This document shows positions 1 to 64,000 of a DNA stretch of 64,000 bases, piece after piece. Position numbers and translations under genes: made by a program. Every line of letters starts with the position of its first letter. The stretch's first letter is position 1. Under the pieces are notes generated by a model, which did no database searches, was not told where the DNA came from, and saw nothing but the letters and a program-made list of their open reading frames with translations. The stretch is from Heloderma charlesbogerti. Lineage: Eukaryota; Chordata; Lepidosauria; Squamata; Helodermatidae. The stretch is taken from positions 724,501-788,500 of the forward strand of contig JANEZZ010000986.1 of the NCBI GenBank assembly GCA_026122225.1, in the 5' to 3' direction.

Positions 1-1078
1 CTGGTTCATTGTGTACAATGTTTATGTGTTCATTTAGGCAATAAAAAGCATTACCCTTACTCTGAATTGGCTTCAAGACTGAATGGTTATATAGCCAAAT
101 CTTATTGACTATGTACAAACCTGCTCAGTCATTCAGATCTTTATCAAAGGCCTTTCTTCAGGTGCCCCCACCTTCAGATATTAGATGCTATTTCTTTTTT
201 CTTCTGAACATATATTTTTAAAAATGTATACACATACAAAGAGTCCCATTTGCCCTTTCCTTCCCTTCCCTCCCCATTGCCCCCAAGGTTCAGCTTTCTT
301 TTGGCACCTCCTCCCTCCTATCATCCCTATACATATGAGAAAAGAAAAAGAAGACCAAAAAAACAAACACAAGCAAACCCCCACACATATCGTCTGTATT
401 GAACATAGTTCATATTCTTTGCTCTTGGCTTAAAACTGAAAAATCACTGAAATGGCTCTCATGTGATTCAAACAGCATCTATTTTAGATACAGCTCCAGG
501 AATCCACCCCAGATTTTCTCAGATGGATCCAGGTTTTTCTACTGCATATATGCAGAGTATTGTGAGGCTGCCTCTTAAACAATTTCCTTGGTCTATCTCT
601 CATAGTTTGAAATGGACTTGTCTCAGGATCACCCTTTTTGCTACTAAAAATGCCTTTGTTAATAATGACCCCTTTCTGGGAGGAATATGGTCTTTCTTGT
701 TGTGGTTTACTAGTTATGAAACACCTTCTCCAACAATGTTCACCTGGTACCACCTTTGGCTTCTGTTTAAACTGAGGTTATTTACCCATGCTTTAAAATA
801 ACTGTGTTTTTGTTTATGCCATTCTTAAGTTCTTCTCCAGCTTTCACTGATCTTATGTTATCCTAATGCTTTTTAATCTTCTTCTTCTTCTTCTTCAACA
901 TCATCATCATCATCTTCATGTTCATCATCTTCTTCTCTTTTAAAAATGTGTATTTTTGTCCTTAATCAGGCTTAATGTGGAAGCCATACTGGGAATATGG
1001 ATAAGTGAGGTACAAATCTCTTAAATAAATAAATATTGTCGTGATATCATCATACTCACTAAATCATCCCAGACTGGC
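1..1078. other. Unassigned AT-rich sequence
   Basis: I see no recognisable gene or complete repeat here. There is a TTC/ATC-rich low-complexity tract at about 877-935. The open frames on both strands around 460-800 lack any recognisable domain and overlap each other on opposite strands, so they are not called as genes. Confidence 0.5.
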
Positions 1079-1091
1079 TGTTATCAGGAAG

Positions 1092-1391
1092 GAAAGGAAA
1101 GGTTCCTACTGTGCAAGCACTGGGTCATTACTGACCCCTAGAGGTATGCTGCTTGTGCTGGCGTTTTCATGGCAGACTGTAGCGGAGTGGTTTGCCATTG
1201 CCTTCCCCCGTCGTGACTACCTTTCCGCCAGCAAGCTGGGTACTCATTTTACCGACCTCAGAAGGATGGAAGGCTGTTGACCTGAGCTGGCTACCCGAGA
1301 CCCGGCTTCCTCTGGGATTGAACTCAGGGCGTGGGGAGAGTTTCAGTTGCAAAACTGCCGCCTACCACTCTGCGCCACTCGAGGCTCTGTG
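1092..1391 (-). mobile_element. tRNA-derived SINE of squamate type
   Basis: Read on the minus strand, the sequence opens with a tRNA-like pol III promoter. An A-box-like GTGGCGCAGAGTGGTAGG lies near 1,362-1,379 and a B-box-like GAGTTCAATCCCAG at 1,312-1,325. These are followed by the conserved SINE body containing CCTTCCATCCTTCTGAGG, GGTAAAATGAGTACCCAG and AATGGCAAACCACTCC, and a tail with GTGCTTGCACAGTAGGAAC. The flanks GTTATCAGGAAG (1,080-1,091) and GTGATCAGGAAG (1,389-1,400) agree at 11 of 12 bases and look like a target-site duplication. The body resembles the conserved part of Sauria-type SINEs, but the exact subfamily is not certain. Confidence 0.8.
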
Positions 1392-1400
1392 ATCAGGAAG

Positions 1401-1899
1401 AAGATCCAATTTAAGGGTGAGGGGAAGCAAGAGTAGGCAATTGGAGAATGAACAGTCAGCAAACCACCATTGAGCAAGATGAGATGAGGAGGCATGTAGT
1501 GACCATTATTCCATCCCCCTCCCACCCTCACTGCCATCAAAAGCACTGCTTTTATGCCACCAAATAAAAAAATGGTCAGTGTTCAGCACAGCCCTACCAA
1601 AGAGTAGGTCATGCTAAACTCACATTCTGTTTTTTGGCAATATGGAAGTCCCATTTTCCTTTTTGAGTTATCATACATTGAAGCGCATTCAGGATTGTGC
1701 TGAGGAAGACCGAGTTGTTCAGGCAAGGCTCAGCTGGAACAGGAAGGCCTCCTCCTGTCTAAGAGGGTCCGGTCACCAGCTTGGGTGAGAGCTATGTCAG
1801 CTCAGGGCCTAAAGACACTTCACAGCCTAGGGTAGATGGTGCAGCCTGTAGTTTGGCGGCTCACAACATGGGCTAGCAGCACATAGACTAAAAGCATGG
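1401..1899. other. Unassigned sequence
   Basis: No gene, terminal inverted repeat or tandem array was recognised. The segment is moderately GC-rich towards its right end, where it grades into a dispersed repeat. Confidence 0.4.
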
Positions 1900-2230
1900 G
1901 TGCCAGCTCATTTCTGGGGGCCAAGTCCAGTACACCTGGGGCTCCAATCTGGCCCTTGGGTGTTCCCCAGATAGCCACAGCCTTTTCCCCGATCACTGAT
2001 CGTTTGGTGGTTTCCCGGCCTTTGCGCAGCTTTTTTCCACTCTGAAAGATGCCTGCCCTCTCCTAATGCTTAATTGCAAGCAGTTTGAGCTTAAAGCTAA
2101 AATACACTGGCTTGTTTGGCTCCATCCCTTTTTATGTTGGCCGCACCCATCTCCAGAAAGTGGCCCCCAACAACTTGGCATGAAATTTGGGCCTTGGGCT
2201 GAAAGAGTTTCAAACCTCTGCTCTAAACAC
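1900..2230 (+). mobile_element. Dispersed MITE-like repeat, copy 1
   Basis: This stretch is similar to 55,640-55,935. Shared blocks in the same order include CCAATCTGGCCCT, AAGCTAAAATA followed by CACTGG or TGCTGG, the run with CACCC then CTCCAGAAAGTGG or CACTGGAATGTGG, and CTTGGGCTGAAAGAG near the right end. Both copies end with a phrase like CTCTGCTCTAAAC or TTCTGCACTCCTGAT, a pattern typical of hAT-type MITEs in amniotes. No target-site duplication could be fixed, so the boundaries are approximate. Confidence 0.5.
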
Positions 2231-3329
2231 CGTCAGTCCGAGCCCTGGCAGTACCTGATAACTCCCAGTGCTGGCACAATACCTTGAATCGGAGCATCGT
2301 CCAAGAGTCGGTGGCTTGCACTGTTGCTTTGTGCCCTGCTACAGATTTACAGGATTGGTTGCTTCAGGCAAAGGTGGCCCATAGATCACAGCTGGGGAGT
2401 CCTCTATGTCCATTTCCATGATTTGAGGGACACGACAATGCTGCGCTCTTGACTTGAGCATAAATTCTATGCCCACAATTTACTAACTCAGCCTGACACA
2501 GAGTCATTCATATGCTGGCTCAGGAAAGGCAAGCCCCAGCCAGTAACAAAATCCTGAAAATAAATCCATTATATTGAGGAGTGATGATTCTTTAGCCTGC
2601 TTTTTTTTTTTTTGCTCAATACATGTAAAGCTCATTAACATTAAGGATTGTTTAGGAACAAACGGGTCACAGGCAAGACCAGAACACAGCCAGCTGCACA
2701 CCCAGCCACTCACCCAAATGCAGAGAGAGAGGCTAGTGCTGATGTTGAAAGAAATTTGGAGCTGTAGGCAGTTAAAGGCAGAGCCAATCCCTCAAGACTG
2801 CCACCGTAAATAAGCATTTTAAAAGAATCTCAGCCTTTTAATGAAGAACAGAGGGGATTTTCAATCAGTAATCAAGAACAGGTCCAGAAATCAGAGATGG
2901 TGAAGCGGTATGCATATTTTGATTTCTCAGACAGAAAATACATTGTTCCTGAGCTACTCTCATAAGTGGGCTCCTGCACAGAAAGTTTAGTGAATCCTGA
3001 AATGGGTTGTGAGTCTCTGAGTATTAAAGGAATTAGAGACAGCATTCTGTATAAGCTGGAGGCACCATGGTGAGAAATGATTACCCACTTAAAAAGTAAC
3101 CACATTAGTTTTCTTTTCTTTTTTAAGGAGCGGGAGAGAAAGGAACAGGAGACACGCACATAAAAATGAGCAGGGTGGAAGGAAAGGATTATTTAAAACA
3201 TCCAACTGTTATAATCATTCCAGACTCATCACAGGACTGCGTGGGCTCTGGAAGAAAGGGGGGAAAGACACTTATCTAATCGTCTGCAAATTACAGTAAG
3301 AAGTACATTAATGAGAGTTAGGGATCCAT
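2231..3329. other. Unassigned sequence
   Basis: I see no gene or recognisable repeat. A short poly-T lies at about 2,602-2,613. Short frames on both strands here carry no known domain. Confidence 0.4.
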
Positions 3330-3550
3330 CTTGGCTAATGAGTCATCAGGACTCTCAAGAGTAAATGAAATTCCATGCCCATGTGGTAAAATGTACTTAG
3401 GTCAGGCCTGAAAGACATTAGAAGTCAGAGAAGATATAAATAAAGAGTTGTTAAGAGTGAAAACTGTAATCAGAGAGGCCCATCGGCTGAAATGCCAGAA
3501 GAGCCATAAAAATGTAAATACCATAACTACAAACCTACGCAGTATGAAAG
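3330..3550 (+). pseudogene. Possible decayed Penelope-type endonuclease fragment
   Basis: In one forward frame from about 3,370 the sequence reads IPCPCGKMYLGQA, a stop, then KTLEVREDIN. This resembles the start of the GIY-YIG endonuclease domain found at the C-terminus of Penelope-like retroelements, which typically has a CPCG..YVG..(T/S)..L..R pattern. The frame continues for about 50 codons after the stop without further clear motifs. No reverse transcriptase lies next to it, so this would be a short, old remnant. It could equally be a chance match. Confidence 0.35.
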
Positions 3551-4239
3551 GAATATAATAAGGTGAGGTTTTTAAAGACAACAGCTATTCAGTGCTGAGA
3601 ATATTGTTGCATTTAAAAAGAAAAGATGAGCTTCGAAACTATGCCTTATATGGCCAGATATTTGGAAAGAAGGGCCTATGTCTGCCTTTCTGCGCCTCTT
3701 GGGGCCTTTCCGTACTATATTATCAATAATGCAATCTGACTGAGAATGTTATTAGTTAGTTTGAGGCATTTCTTTATGATCCCCACCCCACAGAAGTCCC
3801 CAGTGTTAGAAGGCACTGGAATGCGGCCTGTAATATTTTGCCTGCTTATAGAATTAGAGTGTAAAGCTGGAAGAAACCAAAAGGAGCTGGAGTAACAAGA
3901 GTCAAGACAGGACAAATGTTCAGGATAACCAGCACAGGGAATAGGACTACCTCTGCCTGGGTCAGTCATTACCAGCCTACACAAACCATTTGTCTGTAGA
4001 GGTAAAACTTGGGGATGTGTCTTTTGTTTGTGGAGTTTTGTCTGTGATCATTATCTAGTTGCAATCAATCTCTCTCCCATACACTCAGTGTCCCATTTAG
4101 CTATTATAACAAAGAGCCATTGATTGCACCTATTCCCCATGACTATATCTACATACCAGTCACACATCCCATCATGCACATCCATGAACAACATTCACAG
4201 GGAGTCTCATGCTGCCAGCCTCTAAGCTTCAGTGTCATC
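3551..4239. other. Unassigned sequence
   Basis: No gene or repeat family recognised. The 8 bases before the following element, GTGTCATC at 4,232-4,239, are the presumed target of its insertion. Confidence 0.4.
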
Positions 4240-4458
4240 TAGGGATGGCAGAGAATTCCACCACGGACCCCAATGAGGCTGGATTCTTTGGACAGCCTCT
4301 GGAGTCCGTGGCAGAATGTAGCACTTACCTCTGCCTCCCTCCAGAATCCGTCTGAGCTGGCTCCTCCATGTGGCGATCCTGCGTAAATGGCTACATTTAG
4401 GTTAATCTAACATCTTTATGGCCGCAAATGGCATCCAATATGCCATTTGCATCTGGAG
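4240..4458 (+). mobile_element. Left end of a hairpin-tree hAT-like element, interrupted
   Basis: The segment starts TAGGGATGGCAGAGAATTCC, the left terminus of the hairpin-tree family. It continues through the left terminal stem (TTCCACCACGGACC ... GGAGTCCGTGGCAGAA) and a CACTTACCT splice-donor complement. It ends with a divergent B-type hairpin, CGCAAATGGCATCC / ATGCCATTTGCATC, at about 4,424-4,453. A second element starts immediately at 4,459, so this copy is either cut by that insertion or truncated. Its right end was not found. Confidence 0.7.
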
Positions 4459-4845
4459 TAGGGATGTCAGATAATTCCGCCAGGGACCCCCAGAATCCAT
4501 GGCGGAACGGTATCCCCACCACCACCCTGTGGAATCCCCCAGGACGGAGCTTACCTGGCGGCAGATGCGGCGACGGCTCCGGCTGGTCTCCCGGCCGCTG
4601 CTGGATTGCTGCGGCCACAAATGGCGGCCGTTGTAGCAGCCGCCATTTGCATGGCTTCCTTTTGCCGTGATAGGCTATGTAAATACTTATGTAGCCTATC
4701 ACGGCAAAGAGCAGGGGCACAAATGGTGGCCGCTACGCCATTTGCGCCCCTGCTCTTTGCCATAATAGGCTACATAAGTATTTACGTAGCCTATCATGGC
4801 TTGGCAGCCACGCAAATGGCAGCCAGCATAGCCGCCATCTACCTA
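4459..4845 (+). mobile_element. Hairpin-tree hAT-like element, right-truncated
   Basis: This copy starts TAGGGATGTCAGATAATTCC at 4,459. The left terminal stem is followed by a minus-strand splice donor (complement of GCTTACCTGG) near 4,548. Then come alternating hairpins: B-type around 4,617-4,652, A-type at about 4,661-4,708, B-type around 4,720-4,750, A-type at 4,757-4,802, and half of a B-type. The sequence stops matching at about 4,838-4,845 inside that B hairpin, so the right end is lost. The following 100 bases are a CTGCCTC-rich degenerate repeat. Confidence 0.75.
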
Positions 4846-5653
4846 CTAGGTCCCACCAGCTCCACCGGCCTACCTGCCTGTCTCTGCCAGGCTCCTCCAG
4901 CATGCCCGCCTCCGCCAGCCTCTGCCTGCCTCTGCTGACCTCTGCCAACCTGCCTGCCTCTGCCTCCTTGCCCCACCCAGTTGAACCATGATGGATTTAG
5001 TGAGCCTTTCCCAATTTCACTGTTATGCCTGTGTGTATACCTCTTAGACAAGCCTTGCAGGATCAATGACATTGGTCCATGTCCCATGCCTGTGTGGAAT
5101 AGCTGGGCTTGGTGGCTGTGATGCCATGGGCCTCTCACTTATGTCCACCCTGCTGCAGTCATGGGTATATCTCTCTACCAGGGAGCCATGTTCCATCGCC
5201 CTTGCCTCAGTCCCTCAAGGCAACTGTCGTTTTGTGCAATCATTGTGCCTGGCATGGCTGGATCTCTCTTTCCAGAAAGGTGGACAAAAAGTCAGAGGTG
5301 TCTCATGTCCTCAGCATGAGAGTGTGGCACAATCTCCAGTTTCAAGGCTTGATGAGTGATGCACTGTTACTCCATTCCCCCCACCCCCTGGCCTGTTGTG
5401 AATTTTCTTTCTGTATCTGTCTTTCATTTGCTCTTGCTGTTATCCCCAGGGCGGAAGAGCCACAGTCACCCCCCACGGTCGTCCCCGAGAAAGGAATATG
5501 CCCTCTTGGAGGGCTTGACTCAGTTTGTATCTACCTTTCTGGCCACAGGCTGCTCTTCCCTAGAGAATATGCCCTGGTGTTGTCTGGCTTGCATCCCTAG
5601 GCTGATCTTCCCTACACAATATGTCCTAGTGGGCAAGGCATTGCACTTTGGTC
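4846..5653. other. CTGCCTC-rich tract and unassigned sequence
   Basis: From 4,866 to 4,975 the sequence is a degenerate repeat of TGCCTGCCTCTGCC-like units. The rest to 5,653 shows no family I recognise. Two overlapping frames of 97 and 163 codons at 5,066-5,600 have no domain signature and use overlapping reading frames, so they are not called as genes. Confidence 0.4.
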
Positions 5654-5700
<47 letters not shown>

Positions 5701-5702
5701 TC
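5654..5702. repeat. (CTTT)n microsatellite
   Basis: About twelve near-perfect copies of CTTT lie in a row. This tract explains the run of FLSF or KERK residues in frames that cross it. Confidence 0.95.
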
Positions 5703-6019
5703 GTAGATCCTTCATTTCAAAAACCAAGGTAACTACTCTCATGGTCCATGTCTGCTCCCCAGGCAGCTCTTCCCTATAGAAGTGCTCGTTGGCATGTAGG
5801 AGCGGTAGAACCACCACAGGTCCTGACTGGCAGAGTTCCTATGCCTTCCTGTGTCTGTCAAAAGACCACCGAGAGCCTGAGATCAGCGGAGATGATAAAC
5901 TGCATAAACTGGATAATTAATGTGCACTTGCAGAACTCTCTGTTCCTTCAGGTCCCTAGAATCAGGTTTTAATTTAAATTAAAACCAGTTCAAGTTTAAG
6001 CAGAAGCAGTCTGGCCAAG
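5703..6019. other. Unassigned sequence
   Basis: No gene or repeat family was recognised between the microsatellite and the start of the next hAT-like fragment. Confidence 0.35.
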
Positions 6020-6752
6020 AAAACCCCAAAGTTTGAAATATCATAAAATACTTATTTAGTGTGTACTAGAAATAAACAACAGCAGATAGAAGAAAAAAAC
6101 CTCTTCAAGCCTGCCTGCCAGGTAATGTGTGTATTGAGCCATAGAGAGGCTGAGCCAGTGATTCTTCTGAATAAACTTGGTTTGCACTTCAAAGATACCT
6201 GCAGCAGAGATTAGGCATAGTGACCCCCACTTCAACACACTATCTCTTCTTAGTTTGGTTTGACTTTCGGGTAAAAGTCAAATTTCACCTGTGCCTAGCA
6301 CACAAGCCAGTGGACCAAACTGCCTGGACTTTGGGTGGTGCAATGCCCTTGAGGGGGGCTGGGAGGGGCCAAGGTGTCATGCACATGCATGGAAACAGGG
6401 AAAAGTTACAGCTCTTTGCTTTGGGAATTTTTCTGGAAAACATCAAATTTCACCTGCACCTAGCACACAAGCCAGTGAGCCAACCTATCTGAGATTTCGC
6501 AGGTGGCCGCCCCTCCACGGGGGCAGAGAGATCCCCAAATTTCATGTCTGTATCATAAAAACTAAAAAAGTTATGACCGTGCATGTCAATGGGAAAACGC
6601 CCCAAATGGGCGATCCAGATATCCGAATCTCACTTTGGATTCGGATCCGAGTAGGAGTGGAAGGGGTCTGAATCAGTCCAAAGCAGTTAGAGGTTGCTTA
6701 GGAGGATCCAAAGCAGCATCCAAAGCAGATCAGGGGGGCTGTGCACAGCCCT
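6020..6752 (+). mobile_element. Fragment of the larger hAT-like repeat, with internal duplication
   Basis: This segment matches, in order, the non-hairpin parts of the large element at 11,294-15,984. The stretch TTTGCACTTCAAAGATACCT followed by GCAGCAGAGATTAGG at 6,181-6,215 matches 12,571-12,594 plus 13,412-13,430. The repeated phrases TCAAATTTCACCTG, GCACACAAGCCAGT and AAAAGTTA match 13,530-13,860. The segment ends GGCTGTGCACAGCCCTA at 6,752, matching the right terminus at 15,984. Within it, the block beginning CAAATTTCACCTG occurs twice (about 6,279 and 6,439), so the family carries an internal direct duplication of about 160 bases. The left end is not clear. Confidence 0.65.
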
Positions 6753-7058
6753 ACTGAAAACCCAATGAAAACTGAAGTCTACATTTACTCCACATTTTGG
6801 GCTTTCCTTCCAAGTTCCTGTGACTTTGGGGGCAAATTCGCAAAGCCAACTATTTTTTAAATGGATTTACATATTCTGTAATTTAATCATCATTTTCCTC
6901 TCTAAAACCACAGAAAATGCCATACCTATTGTTTTAGGAGTGGTGATAATTTTATGGATATATTGGTTATTGTGAATACTGACATTTATATGTTGCCAAA
7001 TCCAGACAAATGTTGAGAATACCTGAAAATTTAGGAATACAGCTCTGAATTTTGGTAG

Positions 7059-7536
7059 TAGGGATGGGAGAGTCTGTCAGTTTCACTTTGTCCCACATCT
7101 AAATTTTTAAAAACTAATTTTTTCTCTCCCAAATATGAACAACGTTGCAAATCTTGGTAAATTTGTATTAAAGCACAAACCAAAACAAAATTCTCACCCA
7201 TCTGCACCAGCCAAATTCAAATGGTATAGCTATTCCCAGCATGGAGAGGACCATGCTGTACCTTCCTGCCATATATCTGTTAAAGATGAGGAGCTTGTCA
7301 GAAAAAAAGTTGGCAACCCTAATTCACCACGAACATTGTTGAACAGGGATTCAAACCCAGACTTTTAAGAACAAAACACTCAAAGCCCTGAGACTGGATG
7401 AACAAATCTGTCAGCTGTGGTTCCTCTCAGATTTGAACTATTTTAATCTCAAGTTCTTTCCAACCCAAATGTGGGGTATTTCGTGAATTTTGGTAAATTC
7501 ATATCAGAAATGAATCAAAATTATCACATATGCCCA
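7059..7536 (+). mobile_element. hAT-like MITE, different family
   Basis: The left end is TAGGGATGGGAGAGTCTGTC and the right end is a decayed CATATGCCCA. The flanks TTTGGTAG (7,051-7,058) and GTTGGTAG (7,537-7,544) agree at 7 of 8 bases, fitting a hAT target-site duplication. The interior has no A- or B-type hairpins, so it is not a hairpin-tree copy. A 77-codon frame inside has no recognisable domain. Confidence 0.55.
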
Positions 7537-7676
7537 GTTGGTAGTCACTACGTGTGATTGCCAGCATTCACTGCTGTACATTGAAAAGTGGGAAAAGATA
7601 TATCTCTGTAACCCATGTAAGGGATGAGCCTCCCACCTGCAACCCAATGGAGCCTTCCTTCCAAAGGGGGTGAAGA

Positions 7677-7756
7677 TTCTGAGGAAGAAGGAGGAGGACG
7701 TGGAGGTGGAGGAAGAGGAGGAGGGGTGGAAGAGGAGGAGGAGGAGGAGAAGGTTT
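7677..7756. repeat. Purine-rich GGA/GAGGAA tract
   Basis: This is a run of degenerate GAGGAAGAGGAGG-like units on the plus strand, a low-complexity polypurine tract. Confidence 0.85.
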
Positions 7757-7836
7757 AGAGACAGTTTAGGGAGAGAGTGAAAAAATTAAAGGAAATGTTA
7801 TGCTGACTGAGGATTAAGACTGTATATGTTCATCAG

Positions 7837-8408
7837 TGGGGATGTATGAATCCCTTACCTGGCTCCATGCAGGGGCATCCGCGGTGGGGGGGAGGCTCCG
7901 TCCCTCTCCCCGGAATCCTCCCTGGCTGGCTCTGCTCTGCAGTGGCTCCACGGAGCCACCGGCCGGGGCTGTCCGCAGCCGGCGTTCTGGCCACGGATGG
8001 GCTGCTGCGGCCACAAATGGCAGCCAATGTAGTGGCCGCCATTTGCATCCTTGCAAGCAGCCATGATAGGCTACGTAAGTATTTACATAGCCTATCATGG
8101 CAAAGAGCAGGGACGCAAATGGCATAGCGGCCGCCATTTGCGTCCCTGCTCTTTGCCGTGATAGGCTAACGTAAATACTTACATAGCCTATCAGGGCTGC
8201 AAGGGCGCAAATGGCGGCCACAGCAGCCTGGCCCCGGCCAGCCAGGAGACCAGCTGCCACCGCCGGAGCCACCCCAGGTAAGTTCCGTCACGGGAGGATT
8301 GCATGGGGGGGCGGGGGGGGGAGTCCGTTCCGCCATGGATTCCGGGGGTCCGGATTCTTTAGAATCTGGCCTCACTGGAATCCGTGGTGGAATTCTCTGA
8401 CATCCCTA
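7837..8408 (-). mobile_element. Hairpin-tree hAT-like element, minus orientation
   Basis: The copy is complete but inverted relative to most others. It starts TGGGGATGTATGAATCCC (right terminus, reversed) and ends GGTGGAATTCTCTGACATCCC plus TA. TTCATCAG flanks it exactly at 7,829-7,836 and 8,409-8,416, a perfect 8-bp target-site duplication. Inside are a B hairpin near 8,003-8,050, an A hairpin at 8,057-8,105, a B hairpin at 8,108-8,150 that forms the centre of symmetry at about 8,130, and a second A hairpin at about 8,150-8,197. A CAG/GTAAGT donor reads outward near 8,275. At 572 bp it is the shortest complete copy. Confidence 0.88.
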
Positions 8409-8416
8409 TTCATCAG

Positions 8417-9625
8417 CCATTCTTGTTTTCAATAATTATGTATATGTTTTTATAAGTATATCTTGAGTATACCTAATACCTGCTGGGCTATTGAAGATAA
8501 GGAAGAAAAAGAAAACCTAGACAGTTGATCCCCATCAATAAGAGACAGCTGGTAAGGGTTCCTGGACTATATTACCCTTACATCTATTTCTGGAAATGTA
8601 TAACATTAATCTGGGATTGTAAACATTCACGTATGAATATCAAGATTCACCAGATTTTTTGACATTTTCACTCCAATGATATATTATAGATACCCATTAT
8701 AGATTGATTGATAACTGCCTTTTAGAATATAGCAATCACACAAGGTGGCATACAGAATAAAAATAAAATTCGTGGGGAGGGCAATCCTGTGGCCATTAGA
8801 CACCATCTAGTGGGCTATCGGATTTTTTGGTTTACTGGGTCCGAGCTTGTAGACAGCGTTCTGAGCTCAGAGCCAGGAAATCACACTCCTTGCCCCCTCC
8901 CCCTCATAGCCTGTGGGGGAGAACTGCAGTGGCTGCCTTTCCATGTTTGTAAAATGGAGCGCGGAGAGTTTGAAAATGGGGCATTCCTGGGGACAGAGGG
9001 GGGAGGAGACTGTGGAAGCCCCTTTATATTGCTTCCCAGGGGGTCCCCAGGCCCATTCCTGCCCCCTTTCTGAAGCCCAGGCTAGACGTGCAAAATCGCA
9101 CATCTAGCTGAGAATGCACGGCAGGCAAAGTGGAGTCAAGAGGTTCCCTTCTGTGCTCTGCCCAACCTGCATTGGCCAGGCATCAACCTCTGACTTTGGA
9201 GACTGATGTCTATCTTGATAGCATTGCACCCTAAATATATAAAATTATAATGCACTGATAGCAGGTTTATAAAACCAGGTCTTTACGGTGCCATTAAGAG
9301 GTCCATAAGACATATTACATCTTTTAGGGAAAGGCAGCCTACAGATATGTTTTTAAGGCCTGTTTGAAGGCTTGCACTGTAGAGGCCATGTGTAGTTCAG
9401 TTGTAAGAGCATTTAAGAGGGGAAAAAATACTTTACAGCTTGTTTTCCATTCTTTAATCAGCATTAGTTCTATCTGGTGGAGTCTTCTTCCACCTGTTGT
9501 ATGTAAAAAGCCCACAACACGTCAATGTCATTGCATTACTTCTAAGGTATCTTATTTTACAGGGAAGACTCCTCTGTTTGAAGGGGCTCTCTGTCTGAAG
9601 GGCTGTTCACTCCAAGTCTGGTTGA
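8417..9625. other. Unassigned sequence with an L2-like tail scrap
   Basis: No gene was recognised. The phrase CAAGGTGGCATACAGAATAAAA at about 8,740-8,762 resembles the 3' tail of L2-type LINEs or their SINE partners. The stretch 8,770-9,120 resembles the GCAATCCTATGG-type dispersed repeats also seen at 12,090 and 34,902, but no boundaries could be placed. Confidence 0.35.
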
Positions 9626-9626
9626 A

Positions 9627-9671
<45 letters not shown>
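9626..9671. repeat. (ATCT)n microsatellite
   Basis: About eleven copies of the tetranucleotide ATCT lie in a row, followed by a short CA run at 9,684-9,695. Confidence 0.95.
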
Positions 9672-9806
9672 GTATCTGTTCATACACACACACACGCATG
9701 CAAGCAGGGAGATCAGGGGCCTTGAAGTTGCCCATCTACAATTAGCAGCAGGCTGAGCAGGCACACAGGTCATCTGGTCACAGACTTCCTGATATGGTGA
9801 AAGAGC

Positions 9807-9928
9807 GGCTGACTCTACACATAGCAGTTATACCGTTATCATAACTATTGGTGTTCATTGGTGTGATGTGTACTAATAGTTACGATAACGGTATGATAAC
9901 GGTATAACTGCAATGTGTAGATTCAGCC
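9807..9928. mobile_element. Short palindromic MITE
   Basis: The ends GGCTGACTCTACACA and TGTGTAGATTCAGCC are inverted repeats that agree at 14 of 15 bases. The interior is also inverted: CAGTTATACCGTTATC on the left is answered by GATAACGGTATAACTG on the right. The ends resemble those of the Harbinger-like MITE at 55,954-56,187. No matching TAA or TTA duplication is visible at the edges, so the superfamily is a guess. Confidence 0.65.
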
Positions 9929-11285
9929 ATACTGTATTTCTTTATAAACTACAGTAATTGTTTCCAAATTTGCTACACATATACATTAGGATATGCAAAC
10001 TTGATACAAATCTATGTCATTGTTTATCCTCTTTTGGGGGTGATGCCATTCCTCTTTTTTGGCAATGCAGAAGTGGCTACCCCTATTTATTTCTGGCTTT
10101 TCCAGCAAACCTTTTTGCTACCATGAATCTCCTCAGCATCTGGAGAACATTGCCTTAGGCTTTCTTTAGTACTTGTTGCAGCTACTGAGAAATGGTACTA
10201 TTGGGGATGTATTACGACTATTCCTAAAAGTATTATCAGGGTTCATTCAAATTCCAACACATTTTCCCCTGGTCTTGGCCTTTAAAACTCTTTTTGCTGC
10301 ACAATCTCATGCTATGCAGTAGACAATGGTATTTGGCATTTTCTGAAAAGGAAGCACCATCTTTTTAGAGCTCTTCCAGTCTCCCAATTCTAAAAACAAG
10401 ACAAGCAGTGGCAGAGGGTGTGGGGATCTTACAATAACAAAATTACTTTGTATCAAAAGTGGTCAACAGTGCTTGTATTTGGTGTTTATTGTGAAATGTC
10501 AGTGGGTTTTTTTAAATTCTTTCTACGGCTCAGGCATGTTGTTCTAAATGGCCTCTTTTGGCCATATCACATTTCAGGTTTTGTATATCTGTGTGTGTGT
10601 GTGTGCACGCATAAGAGAGTGATGGTAATTTCTGCTGTTTCCCATCATTGTCTCGATGTTCCTCCTCTCTTCTCTCACCACCCCCTGGCCTCCATCCCAG
10701 AATTCAGTCATTCCAACTCTCTTCATCTTTTTTTTTTAATGAACTATTAATTGTAAGACAAAGGAAAATGGGGCAATTTTATTATAAAAGACATTTTTAA
10801 ACCTTGGAAAATAGGTCAGTTTATGTGCCATATGTTGTGGGCATATTGTTCAGTTATACTACCATTAGAAAGAGTTCTCAGGAGTGTAAATTCCATGTGA
10901 TTTCGCAGCTGCTATGTTAACTAACTAGTAGGTTTCTGTAGCTATGTACAATGTGGTCGAATAATCCCAGTCCAGATTCATTTGTTCAAGTTCAGGCTGC
11001 CAAAGCATCGTGCTGTGTTGCCAACTTTTTATACTTACCATGCTAAACAAGTTTGCACACCGTGGTCTATTCCTTGGGGTACATCTGTTCTTAGAAGCAT
11101 AGTCAGTCAATAAATAAAGACCAGGAATACATGGTGGAGTTTCTCATGCATGACACTGAAGGATACTATGGGAAGGTTTTGTTCTGGCAGCTGTCCAATA
11201 TACTGCTTTTATATACGACTGAACAACAACAAATCTAGATTTTTGACTCCAGATAAATTCATTTTGCCCTGTATAAGGAGTGAAT
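9929..11285. other. Unassigned sequence
   Basis: I see no gene or clear repeat. A short GT run lies at 10,589-10,605. The frame of 110 codons at 10,418-10,750 crosses this run and low-complexity sequence and shows no domain. Confidence 0.4.
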
Positions 11286-11775
11286 GGTATAACTAGGGCT
11301 GTACATTGCTTCGGTGCCTAATCCGAATACCAAAGCAAATTGGGGTGCTTTGGGGGGCCTCGGTGAGATCCGAAGCAGATTAGACCAGCACCAAGGTGGT
11401 CCAAAGCAAAGCAGGTCACCACCAAAGCGCCTTGGTCCGCCTTGGAGATTTGGAGCTATTCTGATGCCTTCTGAAGGCCAGACAACTTGTCTCTAAATGA
11501 ATCAACTTATGAAAGATAAGGGAGGGGGAGAGGAGGAGGGAGGGAGGGAGGAGAAGGGAGAGGAGGAGGAAGGGCGCTTTGGCAAATGGCAACTTGAATT
11601 GCCAGATTAGGGTTGAACTTAACCCAGCAGTCTCCAATCAGTGACAGTGGTGGAGGAGGGCAGGAATACTATATATATTGGAGAGATCAGGCTGTGTTTG
11701 TTTCATTGCAAGAAAGAGTGCTGTTAGAGGTGGTGGTTAGACAGAGCTGTTAGAATCAGTTAGTTAGTTGGCTAG

Positions 11776-11795
11776 ATCTCTCTCTCTCTCCCTCC

Positions 11796-11831
<36 letters not shown>
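11776..11831. repeat. (CT)n then (GT)n microsatellite
   Basis: A near-perfect CT run of about 45 bases passes directly into a short GT run. It lies inside the larger hAT-like element. Confidence 0.95.
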
Positions 11832-12594
11832 ACTGCAGCTTTGTTCTTCTTATTCTTTCCCACCCAGCCCTTTTCAATTCAACTATTCCCTTTCTTTCTT
11901 TTCTAGATAATTTAATTAAAAAACCAAAAATGTTTTAAAAGTATGCTAGTTTCCTCCTTTCCCTGCCTTGTTCTTTGCTCCTGCCCCACCCTTCTGAATT
12001 ATTCAATCATTCTTATTAGTTTTCTCTTTCTTTCCTCCTTTCTTATTCTTTATTCAAACAACAAGAAAAAATTAAAAAGTAGTTTACGGAGCAATCCTAT
12101 GGCTGCTTGACAGTGGCTAGACAGCCATAGGATGTCTAGTTTCCCAGAGAACCGACCTCCCCCCACTTCTGCGCTGCTTCAGAGGCAGCATGGAACAGCC
12201 CCATCCTCTGCTCTCGCAAGAGGAGCGTGGAGCGGCTGAAAAGGGGCATTCCAGGGGGCGTTCTGGGGTGAGGAGGGTGGAAATGCTTGTAGGACACATC
12301 CAATGTGTCACACAGCAGCCTCCTCCCCTGCTCAGCCCTCCTGCAGCTAGACCCATCTTCTGAATATTGGCATTAGGGCTGCCCATTGCCCAGAATTTAT
12401 GCATTTCCATGCAACCAGTGAAATGTAGCTCTTTGCTTTGACAGTTTGTGTTGAAAACATAGCACAGCCTGCCTGCCAACCTGTTTCCCAGGAAATGTAT
12501 ATTCCATTCATCCAAAGACAGCCTGACGTCATCCACTGTGAAGCTGAATAGGAAAGGGGAGAAGGGTTATTTGCACTTCAAAGAAACCTACAGT

Positions 12595-13411
12595 TAGGGA
12601 TGTACGAAAGTCACTTACCTTTTCAAAGGGTGACATTCGCGGTGGGGGGTAGGCGCTCCGTCCCTCCCCCCGAAATTCTCTCTGGCCGGCTCTGCACCAC
12701 GGAGATCCCGCGGAGCAGCCGGCCGGGGCCGCCCGCAGCCAGACATCCGGCTGCTGGGCAGCCTGAAGGGAAGCAAATGGCGGCAGCCATAGCCGCCGCC
12801 ATTTGTGTCCCTGTATTTTGCCATGATAGGCTATGTAAATATTTACGTAGCCTATCACGGCAAAAAACCCAAACAAACAGCAGATGCAAATTTTTTTTTT
12901 GCCGTTTTAGCCTACGTAAATATTTACGTAGGCTATTATGGGGGAAAAAAAGGGAACGCAAATGGTGTAGTGCCATTATGCCATTTGTGTTCCCTTTTTT
13001 TTGCCGTATTACCCTACGAAAATATTTATGTAGGCTAAAATGGCAAAGAAAAGGGAACGCAAATGGCGGCCGCCGTAGCCACCGCCATTTGCATCCGCTG
13101 TTTTTTGTTTTTTGTTTTGGTCGTGATAGGCTACGTAAATACTTACGTAGCCTATCACGGCCTCCGCAGGGACACAAATGGCATAATTATTTACGTAACC
13201 TATCATGGCTATAATGAGGACGTGAATGGCGGCTGCAGACGCAGCTGCCATTCGCAAGTCAGCGCGGACGGCAGCAGGTAAGTGCTCCGTTTCGCGCGCC
13301 TTTTGTGAGGTGGGGGGCGGGGGGCTTTGTTCTTGCCATGGATTTCGGGGGGCCGAATGCACTGGCATTCGGCCTCACCAAGATCCGTGGTGGAATTCTC
13401 TGACATCGCTA
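12595..13411 (-). mobile_element. Hairpin-tree hAT-like element, minus orientation
   Basis: The copy starts TAGGGATGTACGAAAGTCAC (reversed right end) and ends TGGAATTCTCTGACATCGCT plus A. The target duplication is CCTACAGT at 12,587-12,594 and CCTACAGC at 13,412-13,419, 7 of 8 matching. Hairpins run in order: B at 12,772-12,808, A at 12,818-12,863, an A variant at 12,903-12,940, a central B at about 12,955-12,995, an A variant at 13,003-13,045, B at 13,057-13,095 and A at 13,120-13,163. The arrangement is mirrored about roughly 12,980. It sits in the larger hAT-like element, and an uninterrupted relative of the target survives at 6,198-6,205. Confidence 0.9.
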
Positions 13412-13917
13412 CCTACAGCAGAGATTAGGGATAGTGACCTCCTCCTAATCACTGCTTAAACACCTAACATCTATGATTATCCCTTTATGACCTTTGGCTT
13501 GAGTTTCTGAGAACAGCCCATCTTACCTATGTCTAGTACAAAAACGACTGGGCCATACTGCCTGAAGTTTGGCAGGTGCAATCCCCTCCACAGGGGCTGA
13601 CAGATCTCCAAATTTCATGCATTTCTGTGGAAACAGTGAAAAGTTATAGCTCTTTGTTTTGTGAATTTTTGTTGAAGAAATCAAATTTCACCTGCATGTT
13701 GCACAAAAACTGCTAAGCCAAACCATCCGGAATTTGGTAGGTGGAATCCCCACTGTAGAGGCTGTCAGATTCCAGAATTTCATGTATTTATCATGACTAT
13801 TTATCATGACAACTGAAAAAGTTATGGCCATTTCTGTTTTCCAATGCAAGTCAATGGGAAAACGGCAAATACAAATAATTTGGATAACCGAATCTTGCTT
13901 CAGATCCGCATCTGAAG

Positions 13918-15875
13918 TAGGGATATCAGAGAATTCCGCAACGGATCTCGGTGAGGCCGAATGCCAGTGCATTCGGCCCCCCGAAACCCATCGTGGAACA
14001 AAGCCCCCGCCCCTTCAACCCACGAAAGGTGCGCGGGATGAAGTACCCGCCACCCCCGCCCAATGAAAGGCATGTGAAACAGAGCACTTACCTGCTCCCG
14101 TCTGCGCAGCTGTGCGAATAGCGGCCATCCTGCGGCCGCCATTCACTTGCTCCTCTTCATCCGTGATAGTAGGGATGTCAGAGAATTCCGCCACGGATCT
14201 TGGTGAGGCCGAATGCCAGTGCATTCGGCCCCCCGAACTCCATGGCGGAACAGCCTGCCACCCCCCCGCCCCCCACGGATCCCCCGCGGGACGAGACTTA
14301 CGTGTGGCGGATCTTCCGGGCAGCGGCAGTGGCGGCAGCAGCAGCAGCCGGTCTTCTGACCGGCAGCCGCCGCTGCCATTTCCAGACTTGTGTAAAAAAA
14401 AAAAAAAAAAGATGTGATAGGCTACGTAAAGATTTACGGAGACTATCATGGCTAGGTTTTTTTAAAAAAATGACGTGATAGGCTACGTAAATCTTTACGT
14501 AGCCGATCATGGTTGGGTGGGTTTAAAAGAAACAACAACCCACATACGCAAATGGCAGCGGCTACAGCCGCCGCCATTTGCTTTCCTTCTTTTTACCGTC
14601 CTAATCTACATAAATATTTATGTAGACTATGATGGGGAAAATCAAGGGGAACGCAAATAGCGTAGTGGGCACTATTTGCATCCCCTTTTGATTCGCCGTT
14701 TCAGTCTACATAAATATTTACGTAGGCTAAAACGGTGAATCAAAAAGGGACGCAAATAGCGCCTGCTACGCTATTTGCATTCCCCTTTATTTTCGCCGTC
14801 ATAGTCTACGTAAATATTTACGTAGATTAAGACATCCAAAAAGAAGGAACTCAAATGGCGGCGGCCGTAGCCACCGCCATTTGCGTACGCGGTTTGTTTG
14901 TTTGTGTGTGTGTGTGTTTTACCCAGAGCCCTCCATGGCTGGAAATCCGGCTGCGTACAGCTCTTGCCTGGCTGGGCCTGGCCGGCTTCTCCGCGGAGCT
15001 GCCGCGGAGCACAGCCGGCCGTTCGAGGATTCCGGGGGGAGGAACGAAGCGCCTCCCCCCCAGCGAGGATTCCAGGGGGAGGGACGGAATGCCTCCCCCC
15101 CACCATCAACATAATCCGTGAACAGGTAAGTCACTTTCGTACATCCCTACGTGATAGGCTACGTAAATACTTACGTAGCCTATCACGGCTAACGCAGGGA
15201 CACCATTTGCGTCCCTGTGGAGGCCGTGATAGGCTATGTAAGTATTTACATAGCCTATCATGGCGGGGGGGGAACCTGACCATACGCAAATGGCGGCAGC
15301 TGCTGCCATTTGCATACGCTGGGTTTTTTCCCCCCTGCCCTGATAGGCTATGTAAGTATTTACATAGCCTATCACGGCGGGGGGGGGGAACCTGAGCGTA
15401 CGCAAATGGCGACAGCTGCCGCCATTTGCATACGCTGGCTTTTTTTCCCCCTGCCGTGATAGGCTACGTAAGTATTTACGTAGCCTATCATGGCAGCAGG
15501 GAAAAAAAACAGCATACGCAAATGGCGGCGGCTACTGCCATTTGCGTATGCTTGGGTTTTCCCCCTGCCGTGATAGGCCACGTAAATGTTTATGTAGCCT
15601 ATCATGGCGAAAGAAAGGGACGCAAATGATGGTGGCTATGACAGCTGCCATTTGTGTACCTGCAGGGCTGCCCAGCGGCTGGATGTCCAGCTGCGGGCGG
15701 CCGGAGCTAGCCAGCGGCTCCGCGGCTTGGCCATGGAGCGGAGCCAGCCAACCAGGATTCAGGAGGGAGGCGCGGCTGCCTCCCCCTGGTGAGGATTCTG
15801 GGGGGAGAGATGGAGCGCCTCCCCCCCCCAGCGGAACCCGGCGGAGCCAGGTAAGAGGGGTTTTGTACACCCCTA
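13918..15875 (+). mobile_element. Hairpin-tree hAT-like element, split by a younger copy
   Basis: The copy starts TAGGGATATCAGAGAATTCC at 13,918 and ends TTTTGTACACCCCTA at 15,875. The flanking ATCTGAAG is identical on both sides (13,910-13,917 and 15,876-15,883). Its left part, to 14,169, includes the left terminal stem and a CAG/GTAAGT donor on the minus strand near 14,090. It resumes at 15,150 with a run of four A hairpins (about 15,150-15,188, 15,224-15,264, 15,337-15,377 and 15,452-15,494) and a decayed fifth near 15,565-15,608, alternating with B hairpins. Without the insertion it would be about 970 bp. Confidence 0.9.
14170..15149 (+). mobile_element. Hairpin-tree hAT-like element inserted inside another copy
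   Basis: It is complete, with left end TAGGGATGTCAGAGAATTCC and right end TTTCGTACATCCCTA. The duplicated target CGTGATAG (14,162-14,169 and 15,150-15,157) is the first half of an A hairpin in the host copy. Two A hairpins at 14,412-14,454 and 14,473-14,514 come first. Then a B hairpin at 14,550-14,582 is mirrored by another at 14,852-14,888 around a centre near 14,718. Intervening stems use the variants CTACATAAATATTTATGTAG and GCAAATAGCG. A donor AACAG/GTAAGT reads outward 25 bases from the right end. This copy is the youngest layer of the local nest. Confidence 0.92.
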
Positions 15876-15992
15876 ATCTGAAGGGAAGTGGGTCGGGTCC
15901 AAATTGGTCTGAAGCAAAGCGGGGCTGCTTTGAAAGGTTTGAATTGGCATCTGAAGCAAAGCAGGGGGTCCATGCACAGCCCTAGGTATAAC

Positions 15993-16847
15993 TAGGGATG
16001 TTAGAGAATTCTGCCACGGATCCCAGGGAGGCTGAATTCCAGTGAATTTGGCCCCCTGGAATCCATGGCAGAACAGAGCAGCCCGCCCCACCACCCCGCG
16101 AAAGCCCCACGAAATGGATCCTACCTGGCGGTGGCGGCTTCAACAGCAGCAGCAGCGGTGGCAGCTCCGGTGGCGGCTCCGGCAGCGGCTCCAGCGGCAG
16201 CAGCAGCTTCGGCGGCTGTAGCCGCTGCCAGGCTGCAGCCACAAATGGCGGCCACTATGCCAGCCACCATTTGCGTCCCTGGCAAGCGTGATAGGATACG
16301 TAAGTATCTACGTAGTCTATCACAGCTCATGGCAGGGAAGCAAATGGTGTAGCCACCGCCATTTGTGTCTCTTGTGTCTCATTTGCGTTCCATGATAGGC
16401 TACGTATATATTTACGTAGCCTATCACGGCAAAAGACAGGGGCGCAAATGGCATATCGGCCGCCATTTGCGCCCTTGTCTTTTGCCATGATAGGCTGCAT
16501 AAATATATACATAGCCTATCACAGCAATAGGAAGGAGTACAAATGGCGGCCGCCGTAGCCACCGGCATTTGCGTCCATGTCTTTAGCCGTGATAGGCTTC
16601 ATATATATTTATATAGCCTATCATGGCTAAAGACACAGATGCAAATGGCAGCAGCTATAGCGGCCGCCATTTGCGTCCCTGTGCAGCCCAGTGGCAGGAT
16701 GTCCGGCTGCAGGAGGCCCCAGCTGGCGGCTCCGTGGAGTCGCCATGGAGCGGAGCCAGCCAGGGAGGATTCTGGGGGGGGACAGAGCGCCTCCCCCCCC
16801 CACAGATTGCCTGACGCAGAGCCAGGTAAGAGTTTGGTACGTCCCTA
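15993..16847 (+). mobile_element. Hairpin-tree hAT-like element beside the larger element
   Basis: It starts TAGGGATGTTAGAGAATTCT and ends GTTTGGTACGTCCCTA. GGTATAAC flanks it on both sides (15,985-15,992 and 16,848-16,855), the same 8 bases that flank the neighbouring element at 11,294. After the left stem comes a GGC/CAGCAG-rich tract at 16,126-16,225. A hairpins lie at about 16,288-16,326, 16,389-16,432, 16,485-16,527 and 16,588-16,628, with B hairpins between them. The centre of symmetry lies near 16,457, in the B stem GCGCAAATGGC / GCCATTTGCGC. Confidence 0.9.
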
Positions 16848-17050
16848 GGTATAACAGCCAAATACAGAAAAATGTCACGTTCATCTGTCCTCTTCCTTCG
16901 CAATCAGCACACTTCAGGAAGTAAAGCTCCAGATTAACACTACTCTATTGGTTCATGACTAGCTTCGTTACAAATGCAAATGCTAGGAAACTCTCAGACT
17001 GCAATGGACCAGCTAATCCACACATCTACGAATATCAATAGAGATACGAA

Positions 17051-18747
17051 GTGGAAGTTAGGAAAGTTGCCAGCAGTCTGGGCAAGAACTTCACAACCAG
17101 ACTAGCTTCGCAGGGCTGCCCCTGCTGTAGGGTGGCTCCCTCCTACAATGGCTGTCATGACTGGCCAACCTGGCAGAGCGTCTTAGCTCTGCCCCTAACT
17201 TTTCTTGCTTCGTTCTGTGATGGACTCTCAGGTTCCTCAAGTCACACCCTTGACCCCCCTCCTCAACTTGCATTCTCATGGTGGAGGAATGGAGGAGCCA
17301 TTCAGCCTGTGCCATCTGTGTGTCAAGCTCCTGGGAAGAAAGTCCCGCCATATCTGGACTCACTGGGGAGGTTGCCTCCCTCTGTTCTGGCTGTTCCCAT
17401 TCTGAATCTGAGCTGCCAGACATCTCCACATGCTCAGATTCACTCCTGACATCATCCCTGCTCCCACAATTCCCCCCTCATTCCCCATGGGGGCCCTGGC
17501 TTGTGGGGGCAGCATTGATGGAAGCTCCAAACCAGCAATGGGGTGTGCAAATTTTCTTCCAGTTCCCAGGAACATTCTTCTGGACCTTGACCCTCCCAGT
17601 CCACCAGATACTGCAGCTGCCACTGGAAAAGGCACGAGTTTAGGATGTCAGAGACTTCAAACTCCTCCTCTCCCCCCATCAAAATGGGAGGTGAGGTGCA
17701 CAGTCAAAGTGATGAGGATCTCCAGAGATAGGGGAAAGCAAGGAGTGATGAAACACAGGGTGAATCATCAGTAGGGAGGGGGGCAAGTCTAAAAGTGATA
17801 GGGTTGATCTGGGCTGTAATTTGGAAAGGTTCTGTCTGACGGGCTGCCAGCTTCTTACACAGGGTGTTAGATGGGAGATTCCAGGTTGACAACCACACCC
17901 AATCCCCGATGTGCAGAGGTGGACCAGGGTGCCGATGTCGGTCAGCGGCAGCTTTCTATGCTGCTTTTGCCTGCTCAGTGTTGTCCTGTAAAGAGTGTTG
18001 CACAAAGTGCAATTCATCTAAAGAGTAATGGGCAGCAGGCACTGAGGCAGAAGTTAATGAGGAAGGGAAGGGCTTGGGATGGTATCCAAAATTTGCAAAA
18101 AAAAATGGGGTTTGGTGCATGGAGGCATGACACGTGCTGTTGTAGGCAAATTCCACTAGAGTCAACAAGGCCACCCCATTGTCCTGTTAGTCATTTACAT
18201 AGTAGCGCTACTGCTCCAGCATGGCATTGGTGCGTTTGCTCTGCCCATCCATCTGGGGGTGGTGAGCAAAGGAAAGTCTGAGTTCTACATTGAGCAGCGT
18301 CAGTAACTCCCACCAGAATCGGGCCATCAGTTGGGAGCCCCTTTCTGTTTCCAGGGCCCTGAGGGCATAGGCAGGGGATGGAGCAATGCAGTGGGCTTGT
18401 ACGTGGGATCCTTTGTCCATCAACAAGTGTCACACGAGTCCAAGTAGGTTTTGACATTGTGACCCACTTGACGATACCAAAAAAACCCAAGTGACCCCAT
18501 ATAACGTTTTGGAAAATCCAAAACGCCCAGCGGTGGAAGAGTCGTAAAGCAGCCCACCTTGCCAGGAAAAGGGGGTTGGCTTGGGAGCTCCAGTTGGCAG
18601 TCCCAGCTCCACCACTGTGTTGTGAACAAAGGGATCCTGCATTTGTTCTGTGTGAAGGACCTCTACCCACCATTGGGGGTCGACTGCAGCCACCAGACTT
18701 GGATTGGAGTGGGTGGGGCTCTCCTCACCCCCTGTCTATAGGTCTGG
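17051..18747 (-). pseudogene. Chromodomain Ty3/Gypsy remnant: integrase and chromodomain
   Basis: Minus-strand frames, broken by stops and frameshifts, spell parts of a Gypsy pol C-terminus. Near 18,208-18,260 the run HPQMDGQSKRTN matches the integrase core around its conserved HPQTDGQTER motif. Near 18,060-18,175 VEFAYNSTCHASMHQTPF matches the segment that usually follows. Near 17,520-17,680 the segment LVDWEGQGPEECSWE is a clear chromodomain, which places the element among the chromoviruses. A polar tail extends to about 17,091. The integrase is out of frame at several points, so it is inactive. The reverse transcriptase and RNase H part continues at 19,662-20,379 beyond an inserted transposon. 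Confidence 0.82.
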
Positions 18748-18755
18748 CTTACAGG

Positions 18756-19653
18756 TAGGGATGTCAGAGAATTTCGCCATGAATCTCGGGGAGGCCGAAT
18801 GCCAGTGCATTCGGCCCCCTGAAATCGGTGGCGAAATGGTCTGCCCCCCGCCCCCCCCAGGACGAGACTTACCTTGGGCAAATCTTCCTGGCAGTGGCGA
18901 CTGCAGTGGCGGTTCGGCGGCGGCAGCTGAGGCGGCTGGTCTTCCGAGTGGCTGCCGCTGCTGCCATTTCCAGTAAAACAACAAACAAACACGTGATAGG
19001 CTACGTAAAGATTTACGTAGCCTATCATGGCTAGATTTTGAAAAAATACCGTGATAGGCTACGTAAATGTTTACGTAGCCTATCACGGCTGAGTTAAAAA
19101 AACACACACACCGCGCGTACGCAAATGGCGGTGCCCATGGGCGCCGCCATTTGCGTTCCTTATTTTGGCATGTCTAGTCTACTTAAACATTTAAGTAGAC
19201 TACGGCGAAAATAAGGGGAACGCAAATAGCGTAGATGCTATGCTATTTGCATTCCCCTTATTTTCGCTGTAGTCTACGTAAATGTTTACATAGACTAGAC
19301 GTGCCAAAATAAGGAACACAAATGGCGGCGCCCATGGGCGCCGCCATTTGCATACGCACATTTTTTGTGGGTTTTTTTTAACTCAGCCGTGATAGGCTAT
19401 GTAAACATTTACATAGCCTATCACGGCTGACTGCAGGGACGCAAACGGTGGCGGCTACGGCCGCCGCCATTTGCAGACCCGGCCAGCCAAGATTTGGGTG
19501 GAGGGACGGGGCGCCTGCCTCCCGGCCAGAATTTCAGGGGGTAGGGACAGAGCGCCTCCCCCCCGTCCAGAATTTCGGAGGGAGGGACGGAGCGCCTCCC
19601 CCCCACCTCGAATCACATTTTGTTAAAAGGTAAGTGACTTTCGTACATCCCTA
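18756..19653 (+). mobile_element. Hairpin-tree hAT-like element inside the Gypsy remnant
   Basis: It starts TAGGGATGTCAGAGAATTTC and ends TTTCGTACATCCCTA. The target duplication is CTTACAGG (18,748-18,755) against GTTACAGG (19,654-19,661), 7 of 8. A hairpins occur at 18,992-19,030, 19,050-19,090 and 19,386-19,428, and B hairpins at 19,119-19,157 and 19,318-19,355. Between them, GTCTAC-type stems flank a centre at about 19,238 (GCGTAGATGCTATGC). Left and right halves mirror each other unit for unit. Outward donors AAG/GTAAGT lie near 18,870 on the minus strand and at 19,630 on the plus strand. Confidence 0.92.
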
Positions 19654-19661
19654 GTTACAGG

Positions 19662-20379
19662 AGAGTGCATCCAGCTGCTGGTTTTCTGTGGCTCTAACAT
19701 GGTGGATTTTGAGGTTGAACTCTGAAAAAAAGGGGATCATCTAATTTGGCATTGATTCATGGCCCTGGCTGTCTGGAAATGTTCCAGATTTCAATGGTCG
19801 GTTCTAACTTGGACTGGGCACTGTGCCCCCTCTAGAAGAAGCTGCCACGACGTTTCCAACACTGACTTCATAGCTAAAAGTTCCTTTTCCCAGATGGCAT
19901 TGTTCCTCTTTGAAAGGGTCAGTTTCCAGGAATGGCAAGCACAGGGCTGCAGTTCTTCCCTCTCCTTTCCTGCTTGTAAAAGTACAGACCCTACAGCAAA
20001 ATCAGAAGCATCTGTTTGCACTACAAAGGGTTTTTGTGGATTAGGATGTCAGAGGATTGGTTCAGAGCTAAACACTCGCTTCAGTTCTTCAAAACATGTT
20101 TGGCAGAGTTGGACCAGTGGAAGGGTGATTTCTGACCTTTGAGAAGCTCCATCAGAGGAGCTGTGAGTTTTGCATAGCTGGACAGGAACTTTCTGTAGAC
20201 ATTGGTAAAGCCCAGGAATCTTTATAAGTCTTTCTTGGTTGCTGGAGCCTGCCAAGACAGTACAATGAAAGACAGGACACTTGCACACACTTCTTGGCTA
20301 CCTCCCAGGTAAGGTAAGCACAAGAAACCCAAATCCAATCCATGAGAATGTCTCTACAATTTTCTTTACCATGGAATTT
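19662..20379 (-). pseudogene. Chromodomain Ty3/Gypsy remnant: reverse transcriptase end and RNase H
   Basis: On the minus strand at 19,791-20,021 the frame contains TDASDFAVGSVLLQ followed by KELLAM, matching the RNase H start of Ty3/Gypsy pol (TDASD...GAVLSQ, ..KELLAI). At about 20,049-20,250 shifted frames hold the connecting segment with a QRSEITLPLVQLCQ-like run that usually reads KGQ..PF.W...C. Several frameshifts separate these pieces. Order and strand fit the integrase part at 17,051-18,747, which would follow directly once the insertion at 18,756-19,653 is taken out. Confidence 0.75.
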
Positions 20380-20387
20380 CTTTTCGA

Positions 20388-21031
20388 TAGGGATGTTGGA
20401 GAATTCTGCCACGGAATCCAGGGAGGCTGAATGCCAGCGCATTCAGCCCCCCGGAATCCATGGCGGAGCAAAGCCACCCACCCCACCACCCTGCAAAATG
20501 GGCCCGGAACGGAGCCTACCTTTGTCGGCCGTTCCGGTGCTCCCCGAATGGCGGCCGCATCTGCAGCCGCCATTCACCTCTTTTGAAAGGCCGTGATAGG
20601 CTACGTAAGTATTTACGTAGCCTATCACGGCTAATGCAGGGACACCATTTGCGTCCCTGCGGAGGCCATGATAGGCTACATAAATATATACATAGCCTAT
20701 CATGGCAATAGGAAGGAATGCAAATGGTGGCCGCCATAGCTGCCACCATTTGCGTCCGTGTCTTTAGCTGTGATAGGCTATGTATATATTTACACAGCCT
20801 ATCACGGCTAAAGACACGGACACAAATGGCGGCGGCTACGGCAGCTGCCATTTGCGTCGCTGTGCAGTCCAGCGGCCGGATGTCCGGCTGCGGGCAGCCC
20901 AGGCTGGCAGCTCCGTGGAGTCGCCATGGAGCGGAGCTGGCTGGGGAGGATTCCAGGGAGAGGGACGGAGCGCCTCCCCCCCACCGCAGAATGCCTGGTG
21001 CGGAGCCAGGTAAGAGTTTTGTACATCCCTA
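20388..21031 (+). mobile_element. Hairpin-tree hAT-like element
   Basis: It starts TAGGGATGTTGGAGAATTCT and ends TTTTGTACATCCCTA. Flanks CTTTTCGA (20,380-20,387) and CTTTTCTA (21,032-21,039) match at 7 of 8. A hairpins lie at 20,590-20,630, 20,666-20,706 and 20,767-20,808, with B hairpins at 20,718-20,755 and 20,820-20,858. A CAG/GTAAGAG donor lies near the right end. At 644 bp it is one of the shorter complete copies and only partly mirrored. It stands at the end of the visible Gypsy sequence. Confidence 0.9.
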
Positions 21032-21119
21032 CTTTTCTAAACCAATTTCTTTTCTATCAAGTTGAATGAGAATTGTAGAAAAAAAAAATGTGGGAGAAAT
21101 TTTCAGCAAAGCAGTGCTT

Positions 21120-21385
21120 TATGTATTGCATTGATTGATTGATTGATTGATTGATTGCATTTCTATCCTGCCTTTTTTCCTCCGAGGAACCCAAGGTGGC
21201 ATACATAATCCTCCTCCTCTCCATTTTATCCTCACAACAACAACCCTGTGAGGTAGGTTGGGCTGAGAGTCTGTGACTGGCCAAAAGTCACCCAGTGAGC
21301 TTCCATGGCCGAGTGGGGACTAGAACCCGGATGTCTCGACTCCCCGTCCAACACTCTAGCCACTACACAAGCTAGAGAGTGGTAT
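21120..21385 (-). mobile_element. tRNA-derived SINE with L2/MIR-like body, copy 1
   Basis: Read on the minus strand, a tRNA-like head contains GTGTAGTGGCTAGAGTG and a B-box-like GGTTCTAGTCCC. The body has GCTCACTGGGTGAC, CCCAACCTACCTCACAGGG, TTGTTGTGAGGATAAAATGG and a tail GCCACCTTGGGTTCC. The last parts resemble the L2-related tail of MIR-type SINEs. It ends in a TTGA microsatellite at 21,131-21,157 on the plus strand. A second copy with a TTTA tail lies at 23,295-23,552. Confidence 0.8.
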
Positions 21386-23294
21386 CCAACTAGTGTCCCT
21401 CCACTGACAGAAAGCCTCAATCTTCCTCCAACAGGGAGGATGGATTTTTGTGATTTTCCCCTGCCCTTGCAACCCCCTGTGCCCCTGATATCTGCTTTGG
21501 AGTGTTGAGAGACCCTCCCAACCAGATTTGGGAGTGTGGGGAGTGGTGCTGTAGGGGAGAGGGAGAATTGCCAGAAATCGACCCTCCCTGTTCTGCTGAC
21601 AGATGCTTCCCACTGGTGGAGGGATGCGATTGTGAAACCCTCCCCACAGCGATTTCACTCATCTCACTGATTTTTTTTTTTTAAATCCCTCAACATTTCT
21701 ACTGATGATTTACTGTCTTGAGAACCTTTCAACTGGCAAAATTATACAATACGATAACATTGCATCAAGGTGTGGATGTCAACCATTTCCAGCTATAGAG
21801 AATGGCTACTAGTTCTTGCCTAGTATGAAGATGAGGACATTGTACTATAAACAGAATATATTCTTTTTTGTTTCTAACATAGCTTTGTGACAGTACGGGA
21901 GGTAGAAGAGGAGGAAGAGGAAAAGCAGCAGTACTTTGTGTACCTAGAAGAAAAGCTGAATCTCTAGATTCAGTGGCCAGTGCAATTAAAAATGCAGGTA
22001 TTCTGCATTCTGTTTGCCATTAAACGTATGATTAGATAGGCCTCTCCTGCCATTACCTTTTTAAAAAGTTTATTTCATGGAGCACTCTGAATACCAATTA
22101 ACCTCCTTTGCTTATTATTTATTACCATTTCAGTTGCCTTAAAGTAGGAACAGCAAGCACTTTGATAAATGAATTGCATGGATATTTAGTTTTATTGTTG
22201 TAGCTTCTCTGAGTGCTGCATCAGCACTTAGCATTGTCTGCTATGGCACATGCAAAAGAAATCAGTACGGGGATAGAGTCTGAACAGTAAACATTTTGCA
22301 AACAGACCTCTACATTCTCACTCACCCACTGCTCTTCACTTATCCACAGACTCCCACACTACTGTAGCCCCGTGTAAAACAATCATTTAGTAGAATATCT
22401 GTTTCATATTACAGTGGAATCGGGAGGGAGATAGCGGTGGAGTCAGTGTATTTTATTATTATTTACATTTCTGTTCCATCCTTCCTTAAGAACCTTGGAG
22501 CAGTCTAAAAGTTTTCTCTCTCTCAGATATAGATACTCCAGAATTAGGCCATACATGGTCTGAAGGATGGAGAGAACAACTCCTCAGACATATTCTGCTC
22601 CTCTTCTGACCTACCTAAATGCTGCAGAGAAAAGGGTTCGCTTATTTATCTGATTTGATTGGTAACCCACCTTTCTACCAAGAAAATGGCACTCAAGGTG
22701 ATATTCAAGGGTTTCCTTGTAGAAACAAAAGTTATCCCAATGAGCTCTAAGAACAAAGATTGGACTGAAAATTTTGAAAAGTTCTTTTTTGACAATTCAT
22801 TGGGCAGGTGGGGTTAAAACAGCAGTATGCAAAGAAACTTCTCTGAAATGTCAGGACTGGGGTTGGTGCTTACTTTACACAGCCAGCTCATAAGGTTAAG
22901 TAGTTTCCTTGTCTTGCTTTTAAATTAAAAAAAAAGAAAAGAAAGCCTGCTCCATTTACTGTGGTGGGAGGCTCTCTCAGCAGCTTCTTGCTGGCCCCAG
23001 TTCCCAGAATGCCTTGGTTGTGATGCCACATCATGTCTCATCATGTCACTCCCATGACATTCCAGAAGTACAACTGGAAGAAAGCTGCAGGGCTCTGTGA
23101 GCAATGTGGGGCTTCTAAAAAAAGAAAGCAAAATGTCAGCAAAAATGCTCCCTCTCCAGGAAATCAGAAGAAAATTAGGCCTTTTTCACAGGGGGAGAAT
23201 ATTTTTGGGAAACTGGGAATTTCGGCCCAATCTTATGAAGAACCTGTTTCATGTGAACCTATCTGATTGTATCTAATGATTTCAGTATACTACC
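21386..23294. other. Unassigned sequence with L2-like tail scraps
   Basis: No gene was recognised. Short fragments at about 22,450-22,505 (TTTACATTTCTGTTCCATCC) and 22,640-22,710 (CACCTTTCTACCAAGAAAAT) resemble the 3' tails of L2-type LINEs in minus orientation. The latter phrase recurs at 49,390. The rest shows no recognisable structure. Confidence 0.4.
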
Positions 23295-23552
23295 ATTTAT
23301 TTATTTATTTATTTATTTATTTATTGCATTTATATCCCGCCTTTATTCCTCTTGCAAGGAACCCAAGGCAGCTTACATTATCCTCCTCCTCTCCGTTGTA
23401 TCCTCACAACAACAACCCTGTGAGGTAGGTTGGGATGAGAGTCTGTGACGGGCCCAAAGTCACCCAGAGAGCTTCCATGGCCAAGTGGGGACTAGAACCC
23501 GGATCTCCCAGCTCCCAGACCGTCACTCTCACCACAACACTACACTGGCTAC
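23295..23552 (-). mobile_element. tRNA-derived SINE with L2/MIR-like body, copy 2
   Basis: This is the same family as 21,120-21,385. On the minus strand it shares GGTTCTAGTCCCCACTTGGC, the AGCTCTCTGGGTGAC segment, CAACCTACCTCACAGGG and GGAGAGGAGGAGGATAATG. It ends in a (TTTA)n tract at 23,299-23,326. The two copies differ by scattered substitutions and in the tail repeat unit (TTTA here, TTGA there), so they are separate insertions. Confidence 0.82.
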
Positions 23553-24393
23553 TATTGAGATTGTGGCAATGTAAGTAGAACATATGAACCATCTAGGAAT
23601 ATTGAATGCATGGAATGCACCACTGTTCAAGCTCTGAATCTCAACACATTCACAGTGGTGGTTGATGCCTACTGGGGAGTGGGAGAGTAGAGGGCAGGGC
23701 TAGCAGAAGAGGAACCAAGGGGTTACCAGAGGCTGAGCAGTGTTTTGAATCTCCAGCAGCCTGCAATCCATATCACAGAAGGAAGAAACTGAAGCGCATG
23801 AACTTTAAGATCATGAATGAAAAGCAGGGGGCAGAATCCACTCAGACACACAAAAGCACTCCTTTGGACTCTCATTCTGCTGTTTCAGCAACAACTACCA
23901 ATGCACAGAGAATCAAGTGATTTTAAAATCATGAGTACAGAGGTGGGGAGGAAGGGAACCATACCGCCAAACAACAACAATATTCCTAGAGCCACAGAGA
24001 AAAGCAGTCTTTGGAACCCATCAGCAAGCTGTGTTAGCATCCAAGATCCACCCTTTTGCATGTCCAGAAAACATCCCCAAATCCCCAGAATATCCCCACC
24101 CCATTGCATGTCTACTCAAAAGTAACAGTGAAAATCAGGACAGTATAAAAACTCAGCTTATGACACTTCAGAAGTAAAAAGGAATGGCTTACTCAGGAGT
24201 AAGCATGAGAAGCAAGTTCTGAGAGCATCCAAAATATACCCCTTTGCATGTCCACAAACTCCATCCCCCAAATCACCCATAAAGGATAGTAAAGGGCTCC
24301 TGGGGACCTCCCCGTCCCACCATACACACACAAATTAAAAGACAAAAAACATTCTTGCTGTTTCCCTTCTGGTTTGTGTGGCCAAAGCCAAAG
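23553..24393. other. Unassigned sequence with a diverged direct repeat
   Basis: The segment 24,035-24,125 and the segment 24,215-24,290 share the series AGCATCCAA, CCCTTTTGCATGTCCA or CCCCTTTGCATGTCCA, and CATCCCC. They look like two diverged copies of one unit. I recognise no family and no gene. Confidence 0.4.
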
Positions 24394-24401
24394 GGCCCCC
24401 C

Positions 24402-25033
24402 TAGGGATGTCAGAGAATTCCGCCCAAATTTTAAATGGGATTGAATTATGACAAATCCGGTCTGTGGAATCCTCCTCAGAATGGGGCGGCCCAATTGACC
24501 TGGACTGGAGCTCACGCGGACCCTTTTTTTTTGTCCACCGAATGGTGGATTTTACGAAAATAATGACGAAAAGAAATCTGTAAACTGGAAATGGAGGAAG
24601 AAGAATGCAAATGGCTTTACCCTTTTTATGAGGCATTTTCCCAAGGCAGTCTTTCGCTGGGGCTGAGTCGCGAAGTCCATGGAAATCCTCCATCTTTTCT
24701 GTTTATTGTCTGTGGAGGTGAGGTCAGGTGAGGTGAGGTCAGGACAGGTGAGGTCAGGTGAGGACAGGTGACTGGAAGTTACGTGGGGAATCCCTGTGAA
24801 GGGCTTTACCCTCACGGAGACCAACGGCGGGCGCGTCAAAAGAATTTTTCAGCGGTACTTACGAAATTATTTATGTAAGTTCAGGGAGCTGAAAAAAAAT
24901 GGGGGGATCCGGGCATGCGAACGGTGGAATGTGGCAGCCCTCGGCTCTGCAGAATCTTCGCAGAGTGGAGCCGCTCCACAAGGATTCCAGGGGAGAGGAA
25001 TGGAACGGACGGTGGGGAATCCGTACATCCCTA
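24402..25033 (+). mobile_element. Divergent hairpin-tree-type hAT element
   Basis: It has the family ends, TAGGGATGTCAGAGAATTCC at the left and GTACATCCCTA at the right. The target duplication is GGCCCCCC (24,394-24,401) against AGCCCCCC (25,034-25,041), 7 of 8. The interior is unlike the other copies. The A and B hairpins are almost absent, with only TTACGAAATTATTTATGTAA at 24,858-24,878 recalling an A stem. A tandem array of GGTGAGGTCA-like units fills 24,715-24,776. It may be a different subfamily using the same ends. Confidence 0.78.
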
Positions 25034-25389
25034 AGCCCCCCTTACTTTTACTCTTTCTCTTTCTCCCTCTTACTCAGTCAATGTGTTGTAAAACCAATTT
25101 AATTAAGTGGTATCTGTTGCTACTTCCAACGCTCAGTACTATTAGTATTATTCACCACCACAGCCTGCTCACCCACAATGAAAAAGAGAGTTGAAACCAA
25201 GCTGAGAAAGGAAGCTGATTGGTTCTTGGAACTGACCATCTGGGAGAAATGGTGATTGGCTAATGGGCATAGTCACAAGAAATGCAGGAGCACTTAGCAT
25301 ACAATAAAATTTAAGAGTGGCATTCAAATTTAATTGAAGAGCAAGAAAACATCATACAGCATTGAAAGCCTAATGGAACAGAACAATCT
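25034..25389. other. Unassigned sequence
   Basis: No gene or repeat family was recognised between the divergent hAT element and the L2 fragment. Confidence 0.35.
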
Positions 25390-26160
25390 TTGTTTATTCA
25401 TTTTATTATTTAGTATTTAAAATTTATATGCCAGCTTATCTGCTAAAAAGCCATCAAGGTGGTATACAACAATTTAAAACAATAAAACCTTGAAACAATA
25501 AAAAGAACATTAAGAACAGTAAAAACAGTAAAACATAAAACTACATATTTTAAAAGGCTTTTCTGCAGCTCTAAAGCAAAATCAGGAAGAAGTCAATTTC
25601 ACCTCCCTTTGCTGCTATCAAAAAAGCGCTGTCTCAAGAACCCACCAACATAGCCTATCTTAGGTGATGGGACATATAACATGACACCTGATGACGATCA
25701 GAAATTATGGGCAAATTTGTATGGAATGAATTGGTCCTTCAGATATCCGGGCCCAAACCATTTAGGGCTTTGCAGGTAAAAAATTTACCTTGAATTGTGT
25801 ACAGAAGCAAACTGGAAGGCAGTGAAATTGACCCAGGATTGGTGTAATGCCGTCCACAAATTGCACTTCTGATGAACAGCTAGCCACCATGTTTTGCATG
25901 CAGTGGGTTGTATCCAATGCTAGTCTAACTTATGTATGATTTGTTCAATGGGTCTACTCTAAGTAAGACTAACACGGAATACACCCCACTGTAGTTTCCA
26001 GACGTTGTTCAAGGGCAGCTCCATGTCGAGTGCATTACAGTAATCTAAGTAAGACGTTAGTGTGGCAAATGGTGAGCTTTGTTTCCCAAGCCTCAGTAGT
26101 TCTATACTTCTAGCATAGCCTTTTATATTCATCTCCTTCTGATAAACGAATGTCATTTCT
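25390..26160 (-). mobile_element. L2-type LINE fragment, 3' part
   Basis: On the minus strand at about 26,020-26,070 a frame reads LTSYLDYCNALDMELPL, the conserved stretch near the C-terminus of the L2 ORF2 protein (usually LDYCNALYAGLPL). Downstream on the minus strand come remnants of the usual HWLPV-type region around 25,800-25,850, then a 3' tail with ACCACCTTGATGGCTTTTTA and AATTTATATGCC-like wording at 25,405-25,460. Stops and indels are frequent, so this is an old copy. Confidence 0.7.
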
Positions 26161-28270
26161 TCACGTTGTGCGCCACCAAAACATGAAAATGAGGGTATTT
26201 GGTGGGGGTGGGGGGAGAATCAGTGATCAAATTATGATACATTAACAGGGCTACCACGTATGTGGCATTAATGTGAACAGTAAACAGGTGCACTGGGAAA
26301 TTACTTCGAGAAGGTTTAGAGATAAATAATTGGAAATGTATTCTAAGTATTTCTAAATGTTTTAGTTAATGTTAAATGTGGAAAAAGGTTATAGTATTTA
26401 GTTGAATTCTGTATAATTGGTTATTTGCAGCAACAGAGATAATAGATGGCGCATGAGTGTATGCAAAGCAATGACTCTCCTGATGGCTTTTGCCTTTGCT
26501 GAAAGCAGGGAAGGCATGTTTATTTGCTCACTGAATTATTATTTCAAGTTACAGCTAATAAAGGATAAGGACTTTAAACCAAACCCATTAAAGGTTTGCA
26601 AAGTCAACGTTATTTGTTTTAAGCGGTTGCCATTCAAGGTCTTGCGTTTAGTTGTTCTCAGTGGGCCCAATCCACCAGAAATCGAATGGAATGGTTGCTG
26701 GCAAGCAAGAGTATGCCTGAGCAACCATTTGCTTCAAATGGGCTTGCCCAGGAGTATTCCCATGCAGATGGTGCGCATTACAAGGGTTTGGTTTTTTTTT
26801 TAAAGAAGAAATCTCACATCTCAACTAGTAATGCGAGGGTATGCGAGGGAGCTATATCAATGTACGTTTGTGAAAGAGAATTACCAGTTTATTCTCTGCA
26901 ACCCCATTACAGAGGAATAAACAGCTTAACTGCATCTTTCATTTTAATCTGCAACACTGCAGTGGCCATGCCAGCATTTTAACTCTGATTGGAATCCTCC
27001 CGTGTGCTCCCATGGTAAAACAGGCAAAATGCCAGGAAAATCAAGCGGAGGAAAATTATTCCTGGAGGAAAACTGTGTAAAATACCAGAAGGGGAGCAGT
27101 GGGGGCATTTGAGCACATTTCCTTACATGTTGTTGGTGCTCCTGCTGCATTTTGACGTTTTGTACCAAGTGTCTGTGGAGGCAAATCATGGATTATGAAT
27201 GTTAATTGTGTCGACGGTAAAGAAGCTGGAGAAGCAGACAGTGGAAATTAGGAAATGTATGTAGCATAATCTATTTCACTTCTTCATCTGCCCCATATTT
27301 TGCTGTCTACTTATTTAATCATATTTATAGCCTGGTTTTCTTCCATTGAGCTCAAAGTGGTGTATGTAAGGTTCTCACGTGGCTGCCCCGCCAGGCACTG
27401 ACCAGACTCACACCTGCTCAGCTACAGCATAGTTACTTCACCATGCACCTCCAGCCAGATTCTCCTCTTCTTCCTCCTCCTTGATTCCTTCTCTCTCTTT
27501 TAAACTCACAGAAGCTGCATGGTGGCCTGAACCAGAGCAGGACATTATGATGGGGGAAGATATTTAACCCTTTCCCTCTGCCTTGAAAACTTGTCCTTGA
27601 AGATGATAATAGCAGCAGTCTGTTAATTAGCGGTCAGCAGCTTTGGGGGGAAGCAGAAGGGGGTGATCAGCATGAAAATGGCAGAGGGGAAAAAGGTTAA
27701 CCCATGTTACCACAAGCTGCACTCCTGATCTAGATTCCCCCTTCCCCTGTGGCAGGGGGCAGGGAGAGAGAAGAAAAATCCCAGTCACAGGATTCAAAGA
27801 TGCATTTAGCATCACATGTAAGCCCTATACAGGCGGTCTCCTGCTTACACGTCAGACAAAACTGGGGAAGGGGCTGTGGGCCTGCATGTAAGCCCCACTT
27901 CCAACATCCCTGCATGCCAAGCTACTGCTTAGATGGCCGTCATGTGTTGAGCTCTGAAAATGTGTTCAGCTTAATGTGATCAGAAACCCTGATAAGGCAG
28001 GGTTCACTATTATGGTAACTCAGTAAGTGCATTCAGTTGAACATGCTTGCAGAACCCTTTTTAGACCACCACGCTCAATGCACAAAGGTCTAACCAGCAG
28101 CTGGTGAGCAGGGATGTTGGGGGTGGGGCTAACATGTGCACCCATGTCCCCCTCCCCACTTTTGACCTACATGCGAGCAGGTGAATGACTGTTTGGGGCT
28201 GTAGTTTGACGCTATGTTTGAAAGAGAATGGGGAGTACTTATTCTCCTTCAGGACTATCTGCACACCTTA
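26161..28270. other. Unassigned sequence
   Basis: I see no gene or complete element. A short L2-like tail in minus orientation lies at 27,300-27,370 (ATAGCCTGGTTTTCTTCCAT, AGCTCAAAGTGGTGTATG). Frames of 128 codons at 26,417 and of similar size elsewhere have no domain signature. Confidence 0.4.
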
Positions 28271-29128
28271 GACTCATGGAATCATAGAATAGTAGGGTTG
28301 GAAGGGCCCTACAAGACCAATGAGTCCAACCCCCTGCTCAATGCAGCAATCCAAGTCAAAGCATCCCTGACAGATGGCTGTCCAGCCTCGTCTTGAATGC
28401 CTCCAGTGCGGGAGAGCCCACCACCTCCCTAGGGAATGGGTTCCATTGTCGTATTGCTCTAACAGTCAGGAAGTTTCTCCTGATGTTCAGCCAGAATCTA
28501 GCTTCCTGTCACTTGAGCCCATTCTTCCGTGTCCTGCACTCTGGGATGATTGAGAACATGAGAAGAGATCCTGGCCTTCCTCTCTGTGACAACCTTTCAA
28601 GTACTTGAAGAGCGCAATCATATCTCCCCTCAGTCTTCTCTTCTCAAGGCTAAACATGCCCAGTTCTTTCAGTCTCTCCTCATAGGGCTTTGTTTCCAGT
28701 CCTCTGATCATCTTTGTTGCCCTCCTCTGAACCCTCTCCAGTTTGTCTGCATTCTTCTTAAAATGTGGTGCCCAGAACTGGACACAGTACTCCAGATGAG
28801 GCCTAACCAGTGCTGACTAGAGGGGAACTAGTACTTCCTGGGATTTGGAAGCTATGCTTCTATTAATGCAACCCAAAAGAACATTGGCCTTTTTTGCAGC
28901 CACATCACATTGTTGGCTCATATTCAGCTTGTGATCTACAACAGTTCCAAGATCCTTCTTGCTTGTAGTGTTGTTGAGCCGCATATCCCCATCTTGTAAC
29001 TGTGCATTTGGTTTCTTTTTCCTAGGTGCAGATCTTGGCATTTATCTCTATTAAATTTCATTCTGTTGTTTTCTGCTCATTGCTCCAGTCTATCAAGATC
29101 ACTTTGAATTTTGTTTCTGTCTTCCAAG

Positions 29129-29994
29129 TAGGGATGTCAGAGAATTTCGCCATGAATCTTGGGGAGGCCGAATGCCAGCGCATTCGGCCCCCCAAAATCG
29201 GTGGAGAAACGGTCTGCCACACCCCCCCGGGACGGGACTTACCTTCGGCGAAACTTCCTGGCGGCGGCGGCTCCGGCTCCGGTGGTGGTTCGGTGGTGGC
29301 GGCTGTGGCGGCCGGTCTTCCGACCAGCTGCCGCCACTGTCATTTCCAAGTTTAAAAAAAAAAAAAACACATGATAGGCTACGTAAAGATTTACATAGCC
29401 TATCATGGCTAAATTTTAAAAAACACCGTGATAGGCTACGTAAATGTTTACGTAGCCTATCACGGCTGAGTAAAAACAAAAATAAAAAATGCGCGTATGC
29501 AAATGGCGGCACCCATGGGTGCCACCATTTGCGTGCCTTATTTTGGCATGTCTTAGTCTACGTAAACATTTACGTAGACTACGGCGAAAATAAGGGGAAT
29601 GGAAATAGCGTAGACGCTACGCTATTTGCGTTCCCCTTATTTTCGCCGTAGTCTACATAAATGTTTATGTAGATTAAGATGTGCCAAAATAAGGCACGCA
29701 AATGGTGGCACCCATGGGCGCCGCCATTTGCGTATGCGCGTTTTTTGTTTTTGTTTTTACTCAGCCGTGAAAGGCTACGTAAACATTTACATAGCCTATC
29801 ACGGCTGACTGCAGGGACGCAAATGGTGGCGGCTATGGCCGCCGCCATTTGCGAACCCGGCCAGCCAGAATTCAGGGGGGGGGGAGGGACGGAGTGCCTC
29901 CCCCCTGGCCAGAATTTCAGGGGGAGGGACGGTGCACCTCCCCCCCACCTCAAATCAATTTCGTTAAAAGGTAAGTGACTTTCGTACATCCCTA
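29129..29994 (+). mobile_element. Hairpin-tree hAT-like element in CR1
   Basis: This is a complete copy. It starts TAGGGATGTCAGAGAATTTC, ends TTTCGTACATCCCTA, and is flanked by a perfect CTTCCAAG duplication (29,121-29,128 and 29,995-30,002). A hairpins lie at 29,370-29,408, 29,427-29,466 and 29,763-29,804; B hairpins at 29,495-29,535, 29,695-29,735 and 29,816-29,851. GTCTACGTAAAC-type stems surround a centre at about 29,612 (GCGTAGACGCTACGC). Units on the left are answered by the reverse complements of the same units on the right for roughly 190 bases each way. A GGC-rich tract lies at 29,258-29,330. Confidence 0.94.
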
Positions 29995-30334
29995 CTTCCA
30001 AGGTATTATCTATCCCGCCCAATTTTGTGTCATCTGCAAATTTGATCAGCATTCCCTGCACCTCCTCCTCCAAGCCATTAATAAAAATGTTGAAGAGCAC
30101 GGGGCCTAGGACTGAGCCCTGCAGTACCCCGCTTGTTACCTCTCCCCAGTTTGAGAAGATCCCATTGATAAGCACTCTTTGAGTCCAATTCTGTAGCCAA
30201 CTGTGGATCCATCGGATCATTGTTTCATCTAGCCCACTTTGAGCTAGTTTGCTCATCAGAATATCATGGGGCACTTTCTCGAAAGCTTTGCTGAAGTTGA
30301 GGTATATGATGTCTACAGCATTCCCATGGTCCAC
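29995..30334 (-). pseudogene. CR1 reverse transcriptase fragment
   Basis: The minus-strand frame from 30,334 to about 29,995 encodes the middle of a CR1 reverse transcriptase. It contains [14 protein letters not shown] (motif A region), [19 protein letters not shown] (motif B region) and [10 protein letters not shown] (catalytic FADD, motif C). The frame then runs out of CR1 into the inserted transposon at 29,994. Adjacent CR1 sequence is stop-ridden, so this is only a piece of a dead element. Confidence 0.85.
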
Positions 30335-30374
30335 AAGGCAGGTTACTTGATCAAAAAATGAGATCAGATTCGTC

Positions 30375-31232
30375 TAGGGATGTCAGAGAATTCTGCGATG
30401 GATTTCGGTGAGGCCAAATGCCCCCGAAATCCATCATGGAACGAAGCCCCCGCCTCCCCCAACCCACGAAAGTTGCGCGAAACAGAGCACTTACCTGCTC
30501 CCGTCAGCACGGACTTGCGAATGGCAGCCGCCCTGCGGCCACCATTCGCTTCTTCTTCACGGCTGTGATAGGCTATGTAAATACATACGTAGCCTATCAC
30601 GGCTAATGCAGGGACGCCTTTTGCGTCCCTGCAGAGGCTGTGATAGGTTACGTAAGTATTTACGTAGCCTATCACGGCAGGCTTTTAAAAAAAAACACAC
30701 ATACACAAATGGTGGCGGCTACGGCGGCCACCATTTGCGTTCTGTATTTTTCGCCGTTTTAACCTACATAAATATTTACATAGGCTATTACGGCCAATAA
30801 AAGGGGAACGCAAATGGCGCCCACTACGTCATTTGAGTTCCCCTTTATTTCGCCGTAATAGCCTACGTAAATATTTACGTAGGCTAAAATGGCGAAAAAT
30901 ACAGAACGCAAATGGCAGCCACTTTAGCCGCCGCCATTTGCGTACGCGTTTTTTTTTTTAAGCCTATCACAGTTCACTACAGGGATGCAAGTGGTGGCGG
31001 CTATGGCCGCCGCCATTTGCGTCCCTGTTGCCCAGCGGCTGGATGTCCGGCTGCGGGCGGAGCCGGCCAGCGGCTCCGTGGAATCGCCGCGGAGCGGAGC
31101 TGGCCGGGCAGGATTCAGGGGGGGTGACCGGAGCGCCTCCCCCCCATCAAGGATTCCGGGGGGAGGGACGGAGCGCCTCCCCCCCGCCACAAATGAATCT
31201 GCAAAACGGTAAGTGACTTTCATACATCCCTA
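30375..31232 (+). mobile_element. Hairpin-tree hAT-like element in CR1, first of a tandem pair
   Basis: It starts TAGGGATGTCAGAGAATTCT and ends TTTCATACATCCCTA. The left flank GATTCGTC (30,367-30,374) and right flank GATTTGTC (31,233-31,240) match at 7 of 8. A hairpins lie at 30,563-30,604 and 30,637-30,679, B stems at 30,702-30,740 and 30,908-30,946, and variant stems flank a centre near 30,825. A further B stem lies at 30,984-31,026. A half A hairpin (AGCCTATCACAGTTC) at 30,961-30,975 shows a deletion on the right side. CAG/GTAAGTG on the minus strand near 30,495 and GGTAAGTGA near the right end are the outward donors. Confidence 0.92.
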
Positions 31233-31240
31233 GATTTGTC

Positions 31241-32187
31241 TAGGGATGGCAGAGAATTCTGCCATGGATTCCAGTGCGGCCAGATACTTTATAATCCGGC
31301 CCCCTGGAATCCGTGGCAGAACGGCCTCCTGCCCCCCCGCCCCCCTGTGGAATTCCCCTGGGACAGCACTTACTTGGGGTGGATGCAGCGGATTTGGCGG
31401 CAGCTCCGGCGGCGGCGGCTCCGGCGGTTGGTCTCCTGGCTGGCTGCGGCAGGGCTGCTGCCGCCGCCATTGCCATCCTTGGACCGTGATAGGCTACATA
31501 AGAATTTACGTAGCCTATCATGGCTAACCTAAAAAAAAAACCACGCAGCATATGCAAATGTTGGCGGCTATGGCCTGTTTTTCGCTGATTTACCTTACGT
31601 AAATATTTACGTAAGATAAAACGGCGAAAAAAAAGGGGAATCCAAATAGTGTAGTGGATGCTATTTGCGTTCCTTTATGTTTTGCCGTTCTAGCCTATGT
31701 AAATATTTACATAGTCTAGAACGGCGAAAAATAAAGGAACACAAATAGCGTCCACTATGCTATTTGCGTTCCCCTTTTTCCCCCGCCATTTTATCTTACA
31801 TAAATATTTACGTAAGATAAATTAGCGAAAAATAGGGAATGCAAATGACGGCCACTGTAGCCGCTGCCATTTGTGTACGCTGCATTTTTTTGTTTTTTTG
31901 AGGTTAGCCGTGATAGGCTACGTAAATTCTTACATAGTCTATCATGGCTCTCTGGCTGGATGCAAATGGCGGCCGCTACAGTGGCCGCCATTTCCATCCG
32001 CACCAGGCCGTCCACGGCCAGAAATCCGGCTGCAGACGGCCCTGGCTGGCTGCTCCGCAGCCTGGCTGCGGAGTGGAGCCGGTTGTCGAGGATTCCGGGG
32101 GGAGGGATGGAATCCCTACCGCAAAAGATTCCTCCCCCCTACCGCGAAAGATTCTGCGAAAAGGTAAGTGACTTTCGTACATCCCTA
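31241..32187 (+). mobile_element. Hairpin-tree hAT-like element in CR1, second of a tandem pair
   Basis: It starts TAGGGATGGCAGAGAATTCT directly after the 8 bases that follow its neighbour, and ends TTTCGTACATCCCTA. Right flank GATTCATC (32,188-32,195) resembles the flanks at 30,367 and 31,233. A hairpins lie at 31,485-31,527 and 31,906-31,948, with a centre at about 31,705 in the stem CTAGCCTATGTAAATATTTA. Stems in between use TTACGTAAATATTTACGTAA-type sequence. The left side keeps only half of its B hairpin near 31,550. A GGCGGC-rich tract lies at 31,395-31,440. Confidence 0.92.
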
Positions 32188-32422
32188 GATTCATCTGGCA
32201 GGATTTGTTCCTGACAAATCCATGCTGGCTTTGAGTAATCACTGCATTGTTTTCAAGGTGCTTCCAGATGGACTGCTTGATAATCTGCTCCAGAATTTTC
32301 CCTGGGATTGATGTCAGACTGACTGGTTGTAGTTCCCAGGTTCCTCCTTTTTGCGCTTTTTGAAGACAGGGACTACATTAGCCCTCCTCCAGTCATCTGG
32401 CACTTCACCCGTCCTCCATGAT

Positions 32423-32577
32423 TAGGGATGTACAAATTGTGTACCTTCCTCGCCGCTTGTCTTCTGCAGTTTGCGGCCAGTGCTCTGCATCGTTGTTCAC
32501 AAGCCCCGGGAATTCTCCTCTTTTTTTTCCACTCTGAAAATTACAAAGACAAATCCGTACCGACAACCGTAATTCCA
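32423..32577 (+). mobile_element. Left end of an unassigned hAT-like element
   Basis: CR1 sequence stops at 32,422 and TAGGGATGTACAAATTGTG begins at 32,423. This has a hAT-like terminus but lacks the hairpin-tree left stem. It was later entered by the hairpin-tree copy at 32,586. Sequence with the same base composition resumes at 33,615, but no matching right terminus was found. Confidence 0.45.
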
Positions 32578-32585
32578 GTGCCCAG

Positions 32586-33606
32586 TAGGGATGGCGGGGA
32601 ATTTCTCCATGAATCTTCGGGAGGCCGAATGCCAACACATTCGGCCCCCCGAAATTGGTGGGGAAATTCTTCGCCGGTCCTCCGCCCCCCCAGATGGGAC
32701 TTACCGTGGCCGAATGTCCCTCTCGGCGACGGGTCCCGGCAGCAGTTTGGCGGCGTTTCGTCGGGGGCGGGGGCGGCGGCCGGTCTCCCGAACGGCTGCC
32801 ACTGCCTCCATTGCAAAAAAAAAAAGTAAATTAAAAAAAAACACACACACCCGTGATAGGCTACGTAACGATTTACGTAGCCTATCACGGCTAGATTTCC
32901 AAAGTCAGCCGTGATAGGCTACGTAAATTGTCACGTAGCCTATCACGGGTGACTTTGAAAAAAAAAAAGCGCGTATGCAAATGGCGGTGGCACATGGGCG
33001 CCGCCATTTGCGTTCCTTATTTTGGCACGTTTATCTACGTAAACATTTATGTAGACTACGGCAAAAATAAGGGAACGCTATTTGCGTTGCCCTTATTTTC
33101 GCTGTAGTCTACGTAAATCTTAACGTAGACTAGACTTGTCAAAATAAGGAACGCAAATGGCGGTCCCCATGGGAGCCACCATTTGCGTACGCACTTTTTT
33201 TTCCCCCAAAGTCACCCGTGATAGGCTACGTGACAATTTACGTAGCCTATCACAGCTGACTTTGGAAATCTAGCCGTGATAGGCTACGTAAATCGTTACG
33301 TAGCCTATCACGGCTGACTTTGGAAGTCTAGCCGTGATAGGCTACGTAAATCGTTACGTAGCCTATCACGGGTGTGTGTGTGTGGTTTTTTTACTTTTTT
33401 TTTCACGGCCGGGTAGACGGGGTGTTCCTACCCGGCCTGAATTTCGCTGGCGAGGGATGGGGTGCCTCTCCCCCGGCCTGAATTTTGGCCGGGCGAGGCG
33501 GGGCGCCTCTCCCCCCTCGCCTGAACTTCGGGGGGAGAACCGATGCACCTCCCCCCCACCGTGAAGCAAGCTTCAAGAACAGGTAAGGGACTTTCGTCCA
33601 TCCCTA
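32586..33606 (+). mobile_element. Hairpin-tree hAT-like element, largest and most symmetric copy
   Basis: It starts TAGGGATGGCGGGGAATTTC and ends TTTCGTCCATCCCTA, with a perfect GTGCCCAG duplication (32,578-32,585 and 33,607-33,614). A hairpins lie at about 32,851-32,891, 32,908-32,949, 33,216-33,257, 33,274-33,315 and 33,331-33,371. B hairpins lie at 32,977-33,013 and 33,155-33,191. All are arranged around a centre near 33,081. The A unit at 32,908 has the loop AAATTGTCACG and its mirror at 33,216 has CGTGACAATTT, the exact complement. The intervening CTTTGGAAATCTAG-type spacers are mirrored too. The last A unit on the right is an extra direct duplicate. Confidence 0.94.
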
Positions 33607-33639
33607 GTGCCCAGCTATCTCCGTGAGTCTGCATAACTT

Positions 33640-33934
33640 TCGTAAGAAAGGCTATTATTTTTAGATATTTACGTATGTTTTCCCCTGCTCTGAGATGTGC
33701 AGTAATTACTTTCAGCCAAAACACTTCCTCCTCCTAGGGGCTTCCCAGAACAAGGCTGCCCTAGGTGTGCCTGAGCGATGCACTCTTTGTTTAAAGCAAT
33801 GCCGTTTAAAAGAAAGAAAAAACCTTTTAAAATGACCATGCTGGTCTGGAGCCCTGCACAAGTATTATTCCCCCTGCTAGGTTTTCTATTTCCACATCCA
33901 GCCTTGTTGGTGACATGGTGAAGCTAAAATGGAG
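33640..33934. other. Unassigned sequence
   Basis: No gene or family recognised. This may contain the remainder of the element that starts at 32,423. Confidence 0.35.
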
Positions 33935-34640
33935 AGGAGAACCAACTCTGTGCATGTCTACTCAGAAGTAAGTCTTACTGAGTTCAATGCAACTTACTCC
34001 TACATATGTCAGCATCCCACTTGCCCCCAGCTCAGCTTTGTATTTCCACATCCAGCTCATTAGCAAACGTCCTCTTAGTTATCTCACTGGGTGACTTTAA
34101 GCTGGACTCTAACCACTACATCATACTTCTGTTATGAAACTCATGAAGAAAAAGAGACAGTATAATGGAAAGTTCTTTCTGAAGCAGTCACACTTCACTT
34201 GTACAAATGCAGCATGAAGGGAAAGATCAGCAACCTTCTCTTTGTTTGAATAAAATGCACGCTCTGCACATGCTCAGGGAATGGACAAAATGAGGAATTT
34301 GAAGAATACTTGGAGAACCAGGGAATATGAAGAACTATGTTCTTCCATTATCTCTGTGTGGGGGGAATCTCCCTCAATCCAGCTGTTCCCTGGAAAAAAA
34401 CAAACCCCATTCACCCAAGGGTCTTCTGAGATAACTAACAGGAGGTTTGATAATGAGCTGGACATGGAAATACAAAGCTGAGCAGAGAGGAGAACCAACT
34501 CTGTGCATGTCTACTCAGAAGTAAGTCTTACTGAGTTCAATGCAACTTACTCTTACACATGTCAGCACCCCACTTGCCCCCAGCTCAGCTTTGTATTTCC
34601 ACATCCAGCTCATGAAACCTCCTGTTAGTTATCCTGGTAG
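33935..34640. repeat. Dispersed repeat with direct and inverted copies
   Basis: The block GGAGAACCAACTCTGTGCAT ... CCACATCCAGCTCAT occurs at 33,935-34,060 and again, nearly identical, at 34,487-34,612. Part of it is also present inverted at about 34,431-34,484 (GATAACTAACAGGAGGTTTG and GTACAAAGCTGAGC-like wording), answered by GAAACCTCCTGTTAGTTATC at 34,615-34,634. The phrase CTACTCAGAAGTAAGTC is widespread in the window in related forms (34,740, 50,320, 57,400, 57,685). It is probably an old MITE with a duplicated arm. No gene is present. Confidence 0.6.
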
Positions 34641-34901
34641 TAGACTCCGGCCTTTGCTGTTTGGTGTGCGTTGTCTATAGGATTCCAGTACTGTGATGGC
34701 AAAGAACTATCAAAAATGGTCTTCCTTAACCTCTGATGTTAGGGCTGCAATTCCATGCACACTCACCTGGGACTTGAGTAAGTCCCACAGAAATCAGTGG
34801 GACTCACTTCTGAGTAAACATACCAAGGGTTGGTTCTAAACATGAGCTTTACTTCTGATTGGTAGGGTTTTTCTTTTTTTTAAGTATAGCTTTATTATTA
34901 A

Positions 34902-35350
34902 GGGCACAGTCCTATGGGGATGGCCATAACCCTTTGAACTTGAACACTTTTGGCCATCCAATGCAAACGGGGAGGAGTGGCAGAGGCCATCTTCACCTCC
35001 ACGTTGCTTCCAATCTGTACTTCAGCTAGGTGGGCTTTTTTGCCTGTCTAGCTGGGTTGTCAGGGAGGGGGAGGGAAGGAGGCTGGGAGGCCATTGGATT
35101 CCTCATAAACTGGCCTCCCCTGTCCCCTCCCCTCCCTGCCCACAGGAATGCTCCCGTTACCTTCCCTCTGAGGTCACCTTTGCACCCTCAGAGAGGCAGC
35201 CTGTGCAGTTCTCTCTGCGCTGGATGTGAGCGGGAGGGGAGCTCAGACTCCTGCATCTGAGCTCAGACTGCTGACTCCAGCCTCGGATCCAGGAATCCAA
35301 ACTATCCTACGGCCCCCCAGAAGCTGTCTAAGGGCCATAGGATTGCTCTC
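34902..35350 (+). mobile_element. PIF/Harbinger-like MITE
   Basis: The ends GGGCACAGTCCTATGG and CCATAGGATTGCTCTC are inverted repeats that agree at 13 of 16 bases. TAA flanks both sides (34,899-34,901 and 35,351-35,353), the 3-bp target duplication typical of PIF/Harbinger elements. No transposase is present. Similar end phrases (GCAATCCTATG) occur at 12,092, 41,256 and 50,298. Confidence 0.72.
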
Positions 35351-35467
35351 TAATTCACCAGAGACAACATTTTCCTACCTTCAATCAATACTGAGATTTT
35401 AGTACTAACAATTAAAATCCAGATAATTTAATTAACTCAAATAAAATGTTTAATTTGTTACCTGCCC

Positions 35468-35860
35468 TAGGGATGGCCACTTTTGCAGCACCGAAAAAGA
35501 GATGATGTATCACCAGAGGACAAAAGAGGTACATATCTGCATAAAATTTGCAAATGCTATTTTATATGTGTAGATACAGATTTGGAAATAATTACCTAAA
35601 TAAAAATACAATACATCTCACCACAGAAATACAATATATCTTATGACCGTAGTGGGGAGGGCAGTTTCCAGTTGATCCTGTGCCTAGTCAGTCTGTTGTC
35701 CAGGTGCAAACTGTGGATGGGCAGCCTCAAGGCCCCTGCTGCTCTCCCTCCTTAGGGTTTTCTGTCTTTAAACTGGACTTGGACCGGGCAGCCTTTCAAA
35801 CAGAGCACACCTTCAAATAGAGGACAGCCCTCTGTAAAGTAGGAACCGTGGCCACCGTAG
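35468..35860 (+). mobile_element. hAT-like MITE with GTGGCCAC ends, copy 1
   Basis: The left end AGGGATGGCCACTTTTGC and right end AGTAGGAACCGTGGCCACCG are roughly inverted. The flanks CCTGCCCT and GCTGCCCT match at 7 of 8. The interior matches 51,810-52,195 in order, for instance TTTGCATAAAATTTGCA or its CTGCATAAAATTTGCA variant, AATACATC(T/G)CACCA, CAGTCTG(T/C)TGTC and TTCAAATAGA. No coding capacity is visible. Confidence 0.65.
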
Positions 35861-36697
35861 CTGCCCTAGCCTTGATATCTCTCAACAGTGTATATCTTTT
35901 CCTCTAGTTTTTTAAAGTTTGTGCAGGAGAGTAACTTCAATTATTTCCCAGAAGACCTTAAATGAATGACCAGCCACTCTGCAAGCACTTTCCTTTTCTT
36001 CATTTGTAAACGTTTATAACTGTGGCTCTATCTGCCAGTCATGTTTTTGTTAAAGACCTTTCCCACTATACGGTATTCTTGGGAGCAGGCTTAAAAAAAA
36101 CTGAAGAAGACAGTAGCTCTGTGAATGTATAGAAGAATTACACCAATGTTGCTAAAGAGGCAGCCACTAATATTTACTCAAATGAAAATTTGGCAGATTA
36201 ACTTTAGAAACACTGATGACCCCTTTAATATAGCATCAGGATCATATAACATACATGCAATTAAAAATGAGCTCCCGGAAGCTCATCAATATGGACACTT
36301 GCAGCTGTTGGCTATGTTGTTATTGTTGTTGTTGCTGTTGCTTTGCATCACAGTGTAGTTACGAACCAAAAAGTAAGGATATTCCTCTACACTGCACTGA
36401 TGCAGGATCATATGAAAACCATTGTAGCCTTCAACTGCTCCTACGTTAACACTATGTTAGCTATGTTAATTCTCCATGCTCTTGAACAGTAGACGTATTT
36501 TTTTAATGAAAAGACTTCAGGATTTCTCTGTGCTAATTAGATTGTTAGTGCATATTTGTAGAGCTAGTGTTCTCCTTGTGAACTTGATCTCTGATAATGT
36601 GCTTGGAGAAGAGTGGTGACTTACTATAATGTGCTCTATCCATATTTCCCCAGCCCATTTGTATGCTAAAGGGATGGTCAGGTCCTTTCATAGACAT
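35861..36697. other. Unassigned sequence
   Basis: No gene or repeat family was recognised. A short TTG-rich tract lies at 36,318-36,338. Confidence 0.35.
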
Positions 36698-36705
36698 ATA
36701 TAAAA

Positions 36706-37234
36706 TAGGAATGGTACGGGCATTCAGTTGGGGCTCGAAGCTCGGTGATTTCTCACTGGCTCAGCACCCCGGACCCCAGTCCACAGATCCCCTTGCTTGC
36801 CTGACTCAGCACGCACTGAGTCGAGCAAGAGGCGGCTGCCCACTCCCTCCCCGCCCCGAGCCACCATTTTGCATAAAAATTGTGGCTTGGCCTTTTTTTG
36901 TGAATAACCTTTTATGCAAATGAAAGCCGTAAAGTGGCCATTTATGCAGCATTACAGGCATAAATGGCACATTGCCAGCATAAATGGCCTGTGATGTTGC
37001 GTAAATGGCCGCTTTATGGCCGCCATTTGTGCAAATGGTTGTTTATGAAAAAGACTGAGCCACCATTTTTATGCAAAATGGTGGCTCAGCGAGGGAGTGG
37101 GTGGCTGCATGCTGCTTCCTGGGCACCTGCAGACCACCCGGGGGCTTACGATATGTGGCAAGCGGGGTTGGGCAGGCCACAGGATTCCGGTGAGCAGCAC
37201 GCGGGGTGAGAAGTAGCGCTTTCACCCATCCGTA
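36706..37234 (+). mobile_element. hAT-like element with its own palindromic core
   Basis: The left end TAGGAATGGTACGG and right end CACCCATCCGTA are loosely inverted. The flanks ATATAAAA (36,698-36,705) and ATATACAA (37,235-37,242) match at 7 of 8. The core at 36,860-37,090 holds mirrored wording: GAGCCACCATTTTGCATAAA near 36,858 is answered by TTTATGCAAAATGGTGGCTC near 37,067. Several CATAAATGGC / GCCATTTATGC units lie between. This is the same design as the hairpin-tree family with different sequence, so it may be a cousin. Confidence 0.65.
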
Positions 37235-37242
37235 ATATACAA

Positions 37243-39099
37243 TGGGGTAAGAGAAAGACTTCCATGCCACATTTTTCTCAGATGGACAATGCTAAACCAT
37301 CATATTTAGGGACATTGTTTTAGCTGTATTATCTTCATCATCGTCATTGTCATTGTCATCATCTCAGGGGCAAAAGTGGCATTACTTTAAATGTAAACGC
37401 CCAGCAGCTACACCTTTTTTTCATTTTTACTCTTGGGCAGGCACAGTGCTCCCAATCTGCATCAGGCCTCTCATGTGGGAGGAGGTTGTAGGGTAGACTG
37501 GGGTTCCCAAACCTACTCTAGAATAAAAATGAAAAGAAGATGTAGCAGCTAGGCACAAACTAAAGTAATGTCTGTTTTGGTCCTCAGAGCCAAACTAGAT
37601 GTTATCTAAATGAATCCCACCCCCAATAATATATAGTACAACTTACCCATGTCCTGACATCACATTATCACACCAGTAGTGGCAGCCAGTGATATGGAAC
37701 AGGGTTGGAAAGTCACAGGACATTGTACCTCAGGACACAGGTAGGTTCAAGTATGGAGCAGGAGGTGAAAGCCAAATGTGCAGCTGCCATTTTCAGTACA
37801 ACCACATATTAGTATGTCTAGTTTGGTCTATACAGCTAGGACTTTTACAAAAAGGTGACAGTACCATATATTACTATACAACACCAGAGCATAAGTAAGA
37901 AGAATAGCATAAACTTTTATTAAGAAGCCAGTGAAGGCATGAGTGCAACTTAAGAATTGTTGTGCCACATACAGTACAAAGTCAGACCAATGGTGAACTT
38001 TCCAAAGCAACGGGGATAAAAGCTCAGGGGTTATCATTCACCAGTCTAGCACCTGGCATATAAGGAGAGGACAAGTGGTAGATTGATTACACATGCTGAT
38101 GATATTTAAAGTCTACTAAAGTTGGGTTAACCGAAATTTCTTTTTGAGAATAGGGACAGGTGAATTTGTCAAGCTTGATTTCACTCAAGTTGTCATTTGT
38201 CCACTGCTAAATTAATTCTGTCTCATTTCCACATTGGATTGTGATCTCTTTCTCTCTCTTTTTTTAGCCCACATGAAAATTTGTATACATTTTCATGCAC
38301 ATTTTTCAAAATATACACATTGTATATGCATCTTTTCAAATGTACACATTTTTGCAAGCAATTTTTCCATTGGATAAGGCACTTTTGTGTACATTTCCCT
38401 AATCTGTGCATTTTTGTATACACTCATTTAAATGTACACATTTTTATTCACCCTCTTTCAAATGTAAACATTTTTGTATGCTTTTTTGGTGGGGGTGGGG
38501 TTGGCAAACTGCATTGCAAATTTCAGAAAAGTAAAGATAGATCTCGATGTCTAACTGCGTTCCAGTTCAGGTATGGGACATCCGGATTAGGTGAGTTCGC
38601 TTTGAGATGCGAACCATGTCTCCCCCATCCCCAATTGAGAATTGTGTATGCAGTTGTCACTATGACTGGTTTGAACAACGTTTGCATCTCTTCCTCTTTG
38701 TGATAGTTCGAATATTTCTTTTTTGACACTGGGCATCTTTTATGCCTCCTGTTAGATTTAATTTTTCTTTCCCAGATAAAATATATGAAGGAGACACAGA
38801 CTAATGTGTGTGTGGTGGATATGGAGTGACAGTTACTTCTGCCTTGTGTGGTCATGAGGTTACAACCTTTCGCCTCTTCCACAGTCTCTATACATGGAAG
38901 CTGCACTTTGCTGCAGGGTGTACCTGTGTGCAGCCTGGTTTTTACATCAATTGCCTTGTATGATCACAGGCCATGTGTGACTTAGGATGGGCTATGGAGG
39001 CTTGAAGACAGAGAAAAGTGGTTGTGTGAACTGACCTATAGTGTCACTGACTTCCAGAAAGCCTCAACTAGGTAAAGAAGCTGAAGCAAATAGATTAGT
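37243..39099. other. Unassigned AT-rich sequence
   Basis: No gene was recognised. At 38,270-38,480 a degenerate repeat of ACATTTTTGTATACA-like words runs for about 200 bases and explains the periodic frame of 140 codons there. The rest shows no recognisable family. Confidence 0.4.
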
Positions 39100-40420
39100 T
39101 ATCAGTTGCGAATAAAAGCTGTTAGAAACTGAACTCCTATCTTGAAATGGATTATAATTATAGCATCCTCGGCAGTGAATAATAAAAGCCATGTGAATGA
39201 CTCCAAAGCCATTAACTTTTTCACCAATATTTCCAGAGCCAAAATGATCAAATTAAGCCATGTATTTATTAGAAACTCAATAAAAATTATACTGAATTAT
39301 AGGAGTAACTAAGAGGGTAGGATTTATAGCAAAATTGTGACTTCCATTTGCAATAAAGTATACAGCCACTCTTCAAAAGAAAGGGATACTTGGTTTGACT
39401 GTAAGAAATTACACAAGTAATAAAAAATTCATTGTTGGGGGATTTGTTAAAACTAGATCATGGGTCTCAGCTTTTAGTAAATTTATTCTGAACCATCTGA
39501 AGCAGACATTGCAAAACTTTACATTCTAATGAGAGGGCTAAAAACATATATTTCAAAGAAAACAGTACTCATAAATTACATTTATGACACATGAGGTTAT
39601 TGACTGCTGTGCAGGGAGCACAGAGTAATGGTGCTAACATGCACTCTAGCTTGATTTTCTCAGCTCCCAACATGCTCTAATTCCACACTACAAATCTTTA
39701 AATGGCAGTTATATTTTAATTAATGTGATTATGTGCTGCCATTAGCAAACCCTCCCCCAGCCCATTTCTCCTGCCAAACCCATGGATGCCAGTAAACCAT
39801 TAACATAAAAGGGCTGTTTGCTTATTAAATTTGTCTACATAAATAGGCAAGGGTTGCAATTGTTGATTTGCCACTGGGAAAAAAAAAAAGAAAACCAAAG
39901 AATGCAAGCATGTTGCATGAGCCATCAGCTGCAATTATCTCATGTAATTAAGTCTAATTTATAAGCATCCCCACCTAAATAAGAAAGTAACAATTTTTGT
40001 TAATTAACAAGAGCATTTGTAAAGCTCGTTAAGTCCATCATTCACCATCCCTGCGGAGAGATGGGGCATCTGGTTATTATGATGGGACACATTGTATACG
40101 TGTATTTGTTCAATAATCAATGTGGAAGGCTTAATGATTAAAATGGGAGATAGAAATGGATGTTATATTACAGTTAAAAAAGAAGATCTACTGTTTTCAT
40201 TTATCTTTACAGCAATGTAAGTGCTTTGTCATTATCTTACACATACGGTTTCATTATTCTGATACAGCACTCTGTTACATTGCCTCATACCATCATCCCT
40301 ACAAGCCTGCAGGGTACAAGAGCACTTATCTTTCCTGATGACTGTTGAATCATTTAGAACAAGTTATTAGTGAAACAATTAAAATGGTATTGGTTCACAA
40401 TCGTATTTATAGCTGGCAGG
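39100..40420. promoter_or_regulatory. Candidate conserved non-coding block
   Basis: This AT-rich stretch has no recognisable transposon and no simple repeat beyond a short A run at 39,880. It contains many homeodomain-like TAATTA/ATTAAT words, for example TTTAATTAATGTGATTATG at 39,715, GTAATTAAGTCTAATTTATA at 39,945 and TTAATTAACAAG at 40,000. Such AT-rich, repeat-free islands in otherwise repeat-packed vertebrate DNA are often conserved enhancers of developmental genes. This is inferred from texture only. No comparison was possible and the assignment is uncertain. Confidence 0.3.
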
Positions 40421-41249
40421 CATAATGAAACATTCTGAATAGCAGTTGCAGCAGGGTGGGGGGGGTGTTCTCTGAATAGGTAGGAAATACGGTTAATCAG
40501 AGACAAGAGAACCCTCTAAAGAAAAACTAAATTGCAAGGGCACATTAATTGTATCTGCACATTCCATTTAATTGAGACGAAAGGGAAGGTAAAAATCATA
40601 TTATCAATGTTTTATGAACATGAAAAAATAGGAAAATTACTCTGTCATTTGTCACATATCTTCAGTCAGAAATGAAAATTAAAAAGGCAGCATTTAACTT
40701 CAACTGGAAAAGGCCAAATACATCATGTTACTCGTGTCAAATTTCAGCAAGTAAAGCAAAAATGGAAGAAATAAGAAGATATCATGATCATGACTAAATG
40801 TGGGTGAGCACCAGTCTGCTCTGCTGTGCTAAAGTGGGGAATGAAAAATATGTTAATGAATGACATGATGTAGTGACGGCTGCCAATTTGCATTCTCAGA
40901 GGAATTCTGGCTACATCTTCCCCTTAATCCCCATCCATTGTCCACTCCCCTCATAATAATCCCCATTCCCAGGGGGGAACCTAGATTTCCACTCACTGAA
41001 GTCCAGTGCAGCCCAGTAGTTGGGCCACATGGAATCTTGATTCTTAAATAAGGCCCTCCTGATTTAATTGGCTGTACCAGCAGTTGGGACAAGCTAGCGG
41101 GGTCTATAAAAACAGGATGGGCTCATAGGGAACCCAGCACTAGCAGCCCCATCTCATAAAGCATCTCAGGCCCAGTGACAAAGCATCAAAGTAATGTTAA
41201 ACAGACCAGTGAGTTAAGCAACTGTGCAGATTTAGCAACAGGCCAATTT
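40421..41249. other. Unassigned sequence
   Basis: No gene or repeat family was recognised. Confidence 0.35.
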
Positions 41250-41545
41250 AAGGGGCAATCCTATGCATGTTTAGCCACCAGCTGGCTCCGAAGCGCCAGC
41301 GATATGGCCGCCATGCCATATCGCTGGCTGAGGGGTATTGACTGACTGTGGATGCAAATGGCATCCAGGACGCCATTTGCATCCATAAAGATCTTAGTTT
41401 GAGGTAAATGCAGCTGTAAATGGCTGCATTTATGTGGACCGGAGCCAGCCGAAGAGGATTCCAGGGGGAGGAACTGATTGCCTCCCCCCCACAGGCGGAT
41501 TCCCCATGGACCAGCAGGTAGGGAATCCAATCCACCCATCCCTAG
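41250..41545 (+). mobile_element. Truncated hairpin-type hAT-like element, right end
   Basis: The right end GGTAGGGAATCC ... CCACCCATCCCTA stops at 41,545. Small stems typical of the family lie upstream: GGATGCAAATGGCATCCAGG with GACGCCATTTGCATCC at 41,350-41,387, and GCAGCTGTAAATGGCTGC near 41,409. A stem GCGATATGGCCGCC / CATATCGC lies at 41,298-41,326. The left part merges into a TTTAAGGGGCAATCCTATG repeat end at 41,248. The left terminus of the hairpin-tree family is absent. Confidence 0.6.
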
Positions 41546-41599
41546 TGTAGACAACATACTGATTTGCCTGCCTGTTAAGAAAGGTTGCAGATTATCAAG

Positions 41600-42920
41600 A
41601 TACCCTGGAAAATAGTGCTAGGGAAGCGTCGGTGGCTGTGACACACTTAGGCACCAATGTCATGGGAATGTGCAGGGCCAGCTAGACAAGGGGTCTCAAT
41701 GCATGGAGGTGACAGTGGTGTAGGGAGGATGGGGTTTAGATTTGTTTGGCACTGGAAAATGTTTTGGGACAAGCTGGGCCTATACAAGTGGGACAGGCTC
41801 CACTGGAACCAGAATGGAACCAGACTGCGGGCACTTAACACCAAAATGTGGCAGAGCAGCTTTTAAACTGGCCCCTGAGGGAAAGCTAACAGGAGTTGAG
41901 GAGCTTCCAATGTGGAATGAATCATCCTTAGAGGATGAGGGTGAAAATGTTTTTGATTGTTGAAATGGGGATGAGGTAGAAATAGGCCACAAGCATACAA
42001 AAGAACATGATAGCCAGTCAAAGAAGCTACAGGAAAAATGCGCACACCAGAGACATTTGGAGAGAGGTGCCACACCATATACAGGTGTTTCTATGCTAAT
42101 GTTAGAAGCCTCTGAGACAAGATGTGGTGAGTTGGAGTGCTTGGTTTTAAAGGAGACTATAAATATAGTGAGCATAGCAGAAACCTGAAGGAATGAAGAA
42201 AATCAGTGAGGTACAGACATCTCTGGATACAAACTCTACACTGTACAGGGAAGGACAGGGGAGGGTGTACTAGGGGTGGTGGCACTCTGTATGTCAAAGA
42301 GGACATCATTTCGAATGGCCAATATCATAATGCCTTTATACAAATCTATGGTGTGACCATACTTGGAATGCTGTGCACATTTCTAGTCACTGCACCAAAA
42401 ACATAGGTGGAAAAGATGCAGAAAAGGGCAAACAAAATCGTAGGCTAGAGGAAATCCACTGTGAAGAAAGGTTATAATGTTTGATTCTTTTTAAATTAGA
42501 AAATAGTGAGTAAGGGGAGACCCAATAAAGGTGTGTAAAATTATACCATGATGTGCAGAGAGTGGGTAGGGAGACTTTTTCACCCTCTTTCATCATACTA
42601 TGATGAGAAAATCATCTAGTGAAGCTAAATCGTGGGAAATACAAGACAAAGTACTTCTTCACAGCAGAGAAACAATGACATTTGTTACAAGATGTAGTGA
42701 TGGCCACCAACTTGGATGGCTTGAAAAGGAGACTAGACAAGTTCATGGAGGACAAGGTTATATCAATAGCTATTTGTCATAATGGCTATATATTTCCTTC
42801 AGTATATTGCTACTTGCTGGAGAACACAAATGGCTATGCCACTGATGTCTAATGGTGGGCTTCCCCATAGGCATCAATGTTGGCCGCAGTTGGAACAGAA
42901 TGCCGGTCTCTTTTTATTTT
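41600..42920 (+). mobile_element. CR1-like LINE with large internal deletion
   Basis: Around 42,085-42,320, broken forward frames read like the endonuclease start of a CR1-type ORF2: GELECLVLKETINIVSIAET, then GKDRGGCTRGGGTLYVKEDI-like sequence with a GGG(V/T)(A/L)LYVKED signature. At about 42,320 it switches to 3' sequence: a YGVTILGMLCTFLV-like stretch (usually RP.LEYC..FW) and LDGLKRRLDKFMED-like wording at 42,710-42,760. The end carries the untranslated phrase GGTGGGCTTCCCCATAGGCA at 42,852-42,871. The whole reverse transcriptase core is missing. The 5' part 41,600-42,080 has QAPLEPEWNQ-like wording. Confidence 0.6.
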
Positions 42921-45900
42921 CTTATGATACCAAGTGTTACCCTTCTTTCACTAAAGAAATGCTAGAGAGGGATGTTAACATATGGATTTTAACTTAATTA
43001 TATCAAGTTCTCACAAATATGGTTTGCTCCTCCTGCTTACTGACACTATGTAATTGAATTATCACTTGCAAAACTCAGTAAAAACGTTCTTCTCCATAAG
43101 CCTAAATATTATTGATAGTATGTTTCTGGCTCTTGCATGATGTCCTTGTCCATGTCAACTCCATGGAATGACTGGGTGGATAATGACTACCACCATGGTA
43201 GTTTCCTGTGAACCTATTTTGGTGCATTAGTGCTAACTAGATGGTGTAGAAAGAAAGCCCTGATAGTACAGGAATGTTTTCAAATGGAAGAATCTACTTT
43301 TTGGCTGACACATGCCCACTCACTCTGTAGTGGAGACATGTGGGACCAGTATGGTCTAAATATGGCTACTCTGTGACTTACATACATTGAGAAGACCAAT
43401 TCTATGTTGCTTTGGCAATGAGGTAACCATATTGCCAAAGCAACATATTGACAAACCCAACCACCTCCTTCCTTTCTACAAGTATCTCTGAACAAAGGAC
43501 ATGCCCAGACATGGTCAGGCATTTTTAGGTACCAACACCTGCATTACTCCCCAACTCAGACTTGACTCTCTCCACTCACCATGACTCAGCTTTATGTTAA
43601 ATAGATATATGTAGGAATGTCCTGTAGGACACATGATCAAGGCTAGATCATGCTTTTTATCAGTGTTGAAGTGCACTGATAACTGTTCAGGCACATGACA
43701 CAAATTCCTGTTTGTCACACCATGAAAAGCTACATCTGTGTAATAGAGGGTCAGTAACATGAATATTAATCATGTGGTTTGGCCACATTGTCCACAATTC
43801 CTACATTCGTACCAGTGTCTTTAGTGGACCTATGGTCTATGCATAAGGCCAAAGGGTGCATCTATCGGGAGGAATGGGCTATGCATTGCTGAAATGTATT
43901 CAGTTTAAGAAGAGACCTCTCACTATACCTAATTTAATTAAATAACATTTAATTAAAAATATGCTATCTCAGTGATACATAAGCATGCTTGTTCACTGTA
44001 GTTGTTTTTTTGTTTGTTTTACAATCTTAGAATTCTAAAGATCCAAGAAATAATTCAATTTTCCTATAGAGAGGGAAGCTAGTAGTACAAGTGGGATCGT
44101 CAGGTCAAAGAGATGTTTGATAAAATATTGACTACAAACACAGGAAAAGAAGCAACTCCACTAATATATACAGATGATGTATACTAAGAATCTTAGAAAC
44201 AAGGCACTAGACAAAAGACAGTAGAGTATATTCCAAAAATGGCCTTTTGCAGTGCATAAGATGTCTGTGTCTGTGACTGTTCTTTAGCATTTTATTCTAT
44301 TATCACAGCTATACCTTTTGGAGAGTGATATATAGAGAAGAGATGTGTTCTGTGTCCTCACAATATAATACAATAGCTCAGGCTAATTCCAAATGTATTT
44401 TATATGGCTAAAATTTGCCTTAGGTCTAGGCCTTTTTTGTTCTGCAACTATTTTAACTGCCTTATATTACCTCTTGTTAATGGCAGTGCTGTCAGTCAAA
44501 GAGCTGCAAAGAAATCGGGACTTTAAACACGTTAAACACGACTTGACAGTGTTAAAAAAAGGTTCATTTAAGCTGAATTAGCTCCTAAAGCCAAGCAGTG
44601 CAAGTGAACTTTCCAGCCTGATTCACAGTGACACAGATACACTGCTCCCTAAATCACCCCTACTCTAATCTAACATCTCTGCTGAAGTTACTTGTGGGGA
44701 ACCTAAATTCATGTATTCCGCTGCAGGATATTGTTTAGCAGGAAAGAGTGAACATGCAACAACCACTGAGGATCTTTTTCTTTTTTTCTTTGCTTTTATA
44801 GGAAGGTCTCCCAGCCACTGACTTTAACTCCAGTGACCTTGTTGTCCTTCAGTTAAGGCTATAAGGAACTTGGCTAGCCAGGGGGAAAAAATCCTTCCAG
44901 AGTTCTGAATTTGGGTTGGCACAGCTGAGAGCTACTGAGAGCATGTGAGACCCGGGGCAGAAGGCCAATTAGGATTGCCAAGACACATTTTTATGTCTCT
45001 GTAAATATCAGACTTTTAGTGCAACATGAGGTCTTTGTTAGAATATTTCTGCCGCTGCTCTTACACCTGCTCAAAAAATGTTCGCTTTTGCTCCTCTGTC
45101 TGGTCAAACACTGGGATGCATGGAGTGTTTAGTTCTACCTTTTGCTTCAGTTAGAAGTGCAGAGTACTTAACAAAGCTGTTGCTAGCCTTCTCTCTGATT
45201 CAGACCTCTCTCTCTCACAACTCCCTGTCCACTGACAGGTAAGTTCAGAAGATTAAAGACAGTGTGCTTCTTACCAATGTGGTGAGCATTCCTTCAAAGC
45301 TCTTTCTTTCTGCATTTTGGTCTGTTACATTTATGCCCTGGTAACCTCATATTAAAAGAGGATTTCTTAACCTTTGGCTGGGATACTAAGGAAAACAGCA
45401 GCCTCTGCTGTTTTGATAGGAAGGCCCCATTCAAACGATTTTTGGAGACTTGCATTCATTGTATTAAGAGACAATGTTTCTTTAATTCATGCTGTCTTCC
45501 AAGTCAATCTGGTGAGTGGGTTACACATTTCTCTTATGTACAGCATTCTGAACGATGTTATTATGACAGCCAACAGTGCATTCCTATCTTATCGCAGAAT
45601 AATTTTTGAATTTCTAGCAATCTTCATGATAGAACTGGCCCATAAAGATGACGATCAGTTATGAAACAAAAGGATAATAAATGTTCTTACCCTGAGACTG
45701 AAATATCACCTTTTCTGTACCAGGCTGTATTAATCATGTGATATTTTCAAACACGTCCACTTTGTTTATATTTCCATTTGTACTTGCATGATGGGGAAAG
45801 ATTTGATTGCTTGAACAACACAATATAGCAATATGCACTCTCAGGCCAAACAACAACAACAACAACAAACCCAACCACCCTCGAAAACAAATCAGCTCAG

Positions 45901-46334
45901 AATGCAATATATTCTTTTCTTGCATATAAATCTTATACAGATGTGGATTGTTTGATTTACTTTTCGTATCCAAAGCAATATCTTTCTTAGGGTAATATCA
46001 GAATAGGTTTGAATGACAGAACAGAATGCAAAGAGATTACATCATTAAAAATAGATGTAATCTTGTTTTACCTAAAGCTATCCTGTTTCAGATTTCTTCT
46101 AAATCTAGAAGAAATAATAAGAAGAGCATTGTCTGATCAGACCAAAGTTCCATCTAATCTAGTATAGTGTTTCCAGCAATGGCCATCCAGATCCCTCTAG
46201 GAAGGCAAGAAGCAGGACATAGAGGGAACAATACTTTCCTGCTATTTCTCTCCAGCATCAGGTTGTCAGGTCTATATTGCCTCTGACATGGAGTTTCTAT
46301 TTAGTTATCATAGCTAAATCAAATTAACAAGAGC
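42921..46334. other. Unassigned sequence
   Basis: No gene or complete repeat was found in these 3.4 kb. A short AAC run lies at 45,849-45,869. The segment 44,430-44,620 has repeat-free AT-rich texture like a conserved non-coding element, but nothing can be shown. The frames at 44,393-44,581 and 45,374-45,664 lack domains. Confidence 0.35.
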
Positions 46335-48137
46335 AAGGAGAGACAAGAAGGCTTTCTTAAATGAACAATGCAAAGAAATCGAGGAAAACAACAGAATGGG
46401 AAAGACTAGAGATCTCTTCAAGGAAATCGGAGATCTCAAGGGAACGTTTTGTGCAAAGACAGGCATGATAAAGGACAAAGAAGGCAGGGACCTAACAGAT
46501 GCAGATGAGATTAAGAAGAGGTGGAAAGAATACACAGAAGAACTATACAGGAAAGATCTTAATGTCCCTGATAGCCATGATAGTGCGGTCACTGAACTTG
46601 AGCCGGACATCCTAGAGAGTGAAGTCAAGTGGGCCTTAGGAAGCATTACTAACAACAAAGCTAGTGGAGATGACAATATTTCAGCTGAGCTATTTAAAAT
46701 CCTAAAAGATGATGCTGTTAAAGTGCTGCACTCAATATGCCAACAAATTTGGAACACTCAACAATGGCCGCAAGACTGGAAAAGGTCAGTTTACATTCCA
46801 ATTCCAAAGAAGGGCAACGCCAAAGAGTGTTCAAACTACCGCACAATTGCGCTCATTTCACATGCCAGCAAAGTGATGCTCAAAATCCTACAAGCTAGGC
46901 TTCAGCAGTATGCGAACCAAGAACTACCAGAAGTACAAGCTGGGTTTCGAAGAGGCAGAGGAACTAGAGATCAAATCGCCAACATTCGCTGCATCATGGA
47001 GAAAGCAAGAGAATTCCAGAAAAACGTCTATTTCTGCTTCACTGACTACGCTAAAGCCTTTGATTGTGTGGATTACAACAAACTGTGGCAAATTCTTAAA
47101 GTGATGGGAGTACCAGACCACCTTACCTGTCTCCTGAGAAACCTGTATGAGGGTCAAGAAGCAACAGTAAGAACCAGACATGGAACAACCGAGTGGTTCA
47201 AAATTGGGAAAGGAGTACGACAAGGCTGCATATTGTCACCCTGCTTATTTAACTTATATGCAGAGTACATCATGAGAAATGCCGGGTTGGATGAATCAGA
47301 GGTCGGAATTAAGATTGCTGGGAGAATTATCAACAACCTCCGATATGCAGACGATACCACCCTAATGGCAGAAAGCGAAGAGGATCTCAAGAGCCTCTTG
47401 TTGAGGGTGAAAGAGGAGAGTGCAAAAGCTGGTTTGAAACTCAACATTAAAAAAACTAAGATCATGGCATCTGGCCCCATCACTTCCTGGCATATAGAAG
47501 GCGAAGAAATGGAAGCAGTGACAGATTTTACTTTCTTGGGCTCCAAGATCACCGCAGATGGTGACTGTAGCCATGAAATTAAAAGACGCTTGCTCCTTGG
47601 GAGGAAAGCTATGGTAAACCTAGACAGCATAGTAAGAAGCAGAGACATCACCTTGCCGACAAAGGTCCGTCTAATCAAAGCTATGGTTTTCCCAGTAGTA
47701 AAGTATGGCTGTGAGAGCTGGACTATAAGGAAGGCTGAGCGCCAAAGAACTGATGCTTTCGAACTGTGGTGCTGGAGAAGACTCTTATGAGTCCCCTGGA
47801 CTGCAAGGAGGTCCAATCAGTCAATCCGAAAGGAAATCAACCCTGAGTGCTCATTGGAAGGACAGATACTGAAACTGAAGCTCAAATATTTTGGCCACCT
47901 AATGCGAAGAGAAAACTCTCTGGAAAAGACCCTGATGCTGGGAAAGACTGAAGGCAAAAGGAGAAGGGGACGGCAGAGGATGAGATGGCTAGATAGCATC
48001 ACCGATGTAATGAATATGAACTTGAGCACACTCCGGGAGAGAGCGGAGGACAGGAAGGCCTGGCGTGCTATGGTCCACGGGGTCACGAAGAGTCGGACAC
48101 GACTGAACGACTGAACAACAACAACAACAACAACAAA
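46335..48137 (+). mobile_element. BovB (RTE) LINE, 5'-truncated
   Basis: The copy begins abruptly inside ORF2 at about 46,335 (KKAFLNEQCKEIE) and continues to the typical BovB 3' end. There, GGGGTCACGAAGAGTCGGAC is followed by ACGACTGAACAAC and an (AAC)n tail at 48,114-48,137. BovB belongs to the RTE clade and is known for horizontal spread among squamates and ruminants. The truncation at the 5' side is usual for target-primed reverse transcription. A second, rearranged copy lies at 60,453-63,863. Confidence 0.95.
46349..48114 (+). pseudogene. BovB ORF2: reverse transcriptase and C-terminal domain, one stop
   Basis: The frame is open from the truncation to 47,790, and its first ATG is at 46,396. 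Counting from that methionine, reverse transcriptase motif A is FTDYAKAFD at residues 215-223, motif B is RQGCILSPCLFNLY near 275-288, and the catalytic YADD is at 317-320. NIKKTKIM and FLGSKIT follow. A TGA at 47,788-47,790 replaces the arginine codon CGA that the second copy has at this place (RRLLRVPW context), a CpG-type change. After it, the same frame continues to 48,114 with GHLMRRENSLEKTLM and KAWRAMVHGVTKSRTRLND. The endonuclease is missing through truncation, so the copy is inactive. Confidence 0.9.
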
Positions 48138-48299
48138 TATCCTTATTTACTACTGGTGTACTTTGAAGCAACAACGTCTCATATGCATAGATTGCATTTA
48201 CTGAACACAGTGCCAACACATTTATGGAAGAATAACATGTCAGGATTATTGCCTTCAAAATAACATTCCACAACTTTGTAAGCTCAATTGCAGTTTATC
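48138..48299. other. Short spacer after BovB
   Basis: Unique-looking sequence between the AAC tail of BovB and an L2-like tail. Nothing was recognised. Confidence 0.35.
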
Positions 48300-48385
48300 T
48301 TGTTATTTTATTTATTTTATTTATTTATTTATTTCATTTCTATACCGCCCAATAGCCGAAGCTCTCTGGGCGGTTCACAAAAACT
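48300..48385 (-). mobile_element. L2-type LINE 3' tail
   Basis: A (TTTA)n run is followed by TTCTATACCGCCCAATAGCC and GAAGCTCTCTGGGCGGTTCA. On the minus strand this is the well-known 3' end of squamate L2-type LINEs (CCGCCCAGAGAGCTTCGGCT ... TATAGAAAT then TAAA repeats). Only the last 90 bases or so are present. Confidence 0.75.
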
Positions 48386-49351
48386 AAAGATAGTTAAAGA
48401 TTGTTAAAGATAGTCCATGTTAGTATTCAAAGATCCTTCTTACATTTGCTAGGGTTTCTTGGCCTTATTAATTCAAATCTTACTTTCAATGTATGCATGT
48501 AGCCAAGATAATTATTAGACGGAAAGATCAAAGCAAGCATATTATAGTCCTATTCCATTTTCTGCTGATGTGAGTGATCTGCCTCTTCTTTGATGTTGTG
48601 TGCTTCTACAGTGAAAGTACAGAGAATAAAAATACTACACCATGTAATCTGGCATTTATCCCATGAGAGCAGAATTCCAAATTGTGACACATCAATAAGT
48701 TTAAAAAAAAACCTTAAAGGAGTCCTATGCGTTATAAAGTGACACACTTTGCATTTAAACACCATCAAACATCATTGTCCATTAGAAATTTAGTCCCTGA
48801 TAGAAAATTCAAGGCATTCCTGTAAGTTTAAGTCAAAGAAAATGACCACAATGTTTTATAAAATAGCAACCATGTTTACTAATTATTATATTGTGACTGT
48901 GACTTAGCCAATTTGTACTTTCTTCTTCTTCTTTTTTACTTAAGCCAGCAGGTGGGTAGAGGTAAACTTTCTCCAAGCAAACTGTCCTCAGATTGATTCA
49001 TGTCACTGTTCGTTTGCTTTAGATTAGGTACCTATAGTCTTGAATCACCTAGTTTCTTATGGAAGTAAGGGAAGATAGTTTGTCCTACATTTCTTGACCA
49101 AGCTGTACCCTCTTGCTTTACTCATTAACAGTTCCACCGGCTTCTCTCTTCCTTTTTCTTCCTCTTCCTCTTCTTCTTCTCCTTCCTTCCTTCCTTCCTT
49201 ATTTTCTTTCTGTTCTTTTACAATTGTCAGCACAGCAGTCTATTATTTCCTTCCTGCAGGAATTATAAAGAATAATATGATGAATATTTATTTGTTAAAG
49301 TAGCATAATATTTGGCCTTTCTTGCTTCAGAGGACAATATAAAGACTATGA
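48386..49351. other. Unassigned sequence with pyrimidine microsatellite
   Basis: A CTT/CCTT-rich tract lies at 49,145-49,210. No gene was recognised. Confidence 0.4.
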
Positions 49352-49945
49352 GTATACCAAACTATTTATTTATTTGATTAGTACCCCACCTTTCTACCAA
49401 AAAATGGCACTCAAGGTGGCAACAAAGACAATTAAAATAGGTTAAAACAATACATTAAAATACAATAAAAACATAACAATTACAGAATAAAAACAGCATC
49501 CAATCCAACAGGCCAAATAAATAAATAAATAAAGATTGCTTGAATAAAGCAATCTTTGCCTGCTGGTGAAAAGATAGCAGAGAGGGAGTGAACTGAGCCT
49601 CTCTTGGGAGGGAGTTCCACAGCCTGGGAGCAACCACCAAAAAGGCCCTTTTTGGTATCATCACTAAACATCCCTCTGACAGTGTTAGTCTTGAAAGAGG
49701 GTCCTCTCCAGAAGATTTTAAGAACTAGGCAGACTTATATGGGAGAAGGCGGTACTTCAAGTAGCCTGGTCTCAAGTCATATACGGCTTTGTACGTCATA
49801 ACCAGCACTTTGAATTCTGTCTGGCAACAGACCAGTAGCCAGTGAAGCTGCTGTAACAAGGGAGTTACATGCTCCCTGTAACTGGCCCCAGTCTGGCTGC
49901 AGCATTCTGGACCAGCTGAACAAGGTTGTTTCTAAGCCATATTTC
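49352..49945 (-). mobile_element. L2-type LINE fragment, 3' part
   Basis: Minus-strand frames at 49,455-49,664 read RAFLVVAPRLWNSLPREAQF, the conserved end of L2-type ORF2 (VVAPRLWNSLP..VR..PSL..F). Upstream on the minus strand, 49,800-49,900 holds remnants of the HWLLVCCQTEFKVL region. The 3' tail with TTTTTTGGTAGAAAGGTGGG and a (TAAA)n end lies at 49,360-49,410. The frame is broken, so the copy is dead. Confidence 0.78.
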
Positions 49946-50684
49946 CTTGCTCTTTATACTTACTGTATGGATGGGTGCACTAGTTAAAATGAAATGAGAA
50001 CAGCTTCAGATTTTTGGCACCAAACTGCTGAGTCTGACAATGAATTCTTTTGCAGCTTGAAAAGCATGATTAATCTCTTTCTCATAGTTTTAATGACATC
50101 TGAGCTTTGGCATTTTTGGAGGGATGGGGATCCAAAACATCTCCAAAATAACTTGGAAGGGTCAGGTTTGGCAATAGTTCTCCTGTGCTAGTTCTACTGG
50201 AATAACCAGTAGAGTCAAGGCACAATATGTTATAAGTAAAATTCTCAAAGTAAAAATGAAGAGAGAGAGTCTAAACTTTGGCCTTGACACATATTTGCAA
50301 TCCTATGCATCTCTATGCAGAAATAAGCCCAACTGAATTAGGCTGGACTTACTCCCAGGTACGTGTGTATATTGCACAGGGCCAGCTCTGCCATGTGGCA
50401 CTCTAAGTGTCTTATCTCAGGCAGCAGAGTGGGAGAGAAGGGGAAAGAAAGAGCCTCCCAATGCCTGAGCCCACACTGCACCATCAGAACAAGAATGTCC
50501 CCCTTCACTGGTTGCTGCACTTCAGACAAAAGAGAAACAAATGACAGGATTTGCCCAGCCAGGCACTCCATGGCTGCCACCAGCATCTGGCTGGAGTGGC
50601 CACCCACTGAATGAGGCCTGGCCACATGAGAAGAGGCATTATATAGATCCCTGCCATGCCTTGCCCAGCCCAGCTTCACGAGAC
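49946..50684. other. Unassigned sequence
   Basis: Apart from a dispersed phrase GCAATCCTATGCATCTCTAT at about 50,297 that recurs in several places, nothing was recognised. Frames on both strands around 50,340-50,680 have no domain. Confidence 0.35.
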
Positions 50685-51312
50685 TTTCGCTTCTTCATCA
50701 TAGCCATGATAGGCTATGTAAGTATTTACATAGCCTATCACAGCAAGCCAAAAACAACAACAACAGCATATGCAAATGGCGGCGGCTATGGCGGCCGCCA
50801 TTTGCGTTCTCTATTTTTCACCGTTTTAGCCTATGTAAATATTAACGTAAGCTACTGTGGCGAAAAAAAAAAGGAATGCAAATAGCGCCCACTACGCTAT
50901 TTGTGTTCCCCTTTTTTTTGCCGTAATAGCCTACATAAATATTTATAAATATTTATGTAGGCTAAAACAGCGAAAAATAGGGAATGCAAATGGCGGCCGC
51001 TGTAGCCGCCATTTGCGTACGCTGTTTTGTTTTGTTTTTTGGCTTGCCGTGATAGGCTACGTAAATACTTACGTAGCTTATCATGGCAACTTCGCTGGAC
51101 GCAAATGGCAGTCGCTATGGCAGCCGCCATTTGCGTCCGTAGCAGCCCGTCTGAGGCCAGAACTCCGTCTGCGGACAGCCCTGGCTGGCGGCTCTGTGGA
51201 GCCGCCACGGAATGGAGCCGGCCCAGTGAGGATTCCAGGGGGAGGGACGGAGTGCCTCCCGCCCACCACGAATCCAAGCTGCAAAAATGTAAGTGACTTT
51301 CGTACATCCCTA
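50685..51312 (+). mobile_element. Hairpin-tree hAT-like element, left-truncated
   Basis: The copy begins in mid-element at TTCGCTTCTTCATCATAGCC, matching 30,547 in another copy, and ends TTTCGTACATCCCTA at 51,312. A hairpins lie at 50,703-50,745 and 51,046-51,088; B hairpins at 50,770-50,807, 50,984-51,019 and 51,098-51,137. The centre is near 50,892 in the stem AATAGCGCCCACTACGCTATT-like sequence. The left terminus with its stem and donor has been lost. The element ends inside an A hairpin of the next copy. Confidence 0.85.
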
Positions 51313-51567
51313 GGCTACGTAAATATTTACGTAGCCTGTCACGGCGAAAAAAAGGGACGCAAATGACGGCGGCTATGGTGGCTGCCATTTGCGTCCCTGC
51401 TCAGCCCAGCAGCGGCCAGATGTCGCTGCGGGCGGCCCCGGCTGGCAGCTCCGCAGAGTTGCCATGGAGTGGAGCCAGCCAGCGAGGATTTCGGGGGGAG
51501 GGACGGAGCGCCTCCCCCCTCACAGATGTCACAAAATGAAACAGGTAAGTCGTTTCGTACATCCCTA
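51313..51567 (+). mobile_element. Right part of a second hairpin-tree element
   Basis: It starts within an A hairpin, GGCTACGTAAATATTTACG, directly after the end of the previous copy. It continues with a B hairpin at 51,357-51,397 and a right arm, CAG/GTAAGT, to the terminus TTTCGTACATCCCTA at 51,567. The simplest reading is that the copy ending at 51,312 inserted into this one, at GGCTACGT, and that a later deletion removed the left parts of both. Confidence 0.78.
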
Positions 51568-51809
51568 TGGAAAGCTTCTGCATTGCGTTTGGGGCAGATC
51601 CTTACACATAACAAGCATAATATTATTTATTGTATTATTTATTCATAATACTTGTCTACCACTTGATATAATAATAAAATCTCTAAGGAAAAAGGTTAGC
51701 CTAGAACTATTCACTCTCACATCTTTCTTATCTTTTAATTGAGGACTATCCCCTCATGTGAGCTCCCAGAGTCCTACCTGGAGTTGTACATGTCAGACAC
51801 AAACTTACA
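51568..51809. other. Unassigned sequence
   Basis: AT-rich sequence with nothing recognised. Confidence 0.35.
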
Positions 51810-52195
51810 TGTAGCCACATATGCATCACCAAAACAGAGAAAATACATCACCAAAAAAGAGGACAAGAGAGGACACTAGTTTGCATAAAATTTGCATATG
51901 CTAATTTGTATGTGTAAATGTAAATTTAGAAATAATTGTAATTTTAATAGAAATAAAATACATCGCACCATAGTGGGCAAGACTGTGCCTGGGTGACCTT
52001 TGTGCCCCTCAGTCTGCTGTCTGGGTGCTAACTGTTGATACACAACTTCTCTTCTTATGGCTCTTTATCTTCAAACCAGCCTTGGACTGGACAGCCCTTC
52101 AAGTAGAGGATGGCTTCAAATAGAAGGCAGTCCTCTGGCATCTCTCCAAAGCTGAGGACGGTCCTCTTTAAAGTAGGACACATGGCCACCCTATT
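51810..52195 (+). mobile_element. hAT-like MITE with GTGGCCAC ends, copy 2
   Basis: This matches 35,490-35,860 in order (see that entry) and ends TTTAAAGTAGGACACATGGCC ACCCTA at 52,195 on the same strand. The left end is not clear. Two extra pieces resembling TCAAATAGAAGGCAGTCCTC lie at 52,115-52,140. Confidence 0.6.
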
Positions 52196-52827
52196 TACTA
52201 CTGCAAATTTATAGTAGGCCTATACAGCTAAAACCTCCTCCAACACCGGTTTTTGTTTTGCTTTAATTATTTTTTGGGGGGGGGAAGAGAAATCAGGACT
52301 GTCCCTTCTCTTCATCCTCAGCATTCCAAAACATTACCCCACATTAGAGCTGCACACATGCTACTTAAGGGGACGGGATTGCAGGTGTGTGAGGGTTAAG
52401 CATGCCTCCTCCCTTTGGATACTTCTGCCTCGCAAATCATGCCTCCCCCCCCCCGCTGCTGAGCATAGGAGATGCAGCACTCAGAGTTTCAAGAGACAAG
52501 ATGGAGGCTACTGGGTTGGTGAATTGCATTTGCACCATATATTTGTACATGTGATTACTCACCCAGTGAGAGGTACATGGGCAGAAACCTGCTCGGGGCA
52601 CACCGAGCTGGATGATGGTATATTAGAGTAAAGATAGTGTGATGCAACAAAGTGCTGGGTTTGGATGTGCTCATAAAAAGAAAAGTGGCAAGCTGGTAAT
52701 GACTGATATCCTATAGCTACAGAGACCTTGGCAGCAGTACATGTGAAAAAAAACCCCAGGTATCTTAGTGGATCACAGGTTGGATATGAGGCAGCAGTGT
52801 GATGTGGCACAAAAATAATTTTTGTGA

Positions 52828-52890
52828 ACCATCCAGAGAGCTTCAGCTATGGAGCGGTATAGAAATACAGTAATTGAAATGAATAAATGA
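52828..52890 (+). mobile_element. L2-type LINE 3' tail
   Basis: The words GAACCATCCAGAGAGCTTCA and TATGGAGCGGTATAGAAAT, with an A-rich ATGAATAAATGAAAT end, match the 3' end of L2-type LINEs, here in plus orientation. Only the terminal 60 bases were preserved. Confidence 0.65.
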
Positions 52891-53252
52891 AATCGTGGAA
52901 TAGAAATATTTTTTCAAGCTCTGCACTGTGAAATCTGCAGGACCCTCCTTCTATAATCCTTAAACAGAGACTTCTATAAATAATTGAACTAAGACAAACA
53001 CTTTCTGAAATAAAAAAATGAAGACAATATATTCATGAAAATTGTTTGGTTATTCACATTATGGGCTTATGAATAATATGTGTGAGCACGTAAGAAAGGA
53101 CATTCTGTACATGTTTTACAATGCAATCCTATAATGTCTACTCCTAGCTCAGTGTCTATAGGAATTCATATTCCACCAACGTCCATTGTAGCCCTGTACT
53201 TTTGAGTTCGACATGAAAAATCCTTCATTCTGTTTTTAAATAATAGCAACAA

Positions 53253-53285
<33 letters not shown>

Positions 53286-54959
53286 CTTAAATCAGTCTTT
53301 GGAGAGCTCCTCTACCTCCGCTAGGGTGAGTCCTGAATCCATATGTATGTGACAAAGAAAACCCAGGAACACACTTAACAATGAAAATATGTATTCTTTC
53401 CATTTTCTGAGTAAATTCCACAGGAACCTACATAAATGGCATATAAAGCTTTTATGAATCAGTCCTGAGGCTACACGCTTAAGTGGTCCCCGCTGCATTT
53501 GCACACACAAACAGTTGCACAGTATATTAAGAACTGCAATAATAGGCAAATAACTGTAAAATATTAGCATGATTTTGTTTTCACTCGGACTTTTTCCCCG
53601 ACTAGCCTGACAACCAATTTTAAGGGAAATGACTAAAAGGTGTCAAAGAATGGCTTCTGTCTTGGGTGGGGACGTGGTGGTGGTGGGGGTATTGATAAGA
53701 AGAGGTATGCTGTTTTGCATAGGATTTTTTTTTTTTAATACATGTCGAAATGAAGCCTCTGAGACAGAGAGAGAGACAGAGAGAGAGAGAATGGTGAGCT
53801 GCTGCTCATACTGAATATTTCACACAGAATCCTGCTTGTTAACAATTAATTCAACTTACTTCCTCATCAATTCTTCCCCCCTCAGTCCTGATGGTTTTAT
53901 GACCTAGACCCAGGCGATCCCCTTAGGCAGTCCATCTGATAATTGACACATTTTCTAACTCAGGATAGTGATGCCCAAGTCACTGCTTTCAGGCCCGTGA
54001 CTTCAGCTTATTGGAGTCTGCAGCAGGGGCTCCTTTTATCCCTCATACATCAGAATACACTGACAGCTCTCCCAAGCAGGGACGGAGGGGATCTCTCCCT
54101 CAGGAAAATGTATGCAAACACCTCCAGAAAATTGTACTGGTTGCCAGGCATCACAATGGTGACATCTTTATGATAAACACGGTATGCAGAAGAAGGCCTA
54201 ATAAAAGAATAACAAATTATTACATCCAGAGGGCAATTTTACAAGATTAACTGGTGCAATAAATTATTGCCTGAGTCAGAATGCTGCGTTACCTTTTAAG
54301 GTATTTCACAGTGCTGAAGAAATGAGCTGGCCTATAAAGAAAAGAAAGGGAGGGGGAGAAAAACAACACAGAGAATGTAGAGCAGAAAATAGTAAACCAA
54401 TTCTTACATTTTTCTAAGGCCAGTCATGAGAGCAGTGTGTGGTGTGTTTGGCTGTCTGCACTTGCTGTGAAATAGGGTTATGCATATACACTCAAGCCAA
54501 GATGACTGCATTTGTCTTTTCCTTTTTTTAGTACAGCTGCTGGACATTCAGTACTAGATCAATCTACATAATATCACTTCGAACAAAAGCCTGTAGTGCT
54601 TTATTTCTAAAACTATTTTCATGCATTAGAAAAATTACAAGGAAACCGCCAGGAGCCAAATATCTTTCATACTAATTATCAAATATTTGGATTCCTTTTT
54701 TGCCCACATAGGCTTTCAAGAAAACACAAAAGCCTAGCCTCATATTCCTTCCTCGCCCTCACCCACACCCTCCCCTTTCTTTCCTGCTCTCTTTAACTGG
54801 CAGCACCCTCAAATTTTTAAACACACACACATAATACTATATCCCCCTCCCCAACCCCCTTACATTCTTAAAGAATATATTTGGTTGGTTAAAAAAAAGA
54901 TCCACTTCCTTTTTGCCTTTGTCTTTTTGTCTTTAAAATGACATGAAGAAAGAACAGAA
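52891..54959. other. Unassigned sequence with microsatellites
   Basis: (ATT)n occurs at 53,255-53,283 and a GA-rich tract at 53,759-53,790. No gene or large repeat was recognised. The segment 54,560-54,720 has AT-rich repeat-free texture. Confidence 0.4.
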
Positions 54960-55400
54960 CACTGTGTCCTGAACATAGGGGGATATCTATGTGCTATTTT
55001 TACACTGCCAGCAGTGAAAGCTTAGATTTGCATTTCAGTTGTAAATGAAGGAGACACATGTGGGGTTTTTTTTTTCTCCCTGTGGTTATTCCAGTCACAA
55101 TCCCAAGATTTCCCACAACCCATAAAAAGACAGAGCCTGCATCTGGAGTTCAAAGGCCGTGGCTGTTTTGCAATTTATCATAAATTCTCATATGCTACTG
55201 TGGCATAATGCATTAATAGGATAACACAGCTCTGCACTCATAAGCCATAGCCCCTTTCCTGCTGGTTATGGGGTCCTATTTTTCTCGTGTCACCAATAAG
55301 GTATAAAATTATTTCTTCATGACAGCAACCCAATTCTTTGGCTTACCAAAGGACATGCTCTAAGCTTAAGGGGATGATGCTTATATTATTTTCTGAAGTA
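54960..55400. promoter_or_regulatory. Candidate conserved non-coding block
   Basis: A repeat-free stretch with words such as TTAGATTTGCATTTCAG, TTTATCATAAATTCTCATAT and GCATAATGCATTAATAGG, suggestive of POU and homeodomain sites. The call rests on texture only. It is weak and could be wrong. Confidence 0.22.
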
Positions 55401-55639
55401 GACTTGCACATTTTAGGAACTCATATAAGGTTCTACTTACATGAACAATGTTACATTGCTGGAGCTAATTCATGGAATGCCACAATTTAGTTTCCAGGAT
55501 GCTCTCTAAAATCTCTTTTTGTGGAAACTAATGTACACACATTTTCCTCTTTCTCACATCACACTGATGCCTAATGTGAGTTCTTAAGTGCAAATGGCTG
55601 CTACAGTAAATAACATAAGAACCACCCCTTTCATTCAGA

Positions 55640-55935
55640 GGAGGGGTGGAGACCCGCAGACCTGAGAGTCAAATCTGGCCCTCCTGGGGTCCCAATCTGG
55701 CCCTCTGTGCAGGACAACATCAATGGTAGGCATGATTGGGCACCTGCTAAACTTATTTACTGGCAGGAAGAACTTTAAGCTAAAATATGCTGGCATTTCT
55801 GTTTTTTCCTGGAATTTTTGGCCCCACCCCTTTTGCCTTTGGCTACACCCACCACTGGAATGTGGTCTCTGAAAACTTCTCCAAAATAGAGTTCAGTCCT
55901 TGGGCTGAAAGAGGTTCTGCACTCCTGATTTAAAC
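55640..55935 (+). mobile_element. Dispersed MITE-like repeat, copy 2
   Basis: Its similarity to 1,900-2,230 is described there. The left part has CAAATCTGGCCCTCCTGGGG and CCCAATCTGGCCCTCTGTGC. The right end is GGGCTGAAAGAGGTTCTGCA then CTCCTGATTTAAAC. A GGGGTGGAGACCCGCAGACC start at about 55,643 may be the left terminus, loosely inverted to the right end. Confidence 0.5.
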
Positions 55936-55953
55936 ACGTTCACCTGAAAGTAA

Positions 55954-56187
55954 GGCCAGATCTACACTTTGTGTCATATCATTACAATCCCATCATGGTA
56001 ATGCTATATCCCTCTTGCGCATTTATACCTCATAGGACACACAGTGAGATTTGTTGTGGTATTTTGGGTAATGTGGAATAAAAAGCAGGAAATGATACTA
56101 CAATAGCGGTGTATAGAATGTGTAATGTGCCCCAACAGTTATCAGTGCACTTCAATACCGCTATAAAGTAGTGGTGTAGATCTAGCC
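55954..56187 (+). mobile_element. PIF/Harbinger-like MITE
   Basis: The ends GGCCAGATCTACAC and GTGTAGATCTAGCC are inverted repeats that agree at 13 of 14 bases. TAA flanks both sides (55,951-55,953 and 56,188-56,190), fitting the 3-bp duplication of PIF/Harbinger elements. At 234 bp it has no coding capacity. The ends resemble those of the MITE at 9,807-9,928. Confidence 0.75.
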
Positions 56188-56419
56188 TAAGCCTCTCCTA
56201 TTTCACAATGCTGCTGAATTCCTCCTCAACCAGAATGCAGTGCAGAATCCTAGGCACAAGCTGAGGCAGAAACATTTCCAGATTGAAACCAAGACCTGTC
56301 ACATTATAGGCTGCTCCTTTTCATGTGGTTGAAGGTGTGACACATGATACAAATTTGTATGGTTTAGAGACATTGTGGACCCCAAGTGATTGCCTGTGGG
56401 TTGCAGCAATTATCTAAAT

Positions 56420-56550
56420 CAAGGATAGGCAACTTGGTGCCCTCCAGATGTTTTGTACTACAATCCCCATGAGCCTCAACCAGCATGCCCATGGATTATG
56501 GGAGTTGTAGTCCAAAACATCTGGAGGGGACCAGTCACCCACCCCTCTTG
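56420..56550. mobile_element. Palindromic hAT-type MITE
   Basis: Left arm GCCCTCCAGATGTTTTGTAC then TACAATCCCCATGA is answered by GGGAGTTGTAGTCCAAAACA then TCTGGAGGGG at 56,500-56,530. The outer parts AGGATAGGCAACTTGG and GTCACCCACCCCTC recall the GGGGTGGGCAACCT ends seen at 59,212. This is a common amniote MITE type whose arms fold into a long hairpin. No clean target duplication was found. Confidence 0.72.
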
Positions 56551-57949
56551 TAAACCATGGCAGTCAATGATCAACTTGCGAAATGGAAGTACAAATTCAT
56601 ACAACTGGTGCCTCCCTGAAATCCTGACTTTCTTGCAATCCCACCAACCATCCTATAGTTTCCCCATGGGCCAAGAAGCATCTGAATTGAGTCACTGAAG
56701 CTGTAGCAGAGTAATTACTGGATTATTTCACCACATGGCTCAGTGGCTGGTCAGATTGTGATGATCTTACTGAGTTATCAGCTCTCCACCTGGGGAAAGC
56801 TTTCATCCATGAGCTATGCCATCCAAAGACGAATCCCTTCTAACAAATCTTAAACTAAAGCAAGCACAAGCAAACACAGAGTATTTCATCCGCTGGTAAA
56901 AAAGAAATAAGAAGGTAATATATGAACTGCTGGGTTTTTAAGGCCAGCTTTGAAGGCCCTTTTCCAGGTGCCCCAACTTTTGGATATTGGGAAGGTTAAA
57001 CTGGGGAGAGAGGGCCTTTTCTGCAGATGAATCCTTGCTCTGTAACATTTTCCTTCGGGACATTCTCCGGGTGCCCTCTTCATTGGGTTTCAGACACCAA
57101 GGGCCTGTTTCCACCAGCGATTTACTCCAAGCCCGCTGCTTGTCGAGGTCATTAGGGATAGATGACATCGTGGCCATCCAGCAGCCACCCCAGAGTTTAT
57201 TAGGGAAAAACCAGATTTTTTGAGACTGCTTGAAATCGAATTCTTCTCCTTAAGTCAGGTTCTCCCTGGTATAGTTGTTGTGTGCCCCAACTCCTGCATT
57301 TACCTCAGGTATGCTACTAGCCCTGCCCAGGGGTGTGCCTTTCACCCTGACCCAATCAAAGGGTGTTTCCTGTGTGCTTCCCATCCCTGCACAAACCCAT
57401 TAGTGTTTCCTCAGAAGTAACTCCCATTGTGCTGAATGAGGCTTGCCCTCTCAATGCACACAGAATTTACAGAGATCCCCCTCAATTGACATGGCACAGT
57501 TTAAAGCCCAATTCCTCAAGTGCAGTAAGGCATGATCCCGAGGCTCAGATTCTCCTTTGTTTGGCTTATTGCCTTAGGAAGAAACTACTTTGACCCTTCA
57601 TTATAGAGATCCTGCAGGTTAAATGGGGGCTGGTTTCCATCCTTGTGTTCTTCCGCCCCCCTTTCCCAGCACAAGCGTATGTGTGTCTACTTGGAAGTAA
57701 GTCCCATTGTGCTCAATGATGCTTGCTCCTGAAATGCAGGTGCATCTGGAGCTTCAGGGGAAAGGGGAAAGGGGGGGGAAGCCTCTCTTATTGGTTGAGC
57801 AGTCCCTGCCAGTCAGATGATATTTACTCCACACACACCCCCACCAGGAAGTATGTTCTTCTGTGAAGCAATTTTTACTGGTGCAGAGCAGGAGCACTCC
57901 CTCATGGAGCCCTGCATGGAAAGCCGATTCCTTTAAAAAATTGCAGCAA
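56551..57949. other. Unassigned sequence with a dispersed phrase
   Basis: The words AGAAGTAACTCCCATTGTGC (57,412) and GGAAGTAAGTCCCATTGTGC (57,693) belong to a dispersed repeat also seen near 33,970 and 34,520. No gene was recognised. Confidence 0.35.
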
Positions 57950-58290
57950 AGCCGATGCCTTTTAAGAAATTCAGTACTCCTCCATTAGCTTCTCCTTCCA
58001 TTGTCGTGGAAACACGGCCCAAGTTAAAAGTATCTTATATGTGGATGCTTTTAAACTGCTGCTGCTGGATTTTATCTACTAGATGGTTTTACAGTAATTT
58101 TATTTTTCTTCTCTACTGGTTTTATTGGACTGCTGTTTTTATTGAGTTTGCATCATGATTTGCTAATGCTATTATGATGTTTTATATCATTGATTCTGCT
58201 TGGAAGACACCTTGGTTTGTTTGGGGTTTCTTCCTTTAAAATTGAAAGACAGGATACAAATATTCCAAATGAACAAAATAAATAAACAAA
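57950..58290 (+). mobile_element. L2-type LINE 3' end
   Basis: The T-rich stretch with TTTTATTGGACTGCTGTTTT and TGATGTTTTATATCATTG leads to GGAAGACACCTTGGTTTGTT, then GAAAGACAGGATACAAATAT and an AAATAAATAAAC tail. This order is typical of the 3' UTR of L2-type LINEs in squamates. There is no open frame. Confidence 0.55.
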
Positions 58291-59203
58291 ATACCTGCCT
58301 GTTGTATTAGCTCTGGCTGGAATGTTTATTTTCAATTTATAGAAATGTCTGATAAGATTTTGGGGGGACTGAAATAGGGAAGTCCATCAAGGTGTCTGAA
58401 TAAAAGCTTTCCCAGATGAAGGGCACCCATCTTGAAACTCACACAGTACTTAATTCACTGATAAATAATTTACAGTACCCAAGGCACATATGGATGCCTC
58501 ATCTGCATCAATATAAAAGGCAAATCCAGACATCCACAGGTGTTTACATAAAAGACAGGTTAGTGTGGGCTGCAAGTATAGAAGTATAGTTCTAGTTATT
58601 CAGTTGCGAATTTAATTCCTAGACACAGACATGACCAGGTTTGCATGGTTCTGTAGAATCCATAATATGGATTCCACCTCCCATATTGCTGTTAGAAAAA
58701 GAGAGGTTTTCAGCTCCTCAGTAATTTTAATGGGCCATTTTTGTGGCACATAAAATATAAAACACATGCAATTAACAAAACAAACAAAAAACACTAAAAT
58801 TCTTACTGAACTTTTTCTTACTGAGGCTTTAATTCTTACAGTAAATTTCCTCAGATGACAAGGCTAATACCCTGCCCACATGTCAACACAATCTAACATC
58901 AGAAGATAACCTTCCTAACGTTATTTCATACTGATCTATGGTAATAACAATTGATGATGTGAGAATATTGGATCCAATACTGGGGAGGAGAGGATGGGAA
59001 TTTTTCTCTCAAGAAGTTCCCTCCATTCACTTATCTTAGGATCCAAATCATTATGATTTATAGAAACAGCTCCCACTTTAAGATATTGCATGCATGATGC
59101 TCATTTCTCTTGGATGCTCACACATGTGCATGCTGTTACAATTATGGCTCCACAGTGGCATGAGATGCACACTCTCCTCTGCTTTGGATAAGAAGCAATG
59201 TGA
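58291..59203. other. Unassigned sequence
   Basis: No gene or repeat family was recognised. Confidence 0.35.
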
Positions 59204-59211
59204 CTTGACAG

Positions 59212-59538
59212 CAGGGGTGGGCAACCTGCAGCCAACTGCCTAATTTCATGTGCCCTCAGCCAAATTTCAAAGGCTCTTTGCAGGAGATCAGTTCAGACCT
59301 CTGGCAAAAGTGATCTGTCCCCTCTGTGGCAGCCTGTTGCATGGGCAGGAAGAAGGGGGGGGAGAGAAAAGGGGGTGGCAGAAGATAGAAGCGGTGACCC
59401 ACCCAGTTTTGGCTCTGACTCTAATCTCTACTCTTTTCAGCCCTATCTGCCACCACCATGATGATGTGGCCCCCACCAGATGACCCATGAGGGTCATCTC
59501 TTGGGGGCCATTGACAGAAGAAAGGTTGTCCACCCCTG
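59212..59538 (+). mobile_element. hAT-type MITE
   Basis: The ends CAGGGGTGGGCAACCT and AGGTTGTCCACCCCTG are inverted repeats that agree at 15 of 16 bases. The flanks CTTGACAG (59,204-59,211) and CTTTACAG (59,539-59,546) match at 7 of 8, as expected of a hAT insertion. The interior has no coding capacity. It does not have the hairpin-tree structure. Confidence 0.85.
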
Positions 59539-59546
59539 CTTTACAG

Positions 59547-60452
59547 TTATTCAGGTATGAGGTCTACAGCTGTATATTTTACTTAGCTCCAGAATAAACT
59601 TACTGCGGGGGTGCGGGGGTGGGCAGAAAAACACCATTCATATGAAGAAGGGATGCTAGAGAGGGCAACAAAAAATGTCATTTACATATCAAAGCAGTGT
59701 ACATATTAGGGACATATTCCTTCTTCCTAAATATATAGTACTTGGCACATAGATCTAAGGAGACACTTGCAGAAGACCTTTGTCTTGAAAATAAAAAAAG
59801 GAAAGGAAATGCCTCGCAATCAACGGCCATTCACAGGAAAATTGTGCTAAGAAAAAAGGTAGCTCATCAGCAGATTTCTTATCAACTCCACAGGCAGTTC
59901 CTATAAACTCAGCTGTAGCTGAAAAGACAAATACAAAAACTGGGGAGAAGCCAGTGACTGTCCTACTATAGATAGCTAGTTGGAGTGGGGGAGGACGGAG
60001 AGATGTGCTGGAATTTTTCATTTGTAGCCTAGAATAGTAAAATGCACCCTACAATCAAGGAGGACAAAGAGACATCCCTGAAGTATAGTTGACTGTAGAT
60101 AACTATAGGTAAATGAGATTATATACCTGGAATTGGCCACAGGGTATGATTTACCAGTGACTACTAAAACAAAGAAAAAGTTCATCAACCACTCTGAGCA
60201 GTCTCAAATACGTAAGGGGCTCCATCAATCAGTTTAAGTTCATTTTTTTAAATACATTCATTTTTTTAAAGGTTAAAAAATACAAAGAGATCTTGAACAT
60301 ATAGGGCAGAAGATATTTAGTGATTAACATTCAGAACATGGTTGCCATGGAATTTACAGATCTCGGGTGGGCTTTGCTGGTGGGTTAATCTGAGTGAGAA
60401 AGGAAACACCGTTAGAAGAAATACATATCACACTCTCCTTCTCTCCTCCTTT
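59547..60452. other. Unassigned sequence
   Basis: No gene or repeat family was recognised up to the BovB 3' end at about 60,453. Confidence 0.35.
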
Positions 60453-61799
60453 GATGTTGTTCAGTCGTTAAGTCATGTCCGACTCTTCGTGACCCCATGG
60501 ACCATAGCACGCCAGGCCTTCTTGTCCTCCACTCCCTCCCCGAGGGTGCTCAAGTCCATATTCATTGTATCTGTGATGATCTAGCCATCTCATCCTCTGC
60601 CGTCCCCTTCTCCTTTTGCCTTCAATCTTTCCTAGCATCAAGGTCTTTTCCAGGGAGTTTTCTCTTTGCATTAGGTGGCCAAAATATTTGAGCTTCAGCT
60701 TCAGTATCTGTCCTTCCAATGAGCAGTCAGGGTTGATTTCCTTTAGGATTGACTGATCTGACCTCCTTGCAGTCCAGGGGACTCGTAAGAGTCTTCTCCA
60801 GCACCACAGTTCGAAGGCATCAATTCTTTGGCGCTCTGCCTTCCTTATAGTCCAGCTCTCACAGCCATACACTACTGGGAAAACCATAGCTTTGATTATA
60901 CAGACCTTTATTGGCAAGGTGATGTCTCTACTTCTTACTATGCTGCCTAGGTTTGCCATAGCTTTCCTCCCAAGGAACAAGCGTCTTTTAATTTCATGGC
61001 TACAGTCACCGTCTGCAGGTGATCTTGGAGCCCAAGAAAATAAAATCGGTCACTGCTTCCATTTCTTCCTCTTCTATATGCCAGGAAGTGATGGGGCCAG
61101 ATGCCATGATCTTAGTTTTTTTAACGTTGAGTTTCAGACCAGCTTTTGCGCTCTCAACTTTCACCCTCAACAAGAGGCTCTTTAGATCCTCTTTGCTTTC
61201 TGCCATTAGGGTGGTATCGTCTGCGTATCTGAGGTTGTTGATAATTCTCCCGGCAATCTTAATTCTGACCTGTGATTTCTCATGATGTACTCTGCATATA
61301 AGTTAAATAAGCAGGGCAACAACATGCAGCCTTGTCATACTCCTTTCCCAATTTTGAACCAATTTCCATGTCTGGTTCTTACTGTTGCTTCTTGGCCCTC
61401 CTACAGGTTTCTCAGGAGACAGGTAAGGTGGTCTGGTACTCCCATCTCTTTAAGAATTTTCTACAGTTTGTTGTGATCCACACAATCAAAGGCTTTAGCA
61501 TAGTCAATGAAGCAGAAATAGACGTTTTTTCTGGAATTCTCTTGCTTTCTCCATGATCCAGCAAATGTTGGTGATTTGATCTCTAGTTCCTCTGCCTCTT
61601 CGAAACCCAACTTGTACTTCCAGTAGTTCTCGGTTCACATACTGCTGAAGCCGAGCTTGTAGGATTTTGAGCATAATCTTGCTGGCATGTGAAATGAACA
61701 CAATTGTACAGTAGTTTGAACACTCTTTGGCATTGCCCTTCTTTGGAATTGGAATGTAAACTGACCTTTTCCAGTCCTTTAGCCTTGTGATACGTTCCA
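60453..61799 (-). pseudogene. BovB LINE copy 2: 3' part, minus strand
   Basis: The BovB 3' end lies at about 60,453, where the plus strand reads GATGTTGTTCAGTCGTTAAG, the complement of the usual terminus. Reading leftward on the minus strand from 61,777, frames give DWKRSVYIPIPKKGNAKECS, then GFRRGRGTRDQI, the KAREFQ stretch, a broken RT core (YADDTTLMAE-like wording at 61,190-61,240), FLGSKIT, and the C-terminal ENSLEKTLM near 60,640. Frameshifts near 61,010, 61,280 and 61,530 break the protein. The extreme 22 bases (61,778-61,799) come from the element's 5' UTR and are joined directly to ORF2. Confidence 0.9.
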
Positions 61800-63863
61800 G
61801 GGCCCCTTCATGGATCACTGCCTTGTTGTGGCAAAGGGGCTTGTGTAACTCAGTGAAGCCATAAGCTATGCCGTGCAGCAGGGCCACCCAAGACGGACAG
61901 GTCATGGTGGAGAGTTCTGACAAAATGTGGTCCACGGGAGAAGGAAATGGCAACCCACTCCAGTATTCTTGCCAAGAAAACCCCATGGAACGTATCACAA
62001 GGCTAAAAGCTATGACGCCGGAAGATGAGCCCCTCAGGTCGGAAGGTGTCCAATATACTACTGGGGAAGAGCAGAGGGAATTTCCAAGTAGCGCCAGAAA
62101 GAGTAAAGCGGCTGAGCCAAAGCCGAAAGAACACTCAGCTGTGGATGTCTCTGGTGGTGAAAAGAAAGTCCGATGCTGTAAAAAACAATATTGTTTAGGG
62201 ACCTGGAATGTAAGATCAATGAATCAAGGTAAGCTGGAGGTGGTCAGACATGAGATGGCAAGACTGAACATCGACATCTTGGGAATCAGCGAACTAAAAT
62301 GGACAGGCATGGGCGAATTTAATTCAGGTGACCATCATATCTACTACTGTGGGCAAGAATTCCTTAGAAGAAATGGAGTAGCACTCATAGTCAACAAAAG
62401 GGTGGGAAAAGCAGTACTGGGGTACAATCTCAAAAATGATAGAATGATCTCAGTACGAATCCAAGGCAAACCATTCAACATTCAACATCACAGTAATTCA
62501 AGTCTATGCCCCAACCACTGATGCTGAAGAAGCTGAGGTTGATTGGTTCTATGAAGACCTACAACACCTTCTAGAACTAACACCAAAAAAAGATGTCCTC
62601 TTCATCATAGGGGATTGGAATGCTAAAGTAGGAAGTCAAGAAATCACCGGGATAACAGGCAAGCATGGCCTTGGTGTACAAAATGAAGCAGGACAAAGGC
62701 TAATAGAGTTTTGCCAAGAGAACACGCTGATCATAGCAAACACTCTTTTCCAACAGCACAAGAGGCGACTCTACACATGGATATCACCAGATGGTCAATA
62801 TCGAAATCAGATTGATTATGTCCTTTGCAGCCAAAGATGGAGAAGCTCTATACAGTCAGTCAGTGGCTCAGATCATGAGCTTCTTGTTGCAAAATTTCGG
62901 CTTCAATTGAAGAACGTAGGGAAAACCACTAAACCATTCAGGTATGACCCTGATCCCTTATGAATATACAGTGGAGGTGACAAATAGATTTAAGGGATTA
63001 GACCTGATAGACAGAGTGCCTGAGGAACTATGGACGGAGGTCCGTAACATTGTTCAGGAGGCAGCAACTCAATCCATCCCAAAGAAAAGGAAATGCAAGA
63101 AAGCCAAGTGGCTGTCTGATGAGGCTTTGCAAGTAGCTAAGGAAAGAAGGGAAGTGAAAAGCAAGGGAGAAAGGGGAAGATATACCCAACTGAATGAAGA
63201 GTTCCAGAGAATAGCAAGGAGAGACAAGAAGGCCTTCTTAAATGAACAATGCAAAGAAATCGAGAAAAACAACAGAATGAGAAAGACTAGAGATCTCTTC
63301 AAGAAAATCGGAGATCTCAAGGGAACATTTTGTGCAAAAACGGGCATGATAAAGGACAAAGAAGGCAGGGACCTAACAGAAGCAGATGAGATTAAGAAGA
63401 GGTGGAAAGAATACACAGAAGAACTATACAGGGAAGAACTTAATGTCCCTGATAGCCACGATAGTGCGGTCACTGAACTTGAGCCAGACATCCTCGAGAG
63501 TGAAGTCAAGTGGGCCTTAGGAAGCATTACTAACAACAAAGCTAGCGGAGATGACAGTATTCCAGCTGAGCTATTTAAGATCCTAAAAGATGATGCTGTT
63601 AAAGTGCTGCACTCAATATGCCAACAAATTTGGAACACTCCACAGTGGCCACAAGACTGGAAAAGGTCAGTTGACATTCCAATTCCAAAGAAGGGCAATG
63701 CCAAAGAGTGTTCAAACTGCTGTACAATTCCACTCATTTCACATGCCAGCAAGGTAAGGTTATGCTCAAAATCCTACAAGCTAGGCTTCAGCAGTATGTG
63801 AACCGCGAACTACCAGAAGTACAAGCTGGGTTTCGAAGAGACAGAGGAACTAGAGATGAAATC
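61800..63863 (+). pseudogene. BovB LINE copy 2: 5' part, plus strand
   Basis: This segment opposes the 3' part head to head. It holds the 5' UTR (61,800-62,180) and then the APE-type endonuclease: CLGTWNVRSMNQGKLEVV at about 62,190, ELKWTGMGEF, and after a frameshift near 62,480 FIIGDWNAKVG at about 62,600 and the SDHELLVAKF motif at about 62,870. A second frameshift lies near 62,945, where one frame ends in TGA at 62,961 and another, 62,944-63,750, continues through GDLKGTFCAKTGM and PIPKKGNAKECSNC. BovB sequence runs to GTRDE at 63,860 and is cut there by a transposon. The endonuclease and N-terminal reverse transcriptase are therefore present but broken. Confidence 0.9.
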
Positions 63864-64000
63864 TAGGGATGGCGGAGAATTTCTCCACGAATCTCCGGGA
63901 GGCTGAATGCCAGCGCATTCGGCCCCCCGAAATCGGTGGGGAAATTCTCCGCCAACCCCCCGCCACCCCCCCCCCAGGATGGGACTTACCTCTGTCGAAT
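63864..64000 (+). mobile_element. Hairpin-tree hAT-like element, left end, runs off the window
   Basis: It starts TAGGGATGGCGGAGAATTTC at 63,864. The left stem follows (AATTTCTCCACGAATCTCCGG ... CCGAAATCGGTGGGGAAATT-like arms), with an inner CCAGCGCATTCGG loop. The splice-donor complement GGGACTTACCT is at 63,979. The preceding 8 bases ATGAAATC (63,856-63,863) should be repeated after the right end, outside this window. It closely resembles the copy at 32,586. Confidence 0.9.

Follow-up and report, generated by a model that had tools for sequence, protein, structure and literature searches.

In a 64-kb stretch of Heloderma charlesbogerti DNA, hereafter the window, we found a family of transposon-like insertions that are flanked by 8-bp target duplications and carry arrays of small hairpins, and in eight copies the array is itself arranged as a large mirror whose two arms are not independent of one another. 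We consider it probable that this is a nonautonomous hAT-type family in which the mirror arose through an inverted duplication in one subfamily and was afterwards recopied, in inverted orientation, from arm to arm.

Layout of the focal element

The arrays are built from two alternating types of module, for which we coined the names A (with variants C and K) and B (with variant D). A-type modules centre on ACGTAAAT..ATTTACGT and B-type modules on GCAAATGGCGG or GCAAATAGCG; module orders were tidied by eye where a single half-site was missed or mixed. The focal element, E32586 (32586..33606, + strand), is a putative nonautonomous hAT-type copy with the core order A A B C D C B A A A. The limits proposed for it in the original prediction are exact: it starts with TAGGGATGG and finishes with CCATCCCTA, both of the TAGGGATG type, and the same 8-bp target site duplication (TSD), GTGCCCAG, stands without mismatch on either flank (32578..32585 and 33607..33614, both unstranded). 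A GC-rich hairpin, GGCCGAATG..CATTCGGCC, lies at the left end (32616..32653, unstranded). The outer left arm (32817..32962, +) comprises an A-rich stretch, a CA repeat, module A1, a spacer, and module A2, and is the putative donor of an inverted copy on the right side. It is followed by the inner mirror B C D C B (32969..33196, +), whose arms are identical at 92 of 106 positions, and by the outer right arm (33205..33403, −), which is left-type in reverse complement with one extra A unit.

The finer claims of the original prediction also held. The centre of the mirror, placed at about 33,081, was computed as 33082 by self reverse-complement alignment (score of 667, against a maximum of 35 in 20 dinucleotide shuffles). 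A units predicted at 32,908 and 33,216 were located at 32911-32946 and 33218-33253, and B units predicted at 32,977 and 33,155 near 32977-33011 and 33151-33188. The odd loop singled out on the left and its counterpart on the right are both present (AAATTGTCACG and CGTGACAATTT), and the spacers are mirrored, with the 22-base spacer between the two left A units recurring twice on the right in reverse complement (21/22 each).

Members of the family in the window

A scan of the window for TAGGGATG...CATCCCTA pairs, with at most 1 mismatch in the ends and at most 2 in the 8-base duplication, returned 12 pairs, one of which spans two tandem copies, leaving 11 distinct elements of 572-1021 bp; seven outward-displaced offsets used as a control yielded 0-1 pairs. 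A twelfth two-ended copy with a duplication, E13918, was read from the sequence and brings the window total to 12. Pieces with a single end were found at 4240, 4459, 51312 and 51567 (right ends), and 63864, the last truncated at the window edge.

Eight copies are concentric (e.g., A B C D C B A), and their spacers are mirrored too. Besides the focal element these include the sister copies E29129 (29129..29994, +; TSD CTTCCAAG) and E18756 (18756..19653, +; TSD CTTACAGG/GTTACAGG), which share the order A A B C D C B A B, the latter with a B half-site before its first A. E14170 (14170..15149, +; A A B C D K D C B) lies within an A module of E13918, whereas E12595 (12595..13411, −; B A A B K D K (B lost) A B) has one inner B deleted. 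E30375 (30375..31232, +; B A B A B K D K B (A broken) B) sits inside a LINE reverse-transcriptase frame and stands in tandem, across one 8-bp target copy, with E31241 (31241..32187, +; B A B K D K D K B A B). The eighth, E50685 (also handled as E50690; 50685..51312, +; A B K D K B A B), is left-truncated: 50,685 had been taken for the start of a copy and is not an element start, the right end lying at 51312 and no left end being found. That right end adjoins GGCTACGT of an A module in an outer element that ends at 51567.

Five members are plain B-A-B-A chains. They are the outer part of E13918 (13918..15875, +; alternating A-B chain; TSD ATCTGAAG), which is split by E14170; E15993 (15993..16847, +; B-A-B-A-B-A-B-A-B; TSD GGTATAAC); E20388 (20388..21031, +); E7837 (7837..8408, −; TSD TTCATCAG); and E4459 (4459..4845, end approximate, +), for which only the left end was found and which lies inside a related element starting at 4240. 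A divergent relative, E24402 (24402..25033, +), has the same ends with no palindrome array and is possibly near the ancestral form of the family. Read by eye, it retains only one decayed hairpin-like stretch.

The terminal repeats of the family are of the TAGGGATG type, ∼8-9 bp long and present at both ends, and are putatively hAT-like, probably resembling those of Ac. An 8-bp target duplication is the rule for hAT elements in the passages cited (PMC4763223), and it was found in the 11 distinct scanned elements (at most 2 mismatches in 8) and in E13918. Ends and duplications together suggest the hAT type. No transposase was seen in the 18 (8 + 10) of the window's 79 reading frames of at least 110 codons that were searched with Pfam; the ten lie in or over family elements and matched no Pfam family above its cut-off. 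Given this result, the putatively hAT-like ends, and the 8-bp duplications, the family looks like a nonautonomous hAT-type one with a mirrored core, which appears to have been at least partly recopied. The elements also show features of MITEs, being short, multicopy, noncoding in the Pfam-scanned frames, and equipped with terminal repeats and duplications. They depart from foldback elements in that left and right ends agree closely over no more than ∼9 bp, the next 20 showing scattered matches, and in that the mirror is internal.

Hairpins at the first level

The elements are rows of small hairpins, as had been proposed. In the 14 family-element spans (11,695 bp) we counted 71 local hairpins (6.07/kb), compared with 15 in the remaining 52,305 bp (0.29/kb), and for hairpins scoring at least 16 the counts were 26 inside and 1 outside. 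Five hairpins outside the family spans score at least 12, and the two of these near 41300 probably belong to another family relative. This probable further member lies at 41295-41544 on the minus strand; its hairpins occupy 41295-41328 and 41349-41385, and TAGGGATG stands at 41537-41544. Folding as single-stranded DNA agreed with the counts, giving z values of −12.5 to −37.9 in 11 array-bearing elements (10-12 shuffles each here and in the following values); the array-less E24402 gave −2.9 and eight control windows −1.3 to 0.9. No known RNA family reached its gathering score across the whole 64-kb window, and the exact A palindrome had 0 matches in viral_contigs.

Among the 55 A-type modules (C and K included), 809 of 990 cells are paired, the maximum among 2000 half-permutations being 782. 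Double changes at paired positions number 64, against 21.1 expected under independence, and 44 of them are compensatory. We do not accept these changes as proof of selection, because the kinship of the modules inflates the counts and because the ACGT sites taken alone are near chance (∼7 compensatory against 4 not, counted by eye).

The same covariation would favour an explanation in which the palindromes are subterminal transposase-binding arrays and selection on binding preserves both modules and symmetry. In the passages cited, hAT transposases use subterminal repeats, and a pair of these in Hermes forms a cooperatively bound quasi-palindrome (PMC10368747, PMC4763223). Apart from the inflated counts, this reading has to contend with a first module that begins 267 bases in from the left end of E32586, beyond the tips, and with E24402, which has the ends yet no array; nor does a common motif predict that both arms of a copy share private changes, as they do in the data described below. 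We regard binding as a rather improbable source of the symmetry.

The large mirror tested against module order

Self reverse-complement alignments of the eight concentric copies scored 237-667, whereas shuffles (20 each) reached at most 38. The symmetry could nevertheless be automatic if the small palindromes were the sole real units and any row of alternating self-complementary modules read as its own mirror. Module order alone is weak evidence here, since, by our own count, 2 of the 18 arrangements that strict alternation allows for a set such as A B C D C B A are symmetric. We therefore compared, for each member, the score of the left arm aligned to the reverse complement of the right arm with its score against the right arm itself.

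This mirror/direct ratio was 2.33 for E32586, 5.10 for E29129, 4.03 for E18756, 3.59 for E14170, 2.41 for E30375, 2.57 for E31241, and 3.50 for E50690, and 1.12 for E12595, which has the deletion. For the plain chains it was 1.10 (E13918), 1.28 (E15993), 1.51 (E7837), 2.09 (E4459), and 3.31 (E20388), so the two short-armed chains E20388 and E4459 reach ratios like those of concentric copies. On these ratios the large mirror is real in seven of the eight concentric copies (2.3-5.1), where nonpalindromic spacers and variant loops are mirrored as well and the second level is more than a by-product of palindromic modules. Automatic symmetry is contradicted for these seven, although it stands for the three of the five plain chains with ratios of 1.1-1.5, in which the mirror is largely automatic; the two further plain chains also exceed 2, on short arms. 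As an account of the mirror as a whole we find it very unlikely.

The two-level plan that had been predicted is thus present in part of the family and is not general, five members being plain chains. Of the six further copies said to follow it, those at 29,129, 18,756, 14,170, 31,241, and 50,685 are concentric; the one at 15,993 is a simple alternating chain with a ratio of only 1.28. The centres came out close to their predicted positions throughout: 29616, 19238, 14717, 16467, 31718, and 50896 by computation, against 29612, 19238, 14718, 16457, 31705, and 50892.

Inverted duplications are also a recognised kind of sequencing artefact, and the mirror might be a foldback chimera of assembly or reads. 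Eight concentric copies stand at separate sites, seven of them two-ended with duplications, and the arms of E32586 differ in substitutions, gaps, and one extra A unit, leaving this explanation a negligible probability.

Relationships of the arms across copies

We aligned the 16 arms of the eight concentric copies, all from one window, in alignments that are gappy over the modules. A single ancient inverted duplication that made the mirror, followed by passive inheritance with the arms diverging independently, would suit the concentric module order common to the eight copies, but the arm tree argues against it. Constraining the 8 left arms to one group lowers the log-likelihood by 101.7 units (p-AU of 2.7e-7), and with the three sister copies only, p was 0.011 for left arms together and 0.041 for right arms together. 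Arms pair within the copy in E32586 (95/91), E31241 (96/95), and, weakly, E14170 (85/83). The five others are not arm-paired in the best tree, and constrained tests, which covered E50690 (p of 0.19), E29129, and E18756 (p of 0.40 each), neither showed nor rejected pairing in these three.

Private bases, defined as those in both arms of one copy and in at most one other arm, point the same way as the tree. They number 3 in E12595, 4 in E14170, 0 in E18756, 4 in E29129, 6 in E30375, 7 in E31241, 6 in E32586, and 2 in E50690, a within-copy total of 32 (mean of 4.0), whereas the 112 between-copy pairs have a mean of 0.69 and a maximum of 3. Only 2 of the 40,320 possible left-right pairings reach the total of 32, the true pairing included, and when a single sister was kept, 1, 1, and 2 of 720 reached the true total. 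Mean left-right identity was 81.5% within copies and 72.8% between them, a result matched by 5 of 40,320 pairings. Against copying between arms, the arms of E18756 share 0 private bases and the one wrong pairing that reaches the total outscores the true one (34).

In raw identity, the two arms of a copy are each other's nearest in E32586 and E14170 alone (2/8); a nearer arm lies in another copy for both arms of E12595, E30375, E29129, and E18756 and for the right arms of E31241 and E50690. The sisters E18756 and E29129 have whole arms slightly closer by side (89.9 and 89.4% between copies) than by copy (86.3 and 88.0%), and their left arms pair in the tree (71/93). Their inner parts follow no clear pattern (104/116 and 108/119 within, 109/121 and 105/120 on the same side, 107/118 crosswise), and these two copies would fit plain inheritance of the mirror. 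The inner left arm of E32586 likewise resembles the left arm of E18756 (102/109) more closely than it does the right arm of its own copy (92/106; p of 0.11), so that the inner part would fit inheritance and not conversion. From this likeness by side we conclude that arm copying affected part of the arms in some copies. A purely inherited mirror is disfavoured by the arm tree and the private-base permutations even though it agrees with E18756, E29129, and the inner part of E32586; the left-type outer right arm of E32586, to which we now turn, also speaks against it, and we judge it unlikely. Independent inverted duplications in several sublineages would leave a trace much like that of arm copying.

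A left-type tract on the right side of E32586

In the sisters E18756 and E29129, the right arm runs outward from A via TCCCTGCAGTCAGCC to an outer B hairpin, and such a B closes the chain in six of the eight concentric copies, the exceptions being E32586 and E14170. The right side of E32586 is without the sister-type outward part; in the place of the outer B hairpin it has, in reverse complement, the features of a left arm, namely one A-rich and one CA-containing stretch, an A module whose loop is left-type, the GGCTAGATTT spacer, and A2. The odd loop of the original prediction falls inside this tract. The outer left arm matches the reverse complement of 33205-33403 at 133 of 141 positions with 6 gap openings, and over A1-spacer-A2 the two arms agree at 108 of 111 positions, ungapped, in comparison with 92 of 106 over the inner B-C-D (Fisher p of 0.005).

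Over the same A1-spacer-A2 stretch, the left arm of E32586 agrees at 90/107 positions with the left arm of E18756 and at 88/102 with that of E29129. Its right arm shares 89/108 with the left arm of E18756; the right arm of E18756 is alignable at 53 positions only, 47 of them identical. The agreement of E32586's own arms exceeds that of its left arm with the left arm of E18756 (108/111 against 90/107; p of 0.0008). As judged from the sequence, the simplest reading would be that ∼110-150 bp were copied from left to right, inverted, with ends near 32962/33205 and a tandem gain of one A unit, although the left-type tract may instead have come from a donor elsewhere in the genome. By our own reading both arms of E32586 carry the right-type form of the spacer's AGTCAGC end, and copying may in part also have run from right to left.

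Proposed origin and maintenance of the mirror

Private bases shared within copies, rejection of the by-side tree, and the left-type right arm of E32586 together lead us to propose that inverted copying from arm to arm extends the mirror. A hAT transposase acting in trans, none having been seen among the 18 window frames scanned, would mobilise the family. The core would be a chain of alternating palindromic modules, which inverted duplication in one subfamily turned into a large mirror made up of diverged module variants. Stretches would then be copied from arm to arm in reverse complement, making the mirror longer and its arms more alike, most clearly in the tract of E32586. The copying step is likely to be template switching or gap repair via a folded-back strand, at replication or after excision. 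In the passages cited, template switching creates and restores perfect hairpins by reverse-complement copying (PMC8794818), and in yeast a replication-fork block stimulates recombination between inverted repeats (PMC8748988).

A further-reaching version, which we advance only tentatively and think somewhat doubtful, is that the core is a palindrome maintaining itself at two scales, with arms that repeatedly overwrite each other and a mirror that grows outward, from hairpin to alternating chains to concentric arrays. New copies inserting into old modules might feed such growth (two of three nested insertions lie in A modules). The arms of Y-chromosome palindromes are overwritten from one another, and we liken the process to theirs at a scale of a few hundred bases.

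Long palindromes are usually unstable, yet this family carries nested ones across tens of kilobases, and its copies show traces of their making and extension. Given many copies of separate history, the rate, tract length, and direction of arm-to-arm copying in short palindromes could be measured, which bears on the origin of foldback and hairpin-rich elements. Arm copying predicts that arms cluster by copy, and not by side, in squamate genomes bearing the family.

Comparison with known elements

The family is like nonautonomous hAT elements with Ac/Ds-type ends in its 8-bp duplications and, probably, in its short TAGGGATG terminal repeats; a mirrored hairpin-array core is not known to us from any described hAT element. 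Bacterial REP/BIME sequences are also composite arrays of palindromic units in alternating orientation, but they are bacterial and depend on a different transposase, and we know of no concentric order of variants in them. The foldback element FB4 of Drosophila and Tetris share a modular, variable repeat content with our family, and homogenisation of repeats was suggested for Tetris; as described in the passages cited, however, FB4 is palindromic at its extremities and Tetris combines terminal inverted repeats with ∼220-bp internal repeats (PMC4079207, PMC4022104), whereas in our family the terminal repeat spans ∼9 bp and the mirror occupies an internal part that is built of palindromes. Galileo is similar in its 7-8 bp duplications, variable structure, and palindromic insertion motif; it is set apart by its description, in the passages cited, as a member of the P superfamily without an alternating palindrome chain (PMC4168063). 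The template-switch hairpins of Monttinen and Loytynoja (2022) are likewise made or repaired by reverse-complement copying, but the parts of that work cited concern RNA genes and stems (PMC8794818), and here the tract is ∼110-150 bp inside a transposon.

In the open-access literature we recognised no description of the mirrored hairpin-array plan among the matches listed, and a sequence-word search of the literature gave no such element by title among the matches listed. The "nested palindromes" of PMC1925063, considered as an instance of the same plan, are in the passage cited a hypothetical deletion series in a Stowaway element.

Insertion events and LINEs

When E30375 and E31241 were removed in silico, one LINE reading frame ran continuously through the junction, and the halves flanking the pair match adjacent parts of Pfam RVT_1, positions 9-55 (E-value of 0.0008, below the curated cut-off) and 60-156 (6e-14). 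At 30375-32187 the three target copies around the tandem pair read GATTCGTC, GATTTGTC, and GATTCATC.

E14170 sits within an A palindrome of E13918 (TSD CGTGATAG), and similar nesting is suggested at 51312, where only a right end was found, and at 4459, where only a left end was found. Two of these three insertions, 14170 and the one with its right end at 51312, fall within A modules, and that at 4459 lies beside a B module; the nested insertions being too few (rough binomial estimate of ∼0.1), we claim no insertion preference for A modules.

The LINE domains seen by Pfam in the window are reverse transcriptase and endonuclease only, and the LINE protein gave 3 pattern matches in viral_contigs, 0 of them confirmed. 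We presume the LINEs of the window to be of RTE/BovB and CR1 types, whose joint presence would point to a squamate source. A long reverse-transcriptase frame, presumably RTE/BovB-like, occupies 46318-47790 (RVT_1, 1.1e-38), and related-looking frames are found at 60468-63801.
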